Source of the DNA: Acidobacteriota bacterium | GTDB lineage: Bacteria > Acidobacteriota > Vicinamibacteria > Vicinamibacterales > UBA8438 | Length of the DNA: 32,355 nt | Assembly (NCBI GenBank): GCA_002712885.1 | Contig: PAUN01000072.1 | Location: forward strand, 1 to 32,355 | Reading direction: 5' to 3' | Part shown: positions 1 to 32,355 of the stretch, in pieces | How the letters are laid out: the number at the start of each line of letters is the position of its first letter | Position numbering within the stretch: the stretch's first letter is position 1 | Program-made: the position numbers and the translations under genes | The notes under the pieces: generated by a model | The model's input: only the letters and a program-made list of their open reading frames with translations | Database searches by the model: none | What the model was told of the DNA's origin: nothing

Positions 1-1
1 C

Positions 2-337
2 CGGAAGTTATCGAAAGAACACGGCTGTGTCCCTCGACGACTGATCACCGATAAGCTGCGCAGCTACCCCGCCGCCTGCCGCACCGTGATGCCGTCCGTG
101 GGCCACTCCACGGCCCCTTACGCGAATAATCGGGCGGACGTCTCCCACCAACCGACCCGGCAGCCGGAGCGTCAGATGCGCCGGTTCAAATCTGCTGTCC
201 ACGCGCAACGGTTTCTCGCAGTGCATGGATCCGTTCCGAATCTCTTTCGTGTCGGTCGCCACCCCCTGCGGGCCGTCCATCATCGGCGCTTGCGAACACA
301 GGCCTTCGGTGTCTGGCCAGAGATGACGTGTGTCTGA
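2..337 (+). CDS. IS6-family transposase, C-terminal part (cut by window edge)
   Basis: The frame is open from the first bases and ends at TGA 335-337, giving about 111 residues of the catalytic C-terminus of an IS6-family (DDE, IS240-type) transposase. Recognisable blocks are ITDKLRSY, which holds the second catalytic Asp, then YANNRADVSHQPTR and RQMRRFKS, and a basic tail ending in PEMTCV. In the family the NNRAE block carries the catalytic Glu; here that residue reads Asp (NNRAD), so activity may be reduced or lost. The N-terminal helix-turn-helix and first catalytic Asp lie outside the window. The gene points towards the 3' end of the minus-strand PQQ dehydrogenase, and the IS appears to end right at that gene's stop codon. 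The family call is firm; whether the copy is active cannot be judged. Confidence 0.85.
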   Translation, partial: RKLSKEHGCVPRRLITDKLRSYPAACRTVMPSVGHSTAPYANNRADVSHQPTRQPERQMRRFKSAVHAQRFLAVHGSVPNLFRVGRHPLRAVHHRRLRTQAFGVWPEMTCV

Positions 338-380
338 AGCCGAAGAATGGGTCACCGCCTCATCGCCGGCGGAGCCTGCC

Positions 381-404
381 TGTTCACGCCAACTTGACAA
401 TGCC
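381..404. repeat. Putative right terminal inverted repeat of the IS6-type element
   Basis: Read inward from 404 on the minus strand, the sequence begins GGCATTGTCAAGTTGGCG. IS6-family ends begin with GG and a TGT-containing motif, and the position 45-70 bp after the transposase stop fits. The next base (405) is the first base of the PQQ dehydrogenase stop codon. The left end lies outside the window, so neither the matching repeat nor an 8-bp target duplication (expected copy: bases 405-412) can be checked. Confidence 0.35.
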
Positions 405-2063
405 CTATTCTGGCATCAGGGCAAACGTCCACACCGACCCGCCAGTCGGGACCTTCCCCGCCGCATAGCGGTTGGCGAGACCGCCCCCGAGTCCAGACGC
501 TACGGTCACATACTGCCGGCCGTTGTGGGTGTAGGTGATCGCCGTCGAGTTGATGCTCGAGCCGGTTTGGAACTGCCACAGCGTTTCGCCAGTCGCCTCG
601 TCGAGCCCGAGGAACTCGCCGGTCGGTTTTCCGGTGAACAGCAGCCCGCCCCCGGTGACCAGCATGCCCGCCGAGCTGGGAAAGTCGGTCAACGGGATCT
701 CCCAGAGCTTCTCGCCGGTCAGCGGATTAATCGCTACGAAGTGACCGAGTAGATCGCCTGGCTCGACGGTGGGGAACCGGTTGTTGACGCCCGTGGACCT
801 CCCGCCCAGGACTTGCTCTTGTTGAGGGTCCAACTGCTGGATGCGCGGGACATGCCACGCACTCGTATAGACGAGACCGGTGTTCGGATTGAACGCGACG
901 GGCACGGCATTCGAGCCACGCGACGGCCAGATCGAGACCTCCTCACCGGCCAGGAAACGTTCATAGAGATCGGTCAAGACTGGTCGACCGGTGGCGAGAT
1001 CGATGTGTGTCGCCCAATTGACCTTGACGTAAGGGTGCGCGGCAATTACCGCGCAGTCGGTGCGGTCCACGACATACAGGAACCCGTTCTTGTTGGCCTG
1101 GATCATCACCTTCCGAGGCTCGCCGTCAATCTCGATATCGGCGAGGACATGCTCATCCACACCGTCCACGTCATAGACGTCGTTGGGCGTGTATTGATAG
1201 TAGCAAGCGATCTCCCCGGTCTTCGGTCGGATGGCGAGGACACTCGAGGTATACAAGCTATCCAACGCGCCACGCGGTTTCGGGTCGTAGGGCTCGGCAT
1301 TACCGGTCCCCCAGTAGACGAGATCCAGCTCGGGATCGTAGGAACCGGATCGCCACGTGGGCCCGCCGCCATACATCCAGGCGTTGCTGTCGACGGGCCA
1401 TGTGTCGAACCCAGGCTCGCCCGGCCCCGGGATGGTGAATCGACGCCACAGCTTGGTGCCGGTCTCCGGATCCCAGCCGTCGAGGAAGCCGCGTGTGGTC
1501 GACTCCCCGCCGGACATCCCTGAAATCAACACACCGTTGGCGACGATTGGCGCGCCCGTCGCGTAGTAGCCCTCCGTCGCCTCGGCAAACTTTTGGTTCC
1601 AGAGCTCCTCGCCGGTTTCCATGTCCAGCGCGAGCACGTGGTTGTCGACCGTCACGCGAAAGAGCTTGCCTTCGTAGATCGTTGGCGCCCCTCTATTGAT
1701 AGCCGAGCGTCGTATGTCTGGCTCGAGCTGCACCGGCGTGCGCCAGATCTGACGGCCGGTCTCGACGTCAATGGCGAACGTCCACCGACCGTTGATGACA
1801 TACATGACGCCGTTGTAGACGGCCGGCGCCGCGAGCTCACCCTGTTCGTTCATCAGACTCGTGTTCCAAATGGGCACGAGCCGTTGCACGTTTTGCCGGT
1901 CGACCTGCGAGAGCGGACTGTAGCTCTTCCTGTCGTACCCCAAGCTCTGCGTGAGGACGTTGTCCGAGTTCTGCCCGTCGTTGACCAGCTCTTCAGTCGT
2001 CTGAGCAATCCCCAGACCTGGCCAGGTACCCACTACGAGTGCGAGCAGACAAATTCGCTTCAT
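405..2063 (-). CDS. Secreted PQQ-dependent alcohol dehydrogenase, lanthanide-type signature
   Basis: The product is a 552-residue periplasmic quinoprotein of the methanol/ethanol dehydrogenase beta-propeller family, with no cytochrome c domain. I chose ATG 2063 because CAGGAG lies 7 nt upstream and it starts a clear signal peptide (MKRICLLALV to about residue 21, ending GIAQ). Propeller tryptophan-docking repeats (ETGRQIW, ETGEELW, ETGTKLW, LTGEKLW, ATGETLW) recur along the chain. Probable metal ligands are Glu187 (SGGES) and Asn255 (GTGNAEP), and the catalytic Asp298 sits in TPNDVYDVDG. Asp300, two residues on, is the hallmark of lanthanide-dependent XoxF/ExaF-type enzymes; calcium enzymes have Ala there. 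The adjacent-Cys pair of classical methanol dehydrogenase is absent. Substrate is unknown. No partner cytochrome or PQQ synthesis gene is in the window. Confidence 0.88.
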   Translation of the reverse strand: MKRICLLALVVGTWPGLGIAQTTEELVNDGQNSDNVLTQSLGYDRKSYSPLSQVDRQNVQRLVPIWNTSLMNEQGELAAPAVYNGVMYVINGRWTFAIDVETGRQIWRTPVQLEPDIRRSAINRGAPTIYEGKLFRVTVDNHVLALDMETGEELWNQKFAEATEGYYATGAPIVANGVLISGMSGGESTTRGFLDGWDPETGTKLWRRFTIPGPGEPGFDTWPVDSNAWMYGGGPTWRSGSYDPELDLVYWGTGNAEPYDPKPRGALDSLYTSSVLAIRPKTGEIACYYQYTPNDVYDVDGVDEHVLADIEIDGEPRKVMIQANKNGFLYVVDRTDCAVIAAHPYVKVNWATHIDLATGRPVLTDLYERFLAGEEVSIWPSRGSNAVPVAFNPNTGLVYTSAWHVPRIQQLDPQQEQVLGGRSTGVNNRFPTVEPGDLLGHFVAINPLTGEKLWEIPLTDFPSSAGMLVTGGGLLFTGKPTGEFLGLDEATGETLWQFQTGSSINSTAITYTHNGRQYVTVASGLGGGLANRYAAGKVPTGGSVWTFALMPE

Positions 2064-2104
2064 GGTCGGTCTCCTGTGGATCGGCAAACTTGCAAGCTCT
2101 GCGC

Positions 2105-2110
2105 AATATA
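2105..2110 (-). promoter_or_regulatory. -10-like TATATT upstream of the PQQ dehydrogenase
   Basis: TATATT on the minus strand lies 41 nt before the ATG, which would leave an untranslated leader of about 35 nt including the CAGGAG ribosome site. No good -35 hexamer is seen at 16-18 nt spacing, so this is only a candidate. Confidence 0.3.
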
Positions 2111-2182
2111 TGCCCGACCCGGACGCGGCTCAACGCGTGCGGCATCTTGGGGGACTCTGATGGTTCGAATCGATGAGGTGCC

Positions 2183-2320
2183 GGCCTGCACCTCAACATT
2201 CGTCAACAACCATGAACCCTGTTGCGGAGCCGTTCTCGCACTGTAGCCCGCCCGGAGCGCGGCCTGAGTCGCGTTTAGGTCGACCTGGTATTCGGCCACG
2301 AAGCGATGCTGTCTGGCTGT
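2183..2320 (-). pseudogene. Fragment of phage terminase small subunit
   Basis: Minus-strand reading gives TARQHRFVAEYQVDLNATQA followed by ALRAGYSARTAPQQGSWLL and TNVEVQA. This is the highly characteristic N-terminal DNA-binding region of Terminase_2-type small subunits. About 46 codons are recognisable. An in-frame TGA at 2336-2338 lies 5 codons upstream of the similarity with no ATG between them. After VQA the frame continues into unrelated sequence (GTSSIRTIRV). The gene therefore has neither a proper start nor its C-terminal part, and no large terminase or other phage gene follows. It is a remnant, about 210 bp from tRNA-Val, a common kind of phage integration target. Confidence 0.65.
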
Positions 2321-2480
2321 CGAGGCATTCGGTCCTCATCTGCGGTCGGTCAGGCTGCGATCTGCGCCTTTCCTTGGATTTTTCGCGTCCACATAAGTGC
2401 GATTCCCGTTGGGGATTCGAACCCGTATCACCAGGACCCGGCCCGCGGTCAGGGAGACTCCCGAGCGTCCAAAAACTTAC

Positions 2481-2519
2481 AAAAAAGACGGGAAAGGGGC
2501 CAACCGCGAATCGCGATTG
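2481..2519 (-). terminator. Possible terminator downstream of tRNA-Val
   Basis: On the minus strand CAATCGCG-ATT-CGCGGTTG (2519-2501) forms an 8-bp stem with one G-T pair. A run of six T follows 14 nt later (2486-2481). The hairpin begins 15 nt past the tRNA CCA end. The gap before the T run makes it imperfect as an intrinsic terminator. Confidence 0.35.
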
Positions 2520-2534
2520 ACCCTGTGTTTTGAG

Positions 2535-2609
2535 TGGTGGGCGCTAGTGGATTCGAACCACTGACCCCCGCCGTGTGAAGGCGGTGCTCTACCGCTGAGC
2601 CAAGCGCCC
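2535..2609 (-). tRNA. tRNA-Val (anticodon CAC), CCA encoded
   Basis: Read on the minus strand from 2609, the cloverleaf is complete: acceptor GGGCGCT pairs with AGCGCCC, the D arm is GCTC-AGCGGTA-GAGC, the anticodon stem CCGCC/GGCGG encloses loop TTCACAC (anticodon CAC, reads GUG), and the T arm AGTGG-TTCGAAT-CCACT is perfect. There are 72 nt before an encoded CCA, and the variable loop is a standard 5 nt. It lies 61 nt downstream of a co-directional small membrane-protein gene but has its own candidate -10 element. Confidence 0.97.
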
Positions 2610-2631
2610 ACTCCGACCGAAAAGCGTCGCT

Positions 2632-2637
2632 AGTGTA
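2632..2637 (-). promoter_or_regulatory. -10-like TACACT for tRNA-Val
   Basis: Minus-strand TACACT lies 22 nt before the mature tRNA 5' end, which would give a 5' leader of roughly 15 nt. No consensus -35 is present at the right distance. Just upstream, CGATCG occurs twice 6 nt apart (2649-2666) and could form a small hairpin ending the previous gene. Confidence 0.4.
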
Positions 2638-2670
2638 CCTCAGACCGATCGACGAACCGATCGTCCCCGG

Positions 2671-3111
2671 CTACCCGACGAAGAGGGCTTCGTCTTTGTC
2701 GCTGGACGCCTCACTCGCGGTGTCCGTATCGGCCCCCTGGGGCGAGGGTTCAGACGGCGGCGAGAAAATCGCCCGCAAACTGTCTATCAGTGCCAGGCCT
2801 CGCTGCGCGGGCACCACCAGCACCTGCTGGGCGAGATCGAGCGTCTCGTCGGCCCGCCGCGAGAGGCGCGACATCATTTCGTCGGCCCGCTCGACCTGCG
2901 CGACGGCGAGCTTGGTCGCGCGGCTCGCGTCGGCACTCATCTGCGTGACCTTGTCCATCACCGGATCAAGCTGACGCTCCACCCGGTCGGCCAACTTGGT
3001 GACCCGCCATGCCAGTCGTGCGCCGTAGATGATGACGCCGATCTGAATGAGGGCCATGGTCCCGGTCGCCACGGCGATCGCCGCCAGAAACACGGCGGGC
3101 CAATCGGTCAC
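2671..3111 (-). CDS. DUF948-like membrane-anchored coiled-coil protein
   Basis: The 146-residue protein has one N-terminal membrane helix (about residues 7-33, VFLAAIAVATGTMALIQIGV) followed by a long charged helical region (about 35-115) and an acidic, Ser-rich tail. The layout, with a hydrophobic start then VTKLADRVERQLDPVMDKV, resembles DUF948 proteins, which often sit beside YtxH-domain genes; that is the case here, with a 4-bp ATGA overlap. Such pairs are usually envelope or general-stress proteins of unknown biochemical role. Function is not established, and the family call rests on topology and context more than on a diagnostic motif. Confidence 0.75.
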   Translation of the reverse strand: MTDWPAVFLAAIAVATGTMALIQIGVIIYGARLAWRVTKLADRVERQLDPVMDKVTQMSADASRATKLAVAQVERADEMMSRLSRRADETLDLAQQVLVVPAQRGLALIDSLRAIFSPPSEPSPQGADTDTASEASSDKDEALFVG

Positions 3112-3416
3112 GCTGGCGCCTCTGAAACGTCCTCGTCAGTCGCCACCGGTGTCCCCGCGGTGCGCCGTTCGTACGCCTCGCGGCCCCGGTCGAGCGCGGT
3201 CGAGATGGTGTCCCGCTGGCGGCTCACGAACTCGCGACCCTGCCGAGCCGCGTCGCCGGCCCGTTCGCGCCCTTCGCGCGCTTTCTCGTTCAGAAGCTGT
3301 CGGGTCTCCGCACCCGCGCCTGGCGCCCACAGCAACGCCACCGCCGCTCCACTCACGGCGCCCAGCACAAAGGCCATCAGCACCGCACCCGCATGTCCAT
3401 CTTGGTCTCGTCCCAT
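3108..3416 (-). CDS. YtxH-domain protein
   Basis: The 102-residue protein has a glycine/alanine-rich N-terminal membrane helix (LMAFVLGAVSGAAVALLWAP, residues 13-32) followed by the characteristic GAETRQLLNEKAREGRERAG helix. This is the YtxH pattern: a membrane segment with a GxxxGAxxALLxAPxxGxETR motif and then an amphipathic helix. YtxH proteins are linked to stress responses in other bacteria, but their activity is unknown. The start is supported by AGGAG 8 nt before the ATG. It is the first gene of a two-gene unit with the DUF948-like gene, which overlaps by 4 bp, and follows uvrB after a 109-bp gap holding a strong hairpin. Confidence 0.85.
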   Translation of the reverse strand: MGRDQDGHAGAVLMAFVLGAVSGAAVALLWAPGAGAETRQLLNEKAREGRERAGDAARQGREFVSRQRDTISTALDRGREAYERRTAGTPVATDEDVSEAPA

Positions 3417-3483
3417 TTACACTCTCCTACCCCCTCATCATCTCATACTCGCCGGCTGCCCGCGGTCGTCGCGGGAGTGATTC

Positions 3484-3512
3484 GTCGCGCCCCGATGTGG
3501 ACACGGCGCGAC
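3484..3512 (-). terminator. Strong hairpin after uvrB
   Basis: GTCGCGCC pairs perfectly with GGCGCGAC (8 bp) around a 13-nt loop that can itself pair further (CCG/CGG). It starts 13 nt past the uvrB stop and lies between uvrB and the SD-led YtxH gene. No T run follows, so it may be a Rho-type or processing hairpin rather than a true intrinsic terminator. Confidence 0.4.
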
Positions 3513-3525
3513 CGGGTGCCCACCC

Positions 3526-5529
3526 TTACGAGAACGTCTGACCGGGGCTCTTGAGCGTATTGATTTTGTCGCGCAGGACGGCGGCGCGCTCGAACTCGAG
3601 GTTCGCCGCGGCCGCGCGCATCTCCGCTTCGAGTAACTGGACATGGGCGTCGAAGTCCGCCTGGTTGGTGAATTCCTCGGCCGCCTCGCGCACGACCGGC
3701 ACCGTGACATAGTCCCGCTCGTAGACACTCGACAGCACGTCGTCCAGGTCCTTCACGATCGACTGCGGCGTGATCTGATGCTCGTGGTTGTACGCCTCCT
3801 GGAGGACGCGCCGGCGGGCCATCTCGTCGAGCGCGGCGCGCATCGACCTGGTGACCACGTCCGCGTACATGATGACGCGGCCATTCACGTTCCGCGCCGC
3901 CCGACCAGAGGTCTGGATGAGGGCCCCCGACGACCGCAGGAAGCCTTCCTTGTCCGCATCCAGAATCGCCACGAGCGAGACTTCGGGCAGGTCCAACCCC
4001 TCGCGCAGCAGGTTGATCCCCACCAGGACGTCGAACGCGCCACACCGCAAATCGCGCAGAATCTGGACCCGCTCGAGCGTATCGATCTCCGAATGGAGAT
4101 ACCGCACACGAACACCGAGTTCCTGGTAGAACTGGGTCAGGTCCTCCGCCATCCGCTTGGTCAAGGTGGTCACGAGCACCCGCTCGCCCAGGTCGGCGCG
4201 CAGACGGATCTCGTGCAGCAGGTCGTCGACCTGTCCCTTCACCGGGCGGACCTCGACCTCCGGGTCGACCAAACCGGTCGGCCGTATGACCTGTTCCACC
4301 ACCACGCCTTCACTCTGCTCCAACTCATACGGTCCCGGTGTGGCGGACACGAAAATTACCTGTCCGGCCCGGGCCTTCCATTCGTCGAAGTTCAACGGCC
4401 GATTGTCGAGCGCCGACGGCAGACGGAATCCGAAGCCGACCAGCACCTCTTTGCGCGCCCGGTCGCCGTGAAACATCCCCCGCACCTGCGGCACCGTCTG
4501 GTGGCTTTCATCGACGATGGTCAGCGCATCCGGCGGGAAATAGTCGAGCAGGGTCGGCGGCGGTTCACCCACCTGGCGACCGGTCAGATGCCGCGCGTAG
4601 TTCTCGATGCCATGGCAGTACCCGATTTCGCGCATCATCTCGATGTCGAACATGGTCCGCTGGTGGAGACGCTGGGCCTCCAGTACCTTTCCCACCGATT
4701 CCAGATCGGTGCGGCGCTCGACCAGTTCCGCCTTGATTGTCTCCACCGCCTGCAACGTCTTCGCGCGCGGCGTCACGAAGTGCGACTTCGGGTACACGGC
4801 GGTCTTGTCGTGCCGCCGGAGCGACTCGCCGGTGATCGGGTCGAACGACACCAATTGGTCCACCTCGTCCCCGAACAACTCGATCCGCAGAGCGATGTTT
4901 TCGTACGACGGATAGACCTCGACGATGTCTCCGCGAACGCGGAACGTGCCGCGATTGAAGTCCTGATCGTTGCGCTCGTACTGGATCTCCACCAGCTTGC
5001 GGAGAATCCAGTCGCGCCCCACGTGCTGGCCACGCTCGAGCGACAACAACAGACCGTAATACGCCTCGGGCGAGCCCAACCCGTAGATGCACGAGACGCT
5101 GGCGACGATGATCACGTCGCGGCGCTCGAACAAGGACCGGGTCGCGGACAGCCGCATGCGGTCAATCTCGTCGTTCACCGTCGCCTCTTTCTCGATATAC
5201 GAGTCGGTGGACGGAACGTAGGCTTCGGGCTGGTAGTAGTCGTAGTAGCTGACGAAGTACTCGACCGCGTTCTCCGGGAAAAAGCGGCGGAGCTCAAGAA
5301 ACAGCTGCGCGGCCAGCGTCTTGTTGTGCACCATGACCAGGGTCGGCCGGTTCACCCGGGCGATGACCTGCGCCATGGTGAACGTCTTCCCCGACCCGGT
5401 GACCCCGAGCAACACCTGATGCGGGGCTCCGCGCTCCAAGCCGTCAGTCAGTTCCTTCACCGCGCCGGGCTGGTCGCCACGGAGTTCGAAGTCAGAGACG
5501 AGGTGGAAGCGATCGTAGGTGCTCGACAT
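3526..5529 (-). CDS. uvrB: Excinuclease ABC subunit B
   Basis: UvrB (667 residues, normal length) is the DNA-damage verifying helicase-like subunit of nucleotide excision repair, acting with UvrA and UvrC. Visible motifs in order are Walker A GVTGSGKT (42-49), the damage-probing beta-hairpin [12 protein letters not shown] (95-106), the DEAH-type box VDESHQ (about 340), the helicase motif [20 protein letters not shown] and the C-terminal UVR coiled coil ([20 protein letters not shown], about 630-650) that contacts UvrC. All expected elements are present. uvrA and uvrC are not in the window. It follows the VWFA gene by 104 bp on the same strand. Confidence 0.98.
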
Positions 5530-5633
5530 GATCCGGGGGGCCTGATGGGCGGACGGAGAAGACGAACGGCCGCACGAGTCAGGGCGGCTCGAGTCGTGTG
5601 ACGCGGGTCATCCGTCGTCAGCGTGTCCTGTCG

Positions 5634-6575
5634 TCATCGCGGATCTGGCGCGCCGTCCTCGAAGTAAGGTGCGAAATAGCCTTCCCGAGCCCGGACCCTC
5701 AATTGTTGCAGTTCTGGTCGCGACTCGGACAGGGTCACCGTGACCTGCCGCCAGGCGCCGTCCGTGGCGGGGTCGTTGGACACGTAGCCCAAGGAGTAGC
5801 GAGTCGAAATCTCGTCGCTAATCTGCTGGCAGATCGCCTCGAGGTCGTCCAGCGATCCGGGGAAGTAGGCCTGACCGCCGGTCAGTTCGACAATTTCCTC
5901 GAGCCGACGCCGCGTCATCATCCGATCGGCGGTGCGGTTCTGCGTCTGGAACCCGATGGCGTAGATGGTCACGTCGGAGGCGCGCATCAATTCGAGCAAC
6001 TCGTTGAGCCGCAGGCGGCTTCGTGTATCACTGCCATTCGCGCACAGCAGTAGCACCTTGCGCCCATCTTGGTCGAAGGCGCCGTCGAGATACACGCCGA
6101 GGGCATCGTAGAGCGCGGTCAGGCCTTTCGCTTCCTGGCCGCGCAGCCGCTGGACGAGTCGCGGAAAGTCTCTCTGCGAGAACCGGCTGACTCGCACTTT
6201 GGAGTCGATCAACGTCATGTCTTCGGCGGAGTCGAGACTCCGGAGAAACCGCAACGCGGCGATTTTCGCGAACCGGGCGTCTCGCCCCATGCTGCCGCTG
6301 GAGTCGAACCGCACCCCCAGATGAAACGGCATGGTGTCGAGGTCGCTGGCCACCCCGCTGGAAACATAGGTGATCATTTCGCGGCGCGTGTCTTCGGTGA
6401 CGACGAAGTCCTCGACGGACAGCCCCTCGACCGGGTCGCCGGCAGCGTCCACGACGGTGACGCCGACCCGCACCAGATCCACGCGACCGCGAAACACCGG
6501 TTGGGCCTCGACCGTCGCCACAGACGAATCGAGCAGGAACACCACCGGCCAACATCGGACCATGGCACCCATCAT
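5634..6575 (-). CDS. VWFA-domain protein of the acidobacterial type, probably secreted
   Basis: The 313-residue protein has a hydrophobic N-terminus (about residues 5-25, signal-like, ending VEAQP). A beta-rich region reading VDLVRVGVTVVDAAGDPVEG with EDFVVTED follows, then a VWFA domain with an intact metal-ion site DSSGSM (91-96) and GLTALYDAL. The opening VxVxVTVxDxxGxxVxGLxxEDFxVxED is the signature of the VWFA-related family expanded in Acidobacteria. Its role is unknown; a surface adhesion or scaffold function is a guess. ATG 6575 follows directly after a GTG (6578), and ATG 6563 is also possible; none has a clear ribosome site. It is divergent from the DHH gene. Confidence 0.85.
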   Translation of the reverse strand: MMGAMVRCWPVVFLLDSSVATVEAQPVFRGRVDLVRVGVTVVDAAGDPVEGLSVEDFVVTEDTRREMITYVSSGVASDLDTMPFHLGVRFDSSGSMGRDARFAKIAALRFLRSLDSAEDMTLIDSKVRVSRFSQRDFPRLVQRLRGQEAKGLTALYDALGVYLDGAFDQDGRKVLLLCANGSDTRSRLRLNELLELMRASDVTIYAIGFQTQNRTADRMMTRRRLEEIVELTGGQAYFPGSLDDLEAICQQISDEISTRYSLGYVSNDPATDGAWRQVTVTLSESRPELQQLRVRAREGYFAPYFEDGAPDPR

Positions 6576-6666
6576 CACGGCGGCATGTTACCCCGATCCG
6601 GTCACCATCGGCGCCTGGACGCCTCGGTCGCGGATGTCCCGGGAGCGGCACCCGGCGGCACGGGCG

Positions 6667-6672
6667 TATAAT
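6667..6672 (+). promoter_or_regulatory. Perfect -10 TATAAT for the DHH phosphoesterase gene
   Basis: GGGCGTATAATTCTG contains a consensus -10 hexamer 35 nt before the ATG, in the 129-bp gap between two divergent genes. There is no recognisable -35 hexamer 16-18 nt upstream (GC-rich there), so it may depend on another sigma factor or an activator. Confidence 0.5.
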
Positions 6673-6707
6673 TCTGAATTCGGGGAACGAGTTCTACCGT
6701 CTCTACC

Positions 6708-8099
6708 ATGAATTGCCTTGCGGTGTGCCAGGACGAACTCGTCATCCGGCTCCTGGCCCGAGCCCTCGCTCCCTCCCTGGACGTCGAATTCCTCGTGGAG
6801 GATCGACTGCTAGCGCGGCGACTCCACGATGCGGACGTCACGATTCATGTCGGCGACCCGCGCCGCGTGGAAACGTATGTCCGGGCGGGCGTGGGGCCCG
6901 GGACCTCCGTGCTGGTCGAGGAGACAGGACGTCGGAGCCCACGCCGCACCCTGGAGGCGATTCGCGATGCCGGCGGCACGCTGGTCTATCTCCTGGAGGT
7001 CGGCCACCCGAGCAACCCCAAGCGGCAGGAGATGCTGCGGGCGCGTCTCCCAGAGGTCACCCGCTTGTCGCTCGCGGACCTGCTCCACGGACCATTGACC
7101 GGCACCCTGCATCTCTCGATGACGCGGGCGCGGGTACAGCAATACCAGCGATATCTGGCTGACGCGGACCGTGTCTTGATTCTGCTGCACAACGACCCCG
7201 ATCCAGACGCGATGGCCAGTGGCCTGGCCCTGCGCAACCTCCTCCACCGGACCAAGACCACCGCCATCATTGGCGCGTTTCAGGGCGTCACCCGACCTGA
7301 GAATCTCAGGATGGCGAACCTGCTCGACATCCACGTGGAACCGTTGAATCATCAGTCCCTCGCCGGCTTCGACCGCATCGCCACCGTCGACGTGCAGCCG
7401 CATTACTTCGGCGGCCTCATCAGCAAGGTCGACCTGGTCATCGACCACCACCCCGAGCGAGCCGGATACAGCGTGGCCTTCAAGGACATCCGTCCGGACT
7501 ACGGCTCGACCTGCACGATCCTCACGGAGCACCTCCGGGCCGTCGACGTCAACATTTCTGAACGCACGGCCACCGCGATGCTCTACGCGATCAAGTCAGA
7601 CACCTTGTTCCTGTCGCGCCAGACCAACGAAGGGGACCTCGATGCGTTCCGGTTCCTGTATCCGCTCGCCAACGCCGCGCTGGTCCGGAAGATGGAAGGC
7701 TCGGAGACGACGGTTGAGCGACTACAGTGCGTGGGACAGGCGGTTCGCACGGGAGCGGTCAGCGGCACGCTGTACACGGCGCACCTCGGACACGTCGCGC
7801 GTGAAGATCTGATCACACATGTCGCGGACTTCCTGTTGCAGCTGGAGGAAATTACCTGGTCCGTAGTCTCCGGTATCGTCCATGGAGACGTGGTGGTGTC
7901 GGTGCGCAATCTTGGCGACTCACGCAACGCGGGCGAGTTCGTGAAGCGAGAATTCGGCGACATCGGCAGCGCCGGGGGCCATCGCGCCATGGCCAAGGCG
8001 GTGGCGCCCACCGACCGGTTTGAGCAGAAGTTTGGACCGCTCGACCCGGAACGGATCCAGGCCACGACGCACGAGTTGGCGGCACGCTTCCTAGAGTAG
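6708..8099 (+). CDS. DHH-family phosphoesterase with extra N-terminal domain
   Basis: The 463-residue protein has a DHH/DHHA1 phosphoesterase core like the NrnA/RecJ-related nano-RNases and c-di-AMP or pAp hydrolases. It shows HNDPDPDAMASG (161-172), VDVQPHYF, the DHHPER triad (about 246-251) and the C-terminal DHHA1 motif GSAGGHRAMAK. About 130 residues precede the core. They include alternating alpha/beta pieces such as LAVCQDELVIRLLARALAP and ADVTIHVGDP, which look like a degenerate TrkA-N/Rossmann-type domain, although the usual GxGxxG is not clear. The expected substrates are short oligoribonucleotides or cyclic-dinucleotide products; the extra domain could sense a ligand. The gene is monocistronic, with the convergent patatin-like gene 98 bp downstream. 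Confidence 0.88.
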   Translation: MNCLAVCQDELVIRLLARALAPSLDVEFLVEDRLLARRLHDADVTIHVGDPRRVETYVRAGVGPGTSVLVEETGRRSPRRTLEAIRDAGGTLVYLLEVGHPSNPKRQEMLRARLPEVTRLSLADLLHGPLTGTLHLSMTRARVQQYQRYLADADRVLILLHNDPDPDAMASGLALRNLLHRTKTTAIIGAFQGVTRPENLRMANLLDIHVEPLNHQSLAGFDRIATVDVQPHYFGGLISKVDLVIDHHPERAGYSVAFKDIRPDYGSTCTILTEHLRAVDVNISERTATAMLYAIKSDTLFLSRQTNEGDLDAFRFLYPLANAALVRKMEGSETTVERLQCVGQAVRTGAVSGTLYTAHLGHVAREDLITHVADFLLQLEEITWSVVSGIVHGDVVVSVRNLGDSRNAGEFVKREFGDIGSAGGHRAMAKAVAPTDRFEQKFGPLDPERIQATTHELAARFLE

Positions 8100-8125
8100 C
8101 CGCCTGGAGAGTCGGGCACAGTCGC

Positions 8126-8146
8126 CGGTGGCCACGCTGGCCACCG
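8126..8146. terminator. Perfect 9-bp hairpin between convergent genes
   Basis: CGGTGGCCA-CGC-TGGCCACCG is a perfect 9-bp stem with a 3-nt loop, located between the convergent ends of the DHH and patatin-like genes (8099 and 8198). It can fold in both directions but has no T run, so it is best read as a bidirectional termination or RNA-end hairpin. Confidence 0.45.
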
Positions 8147-8197
8147 ACTAGGACGACGCCCCAACTCCGGTGTCATGAATGGCAGCCGGTCGACTGA

Positions 8198-9700
8198 CTA
8201 ATCGGGGATTCTCCCTCGGGTAGCCGCTCTTGGGGCGGCGGCCGGCTCGATTTGTTCCCCGCTGGCTCCAATCACCGGTCCAACAAACTGCCGGTGTCCA
8301 TCTTCGTAGCCACGATCGACCAGTTCCCCGACGGTTTGGTGCCGATCTGAACGCTCGTCGTAGCATCCCGAAAAATCGAAAGAGCCGAGCGCGTTGTGCC
8401 GCGGCCGGATCTCGAATAGCTCTTCAAACAGATTGGTCCGCGACGCCACCGCGTCTCGCACCGCGGCCGACTCCATGGCCACGAGTGACTCCCCAATCCT
8501 CCCCCGCCCGTCGCGGCGACCGGCCCCCAGAGTGTGCGGCCCGGCCGGGCCGGGCAAGGCCGATACGAGAATGACCTGCTGCACGCCGGCCCGCGCCACC
8601 TCGTCGAGCAATCGGCCGAGGGCGTCCGGTCGATCGCACACGCGATGTGTCTCCCCCCGCCAGCTACTCGACGGCGCAAAGGCCAGCAACCACGGTTCTG
8701 TCGCCACCGGGAGACTAAGGGCGGCAGCACAGGCGCCGAATGCCGCGCTCCGCGCGTCACCCGCGAGATCCAACGCCTCCAACCCCCGGTTCGGATCCGT
8801 CGCGCCGACCCGACGTTGAAAAAACCGCCGACGATACGGGTCCGCAAGCAACGCGAAGCTCACGTCTCGGCGCCCGTCGAGATCGTGGGCCGTGATCAGC
8901 AACTCGCGGAACCCCGGCTGCCCGAGGTTCTCGATGAGCAGGTCGGTATACCGCTGACCCATCTCGACGGGGCCAGGCTGTGTTACCGGCGCCGCACCGC
9001 GCATCAGCTTCCACAGCCCGTTGGCGAACCACCCCCGCGCGGCGCGCGCATCCAAAGGCGCGCCGAGCAAGACCCACCAGAGCGCCCCGCGTGTACGTCG
9101 ATGGCCTCTCGCACGGAACCAGTCGGTACCGGCCGTGCCGCCCAACACGGCGAGCAGCACGATCAGCCCCATCACTACCAGCCGAGGGAGCCAGGTCGGT
9201 AGCGCGGCCGGGGCGAATACCAGTTCGACCACCTGCCCGAATCCGGTCGTCAGCGCCCCGGCGCCCGGGATCCCCCCCACCTGAAGCAGGTACGCCACCG
9301 GATAGGCAAGCGACGCGAGCAATACGGCCCCCAATGGCAACAACACCGCCGTGAGCGTGAGACCGAGGATCCACGCCGAGGCGCGGAGGGACGGACGCCA
9401 TCGATAGAGTCGCGTGGCGCTCGCGGCACGCCAGAGCCCATTGGAATCCCACAGCTGCTCGGCGCCGTCGATCGCGGCAAACGCTGCCCCGACCACGCCG
9501 ATGCCACGACCGGCGACCAGGTCAATCTTGACCCCAGCCTCGTGCAGCGCGTGTAAGACGCCGGCGTGATACGCGCCGGCGGTACCGGTTCCGGTCAGGA
9601 CCAGCGCGGTGCGCCGTTGTGGCGCGTAAGAACTGTGCGATGGTGCTCGAGGCGGGGCCTCGGCGACGACGTTTTCGTCTGTCACAGCGCGACGGGTCAC
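8198..9700 (-). CDS. Patatin-like protein lacking the catalytic serine; membrane insertion
   Basis: The 500-residue protein begins with a patatin-type oxyanion motif, LVLTGTGTAGAYHAGVLHAL (33-52), followed by the strand and turn KIDLVAGRGIGVVGAAFAAI. In active patatins this turn is GxSxG with the nucleophilic Ser; here it reads GRGIG (64-68), with Gly at the serine position. A DG[GA] motif in the right context was not found either. Two hydrophobic stretches (about 106-145, LTLTAVLLPLGAVLLASLAY, and about 170-190, LVVMGLIVLLAVLGG) interrupt the domain and would anchor it in the membrane. It is probably a pseudoenzyme or a lipid-binding protein. Its ATG overlaps the greA stop by 4 bp, so the two are translationally coupled. 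Confidence 0.8.
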   Translation of the reverse strand: MTRRAVTDENVVAEAPPRAPSHSSYAPQRRTALVLTGTGTAGAYHAGVLHALHEAGVKIDLVAGRGIGVVGAAFAAIDGAEQLWDSNGLWRAASATRLYRWRPSLRASAWILGLTLTAVLLPLGAVLLASLAYPVAYLLQVGGIPGAGALTTGFGQVVELVFAPAALPTWLPRLVVMGLIVLLAVLGGTAGTDWFRARGHRRTRGALWWVLLGAPLDARAARGWFANGLWKLMRGAAPVTQPGPVEMGQRYTDLLIENLGQPGFRELLITAHDLDGRRDVSFALLADPYRRRFFQRRVGATDPNRGLEALDLAGDARSAAFGACAAALSLPVATEPWLLAFAPSSSWRGETHRVCDRPDALGRLLDEVARAGVQQVILVSALPGPAGPHTLGAGRRDGRGRIGESLVAMESAAVRDAVASRTNLFEELFEIRPRHNALGSFDFSGCYDERSDRHQTVGELVDRGYEDGHRQFVGPVIGASGEQIEPAAAPRAATRGRIPD

Positions 9701-10161
9701 TCGCCGTGAATGGTGACGAGTTTAAGAAGCTCGAACTCCCGGGTGCCGCTCGGAGTCGGCACCTCAACCTCGTCGCCCTCTTCCTTCCCCATCAGCGCGC
9801 GTCCGATTGGAGACGCGGTCGAGATCCAGCCCTTCTCGGGGTCGGCGTCCTCGGGCATGACGAGCTGGTAGACCACGGAGGCACCGCCGGTCTCTCGTAA
9901 GTGCACGGTGGAGCCGAAGGACGCGCGATCCTCCGGGATCCGATCGAGATTCATCAGAGACACTTCAGCCACTCGCTTGTGGAGCATCGCCAACCGCGCC
10001 TGCACGAATGACTGACGATCCTTAGCGGCCTGATACTCCGCGTTCTCGCGCAGATCCCCCAGCTCACGGGCCCGCTTGATCTCCTTCGGGAGCTCGCTGT
10101 TCAACTCGCGCGCAAGGATCGCGATTTCGTTCTCAAACCGCTTAATGAGTTCGGCTTTCAT
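9697..10161 (-). CDS. greA: Transcription elongation factor GreA
   Basis: GreA (154 residues, normal length) rescues backtracked RNA polymerase by stimulating transcript cleavage through the secondary channel. The N-terminal coiled coil carries the conserved acidic tip GDLRENAEYQAAKDRQ (about 35-50). The C-terminal FKBP-like domain reads STVHLRETGG to ISTASPIGRALMGKEEGDEV. It is the first gene of a unit with the patatin-like gene, which overlaps by 4 bp. The 101-bp gap to the divergent RNA methyltransferase holds the promoters. Confidence 0.97.
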   Translation of the reverse strand: MKAELIKRFENEIAILARELNSELPKEIKRARELGDLRENAEYQAAKDRQSFVQARLAMLHKRVAEVSLMNLDRIPEDRASFGSTVHLRETGGASVVYQLVMPEDADPEKGWISTASPIGRALMGKEEGDEVEVPTPSGTREFELLKLVTIHGE

Positions 10162-10216
10162 GGCGTGTCCGGCGCCGTTCCTCCGCCGGGCGGCGGCAGG
10201 CGCTCGTCCGGTAACG

Positions 10217-10232
10217 ATAGCACATCTGCTAT
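10217..10232. promoter_or_regulatory. Small inverted repeat in the greA/methyltransferase divergent region
   Basis: ATAGCA-CATC-TGCTAT is a perfect 6-bp inverted repeat roughly midway between the divergent starts (10161 and 10263). It overlaps -10-like hexamers on both strands (TATGCT on plus, TATCGT on minus). It could be an operator or just overlapping promoter boxes; there is no supporting regulator nearby. Confidence 0.3.
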
Positions 10233-10262
10233 GCTCACCTTCGCCCCGTAGCGGACCGAATC

Positions 10263-11093
10263 GTGCAACAAATTAGCAGCCGACACAACTCGATCGTCGC
10301 GCGTTTTCGCGACGCCGCCAGGCGGGCCGCGCCTCTGGATGCATCCACGCTCCTCGAGGGCCCGCGACTCATCGAAGACGCGCTCGCCGCCGGGGTGACG
10401 ATCGACGTGGCGGCGGTCAGTAGCGCGCAGACAACGCGGGACCGCTGGTCCTCCCTCCTCGAACGGCTCGGCCACGTGACCCAACTGGTGCACGTGTCGC
10501 CGTCGGTCATGGCGGCGCTCAGTCCCCTCTCGACGCCGACGGGACTCGTGGCGATCGCCAGCCTGCGACCAGCGCCATTCGAGTCGACCATTCGCGCGGC
10601 CCAGCCACTCGTGCTGAGCCTGGTCGGCGTGCAGGATCCCGGCAACACCGGCGCCGTGATCCGCGCGGCCGAGGCCGGGGGGGCCACCGGCGTCGTCACC
10701 GTCGCGGGCGCGGACCCCTACGGCTGGAAGGCACTGCGCGGATCGATGGGGAGCACCTTGCGGCTCCCGGTCGTCCGCGCGGACGATGCGGAACGCATCC
10801 GAGCCGACGCCCGCGCACGCGGACTGCACCAGTTCGCGGCGGTCCCACGCGGCGGCACGCCTACCACCGACGCCGACCTCTCTCGCCCTTGCCTGATCTG
10901 GCTCGGAGCGGAGGGTGGTGGTCTCGCGCCTCCGCTGATGGATGACGCGGACGAACTCGTCTCGGTCCCGATGCACGCGCCGGTCGAGTCCTTGAACATC
11001 GCGGTCGCGTCGGCGCTGATCGTGTACGAAGCCGCCCGACAACGGGCCCACCGCACCGCGCCGAGTCTCGCCGCCCGAGGACCATCCGCGTGA
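10263..11093 (+). CDS. TrmH/SpoU-family RNA 2'-O-methyltransferase
   Basis: The 276-residue protein is of the SPOUT class. It has an N-terminal substrate-binding part (ISSRHNSIVARFRDAARR, SpoU_sub_bind type, about 3-80) and then a trefoil-knot methyltransferase domain with motif 1 GVQDPGNTGAVIRAAEAGG, motif 2 LGAEGGGLAPPL and motif 3 VPMHAPVESLNIAVASALIVYEA. These bind S-adenosylmethionine and methylate rRNA or tRNA ribose; the target nucleotide cannot be told. The start is GTG 10263, giving MQQISSRHN, the usual N-terminus. The stop overlaps the rarA GTG by 4 bp, so the pair is coupled. Confidence 0.93.
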   Translation: MQQISSRHNSIVARFRDAARRAAPLDASTLLEGPRLIEDALAAGVTIDVAAVSSAQTTRDRWSSLLERLGHVTQLVHVSPSVMAALSPLSTPTGLVAIASLRPAPFESTIRAAQPLVLSLVGVQDPGNTGAVIRAAEAGGATGVVTVAGADPYGWKALRGSMGSTLRLPVVRADDAERIRADARARGLHQFAAVPRGGTPTTDADLSRPCLIWLGAEGGGLAPPLMDDADELVSVPMHAPVESLNIAVASALIVYEAARQRAHRTAPSLAARGPSA

Positions 11094-12481
11094 CGTCCGG
11101 TTCGTTGTTCGGTGAGCCGGCGGTGCCCTCGACACCGCGGGCGTCTCCGACCGCTCCACTGGCCGATCGGATGAGGCCGGCCGACTTCGACGAGTTGGTC
11201 GGGCAGGACGAGTTGCTGGGACGCGGTCGCCCATTGCGACATGCCATCGAGTGCGACACCTTGCAGTCGCTCATTCTCTGGGGACCACCGGGCACGGGCA
11301 AGACGACGCTCGCGCGTCTGATCGCGGCCGTGACCGCCTCACGCTTCGTGGCCTTCAGCGCCGTCCTCTCCGGGATCAAGGACATCCGCGCGGTGATGGC
11401 AGAAGCGGAAGGCGCCAGACATCGGGGCGAGCAACGAACCATCCTGTTCGTCGACGAGATTCATCGGTTCAACAAGGCACAGCAGGACGCGTTTCTCCCG
11501 CGCGTCGAGGCGGGCGATATCGTACTGATCGGCGCCACCACCGAAAACCCGTCGTTCGAGGTCAACGCAGCACTGCTGTCCCGGTCGCAGGTCTACGTGC
11601 TACGTGCGCTGACCGCGCCAGACATCTCCACCATCCTCAATCGGGCCCTGACCGACACGACCCGTGGACTAGGCCGCCACGCGGTCGAGGTCGAACCGGA
11701 CACGATTGCCGCGATAGCACGCCACGCCAATGGGGACGCGCGCACCGCCCTCAACCTACTGGAGCTGGGTGTGGCCGCCGCCGTCGCACGCGCGGCCGAG
11801 GCGGGCGCCGCTGAGCCGGCCTGCCTCGACCTCGCCCTAGCCGCCGACGCCATGCAACGGCGAGCCCTGGTGTACGACAAGGACGGCGAAGAACACTACA
11901 ACCTGATCTCGGCGTTGCATAAGTCGATGCGTAACAGCGACCCGGATGCAGCGGTCTACTGGCTCGCGCGCATGGTCGAAGCGGGTGAAGACCCACTCTA
12001 CATAGCGCGGCGGCTGGTCCGGTTCGCATCTGAGGATATCGGCAACGCCGACCCCCAGGCGCTGGCGCTCACGGTCGCGGCAAAGGACGCCGTACACTTC
12101 ATGGGAATGCCCGAAGCCAACACGGCGCTCGCGCAGGCCACGGTCTATCTTGCCTCCGCCCCCAAGAGCAACGCGGTCTACACCGCCTACGCTCAGGCCG
12201 CCGCTGACGCCCATCGGGAGGTCGCTGACCCGGTTCCGCTGCATCTCCGGAATGCGCCGACCCGGCTCATGAAGCAGCTCGATTACGGCAAGGGCTATCA
12301 GTACGCGCATGACGAGCCGGACGCCGTAGCGGCGATGGATTGTCTCCCCCCGTCGCTCCAGGGACGGCAATACTACGTCCCGACGGCGCGTGGGTTTGAG
12401 AAAGAACTGGGCCGACGGCTGGCCGCGTGGCGCGATCTGAAGACGCGCCGACGAGCCGAGACCAAGGAGCCGACCGACTAG
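11090..12481 (+). CDS. rarA: Replication-associated recombination protein A (MgsA/RarA AAA+ ATPase)
   Basis: RarA (463 residues) is a clamp-loader-like AAA+ ATPase acting at stalled replication forks. Motifs: the N-terminal MRPADFDELVGQDELLG, Walker A GPPGTGKT (65-72), Walker B ILFVDEIHRFNKAQQDAFLP, sensor 1 IGATTENPSFEVNAALLSR, and the C-terminal MgsA part with AVYWLARMVEAGEDPLYIAR and RRLVRFASEDIGNADP. The start GTG overlaps the methyltransferase stop (GTGA). The TAG stop at 12479-12481 lies in the left TA/terminal repeat of a palindromic element. Without that element the stop would overlap the next gene's start (TAGTG). Confidence 0.96.
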   Translation: MTSGSLFGEPAVPSTPRASPTAPLADRMRPADFDELVGQDELLGRGRPLRHAIECDTLQSLILWGPPGTGKTTLARLIAAVTASRFVAFSAVLSGIKDIRAVMAEAEGARHRGEQRTILFVDEIHRFNKAQQDAFLPRVEAGDIVLIGATTENPSFEVNAALLSRSQVYVLRALTAPDISTILNRALTDTTRGLGRHAVEVEPDTIAAIARHANGDARTALNLLELGVAAAVARAAEAGAAEPACLDLALAADAMQRRALVYDKDGEEHYNLISALHKSMRNSDPDAAVYWLARMVEAGEDPLYIARRLVRFASEDIGNADPQALALTVAAKDAVHFMGMPEANTALAQATVYLASAPKSNAVYTAYAQAAADAHREVADPVPLHLRNAPTRLMKQLDYGKGYQYAHDEPDAVAAMDCLPPSLQGRQYYVPTARGFEKELGRRLAAWRDLKTRRRAETKEPTD

Positions 12482-12639
12482 TGCGCCACCGTCCAGATTG
12501 CGTCAAGTCGTCGGGTTCGCGGCGCACCCAGCCGCCAGGCGCCGCAACGAGGAATACTGGCAGTATTTCGAGGAACGGCAACGACGCGGATGGGTGTGCC
12601 GAGGGCACAACGATTGATGCAATCTGGACGGTGGTGCAC
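12481..12639 (+). mobile_element. Palindromic MITE-like element I (rarA / small ORF junction)
   Basis: This is a 159-bp imperfect palindrome flanked by TA (12479-12480 and 12640-12641), within CTAG on both sides. The outer 26 bp are inverted repeats with 24 matches, beginning GTGCGCCACCGTCC on the left and ending GGACGGTGGTGCAC on the right. Both mismatches are G-T pairs on the plus strand. The centre is the hairpin AATACT-GGC-AGTATT (about 12553-12567), preceded by CAGGCG and ACGAGGA and followed by GAGGAACGGCAACG. It encodes no protein. Removal with one TA restores GACTAGTGCCC, in which the rarA TAG overlaps a GTG start. A TA duplication in CTAG is typical of IS630/Tc1-type transposition. 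The insertion is inferred; the palindrome is seen directly. Confidence 0.75.
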
Positions 12640-12641
12640 TA

Positions 12642-12812
12642 GTGCCCGGGGCGCTCTACTATGTTGGACGCGGGTTGCAACTGCTCGGGATGGCCGCACT
12701 CCTGGAAGCGATCCTGATCGCCGGTCCGCTCGGTCCGAGCCCAAGGATTTTCGGGTTCGGCGTCGCCGCCTTTATCGCGGGTTATCTCCTGGTGCAGAAA
12801 ACTACGGAGTAG
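12642..12812 (+). CDS. Small two-helix membrane protein, 56 residues
   Basis: GTG 12642 to TAG 12810 encodes 56 residues, starting MPGALYYVGRGLQLLGMAAL, with two hydrophobic helices (about 5-27 and 36-52) separated by AGPLGPSPRI and a short polar tail KTTE. The pattern GRGLQLLGM...GPLGPSPR looks like a conserved type of small hypothetical membrane protein rather than a chance frame. It has no recognised function. The GTG overlaps the right end of palindromic element I. Before that insertion it would have been coupled to rarA through TAGTG. No ribosome site other than palindrome sequence precedes it now, so its translation may have changed. Confidence 0.72.
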   Translation: MPGALYYVGRGLQLLGMAALLEAILIAGPLGPSPRIFGFGVAAFIAGYLLVQKTTE

Positions 12813-12856
12813 CAGGCTGGTGAGGCTCAGTAGGTTCCGACGTAAGGACCTCTCGC

Positions 12857-14668
12857 CTAAGTTCGCTCGAAGCGTCGTTCGATTTCCTTCCGAGACAGCC
12901 GCAGCACGACCGGTCGTCCGTGCGGGCACACCGACGAGTGCGCGGTGCGGCGCAGCTCGTCGAGCAAATAGGCCATCTTCTCGGAGGTCAGGCGATCGTT
13001 CGCCTTGACGGCAGCGTGACACGCCGTGGTGGCGGCCATCTGTCTGAGCGCCTCGTCGATCACCGCCCCCTGATCGAGTCCGTCCAGGTCTTGCGCGAGT
13101 GCCCTGAGCGCCGTTTCACACGCCGCCAGATCGACGATGGCCGGCAGCGCCGAGACCCGCAGACTGTCGCCCCCGAATGCCTCGACGTCGAAACCGAGCC
13201 GGGCGAGGGCCTCGCCGTGCGCGGCCAGCGCCTGTCGTTCGGCCGCGGGCAGCTCAATCACCATCGGCATCAAGAGCTGCTGGCTCTCGAGGGTTCCCGT
13301 CGTGAGCCGCTCCATGACCTGCTCGAACAGAATCCGCTCGTGGGCCACGTGCTGGTCGATGATCGCGATCCCCTCGTCGTCGATGGCGATGATGAAGGTG
13401 TCACGAAACTGTCCCAGCGGCTGCAACGGACGATCGACCACCGGTGCCGGCACCACCGCGGTCGGACGCATCTCCCGCACCAGATCGCGGAACGGCTGGC
13501 CACCGCCATCGGGCGAGAACCCGACCGCGGGCCCACCCTCGGTGCTTGACACCGGGCGCCACCCCCCTTGGTCGATGGCCGAAGCCGCGGAGGTCACCCC
13601 CACGCCCAAGGCCATCCCCTCGGCACGCCCTACCCTCGGCGCGACGGGGTCCAGACCGATCTCCGGTGCCGGCCCCTGCTCAAGAGCCTCGCCGATGGCG
13701 CGTCGCAGCACCTCGTGGACCAATGACTGCTCCAGAAAGCGGACCTCCGCTTTGGTCGGATGCACATTGACGTCAACGCGGTCGGGCGGCATCTCCAGAA
13801 AGAGATGCACCTCGGGACTCCGCTCTTTGATCGTCGCGACGCTGTAGGCATGAACAATCGCGTGCGCGATGGTGCGATCCTTGACCCCGCGTCCGTTGAC
13901 GAAGATGTTCTGCGGCCCCCGTCGTGGCCCCTCGCCGGGACCGGCCAACGCCGCCACGAAACCAGTCACGGTAATCCCGGCGGCCTGCTTGCGGACCTCA
14001 ACCAGGTCGTCGCGATCCTTGTAGAGCTGAAACAGCCGCTCCTCGAGACTGGACGCCGGAGGGCACTGCAGCAACTGTCGCCGGCCGCTGGTCAGGCTGA
14101 ACCCAACCGTCGGATGTCCCAACGCCAGCTGGGTGACCAACCGCGAGACCTGGGTGGTCTCGGCGCCATCGGACTTGAGAAATTTCCGGCGCGCCGGCAC
14201 ATTGAAGAAGAGGTCCGTCACTTCGAAGGTCGTGCCTTCGGACGCGCCCACCTCCCGGGTCGACACCGTGCCGCCGCCGGAAACTCGGATTTCGGTGCCC
14301 CGCGACTCGCCCCTCGCCCGCGTCCGCAGCAGCAGGTGAGACACCGACGCGATGCTCGGCAACGCCTCCCCGCGGAACCCCAGCGTCATGATCGCAGCCA
14401 GGTCGTCGAGCCGGCTGATCTTGCTGGTCGCGTGTCGCTCGAGCGCCAGCTCCGCCTCTGCCGGGGTCATCCCCTCGCCATCGTCCTCGACCCGTATGAG
14501 ACGTTTCCCACCCAGCTCGACACTCACGCCAATGCGTGCCGCGCCGGCATCGAGCGCATTCTCGACCAACTCCTTGACGACCGATGCCGGTCGCTCAACC
14601 ACCTCGCCGGCGGCGATCTGGTTCGCGAGTTCGGTCGAGAGCCGGGTAATCCGGGATGCTCGTGTCAC
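12857..14668 (-). CDS. mutL: DNA mismatch repair protein MutL
   Basis: MutL (603 residues) links MutS mismatch recognition to strand incision. The N-terminal GHKL ATPase shows IAAGEVVERPASVVKELVEN, DDGEGM, ATSKI and TLGFRGEALPSIASV, followed by the MutL transducer domain with VNVHPTKAEVRF. The C-terminal dimerisation domain keeps the metal-dependent endonuclease motif as DQHVAHERILFE (consensus DQHA at the first block; here Val replaces Ala), together with ACHAAVKA and CPHGRPVVLRL. This indicates an endonuclease-type MutL as in bacteria without MutH. The start is GTG 14668, the only one before the conserved IAAGEVVERP. It is the last gene of the minus-strand run, 29 nt after ppdK. mutS is not in the window. 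Confidence 0.96.
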   Translation of the reverse strand: MTRASRITRLSTELANQIAAGEVVERPASVVKELVENALDAGAARIGVSVELGGKRLIRVEDDGEGMTPAEAELALERHATSKISRLDDLAAIMTLGFRGEALPSIASVSHLLLRTRARGESRGTEIRVSGGGTVSTREVGASEGTTFEVTDLFFNVPARRKFLKSDGAETTQVSRLVTQLALGHPTVGFSLTSGRRQLLQCPPASSLEERLFQLYKDRDDLVEVRKQAAGITVTGFVAALAGPGEGPRRGPQNIFVNGRGVKDRTIAHAIVHAYSVATIKERSPEVHLFLEMPPDRVDVNVHPTKAEVRFLEQSLVHEVLRRAIGEALEQGPAPEIGLDPVAPRVGRAEGMALGVGVTSAASAIDQGGWRPVSSTEGGPAVGFSPDGGGQPFRDLVREMRPTAVVPAPVVDRPLQPLGQFRDTFIIAIDDEGIAIIDQHVAHERILFEQVMERLTTGTLESQQLLMPMVIELPAAERQALAAHGEALARLGFDVEAFGGDSLRVSALPAIVDLAACETALRALAQDLDGLDQGAVIDEALRQMAATTACHAAVKANDRLTSEKMAYLLDELRRTAHSSVCPHGRPVVLRLSRKEIERRFERT

Positions 14669-14697
14669 AGCGATGCTGGTGGTCTGGGTGCGACCAG

Positions 14698-17505
14698 TTA
14701 GTCGGCGGTCTCGAACGCGAGCGCGGACTGCGCGGCGGCCAGGCGGGCCACCGGCACGCGATACGGCGAGGCGCTGACGTAGTCCAGCCCCACGCTATCA
14801 AAGAATCGAATCGACGCGGGATCACCCCCGTGCTCGCCGCACACCCCCACCTTCAAGCCCGGCTTCGCTTCGCGTCCTAGGCGCACGCCCATCTCCACGA
14901 AGGCCCCGACGCCGGTCACGTCGAGACTGGCGAACGGGTCTCGTTCGATGAGCTTACGCGCCTGGTATTGCTTCAGGAACTTCGCCGCGTCGTCGCGGGA
15001 GAAGCCGAAGACCATCTGTGTCAGGTCGTTCGTACCGAACGAAAAGAAGTCTGCCTCGGCGGCGATGGCCCCGGCCGTGACGGCGGCGCGCGGCACCTCG
15101 ATCATCGTGCCCACGAGATACTTCACCGTGACACCCTGTTCGGTCATGACTATTTTCGCGACCCGGTCGACGACCGCGCGCTGGTCATGCAACTCCCGCA
15201 CGTCGCTGACCAGCGGGATCATGATCTCCGGAACCACCTTGACACCTTCCTGGGCCAACAAGGCCGCGGCCTCGATGATGGCGCGCGTCTGCATTTCCGT
15301 AATCTCGGGGTAGCTGATCCCGAGACGAACGCCTCGGTGCCCCAGCATCGGATTGAACTCGTGCAATTGCTCCACCCGGCGCAGCAGACGACGCTTGTCG
15401 GCCAGCTTGCGGGAACGCGGCTTGGACAGCTCGAGACGCGCAATGTCAACCAACAGGTCTTCACGTTTTGGCAGAAACTCGTGCAACGGCGGATCAATGG
15501 TGCGAATCGTGACCGGTTCGCCGCGCATCGCTTTGAACACCCCGTAAAAGTCGGCCCGCTGCAACGGCAACAGTTCTCTCAGCGCGGCCCGGCGGGCAGC
15601 CTCCGTCTCAGCCAGGATCATCCGCTGGACAATCTCGAGTCGGCCCTCACCGAAGAACATGTGCTCGGTGCGACACAGCCCGATCCCCCGGGCCCCGAAC
15701 GCGTGCGCGATCTCTGCCTGGTCTGGCTGATCGGCGTTCGCCCGCACACCCAGACGCCGCACCCGGTCCGTCCACTTCATCACCCGCATGAAGCGCTGAT
15801 AAATGTCAGACTTCGACGCCGGCAGGTCTCCGGCCACCACCTGGAGAATCTCGCTCGGCTGGCTGGTCACCGAGCCGACCTTGACCTCACCGGTCAACCC
15901 GTCGAAGGAAACGTCATCGCCCTCGCCAAGCATGAGGTCTCCCATCTGCAGGCGTTTGCGCTTTTCGTCCACCTGGATAGCGGCGCCGACCACGGATGGC
16001 TTGCCCATCTGTCGCCCGACGACGGCCGCGTGGGAGGTCATCCCTCCGGTCGCCGTGAGCACCCCCTCGGCGACATACATCCCATGGATGTCATCCGGGA
16101 CCGTCTCTTTGCGCACGAGCACCACGCGTTTGCCGGTGGCCGTCCACCGGACCGCGTCGTCGGCGGTGAACACCACCTGGCCTGAGGCGGCGCCCGGTGA
16201 CGCCGGCAGCCCTTTCGTCGTGACCGGAATTCGGGACCACGCGGTTGGCTCGAAGACCGGTGCCAACAGCTGCACCAGCGCCCCGGGCTCGATCAGCAAC
16301 AAGGCGCGTTTGGCGCTGACAAGACGCTCGTCGACGAAATCCGTGGCGATGCGGATCGCCGCGTGACCCGTTCGTTTCCCGCTCCGCGTCTGCAGCATGA
16401 ACAGTCGGTCGTCTTGAATCGTGAACTCGAAGTCCTGGACGTCTTTGTAGTGGCGCTCCAGCCGGCTGGCGAATTTGCGCAACTGTTTGTAGGCCACTGG
16501 CATGATCCGTTCGAGCTCCGCGATCGGCTGCGGCGTCCGGATACCGGCCACGACATCTTCACCCTGCGCGTTCACAAGGAACTCACCATAGAACTCTTTG
16601 GCTCCGGTGGCCGGATTCCGAGTAAACCCGACGCCCGTCGCGGACCGGTCGCCGGTGTTGCCAAACACCATCAACTGCACGCTCACGGCCGTGCCGATCT
16701 CATCCGGAATGTGGTAGATGCGACGATATTCCCTCGCGCGCGGGTTATTCCAGGACCGAAAGACCGCATTACGCGCGAGTCGCAGCTGCTCCAACGGCGT
16801 CTCGGGAAAATTGCGACCGGTCTTGTCCCTGATCAGACCCTTGTACTTCGCCACGACCTCCCGGAGCGCCCCTTCGCCCAGTTCGGTGTCGAGGATGACG
16901 CCGCGCTCCTGCTTGACATCGATCAGCTCGTCCTCGAAGTCGTCCATCGAAATATCGAGCACGACGTTGCCGAACATCTGGATGAACCGCCGGTAACTGT
17001 CGAACGCGAACCGACCGTTAGCGGTCTGACGACCGAGGGCCTCCGCGGTCGCGTCGTTCAGACCGAGGTTGAGGATCGTGTCCATCATCCCCGGCATGGA
17101 GAATTTGGCGCCCGACCGGACCGACAACAACAAGGGGTCGGTCAGTGACCCGAACGCGGCGCCTGCCGTCCGCTCCAGCTCCCCGAGTCGCTCGAGCATT
17201 TCCGCATCCACCGCCGCCGGCACCGTTCGCCGGTTCGCATAGTACAGATTGCACGCGTCGGTCGTAATGGTGAATCCGGGCGGCACCGGAAGCCCGGCGT
17301 TGGTCATCTCCGCCAGTCCGGCTCCTTTGCCGCCCAGCAGATCGCGCATCGAGCGATCTCCATCCGCCTTGCCGTCACCAAAGGAATACACGTACTCCGT
17401 GGCTGAGCGACGTGCCGGCTGCGTGGTCGTTTTCGTCGTCTTGCGACCCACCTTCATCGTGGTCCTCTTCACCGTCTTCTTCGCCGTCTTCCGCTTCTTC
17501 ACCAT
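14698..17505 (-). CDS. ppdK: Pyruvate, phosphate dikinase
   Basis: PPDK (935 residues) interconverts pyruvate + ATP + Pi and phosphoenolpyruvate + AMP + PPi. The ATP-grasp N-domain is seen in LLGGKGAGLAEMTNAGLPVP. The phosphohistidine domain reads TATGGMTSHAAVVGRQMGKP (His near residue 490). The C-terminal TIM barrel shows LCRTEHMF and ends GVCGEHGGDPASIRFFDSVG. Before the conserved EYVYSFGDG start is an unusual tail of about 36 residues made almost only of Lys, Arg and Thr (MVKKRKTAKKTVKRTTMKVG...), absent from typical PPDKs. It lies 8 nt after glyS, an arrangement also common elsewhere (recO-glyQS-ppdK). Usual regulator partners are not in the window. Confidence 0.97.
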   Translation of the reverse strand: MVKKRKTAKKTVKRTTMKVGRKTTKTTTQPARRSATEYVYSFGDGKADGDRSMRDLLGGKGAGLAEMTNAGLPVPPGFTITTDACNLYYANRRTVPAAVDAEMLERLGELERTAGAAFGSLTDPLLLSVRSGAKFSMPGMMDTILNLGLNDATAEALGRQTANGRFAFDSYRRFIQMFGNVVLDISMDDFEDELIDVKQERGVILDTELGEGALREVVAKYKGLIRDKTGRNFPETPLEQLRLARNAVFRSWNNPRAREYRRIYHIPDEIGTAVSVQLMVFGNTGDRSATGVGFTRNPATGAKEFYGEFLVNAQGEDVVAGIRTPQPIAELERIMPVAYKQLRKFASRLERHYKDVQDFEFTIQDDRLFMLQTRSGKRTGHAAIRIATDFVDERLVSAKRALLLIEPGALVQLLAPVFEPTAWSRIPVTTKGLPASPGAASGQVVFTADDAVRWTATGKRVVLVRKETVPDDIHGMYVAEGVLTATGGMTSHAAVVGRQMGKPSVVGAAIQVDEKRKRLQMGDLMLGEGDDVSFDGLTGEVKVGSVTSQPSEILQVVAGDLPASKSDIYQRFMRVMKWTDRVRRLGVRANADQPDQAEIAHAFGARGIGLCRTEHMFFGEGRLEIVQRMILAETEAARRAALRELLPLQRADFYGVFKAMRGEPVTIRTIDPPLHEFLPKREDLLVDIARLELSKPRSRKLADKRRLLRRVEQLHEFNPMLGHRGVRLGISYPEITEMQTRAIIEAAALLAQEGVKVVPEIMIPLVSDVRELHDQRAVVDRVAKIVMTEQGVTVKYLVGTMIEVPRAAVTAGAIAAEADFFSFGTNDLTQMVFGFSRDDAAKFLKQYQARKLIERDPFASLDVTGVGAFVEMGVRLGREAKPGLKVGVCGEHGGDPASIRFFDSVGLDYVSASPYRVPVARLAAAQSALAFETAD

Positions 17506-17513
17506 TCGCGTGC

Positions 17514-19748
17514 TTAGTCCTGTTCTCTGACCAGCTCCGACACATCGGCCAGCCGAGAAATCAGACGCTCAAGTCGCTTCAGCAGCGAGAGACGACGAAG
17601 CCGGACGTCGTCGTCTTCGGCCATCACCAGCACGTCCGTGAAAAATTGGTCCACCGAGGGTCCGAACCGTGCCGCCTCCGCGAACGCTGCCCGGTAGTTG
17701 TCGCCACTGGCGACCGCTCGCTCGATGTTCGCCCGGCGCTTGTCCAGTTCCGCGCTGAGTCGCTCTTCTGACGGCGCCACGTCGCGACCCCCCAGTCTGA
17801 TCTCCCCTGCCTCGACCGCCTCGAACTGACGATCCGGGAGCGCGGTCGCAATGTTCTTGACCCGCTTGAACAGCGTCGCCAACTGCAGAAAGTCGGCCGA
17901 ACCGGTGAACTCAGGTAGCACGTCCAGCTTGCGCCGAGCGTCCAAAGGGGCGATGTCGTCCCACGACGCGGTGGGCTGGGTCACGGCCCGCACGTTACGC
18001 ACGTCGTGACCCCGCTGTTCGAGGACATACCGCAGCCGCTCGAGCAAGAACGTGAACAGACGCTGACGGACCTCCGCATCCGGCTCGATCCCGTGGACCT
18101 CCTCCGCGGCCAGAACCAGACTTTTGACGTCAGGTCGGGACGAGCGTCCCGCGAGCTCCGGGAGGTCCACCAAAATGCGGAACAGCCCGTGGGCTTGCCG
18201 ACGGAGACCGAAGGGGTCACGCGCCCCCCGGGGCTTCTCGCCCGCATGAAACAGACCGACTAGCGTATCGAGCTTGTCCGCCAGCGACACCGCGGCCCAG
18301 CTGACGCCCGCCGTCCCCAGGTCGCTGGGGCGAGGAGGCGCGTCGGCCGTGACTCCGATCGGCAGATAGTGGTGATACACCGCGCGCCACACCGCTTCCG
18401 GCTCGCCGTCCTCACGCGCGTAGATGCCGCCCATCACTCCTTGCAGCTCGGGAAACTCACCGACCATGTCGGTCGTCAGATCGGCCTTCGCCAACAGCGC
18501 GGCGCGCGCGGCGTGGTCCGCGTGGTCGTCAGCTCCGAGCGCCTCACCGGCCACCCACCTGGCGAGTTGCTCGATACGTGCCGCCTTGACCCGATAGCTG
18601 CCAAGCTTCGCGTGAAACCGGAGCGTGTCGAGCCGGTCCAGACGGGACGCCAGCGTGGCGCTGCGGTCCGCCTCCCAGAAGAACCGCGCGTCCCGCAGAC
18701 GGGCGACCAGCACTCGCTCCGAGTTGTGGGCAATCGCAGGCACATTGTCCCGTGGGGTGTTGGTCACCGCCAGGAAGTGCTCCGTCAGCGTCCCCTCCGG
18801 TGTCACCACCGGAAAGTAATGCTGGTGGTGAATCATGGTCGTCTTCAGCACCTCGTCCGGCAGCGCGAGAAACTCGGTGGGAAAGCTACCGGTGACGACG
18901 GCGGGATACTCGACCAGGTCCGGCACTTCGTCGAGCAACGACGACTCCCCGCCTGCGACTCCCACCACCCCCCCGGATCGTGTCGCCTGCGTCTGGAGCT
19001 TGCGCTCGATACGGGCGCGTCGCTCTTCCCGACCCAGCAGCACGTAATTCCGTCTCAGGCCATCGCGATACTCGGCGAACGAGCGCACCCGAAATCCGCG
19101 GCCCGGCTTCCCGTCACGGGCAAAAAAACGGTGCCCATAGGTGATCGACCCGGCCCGAACCGGGGCGACGCCGCGAGCCACCGCATCGGCTGCCCGGTCG
19201 ATGACAAATGGCACAACCCGGCCGCCATACAGAAACACCAACCAACGGATGGGTCGCCCGAACGGCAGGTCGCCACGGCCATCGTCGAGCCGCGCGTCCC
19301 AGTCCATCTGTTTCGGGAACGAAAGACCGCGCAAGGTCGCGCCGAGGACTCCACCAAGTACCGATCGAGCCGACGCGCCTCGTTGACGCCGCTCAAAGGC
19401 CAGATAGCGCCCCTTCGGGGTGTCCACCTGGCTGAGTGCGGCGGGCTCGACGCCGTGCTTGCGGGCAAAGCCCAGCGCGGCTGGGGTCGGGTGGCCGTCG
19501 GCGTCGAACGCGGCGCGAACCGGGGGCCCGGTGACCGTTTCTTCGAGCTCCGGTTGCCGATCGGGCACCTTGGCCACCCGTACGGCGAGACGTCGCGGTG
19601 TCCCGTACGATTCCGGAGTAGTCGGACAGTCGAGACGTGCGAGAACCAGCTCTTTCCCCACTCGCTCCCCGAACTGACGGGTCAACGGCGGCAACCAGCT
19701 TGCCGGCAGTTCCTCACATCCAATTTCGATCAGTAGCTCTCGATACAT
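17514..19748 (-). CDS. glyS: Glycyl-tRNA synthetase beta subunit
   Basis: The 744-residue beta chain of the bacterial alpha2beta2 glycyl-tRNA synthetase is needed for tRNA-Gly binding. ATG 19748 was chosen because it starts the family's conserved N-terminus YRELLIEIGCEELPASWL; the frame continues upstream through the palindromic element only by chance. Further motifs are GPPVRAAFDADGHPTPAALG, HHQHYFPV, ALADKLD-type SLADKLDTLVGLFHAGEKP and the DPFGLRRQA block, with an anticodon-binding C-terminus. It is separated from glyQ by a 157-bp palindromic element; without it the distance from the glyQ stop would be 2 nt. Confidence 0.96.
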   Translation of the reverse strand: MYRELLIEIGCEELPASWLPPLTRQFGERVGKELVLARLDCPTTPESYGTPRRLAVRVAKVPDRQPELEETVTGPPVRAAFDADGHPTPAALGFARKHGVEPAALSQVDTPKGRYLAFERRQRGASARSVLGGVLGATLRGLSFPKQMDWDARLDDGRGDLPFGRPIRWLVFLYGGRVVPFVIDRAADAVARGVAPVRAGSITYGHRFFARDGKPGRGFRVRSFAEYRDGLRRNYVLLGREERRARIERKLQTQATRSGGVVGVAGGESSLLDEVPDLVEYPAVVTGSFPTEFLALPDEVLKTTMIHHQHYFPVVTPEGTLTEHFLAVTNTPRDNVPAIAHNSERVLVARLRDARFFWEADRSATLASRLDRLDTLRFHAKLGSYRVKAARIEQLARWVAGEALGADDHADHAARAALLAKADLTTDMVGEFPELQGVMGGIYAREDGEPEAVWRAVYHHYLPIGVTADAPPRPSDLGTAGVSWAAVSLADKLDTLVGLFHAGEKPRGARDPFGLRRQAHGLFRILVDLPELAGRSSRPDVKSLVLAAEEVHGIEPDAEVRQRLFTFLLERLRYVLEQRGHDVRNVRAVTQPTASWDDIAPLDARRKLDVLPEFTGSADFLQLATLFKRVKNIATALPDRQFEAVEAGEIRLGGRDVAPSEERLSAELDKRRANIERAVASGDNYRAAFAEAARFGPSVDQFFTDVLVMAEDDDVRLRRLSLLKRLERLISRLADVSELVREQD

Positions 19749-19753
19749 GGTTA

Positions 19754-19910
19754 GGACCCGGTCAGGAATACGTTGATCATTCTGGACGTCGAGGCGCCCG
19801 CCCGGCAAGGCGTGAGGAGTGCACATACCGGGAGTATGTAGGCGACGAACAACGTAGCTGGACGGGATGCATCGGTGGTCAGAGTGGTCAAGTTATTTCT
19901 GATCGGGTCC
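19754..19910 (+). mobile_element. Palindromic MITE-like element II (glyQ / glyS junction)
   Basis: This is a 157-bp imperfect palindrome flanked by TA (19752-19753 and 19911-19912). The ends are GGACCCGGTCAGGAATA and TATTTCTGATCGGGTCC, 15 of 17 pairing, with weaker pairing inside. The two end mismatches and three inner ones checked are all G-T pairs on the plus strand. The centre is ACATAC-CGGGA-GTATGT (about 19823-19839), preceded by GGCAAGGCGTGAGGAG and followed by CGACGAACAACG. Removing it with one TA gives, on the minus strand, GCTTAACCATG: the glyQ stop TAA, 2 nt, then the glyS ATG. Geometry and core match element I, although the terminal sequences differ. The orientation by core motif is plus, opposite to the glyQS transcript. 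Confidence 0.75.
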
Positions 19911-20803
19911 TAAGCACCCGGGTCCGGAGACGCCGTCACGCCTCGACCGGTTTCGCCGACGTAGGCCTGCGCAATCCCCACCGCCAGCTCGCGCACGCGC
20001 AAGATGTAGGCTGCCCGCTCCGTGACGCCGATGCCGCCGCTGGCATCGAGAATATTGAAGTTGTGCGAACACTTAAGACAGGCGTCGAGCGCCGGCAACA
20101 CCAACCCGGAACGCAGCAGGGTCTGGGCCATCCGGTGATGCTGGTCGAACAGATCGCGGTGGAAAGCCGCGAACTCCGTCTCCGGCATGTCGACCATCCC
20201 GAAGGCATATTTAGTCTGCTCCACTTCCTCCTGGTGGCGCACGTCGCGATACGCGACCCCCGGTGCCCATTCGAGATCGTACACGTCGTCGACACCCTGC
20301 AGGTGCATGGCGATCCGCTCGAGTCCGTAGGTCAGCTCGACCGGAATCGGAGAGAGGTCAAGACCACCCGCCTGCTGGAAGTAGGTGAACTGGGTAATCT
20401 CCATCCCATCGAGCAGCACCTGCCAGCCGATGCCCCAGGCTCCGAGCGTGGGCGACTCCCAGTTGTCCTCCTCGAAGCGCACATCATGCTGCGCGGGGTC
20501 GATGCCACAGGCGCGGAGACTTTGTAGATACAGCGCCTGAGCCGCGTCCGGGGACGGCTTGAGAATGACCTGGAACTGATGATGCTTGAACAAGCGGTTC
20601 GGATTCTCTCCGAAGCGGCCGTCGGCCGGTCGCCGCGACGGCTGGACATAGGCCACCCGCCAATGCCTCGGACCCAACACGCGGAGAAAGGTCTCCGGAT
20701 GCATGGTGCCAGCCCCGACCTCGGTGTCGAGCGGCTGCTGAATCAGGCAGCCGCGGGAGCTCCAAAAACGAGAGAGCGAAGCGATCAAATCCTGCAGCGT
20801 CAC
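19910..20803 (-). CDS. glyQ: Glycyl-tRNA synthetase alpha subunit
   Basis: The 297-residue catalytic alpha chain of the heterotetrameric class II glycyl-tRNA synthetase. Diagnostic blocks: [87 protein letters not shown] and [20 protein letters not shown]. The sequence is intact; the last residues TASPDPGA are variable. The TAG stop (19910-19912) sits at the edge of palindromic element II, and its last base appears to be supplied by the element. It starts 13 nt after recO and belongs to the same transcription run. Confidence 0.97.
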
Positions 20804-20816
20804 CTGACGTTCCCTT

Positions 20817-21569
20817 TCAGGTCCTCATACCGCGCGTCATCGCGCGTAAGACCCGCAACGACCGAAGGTCCTTTTCGAGGTGGCTCGAAATGAGCTGTCG
20901 ATGCGCCCGCTCTAATTCACGCGCCGCGTGGACCGGCAGCGTGAGACCGGACGCCTGCGCAGGCGTCGTGCCGGCGGCGGCGCGCAAGAAGCTCACCGAG
21001 GCAGTAGACAACGCGAGCCCGCCGTCCCTCGCGCACGCGGGGCAGGACAGACCGCCGCCGGACGGGTCAAGCCGACCGCCGCCACTCACATCGCCCCCAC
21101 ACCGGTGGCAGGCCAGGATCGACGGATAGACCCCTTGGAGCCGAAGCACCCAGTATTCGACATAGCGGGCCAACTGCTCGACGCGCACCTCCCCGTCCAG
21201 CGAGTCCACGACAGCCGACCCGAGCCGGAACAGCGTGGCGTTTGGGTCCGCCTCGGGTGCGCATTCATCGAACAGCTCCGCGAAGTACCCGACATGACCC
21301 AGCACATCCACGTCAGACGACAGCAGCGGCGACCGCACCGGGTCGACATAACTCAACCGTACCAGGTCGCGCTGCTCCCGCTCAAAATACGACACGCGCG
21401 CCAGCGTCAGCGGCTCAAGCCCGCCCCCAAACCGCGACTTCGTCCGTCTGGCGCCGTTCGCCACACCACGCTTCTTGCCCCGATCACTGGTCAGGAACAC
21501 GACGATTCGGTCCGCTTCACCGAGCTGATAGGTGCGCAGAATCAGCGCGTCGGTCGTGTAGAGTGGCAT
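20817..21569 (-). CDS. recO: DNA repair protein RecO
   Basis: RecO (250 residues) works with RecR/RecF to load RecA on single-stranded, SSB-coated DNA. It has the N-terminal OB fold ([20 protein letters not shown] and the basic [16 protein letters not shown]), a helical middle, and a four-Cys zinc site seen as CHRCGG and CPAC. The order era...recO-glyQ-glyS is a widespread bacterial arrangement. It lies 112 nt downstream of mgtE, with a hairpin and a -10-like TACAAT in between. Confidence 0.95.
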
Positions 21570-21621
21570 CGCGAGCGCGTGTCGCCCCGCGTGCCATGAC
21601 CCGGTGGTATGGCGCGGGCCC

Positions 21622-21638
21622 CGGGCTATTGTAGCCCG
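21622..21638 (-). promoter_or_regulatory. Hairpin overlapping a -10-like TACAAT between mgtE and recO
   Basis: CGGGCTA-TTG-TAGCCCG is a perfect 7-bp stem. Its centre contains TACAAT on the minus strand (21632-21627), 58 nt before the recO ATG. It may end mgtE transcription or be a recO promoter with a symmetric -10 region. No T run and no clear -35 are seen. Confidence 0.35.
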
Positions 21639-21681
21639 CCGCGGGTGGAACGGCTCAGCTCATCTCCGTGGGACCTCGTCC

Positions 21682-23055
21682 TCACGTCAACGGCTCCAGA
21701 TACGGCAGAAAGAGCGTCGCCAGTCCGAGGAAGACGAAGAACCCGAAGACGTCGGTCAGGGTGGTAATGAATACCGCCGAAGCCAACGCCGGGTCTATCT
21801 TCAATGCCCGAAGCGCGATCGGAATCAGGGTCGCGGCAATCGCGGCCACCATCAGGTTGACGACCATTGCCATGGCCAGGATCAGGCCGAGATACATATT
21901 GCCTGACAACCCCCACGCCACCGCGGCCCCGACCATGCCCAACACCAACCCATTGCCCAACCCGACCGCCGCCTCCTTGAACACCGCCTTCCTGGAATTG
22001 CCCCAGGTCAACTCCCCGAGCGCAATCCCGCGCACGATGATCGTGAGGGTCTGGGTGGCCGCGTTCCCGCCCATGCTAGCCACGATGGTCATGAACACCG
22101 CCAGCGCTACGACCTGGTCGATGGTGGCCTGAAACGCGCGCACCACAAGGGCCGCCGCCGTCGCGGTCAGCAGGTTGACGAGCAACCATGGGAGGCGTTT
22201 CCGCATGGACTCGCGCGCCGGGGAAAAGACGTGCTCATCGCCGCTCACACCGGCCAGACGGTAGATGTCCTCTGTGGCCTCGTCCTTGATGATGTCAATC
22301 ACGTCGTCGACGGTGATGATGCCGACGAGCCGGTTCTGGTCATCGACGACCGGAATCGCGAGCAGGTTGTAGTTGGCCACGTGCTGGGCCACTTCTTCCT
22401 GGTCCGTGTCCACCCCTGCGCTGATCAGATCAATGGTCATGATCCGCTGCAGCGGGGTCTCGGTGGCCACCAGCAGCAAGCGGCGTAGAGAGACCACCCC
22501 CACCAGATGCCGGCGGTCATCCACGACATAGAGATAGAAGACCATCTCCACCTCGCGAGACCCTTGCAGCGCCTGAATCGCTTCACCCGCCGTCAGGTCC
22601 TCCGAGAGGGCGAACACGGTCGGATTCATGATCCGGCCGGCGGTCTCTTCGGCGTAATCCAGCAGGTTTTCGACCTCGCCAGACTCGCGCGGCCGCATCT
22701 GCTCCAACACGGCGTCCGACAGTTCCTCCGGCAGCTCGTCGATCAGCGCCGCCGCGTCATCGGACGGCATCTCCTGCAGCCAGAGCGCAATGCGATCCGG
22801 AGACTGGTCGGCCAACAGCACCGCGGCCGGCTCCGGGCCGTACTCGATCAGCGCCTCCATCGCGAGGTGGCTGTGATGATCGAGCAGCAGATTGAAGGTG
22901 CTGCGACGGTCTCTGTCTGGGAGTTCGCTGAAGAGCTCAGCGAGATCGGAAGGATGTTGTTTTTGGAGCAGATTGATCAGGTTCGCGGACGCACCGATCC
23001 GCTGCAGTCGCTTGACCGAATCGAGCACCACATCGGTGCGGCGGAGGGGTGGCAT
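21682..23055 (-). CDS. mgtE: Magnesium transporter MgtE
   Basis: The 457-residue protein has the full MgtE layout: an N-terminal superhelical domain (about 15-130, with DLAELFSELPDRDRR and DDAAALIDELPEE), a CBS pair (about 140-260, TAGRIMNPTVFALSEDLTAG, VGIITVDDVIDII), a connecting helix, and five membrane helices (about 285-455) including PWLLVNLLTATAAALVVRAF, MTIVASMGGNAATQTLTI and the final FFVFLGLATLFLPYL. It forms a homodimeric, Mg2+-gated channel in the inner membrane. It lies 99 nt after era; a -10-like TATATT (23145-23140, minus) lies in that gap. No M-box-like structure was recognised. Confidence 0.96.
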   Translation of the reverse strand: MPPLRRTDVVLDSVKRLQRIGASANLINLLQKQHPSDLAELFSELPDRDRRSTFNLLLDHHSHLAMEALIEYGPEPAAVLLADQSPDRIALWLQEMPSDDAAALIDELPEELSDAVLEQMRPRESGEVENLLDYAEETAGRIMNPTVFALSEDLTAGEAIQALQGSREVEMVFYLYVVDDRRHLVGVVSLRRLLLVATETPLQRIMTIDLISAGVDTDQEEVAQHVANYNLLAIPVVDDQNRLVGIITVDDVIDIIKDEATEDIYRLAGVSGDEHVFSPARESMRKRLPWLLVNLLTATAAALVVRAFQATIDQVVALAVFMTIVASMGGNAATQTLTIIVRGIALGELTWGNSRKAVFKEAAVGLGNGLVLGMVGAAVAWGLSGNMYLGLILAMAMVVNLMVAAIAATLIPIALRALKIDPALASAVFITTLTDVFGFFVFLGLATLFLPYLEPLT

Positions 23056-23154
23056 GGTCCCGTTGTCCGGGTCGGGTCCGCGTTCACGCGCGGGTCAGGT
23101 TCGGCTGAATGTCCCACAGTCAATACCGGTAACATCTCAATATAGCACACAGGA

Positions 23155-24066
23155 TTATCGACGAGTCTTGGTAGGAGGAGCGACCCCGGCCTGGTCGAGG
23201 AGACGATCGTTCTCCCGCCATTCCGCCCGCACCTTGACGTGGAGGTCGAGATACACGCGGCTCCCAAAGAAGCGCTCGAGGTCTCGCCGCGCCTCAGTCC
23301 CGATCCGCTTGATCAACGCGCCGCCGGGGCCGACGACGATCGGTTTCTGAGACCGCCGCTCGACCAGAATCGAGCAATAGATCTGGAGACGCCCGGGCTC
23401 TGTGACCTCGTCGAACTGATCGACGAGCACCGCCGTCGTGAATGGCAGCTCCGCATGGGTATGCTGCAAGACCTTCTCCCGGACGGTCTCGGCCGCCAGC
23501 ACCCGCTCCGGCTGGTCGGTCAAAAAGTCGTCCGGATACATAGCCTCTCCTTCAGGCAACTGCTCGATGATGGCCCGCTCGAGAATCGCGACGCCGTCTC
23601 CGTTCCGGGCCGACACCGGCACGATGTCCGTGAACTCACGCTGCTGGCGGTACCAATCGATCAGCGGCAGCAAGCGTGTTTTGGTAATGAGGTCGATCTT
23701 GTTGAGGACGAGCATGACCGGTCCGGTGGCCCGCGTGAGCTTCTCGAGGACGAATCGGTCGCCCGCCCCGATCCCGTCGGTGGCATCACGCACCAGCCCG
23801 ATGACGTCGACATCGCCAATCGACTCGTAGGCGATATCGACCATGCGCACGTTCATCCGGTGCAAGGGCCGGTGTATGCCCGGAGTGTCAACGAACACGA
23901 CCTGAGCGGCCTGGTCCCCGTCGTAGTTGCGCACCGCGACGATCCGATTGCGCGTCGTCTGAGGCTTGTCAGATACGATCGCGAGCTTGGTCCCCACGAT
24001 GCGATTGAGCAGCGTGGATTTCCCGGCGTTCGGCCGACCGATGAACGAGACGAACCCGGACCGCAT
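23155..24066 (-). CDS. era: GTPase Era
   Basis: Era (303 residues) is an essential GTPase that binds the 3' end of 16S rRNA and helps 30S maturation. G motifs: G1 GRPNAGKSTLLN (about 10-21), G3 VDTPGIH, G4 NKID, G5 SARNGDG. The C-terminal KH domain contains VGPGGALIKRIGTEARRDLE. Its ATG is one base after the corC-like stop (TAACATG), so it is probably translationally coupled. Together with YbeY and PhoH upstream it forms a ribosome-maturation group. Confidence 0.97.
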   Translation of the reverse strand: MRSGFVSFIGRPNAGKSTLLNRIVGTKLAIVSDKPQTTRNRIVAVRNYDGDQAAQVVFVDTPGIHRPLHRMNVRMVDIAYESIGDVDVIGLVRDATDGIGAGDRFVLEKLTRATGPVMLVLNKIDLITKTRLLPLIDWYRQQREFTDIVPVSARNGDGVAILERAIIEQLPEGEAMYPDDFLTDQPERVLAAETVREKVLQHTHAELPFTTAVLVDQFDEVTEPGRLQIYCSILVERRSQKPIVVGPGGALIKRIGTEARRDLERFFGSRVYLDLHVKVRAEWRENDRLLDQAGVAPPTKTRR

Positions 24067-24067
24067 G

Positions 24068-25309
24068 TTACTTCGCCACGGCCTCGACGCCGCTGCGATG
24101 CCCCATACGCACCTTCCGCACCCGTCGACGCTCCGCTTCGAGGACCTCCACCGTCAGGTCGTCGACATCGACCGTTTCGCCCGCGGTCGGCACGCGACCC
24201 AGTCGGGTCAGCAGGTAACCACCCACCGTTTCGAAGCCGTCGCGCTCCACCGCGATCCCAAGCCGCTCGCACATATCGGCAACGCTGACCGTGGCGAGAA
24301 ACACGAAGGCGCCGTCGCCCTCATCCACGATCGGCTCCGACTCGTCGCCGTCGTATTCGTCGCGAATCTCCCCGACAATCTCCTCGAGCAGGTCTTCGAT
24401 GGTCACCAGCCCCGCGGTCCCGCCGTACTCGTCCACGACAATGGCGCTTTGTACGTGCTCGACCTGCAACTCGCGCAGCAGATCCGCCACCCGCTTCCCC
24501 TCCGGCACAAGATAGGCCGGGCGCAGCAGCCGCGGCACGATCTTGGACGAGCCGGGGAGCCCGTCCAACGCGACCAAATCCTTCGCGAACACAAATCCCA
24601 GGATGTGGTCCAGGTTCTCTCTGAACACCGGGATCCGCGAGTACTCCTGCTCGGCAAAGAGGGTCCGAAACTCTGCCACCGTGGCATCGTGGTCGATGGC
24701 GACAATGTCCGGTCTCGGGGTCATCACCTCGACGACGAGCGTGCCACCGAAGTCGACCACGGACTGCAGTAACTTCCGCTCCTCGGTGTCCTCGATCGTC
24801 GCCTCGAGGTCGGCACTCTCGCTGGCGTCAGCCTCATCAGACTTACCGTTTCGAATGGCCCGCGTCTCGGACCGGCGCGGGCGATGCGCCAACCTGAGCA
24901 ATCCCCCGGTCACCGGACCGAGCACCCTCAGCGTCCGGTCGAACGAGGGCAGGAGCAGTTCCAGCACCCGCCCGGCACCCCGTCGCACGACGACCGACGG
25001 GACAAGCTGTTCGCACACAAGCACAAACGTGACCAGCGCCAGCAACAACAGCCCGACGGCCTGAGGCGTCGAGACGCCGATCAACCGAGCCAGGATGACC
25101 GCCGCGGCAGCAAACAGCAGCCCGCGAAGCAGCCTCGTCGCCACATACAACCGCAACGGGTCCTCGAGGTAGACCGTCAGGGACCCGTGCTGTATGTCGC
25201 GCTCCACGTTCAAACGCTCGGGGAGACGCACCATGGCGCCGAATGCGGACTCGATGGTGGACACGTAGACGACACCACATCCGATCAGGAACAGCAGCAG
25301 GGGCAACAT
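24068..25309 (-). CDS. CorC/HlyC-family CBS membrane protein
   Basis: The 413-residue protein begins with a DUF21/CNNM-type membrane part (about residues 1-130, MLPLLLFLIGCGVVYVSTIE and LFAAAAVILARLIGV, LLLLALVTFVLVCEQLVPSV). A linker, a CBS pair (about 190-320, VEVMTPRPDIVAIDHD, AIVVDEYGGTAGLVTIEDLL) and a CorC_HlyC domain (about 330-405) follow. Relatives export magnesium or modulate Mg/Co efflux. ATG 25309 was chosen because it starts the first membrane helix 8 nt after the ybeY stop; the reading frame continues upstream but overlaps ybeY. Lying in one run with mgtE, it points to magnesium homeostasis linked to ribosome genes. Confidence 0.9.
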   Translation of the reverse strand: MLPLLLFLIGCGVVYVSTIESAFGAMVRLPERLNVERDIQHGSLTVYLEDPLRLYVATRLLRGLLFAAAAVILARLIGVSTPQAVGLLLLALVTFVLVCEQLVPSVVVRRGAGRVLELLLPSFDRTLRVLGPVTGGLLRLAHRPRRSETRAIRNGKSDEADASESADLEATIEDTEERKLLQSVVDFGGTLVVEVMTPRPDIVAIDHDATVAEFRTLFAEQEYSRIPVFRENLDHILGFVFAKDLVALDGLPGSSKIVPRLLRPAYLVPEGKRVADLLRELQVEHVQSAIVVDEYGGTAGLVTIEDLLEEIVGEIRDEYDGDESEPIVDEGDGAFVFLATVSVADMCERLGIAVERDGFETVGGYLLTRLGRVPTAGETVDVDDLTVEVLEAERRRVRKVRMGHRSGVEAVAK

Positions 25310-25317
25310 ATCGTGTT

Positions 25318-25818
25318 CTAGTTCACCGGCAGTCCACCTCGGCGCCGAAGTCGGCGCTCGAGTCGCACCATCTCTCCATCGTCTCGCTCGTGGTCGTAGC
25401 CGAGCAGGTGCAACAGACCGTGCAACGCGAGTCGTCGCCACTCCTCGGACTCGGTCAACCCGGCCGCTCGGGCTTGCCTCGCCGCTCGTCCGGTGGCAAT
25501 GACGATATCTCCCAGACAGGGTGTGGGCGCCGGGCTGAGACCGGCCGGCACCGGATCAGCAGGAAATGACAACACATCGGTGACCTTGCCGATTCCTCGA
25601 AATCGACGGTTCAGGTCGCGCATTTTACGGTCACCGACCAGCGCCACGACGACCTCGCCGACCGCAGAGCGCGGCGCGAGACCAGCCAACCAGGCCGGAA
25701 GGCCCGGGGCTGGCTTGCGCCGCCCGCGACCGTCCGTGACGGTCACCCGCAACTGCGTGGCCCGAGAGGCCCGGGACGTAGCGATTCGAACCTGAGGGTC
25801 CGGGTCGTCCGAGGTCAT
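25318..25818 (-). CDS. ybeY: Endoribonuclease YbeY (rRNA maturation)
   Basis: YbeY (166 residues) is a zinc-dependent RNase involved in 16S 3'-end processing and ribosome quality control. The zinc motif is clear: LHGLLHLLGYDHERDDGEM, preceded by the conserved LNRRFRGIGKVTDVLSFP and LGDIVIA. The N-terminal 25 residues (TSDDPDPQVRIATSRASRAT) are longer than usual and poorly conserved, so a later start is possible, but the ATG at 25818 overlaps phoH by 4 bp, which favours it. Confidence 0.95.
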   Translation of the reverse strand: MTSDDPDPQVRIATSRASRATQLRVTVTDGRGRRKPAPGLPAWLAGLAPRSAVGEVVVALVGDRKMRDLNRRFRGIGKVTDVLSFPADPVPAGLSPAPTPCLGDIVIATGRAARQARAAGLTESEEWRRLALHGLLHLLGYDHERDDGEMVRLERRLRRRGGLPVN

Positions 25819-26894
25819 CTGTCGTTCGCGGCCTGCGCGGGGCGCGGCTCCGTGTCCATCATCTCGCCGGCGCGGTAGAGAGAACCGCTCGGGGTCCCCT
25901 CGGCATAGGCTTCGTACGCCTCGACGATCTTCTGCACGAGCGGGTGCCGCACGACGTCGCGACCGTCGAACCGGGTGAACGCGATACCCTCGACATGCTC
26001 GACGATCCGCATCACTTCGATCAGCCCTGACGTGCGCCCCAAAGGCAGATCGATCTGCGTGATGTCGCCCGTGATAACCGCCTTCGAACCGAACCCGAGC
26101 CGCGTCAGGAACATCTTCATCTGCTCTGGCGTGGTGTTTTGTGCCTCGTCGAGGACCACGAACGCCTCGTTCAACGTGCGCCCCCGCATGAACGCGAGCG
26201 GCGCAATTTCGATGGTACCGCGCTCGAGCAGACGGTCGACACGTTCCGCATCGAGCATGTCGTACAACGCGTCGTAGAGCGGGCGCAGATACGGGTTGAC
26301 CTTCTCCTGCATGTCCCCGGGCAGGAATCCGAGCTTCTCGCCGGCCTCCACCGCGGGACGGGCCAGAATGATCCGCGTGACTTTCTTGGCCGTGAGAGAC
26401 GCCACCGCTTGTGCCATCGCCAAGTAGGTCTTTCCGGTGCCAGCGGGACCGATGCCGAAGACGACGTCATGGCTGTCGATCGCTTCGAGATAGCGGCGCT
26501 GGTTCACGCTTTTCGGGGCAATGTGGCGTTTACTGGACGCTTTCACGGTGGCCCGCACGAAGAAGTCGCTGAGCCGCACTCCGTCGTCCTGCCGCACCAA
26601 CTCCGCCGCGCGGCGCACGTCATCCTGTGAGAGCTGGTAGCCGTGCGTCACCAACTCGGCCAGCTGCCCCACGAGACCCTCCAGTGCCAGGAGCGACGCT
26701 CGGGGACCTTCTGCCAGGAGCGCCGTGCCGTCCGTGCGGATCTGCACGCCAAACAGACGCTCGAACGTCTTGAGATTGGCGTCGTAGGAGCCGAACAGCG
26801 CTTCGACCCCGTCATCGGGGATGGAAATCCGCTCGGCGGTGGTGGTGCTGGGCTCGCCTTGGTCTTGTGGCACGGATAGAAATGATGGTGACAC
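25815..26894 (-). CDS. PhoH-like ATPase
   Basis: The 359-residue PhoH/YbeZ-type P-loop ATPase has an N-terminal KH-like part, a PhoH core with Walker A GPAGTGKTYLAMA, AFMRGRTLNEAFVVLDEAQN (Walker B), TTPEQMKMFLTRLGFGSKAV and ITGDITQIDLP, and a C-terminal FDGRDVVRHPLVQKIVEAYE. PhoH-YbeY neighbours are conserved across bacteria and PhoH is thought to act with YbeY on RNA. The start is uncertain: GTG 26894 is given, but GTG 26873 seven codons later is equally possible because the N-terminus is variable. Palindromic element III lies just upstream. Confidence 0.93.
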   Translation of the reverse strand: MSPSFLSVPQDQGEPSTTTAERISIPDDGVEALFGSYDANLKTFERLFGVQIRTDGTALLAEGPRASLLALEGLVGQLAELVTHGYQLSQDDVRRAAELVRQDDGVRLSDFFVRATVKASSKRHIAPKSVNQRRYLEAIDSHDVVFGIGPAGTGKTYLAMAQAVASLTAKKVTRIILARPAVEAGEKLGFLPGDMQEKVNPYLRPLYDALYDMLDAERVDRLLERGTIEIAPLAFMRGRTLNEAFVVLDEAQNTTPEQMKMFLTRLGFGSKAVITGDITQIDLPLGRTSGLIEVMRIVEHVEGIAFTRFDGRDVVRHPLVQKIVEAYEAYAEGTPSGSLYRAGEMMDTEPRPAQAANDR

Positions 26895-26913
26895 GCTGTC
26901 AGGAGCCGGTCAA

Positions 26914-27022
26914 CGGTTTCCGAGCGAGGCGCCCGTCTGGCGGCGTTGCTGCGTCAGTCACAGCCCGCCTCTGGCTGCTCCCTCCTTACGCCTTGCCAGA
27001 CGAACGCCTCACCCGGAAACCG
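26914..27022 (-). mobile_element. Palindromic element III (aspS / phoH junction)
   Basis: This is a 109-bp imperfect palindrome. Its outer 28-bp arms begin CGGTTTCCG on both strands and match at 24 of 28 positions. All four mismatches are G-T pairs on the minus strand. The centre is CAGCC-CGCCTCT-GGCTG (26961-26977). On the minus strand the core reads GGCAAGGCGTAAGGAG, then the central hairpin, then GACGCAGCAACG and AGACGGGCG, clearly similar to element II (GGCAAGGCGTGAGGAG ... CGACGAACAACG ... GGACGGG). No flanking duplication was found: a TA lies in the aspS stop codon but has no symmetric partner. It is probably a shortened or decayed copy of the same family. Confidence 0.68.
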
Positions 27023-27026
27023 CATC

Positions 27027-28787
27027 TTAGCGCTCTGGTATGGGATCCAAGTGGAGTTCGCGCAACTGATGCGCGCTCACCGTCGACGGTGCGCCCGTCA
27101 TCAGGTCGACGGCCGTGGCCGTTTTCGGAAATGCCATCACGTCACGAATAGACGGCTCTCCCGCCAGCAGCGCCAGGATCCGATCGACCCCGAGGGCAAT
27201 CCCTCCGTGCGGCGGTGTTCCGTATTCGAGCGCTTCGAGAAAAAAGCCAAACCGAGACCGTGCGTCCTCATCGCTGATCCCCAAGAGCTCAAAGATACGC
27301 CGTTGCAGCGGCTGCTCGTGGATCCGAATGCTGCCGCCGCCGATCTCGCTGCCGTTCAGGACCAGGTCATACGCTTTCGCCCGTACCGAGCCCAGGTCGG
27401 TTTCCAGACGGTCTCGGTCCTCGTCACGCGGCGCGGTGAACGGGTGATGCATCGACATGTGTCGCCCTTCGGTCTCGCTCCACTCGAACATCGGAAAATC
27501 AACCACCCAGGTCAGCGCCCGGCGCTGCTCATCGACCACGCCCTCGCGAGCAGCCAGTCTGAGACGCATCTTCCCCAACAACGCGGAGGCCTCGTGGGGC
27601 GCCCCGGCCGCCACCAGCACCAGTCCGTCGTCACCGGCTCCCGCCGACTCGAGGAGCCGGCCCAGCGTCTCGGCCCCCGCCGCCTTCAGAATCGAACTCT
27701 GCACGTCGCCGCCGGGACCACGACGAGCCCAGACCAGCCCTTGCGCCCCGAGCTCGATCGCCTCGTCAACCAGCTTGTCGACCTGGCTGCGGGAGTACTT
27801 CCCCGCGCCCGGCACGACGAGCGCGCGAATCGCGCCCCCTCCGGCGACGACGTCACGAAACACCCGGAAGCTCGACTCGGAGAACACGTCGGACACGTCG
27901 ACGATCGCCATCTCGATTCGCAGATCCGGCTTGTCGGACCCGTACTTGTCCATCGCCTCGGCGTACGGCAAGCGGGGAAACGGGGTCTCGATCGACTCGT
28001 CGTTCGCGGCGAACATAGCCTGCATCAGCCGCTCGACGGCGGTAAAGACGACGTCCTGGGTCACGAAGGACATCTCCATGTCGATCTGGGTGAACTCCGG
28101 CTGTCGGTCGGCGCGGAGGTCCTCGTCCCTGAAACACCGTGCGATCTGAAAGTACCGGTCCATCCCGCTGATCATCAGAATCTGTTTGAAGATCTGTGGA
28201 GACTGCGGCAGGGCGAAGAACTCGCCGGGATGCACGCGGCTGGGCACCAGGTAGTCGCGTGCGCCTTCCGGGGTGGACTTGGCGAGCACGGGCGTCTCGA
28301 TGTCGAGAAAGCCCTGGGCGTCGAGCGACTGTCGCGCCGCCATCAACACGCGGTGCCGCAATTGCATGTTCCGTTGCATCCGATCACGGCGCAGATCGAG
28401 GTAGCGATACTTCAACCGCAGGTCTTCCGACACCGGTGTCTCGTCGGCGATCTGAAACGGTGGTCGACGCGCTTCACTCAACACCGTGATCTCGCGTATG
28501 GCAATCTCGACTTCACCGGTCTCGATTTTCGGATTCAACGTCTCGTCGGATCGGCGCTCGACCGTCCCGCACACTTTGACGACGTATTCCGGGCGCAGCC
28601 GTTTGGTCTGCGCGAGCAGCGCGTCGTCGTCGCGAGCGACCACCTGGGTCACGCCGTAGCGATCCCGGATGTCGACAAAAATCAGTGACCCGAGGTCGCG
28701 CACCCGATGCACCCAACCCATCAGGGTCGCCTCAGCGCCCATGTCGGTGGTGCGTAACGCACCGCATGTATGTGTTCGTTCAGACAC
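27027..28787 (-). CDS. aspS: Aspartyl-tRNA synthetase
   Basis: AspRS (586 residues, bacterial type) charges tRNA-Asp. Seen are the N-terminal OB anticodon-binding domain (GWVHRVRDLGSLIFVDIRDR), class II motif 1 in DIETPVLAKSTPEGARDYLV, motif 2 FRDEDLRADRQPEFTQIDME, the bacterial GAD insertion in the middle, and motif 3 GIALGVDRILALLAGE with the end RDVMAFPKT. Leu follows RD in the OB fold, where non-discriminating enzymes often carry His, which mildly favours a discriminating enzyme. GTG 28787 starts 3 nt after the hisS stop. The TAA stop is followed 4 bp later by palindromic element III. Confidence 0.97.
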   Translation of the reverse strand: MSERTHTCGALRTTDMGAEATLMGWVHRVRDLGSLIFVDIRDRYGVTQVVARDDDALLAQTKRLRPEYVVKVCGTVERRSDETLNPKIETGEVEIAIREITVLSEARRPPFQIADETPVSEDLRLKYRYLDLRRDRMQRNMQLRHRVLMAARQSLDAQGFLDIETPVLAKSTPEGARDYLVPSRVHPGEFFALPQSPQIFKQILMISGMDRYFQIARCFRDEDLRADRQPEFTQIDMEMSFVTQDVVFTAVERLMQAMFAANDESIETPFPRLPYAEAMDKYGSDKPDLRIEMAIVDVSDVFSESSFRVFRDVVAGGGAIRALVVPGAGKYSRSQVDKLVDEAIELGAQGLVWARRGPGGDVQSSILKAAGAETLGRLLESAGAGDDGLVLVAAGAPHEASALLGKMRLRLAAREGVVDEQRRALTWVVDFPMFEWSETEGRHMSMHHPFTAPRDEDRDRLETDLGSVRAKAYDLVLNGSEIGGGSIRIHEQPLQRRIFELLGISDEDARSRFGFFLEALEYGTPPHGGIALGVDRILALLAGEPSIRDVMAFPKTATAVDLMTGAPSTVSAHQLRELHLDPIPER

Positions 28788-28790
28788 GTT

Positions 28791-30044
28791 TCAATCCGTT
28801 CTCACGGCGCGTAGGTGAGCGACCAGGTCGGCCCTGGCCACGGTCTGCTGCTCGCCGGTCTCCATCGTCTTGACCGTCACCTGATTAGTCGCCAGTTCAT
28901 CTTCACCAAGGATCAGCATGTGGCGGGCCCGGCTGCGATTCGCCCGTTTCATCTGCGATTTCGAGGACCGTCCCTCGTAGTCGATCAACGTCGTCAGCCC
29001 GGCCCGACGCAGATCGCGGGCCAAGATGCGAGCCGCGGACCAACTCGGGTCGCCGAGGGCCACCACGAACGCATCCGCGACGTCCATCTCACCGGCTCCT
29101 TCCGGCAGCGCCAGCACCAGGCGCTCGAGCCCGGCCGCAAAGCCGATGCCGGGCCGATCAGGACCACCGAGCTGCTTCACCAGATGGTCGTACCGGCCCC
29201 CACCGAGCAGCGCGTTCTGCGCGCCAAGACTCGTCCCAAGAATCTCGAACGTCGTACGCGTGTAGTAGTCGAGACCACGCACCAGGCGGTGAGACACTCG
29301 ATAGGCCAGCCCATAGGCTTCCAGATGCCGCCGGACCTCGGCGAAGTGACCGCGGCAGGCGTCGCACAAGAAATTTTCCGAATGCGGCAGCTGGTCGATG
29401 ATCGGCTGGTCGGCCGGCACCTTGCAATCAAAAATCCGAAGCGGATTCGTGACACTCCGTCGCTGGCAGTCGCCGCACAACTCGGCGACCCGCTCCCCGA
29501 GCGCGTCGATCAGGGCCTGGGTGAATCGGGGTCGGCACGCGGCACACCCCACCGAGTTGATCACCAACTCGGCGCCCTCGATTCCGAGCTCCGTCACCAA
29601 CGCCGACGCCATCTCGATCACCTCCCCGTCAACCGCCGGGTCAGTAATGCCAAAGACCTCGATGTCCAGCTGATGGAACTGCCGGTAGCGTCCTTTCTGC
29701 GGCCGCTCATAGCGGAACATCGGCCCCAGACTGTACAGCTTGGCGCACGGTAACTCCTGCTCGAGCGCGTGCTCCACAAACGACCGGACCATGCTGGGGG
29801 TCGCCTCCGGTCGCAAGGTAATCCGGTCGCCGCCCTTGTCGGTGAAAGCGTACATCTCCTTCTGCACGATGTCGGTCGACTCGCCCGTCCCCTTCGCAAA
29901 CAACTCTTCCCGCTCGATGACTGGGGTACGCACTTCGGCGTAGCCATATCGGGCGCAGAGATCGCGCGCCACGCCTTCGACGCGCTGCCAGCGGCCCACC
30001 TCGGCGGGCAGGATGTCACGAGTACCACGAATGCTGGGAATCAT
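28791..30044 (-). CDS. hisS: Histidyl-tRNA synthetase
   Basis: HisRS (417 residues) charges tRNA-His. ATG 30044 was chosen because it opens the conserved IPSIRGTRDILPAEVGRWQR; the same frame continues upstream without a family match. Motif 2 is FRYERPQKGRYRQFHQLDIE, the histidine-specific HisA motif is RGLDYYTRTTFEI, and GGGRYDHLVKQLGG and GIGFAAGLERLVLAL follow. The C-terminal anticodon domain runs from about residue 325. A 109-bp structured segment separates it from the carbonic anhydrase gene upstream. Removing that segment would place the ATG directly on the preceding stop (TAATG). Confidence 0.97.
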   Translation of the reverse strand: MIPSIRGTRDILPAEVGRWQRVEGVARDLCARYGYAEVRTPVIEREELFAKGTGESTDIVQKEMYAFTDKGGDRITLRPEATPSMVRSFVEHALEQELPCAKLYSLGPMFRYERPQKGRYRQFHQLDIEVFGITDPAVDGEVIEMASALVTELGIEGAELVINSVGCAACRPRFTQALIDALGERVAELCGDCQRRSVTNPLRIFDCKVPADQPIIDQLPHSENFLCDACRGHFAEVRRHLEAYGLAYRVSHRLVRGLDYYTRTTFEILGTSLGAQNALLGGGRYDHLVKQLGGPDRPGIGFAAGLERLVLALPEGAGEMDVADAFVVALGDPSWSAARILARDLRRAGLTTLIDYEGRSSKSQMKRANRSRARHMLILGEDELATNQVTVKTMETGEQQTVARADLVAHLRAVRTD

Positions 30045-30046
30045 TA

Positions 30047-30155
30047 CGTTTATACGGGGCTGCGCTGCCTCCGCACGTGCAGCCGGCCTTCTACTCCACC
30101 GGGGCTTCGCCCCGAGCCCCACGCGGCCGCTCGGCGAGACCGTGCACGCGGGCGT
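30047..30155. repeat. Structured intercistronic element IV (carbonic anhydrase / hisS junction)
   Basis: A 109-bp GC-rich segment is flanked by TA at 30045-30046 and 30156-30157. Central hairpin CGGGGC-TTC-GCCCCG (30100-30114) is enclosed by possible pairs CGGCC/GGCCG and GTGCA/TGCAC, with large bulges. Terminal inverted repeats are weak, and the core shared by elements I-III is absent. Excision with one TA would leave GCATAATG on the minus strand, a stop-start overlap joining the anhydrase to hisS. This may be another element family using the same kind of site, or a hisS leader. Confidence 0.45.
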
Positions 30156-30661
30156 TATGCCTCGAATTCGTCTTTGTAGCCAACGTAGTTGGACGCGTAG
30201 CGGGTGATCGACTCGGCTTCCTCGTGCGTGGTCGAACGGCGCACTCGCGCGGGGTTGCCCATGACGAGTGACCCTGGCGGAATCTCCATACCTTCGACCA
30301 CGAGGGTCCCCGCCGCCACAATCGAACCAGACCCTATCACCGCACCGTTGAGGACAATGGCCCCCATGCCTATCAAACAACGGTCCTCAACGACACATCC
30401 ATGCAGAATCGCCGCATGCCCCACCGTTACTTCGTCCCCGATCAGTGTGGGATGGGTCTCGCGCTGCACATGGACGACGGTGCCGTCCTGAATATTGGTG
30501 CGAGCCCCCACGCGGATCCGATTGACGTCGCCGCGGATGACGACGTTCATCCAGACACTACTGTCCTCACCGATCTCAACGTCGCCGATGACCTGTGCGC
30601 TGTGATCTACGAACGCCGTGGGAGCTACTCGAGGGGAGCCCGCCCGGTGGGACCGAAGCAT
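30155..30661 (-). CDS. Gamma-class carbonic anhydrase-like protein
   Basis: The 168-residue protein is a left-handed beta-helix built of hexapeptide repeats (VIGDVEIGEDSSVWMNVVIR, TLIGDEVTVGHAAILHGCVV). Three zinc-ligand His are recognisable (VHVQ, VGHAAILHG), as in the gamma-carbonic anhydrase/YrdA/PaaY group, which work as trimers; many members have low or unknown activity. ATG 30661 was chosen over TTG 30670 because the TTG overlaps a -10-like TATAAT. That hexamer ends 8 nt before the ATG, so the mRNA is probably leaderless. The TAA stop is at the edge of element IV. Confidence 0.92.
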   Translation of the reverse strand: MLRSHRAGSPRVAPTAFVDHSAQVIGDVEIGEDSSVWMNVVIRGDVNRIRVGARTNIQDGTVVHVQRETHPTLIGDEVTVGHAAILHGCVVEDRCLIGMGAIVLNGAVIGSGSIVAAGTLVVEGMEIPPGSLVMGNPARVRRSTTHEEAESITRYASNYVGYKDEFEA

Positions 30662-30669
30662 CTGCGGCA

Positions 30670-30675
30670 ATTATA
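30670..30675 (-). promoter_or_regulatory. -10 TATAAT for the carbonic anhydrase-like gene (leaderless)
   Basis: A consensus TATAAT on the minus strand ends 8 nt before the ATG, so transcription would start at or next to the start codon. A good -35 hexamer is not seen. This is probably the promoter of the long hisS-mutL run as well, at least in part. Confidence 0.5.
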
Positions 30676-30747
30676 CGTGGGTTCTCGGGCGAACCTACGC
30701 GCCGAACCCTAGCAGCCCGTACCTCCTGAGTCCGTGGGCGCGCGTGA

Positions 30748-30753
30748 CATAAT
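30748..30753 (+). promoter_or_regulatory. -10-like CATAAT for moaA (leaderless)
   Basis: GTGACATAATGGCTGCATG: the hexamer ends 6 nt before the moaA ATG, the spacing expected for initiation on the start codon itself. It is divergent from the carbonic anhydrase promoter 72 bp away. Confidence 0.5.
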
Positions 30754-30759
30754 GGCTGC

Positions 30760-31782
30760 ATGGAGGTGCATGACCGGCTCGGCCGGCCCCTGGCGAACCT
30801 GCGGCTGTCGGTCACCGACCGGTGCAACCTTCGCTGCCAGTACTGCATGCCGGAACGCGACTACGTGTGGCTACCGCGCGCCGACATCCTGACGTTCGAG
30901 GAAATCGAGACGCTGGTGGACGTGTTCACCTCGCTGGGCACAACGAAGGTTCGTCTCACCGGAGGAGAGCCGCTGTTGCGGAAAGATCTCCCCGACCTCC
31001 TAACCCTGCTGGCGCGCAAGCCGGCGCTCACGGACCTGGCGCTGACGACGAACGGTATTCTGCTCGCAGATCAGGTCGTGGCGCTTCGTGCCGCCGGGCT
31101 GCCGCGCATCACGGTGAGTCTGGACACGCTCGACCCGGACCGGTTCAAGGCCCTGACGAGATTCGACAGCCTGGACGCGGTGCTGACCGGCCTTGACCAA
31201 GCCGCCAACGCGGGGTTCGACAGCGTGAAAATTGACACCGTTGTCATTCGCGGCGTGAATGACGATGAGCTGGTGCCGATGCTCGAGCACGGTCGGCGGG
31301 TCGGAGCCGAGGTCCGGTTCATCGAGTACATGGACGTCGGTGGCGCCACCCGCTGGTCGATAGACGATGTCGTGTCGCGGCAGGACATGCTCCAGCGGCT
31401 TGCCACGCACTACGGTACGGTCACGCCGGTCGACGAAAACACCGCCGCCCCGGCCGACCGCTTCACGCTGCCCGACGGTACCGTGTTCGGGATCATCTCT
31501 TCCACTACCGAACCGTTCTGCCGCCAGTGCGATCGCAGCCGGCTGACCGCCGATGGAGGCTGGTATCGCTGCCTCTATGCCACCGACGGCACCGACCTGC
31601 GCGAGCCACTCCGCGCCGGGGTCGGGGTCGAGGGTCTGCGCAGCCTCATTGCGGAGACATGGCGCGCCCGCGACGACCGCGGCGCCGAAGATCGGCTGTC
31701 ATCCGAAGACCGCTCGCGCCTCATCCCCGTCGAGACCCTCCAGGCCCAACCCCATCTCGAGATGCACACGCGCGGCGGGTAG
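30760..31782 (+). CDS. moaA: GTP 3',8-cyclase MoaA (molybdenum cofactor step 1)
   Basis: MoaA (340 residues) is a radical-SAM enzyme converting GTP to 3',8-cyclo-GTP. The N-terminal 4Fe-4S site is CNLRCQYC (Cys22, 26, 29). KVRLTGGEPLLRKDL and ITVSLDTLDPDRFKALTR follow. The second, GTP-binding cluster uses CRQCDRSRLTADGGWYRC. The chain ends HTRGG, keeping the C-terminal Gly-Gly typical of active MoaA. No MoaC or other Mo-cofactor gene is in the window. ATG 30760 sits 6 nt after a -10-like CATAAT. Confidence 0.96.
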   Translation: MEVHDRLGRPLANLRLSVTDRCNLRCQYCMPERDYVWLPRADILTFEEIETLVDVFTSLGTTKVRLTGGEPLLRKDLPDLLTLLARKPALTDLALTTNGILLADQVVALRAAGLPRITVSLDTLDPDRFKALTRFDSLDAVLTGLDQAANAGFDSVKIDTVVIRGVNDDELVPMLEHGRRVGAEVRFIEYMDVGGATRWSIDDVVSRQDMLQRLATHYGTVTPVDENTAAPADRFTLPDGTVFGIISSTTEPFCRQCDRSRLTADGGWYRCLYATDGTDLREPLRAGVGVEGLRSLIAETWRARDDRGAEDRLSSEDRSRLIPVETLQAQPHLEMHTRGG

Positions 31783-31858
31783 GCGAGCCCCCAGCGGCAA
31801 GCAGTTCCCCCTCATTTCCGGCGGGTGATGGTAGCGGAGGCACCGTTCGCCGGTCCGT

Positions 31859-31864
31859 TACAAT
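31859..31864 (+). promoter_or_regulatory. -10-like TACAAT before the acyl-CoA synthetase-type gene
   Basis: TTACAATCTGAGCGCCATG: TACAAT ends 9 nt before the ATG, so the message would have a leader of 3 nt or less. There is no ribosome site. It is the third such arrangement in 1.2 kb. Confidence 0.45.
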
Positions 31865-31873
31865 CTGAGCGCC

Positions 31874-32355
31874 ATGGCCGCTACCGACACGGACACTTCC
31901 ACTGATTCCCTGGGCCCACTCCTGGAGCCCGCCTCGATCGCCATCATCGGCGCCTCGAACGACCCCACGCGTATCGGCGGGCGGCCACTGCTCTACACGC
32001 GAGACGCGGGATTCGCAGGCCCCATCTATCCGGTCAACCCGAATCGCGACAGCGTCCAGGGCCTCCCGTCCTTCGCCAGCATCGGCGAGGTGCCGGGCCC
32101 GGTCGACACCGCCATCATCGCGGTCCCGGCCCCAGCCGTGGTCGAGACCACCGAAGCGTGCGCCGCCGCCGGGGTGAAGGCCGTCATTATTTTCAGCGCC
32201 GGGTTCGCTGAAATGGGCGACGACGGCCGACGCCACCAGACCGCGATCGGCCAGATCGCGCGCTCGACCGGGATGCGGATCGTCGGACCGAACTGTCTGG
32301 GCGTCTACAACGCGAATCACGGTTTCTTCGGCACGTTCACGTCGACCTTCGAGGC
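31874..32355 (+). CDS. Acyl-CoA synthetase (NDP-forming) type, CoA-binding domain; cut by window edge
   Basis: ATG 31874 opens a frame of 160 codons that runs off the right edge without a stop. It encodes a Rossmann-type CoA-binding domain: LLEPASIAIIGASNDPTRIG (about 17-36), GPIYPVNPNRDSVQGLPSF, DTAIIAVPAPAVVETTEACA, GVKAVIIFSAGFAEMG and MRIVGPNCLGVYN. This is the start of the acetate-CoA ligase (ADP-forming)/Pat-type acyl-CoA synthetase family; whether an ATP-grasp or acetyltransferase domain follows cannot be seen. It lies 91 nt after moaA on the same strand with its own candidate promoter. Confidence 0.9.
   Translation, partial: MAATDTDTSTDSLGPLLEPASIAIIGASNDPTRIGGRPLLYTRDAGFAGPIYPVNPNRDSVQGLPSFASIGEVPGPVDTAIIAVPAPAVVETTEACAAAGVKAVIIFSAGFAEMGDDGRRHQTAIGQIARSTGMRIVGPNCLGVYNANHGFFGTFTSTFE

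Follow-up and report, generated by a model that had tools for sequence, protein, structure and literature searches.

In the usual view, a MITE consists of two transposase-binding ends and little else. Among the described systems closest to the repeat reported here, RUP of Streptococcus pneumoniae is 107 bp long, occurs in 108 intergenic copies with TA as the target, and has been linked by indirect evidence to mobilisation in trans by an IS630 transposase; the passages of the review that deal with RUP report no other signature of structure or function (PMC2229807). MITEPsy1 of Pseudomonas syringae (100 nt) is found at CTAG or YTAA sites with a 4-bp duplication and is assigned to IS5 with a question mark (PMC3189936). 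The REP sequences, among them the GTAG and CGTC super-families, are abundant extragenic palindromes of 20-40 bp that fold into stem-loops and carry a tetranucleotide tag outside the pairing (PMC3733652).

The DNA analysed (the window) is positions 1 to 32,355 of contig PAUN01000072.1, from an Acidobacteriota bacterium (Vicinamibacterales; assembly GCA_002712885.1). The window's genome (G000) is a MAG (94% complete, with 5.58% contamination reported), and G003 is a sister genome of the same genus. Compared with RUP, as it is portrayed in the RUP passages of the review, the elements described below differ in having a covarying core that is common to families with unrelated ends, and in that their copies often lie on stop codons. 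The insertion sites are of the YTAR (CTAG) type, similar to those of MITEPsy1, for which, unlike here, the relevant part of its description (PMC3189936) mentions no such core. Like the REP sequences, as summarised in the cited section, the elements are abundant extragenic palindromes; unlike them, they are longer, the position corresponding to the tag is base-paired, and the genome has no Y1 transposase match.

Element III and its relatives in the window

The features considered are listed in Table 1. A repeated palindromic element had been noted between aspS and phoH in a preliminary description, and it proved to be real, with exact coordinates: the minus strand forms a near-perfect 109-bp palindrome with the ends GGTTTCC...GGAAACC. 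Its predicted minimum free energy was -81.2 kcal/mol, against a mean of -47.3 for shuffled sequences (z = -9.7; none of the 200 shuffles was as good). The gene names were confirmed by domain searches, in which the phoH product matched the PhoH domain (E = 3.7e-98) and the aspS product the class II tRNA synthetase (D, K and N) and GAD domains.

Table 1. Positions of the features discussed, in window coordinates
Feature	Position	Strand	Evidence
Element III, MITE copy of family A (by sequence comparison)	26914..27022	-	Fold; 139 core copies, all families; family alignment
Element III arms, inverted repeats CGGTTTCCGGGTGAGGCG...CGCCTCGCTCGGAAACCG flanking the core	26914..27022	-	
Core of element III, conserved and folded, GGCAAGGCGTAAGGAGGGA-hairpin-TGACTGACGCAGCAACGCC; tandem G.A steps	26938..26999	-	Covariance-model match, 75.2 bits, E 3e-17; structure counts
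aspS stop codon TAA; TA, likely 5' insertion point, C-TA followed by AGATGCGGTTTCC	27027..27029	-	Sequence; TA duplication at sister copies
aspS, upstream gene, 586-aa frame; domains: class II tRNA synthetase, GAD	27027..28787	-	
phoH, downstream gene, PhoH domain; called start 26873, frame open to 26894	25815..26873	-	
TTGACC adjoining the 3' end of element III; possible -35 box	26908..26913	-	aspS-phoH gaps and upstream stretches read by eye
Element II, MITE of another family, ends GGACCCGGTCAGGAATA / TATTTCTGATCGGGTCC, divergent core	19754..19910	+	Core match, 39.8 bits; missing at the orthologous G003 site
Element I, MITE of a third family, ends GTGCGCCACCGTCCAGATTGCGTCAA, CTAG at both ends	12481..12639	+	Inverted repeat
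Divergent core of element I	12531..12589		Covariance-model match, 22.9 bits, E 0.0065

The block said to be nearly identical to element II, GGCAAGGCGTAAGGAG, lies on the minus strand at 26982-26997 with no mismatches, and its element II version (19804-19819) is one base different. The different central hairpin that had been read as CAGCC/GGCTG is present as GCAGCC/GGCTGT within the palindrome. With up to three mismatches allowed, the block has three matches in the window against 0.23 expected (none of 100 shuffles reached three), and the pattern GGCAAGGCGTRAGGAG, with at most one mismatch, has 20 matches in the whole genome against 0 for a reversed control pattern; a chance oligomer was rejected on these counts. 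A common oligomer with no palindromic context, the outcome against which the preliminary description had set its reading, was looked for and did not occur. The third match in the window (17358-17373, two mismatches) is within a called gene, has no core-model match and probably arose by chance.

Element III had been called a shortened relative of element II. The relationship stands in that the two have the core in common; the shortening does not, because their terminal inverted repeats are unrelated and belong to two different families. Since elements I and II both have divergent cores and other ends, element III is a cousin of element II, and not its shortened copy. By eye, at least five families of terminal repeats with the common core can be distinguished in the window's genome, and the ends of core-bearing MITEs vary by lineage. 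The core can be lost, because a palindrome in the genome G001 (L292, about 1250-1343) is bounded by CAGCCCGTGG ends, and no core is recognisable by eye in its short centre. An IS630 copy is inserted at the CTAG end of this palindrome. Next to the MITE there is often a second repeated module (GACCTCTTCAGACGGGGCTGCGCCCCGAACCCC...GCGCGCC), as in the aspS-phoH gap of G003 (L051/L080) and in several upstream flanks in G000, which gives mosaic repeats.

Element III is short and non-coding, has terminal inverted repeats and belongs to a high-copy family, and target-site TA duplication with an empty orthologous site was found at three sister loci, unseen at element III itself. On these comparisons of sequence it is classed here as a MITE, a non-autonomous transposon. 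In one pair (L233/L112) the sequence without the element is GCGCGCC-TA-GCGTCGACG, and at the filled site the element lies between two TAs; in another (L207/L183) the empty site reads GAGGCCG-TA-GCCCCG; in the third, element II is absent from G003 and the orthologous site is a single TTAG. All three pairs show single-base differences next to the TA. Three copies are intact at both ends; all of them fit a TA duplication, and one fits a 4-bp YTAR duplication. The TA duplication of the sister copies is as in IS630/Tc1-mariner elements, as is the YTAR/CTAG target, the sample being these three pairs and three complete copies only.

At aspS-phoH itself, the 5' end of the element is at the aspS stop codon, and there is no TA on the 3' side and no target duplication, in agreement with the preliminary description. 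The gap in G003 has a 5' part in common with the window and a different and longer 3' half. Because the 3' TA is missing and the 3' half differs in G003, the insertion of this copy is only partly traceable from the sequences compared. Among 23 phoH loci, four matched the core model: those of the window, G003, G009 (39.2 bits) and G015 (41.1 bits). The cores of G009 and G015 lie upstream of phoH in other genera, with that of G015 in the opposite orientation; as four phoH loci have core matches, the slot has been used more than once. By eye, nine loci from other genera (L085, L086, L088-L093 and L100) also show TTGACC upstream of phoH, where it may be a promoter box spared by insertions.

Structure and distribution of the core

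Alignment A2 covered six phylum-level groups with 59 cores, out of 119 distinct ones. Counted with two versions of the pairing, 93.2-93.6% of its cells were paired and 131 changes were double-sided (0 of 500 shuffles did as well); when the structure was slid by one to three columns the pairing dropped to 25-56%. The preliminary description had pointed to substitutions in the apical stem that preserve pairing, and the 59 cores bear this out: columns 25-38 and 26-37 occur as G-C, U-A, A-U and C-G combinations. Column pair 15-48 was G-C in 32 of the 59, C-G in 24 and unpaired in 3; it was complementary in 134 of 138 cores, collected with a pattern that admits only G or C at both sides. Alignment A3, fitted to the covariance model, contained 35 distinct cores, of which 4 were also in A2 and 31 were new; 92.1% of its cells were paired, with 121 double-sided changes. 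In the 31 new cores, pair 15-48 was C-G in 17, G-C in 8, U-A in 3, A-U in 2 and U-G in 1, thus complementary in 31 of 31, one as U-G.

Steps 16/47, 17/46, 20/43, 21/42 and 14/49 were G.A or A.G in 58-59 of the 59 cores and in 25-29 of the 31 new ones. Columns 13/50 were G.A in 36, A.A in 11, A.C in 10, A.G in 1 and G.U in 1 of the A2 cores, never G-C, and G.A in 28 of the 31 new cores. RNAalifold gave a different basal pairing (11-53 and 12-52), which pairs in 59 of 59. The closing pair 22-41 was G.U in 44 of 59 and never A.C, and the plus strand of the element was therefore taken as the folding strand. Comparison thus shows the core to be a covarying hairpin on tandem G.A steps, predicted to fold as RNA or as single-stranded DNA. 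The core is like the structured RNAs of Rfam in its conserved secondary structure with non-canonical steps; unlike them, it falls into no family, since no Rfam score at element III reached the gathering threshold. A known Rfam RNA was rejected for this reason; the permissive matches there were low-scoring, and nine of the eleven were to miRNA families.

The covariance model R1, built from 59 cores, had at least 139 matches in the window's genome at E ≤ 0.001 (among the best 150 of 3200 candidates), all end families included. BLAST of the genome with 126 bases gave at least 44 matches (40 of 155 candidates scored). A DNA search of 60 genomes was positive for the family in 19, including the window's own and all four others of the genus. 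Within the window's phylum the core model matched at least 28 of 247 genomes at E ≤ 1e-4 (22 candidates scored in each). A pattern scan with one genome per species yielded 96 stretches, mostly from Vicinamibacterales/Acidobacteria MAGs, the other carriers being Saprospiraceae, Sandaracinaceae, Myxococcales, Gemmatimonadetes, Nitrospirae, Sphingomonas and one 'Chloroflexi' contig. In seven genomes picked because the core had already been seen in them, the core counts at E ≤ 0.001 were 73 (Myxococcales), 22 (Gemmatimonadetes), 18 (Sandaracinaceae), 10 (Saprospiraceae), 8 (Sphingomonas), 1 (Nitrospirae) and 1 ('Chloroflexi'). We dropped Chloroflexi as a carrier phylum: 727 bp of the contig concerned (L166; CAJWER010000188.1) are 95.7% identical to window positions 29966-30692, so that it is probably a misbinned Vicinamibacterales contig. 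MITEs whose ends are unrelated carry this same core in Acidobacteriota, Myxococcota, Gemmatimonadota, Bacteroidota, Alphaproteobacteria and Nitrospirota. When plasmids were searched with the Sphingomonas copy, none matched. Within G000, L016 (contig C7) and L026 (contig C60) have the same flanks and nearly the same element on two contigs of one MAG, likely a strain variant or a redundant contig. Searches of one literature library, by core strings and MITE end strings in full text and by topic in titles and the openings of abstracts, found no description of the core or of stop-codon MITEs.

Taken overall, the interpretation given in the preliminary description was partly supported; the TA duplication at sister copies, the stop-codon position and the spread over phyla lay beyond its view.

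Stop codons and the candidate transposase

Genes were called with a home-made caller based on codon usage. The 59 core matches in the window and 40 further G000 stretches (66 model matches minus seven weak or truncated ones) lay between convergent genes in 31 cases, tandem genes in 23 and divergent genes in 3, with one inside a gene and one at an edge; in the tandem pairs, 11 elements had the same orientation as the genes and 12 the opposite. A strict count took the copies in which the TA after the 3' end is the in-frame stop of a converging gene, which reads antisense to the element; this was so for 31 of the 50 G000 copies and for 25 of the 44 from G003. The 50 copies are the 66 matches minus the seven weak or truncated ones and nine of other end families, and still include L202 and L232 (nearly one stretch, on two contigs) and L227 (other ends); the 44 are 45 of 55 matches (three duplicates and seven weak or cut ones removed) minus one more that was skipped for a missing flank. 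As the background, non-genic CTAG sites away from the elements were stops in 41 of 121 cases (34%) in G000 and 37 of 85 (44%) in G003. Over all copies the excess on stops was 1.8-fold in G000 (binomial p = 4.5e-5) and 1.3-fold in G003 (p = 0.053, not significant), the sites being not fully independent. When only copies that have a recognisable 3' end and a TA behind it are counted, the fractions on a stop are 31 of 39 (G000) and 25 of 27 (G003), and may be inflated by better preservation of ends on stops. A looser criterion of contact gave 34 of 50 and 26 of 44, its G000 version admitting stops beyond or inside the element, as for L227. Some copies meet the stop at their 5' end, element III on aspS among them, and element I begins on the stop of a gene whose end is at 12481.

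Orthologs of at least 75% identity that are without a family-A element end at the same final residue for four of five genes (L203 twice, L207 and L220), aspS apart; in the L203 orthologs another repeat comes next after the stop. The exception is L222 compared with L168, where the gene ends a few codons away; L203_9348, which abuts a different repeat, was left out of the comparison. In other phyla, where raw open frames were used, contact with stop codons is only suggestive. In G228, whose family has other ends, 4 of 11 copies with a recognisable 5' end are at the stop of frames that stay open for 257-482 codons, and in G001 an IS630 end follows frames that are open for 357-460 codons, to the stretch edge, in three of six loci. 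The simplest account of the residence on stop codons is target preference together with purifying selection.

Frequent use of TAG as a stop is unusual for a GC-rich genome. In the window and L198-L237 the called genes end in TAG 201 times, in TGA 192 times and in TAA 52 times, and within 250 bp of core matches TAG accounts for 62 of 82 stops; because of this last fraction, insertions may rewrite stop codons.

The DDE_3 (IS630) domain was matched in 18 of 29 genomes searched, G000 being one of the 29; G000 (E ≤ 0.001) and G003, in both of which many family-A copies were seen, had no match. An ungapped end scan of 36 IS630 loci of relatives found CTAG at both ends in 6. Six loci of G001 with near-identical IS630 copies (alignments of 1182-1190 bp, one of 1004 bp) were missed by that scan; their ends read CTAG-TCCCCTGGA. 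L301, a core-bearing MITE of another family, begins CTAG-TCCCCTGGAATCGTGA, the first 9-10 nt being the same as in these IS630 copies, and since the two are alike, the comparison supports IS630-type enzymes as the probable movers of this class of MITE. CTAG is a preferred target of IS630. IS630 copies that themselves carry the core were considered and rejected, as the 36 loci (112 kb) gave 0 core matches, and no autonomous partner of family A with GGTTTCC ends was found. Dispersal by an IS630-type transposase is likely.

Proposed mechanism and alternatives

Comparison of copies and genomes shows the repeat, its structure, the TA duplication at sister copies, the frequent position on stops and the common core, and the best explanation of the whole, which we consider probable, is an IS630/Tc1-mariner-type MITE at TA/stop codons with a conserved core that may serve its propagation. 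A trans-acting transposase, not found in the assembly, would recognise the terminal inverted repeats and insert the element at TA within YTAR targets (mostly CTAG), with duplication of the TA. In a GC-rich genome, non-coding YTAR sites would often be stop codons; insertion into TAA or TAG would join TA to the G with which the termini start and give TAG, so that the gene ends at the same last residue and the insertion would be tolerated. The copy of element III would start on the aspS stop (TA+A) and end just before TTGACC upstream of phoH. At the centre of the element would be a conserved single-strand structure, in which two near-invariant tandem G.A steps, together with a looser third one, carry a variable hairpin, with covarying Watson-Crick pairs between the steps. 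As the core is common to MITE families with unrelated ends, it would be kept for something other than end recognition, and may aid propagation by being recognised by a replication, repair or transposition factor on single-stranded DNA or on a read-through transcript. A role of the core in propagation of the element rather than in regulation of neighbouring genes seems the most likely, and fits best because the orientation to host genes is mixed.

Many copies come directly after stop codons, the structure covaries, and the G.U at 22-41 together with the G.A steps indicates that one strand folds; all of this would also be expected if the core were a host cis-acting RNA (a terminator, an mRNA 3'-end stabiliser or a processing signal) and the repeats were kept, like REP/BIME, for the genes that they follow. 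We regard this as unlikely, given the near-equal orientations in tandem pairs, the antisense reading of the genes in the counted 3'-end contacts, the lack of a T-run in the sequence after the aspS copy, and the variation of sites between close relatives. The short, palindromic, extragenic and high-copy nature of the elements, and the CGTC (GACG) motif that borders the apical hairpin in part of the copies, would suit a GTAG- or CGTC-tagged REP/REPIN moved by a RAYT or another Y1 transposase. However, Y1_Tnp (PF01797) had no match at E ≤ 0.001 in the 94% complete G000 against matches in 5 of 14 control genomes, the CGTC position alternates with CCTC and other letters and is base-paired, so that no invariant tag lies outside the pairing, and the elements are about 105-160 bp long with TA duplication; on the domain and tag findings this identity was rejected and is given hardly any weight.

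That the elements are IS5-type MITEs with a 4-bp YTAR duplication, instead of IS630-type with TA, is suggested by MITEPsy1 as it appears in the cited part of its description, with CTAG or YTAA sites, a 4-bp duplication and the queried IS5 assignment (PMC3189936), and for a CTAG target the two readings are indistinguishable. This is nevertheless improbable: the end 4-mers differ in two of the three complete copies while TA fits, DDE_Tnp_1 had no match in G000 at E ≤ 0.001 against 9 of 14 control genomes in the same search, and the IS630 elements of relatives have the same CTAG-G end structure. The partly conserved arms beside the core (GAGGCGCCCG / GGCGGGATGC, by eye) agree with a single ancient MITE family whose ends diverged fast under transposase drift and whose core is simply the slow part, with no function of its own; compensatory double-sided changes and near-invariant G.A steps would be hard to keep without selection, and the same core occurs in distant phyla, so that we doubt this account also.

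Beyond the IS630-type MITE reading itself, we propose only tentatively that the core of about 50 nt may be a structured nucleic acid of a new class, with tandem G.A steps beneath a free hairpin, that travels in otherwise unrelated IS630-type MITEs of several phyla, acting for them by, for example, recruiting the transposase or a conserved host factor to the displaced single strand or transcript, and that the TA-G termini would make stop codons a safe harbour. The TA-G/stop-codon arrangement would give a simple account of how more than 100 copies can reside in a compact genome without gene breakage, and the occurrence of one folded, compensating core, near-invariant in its non-canonical steps, with different end families in several phyla makes a selected function for the interior of a MITE directly testable.
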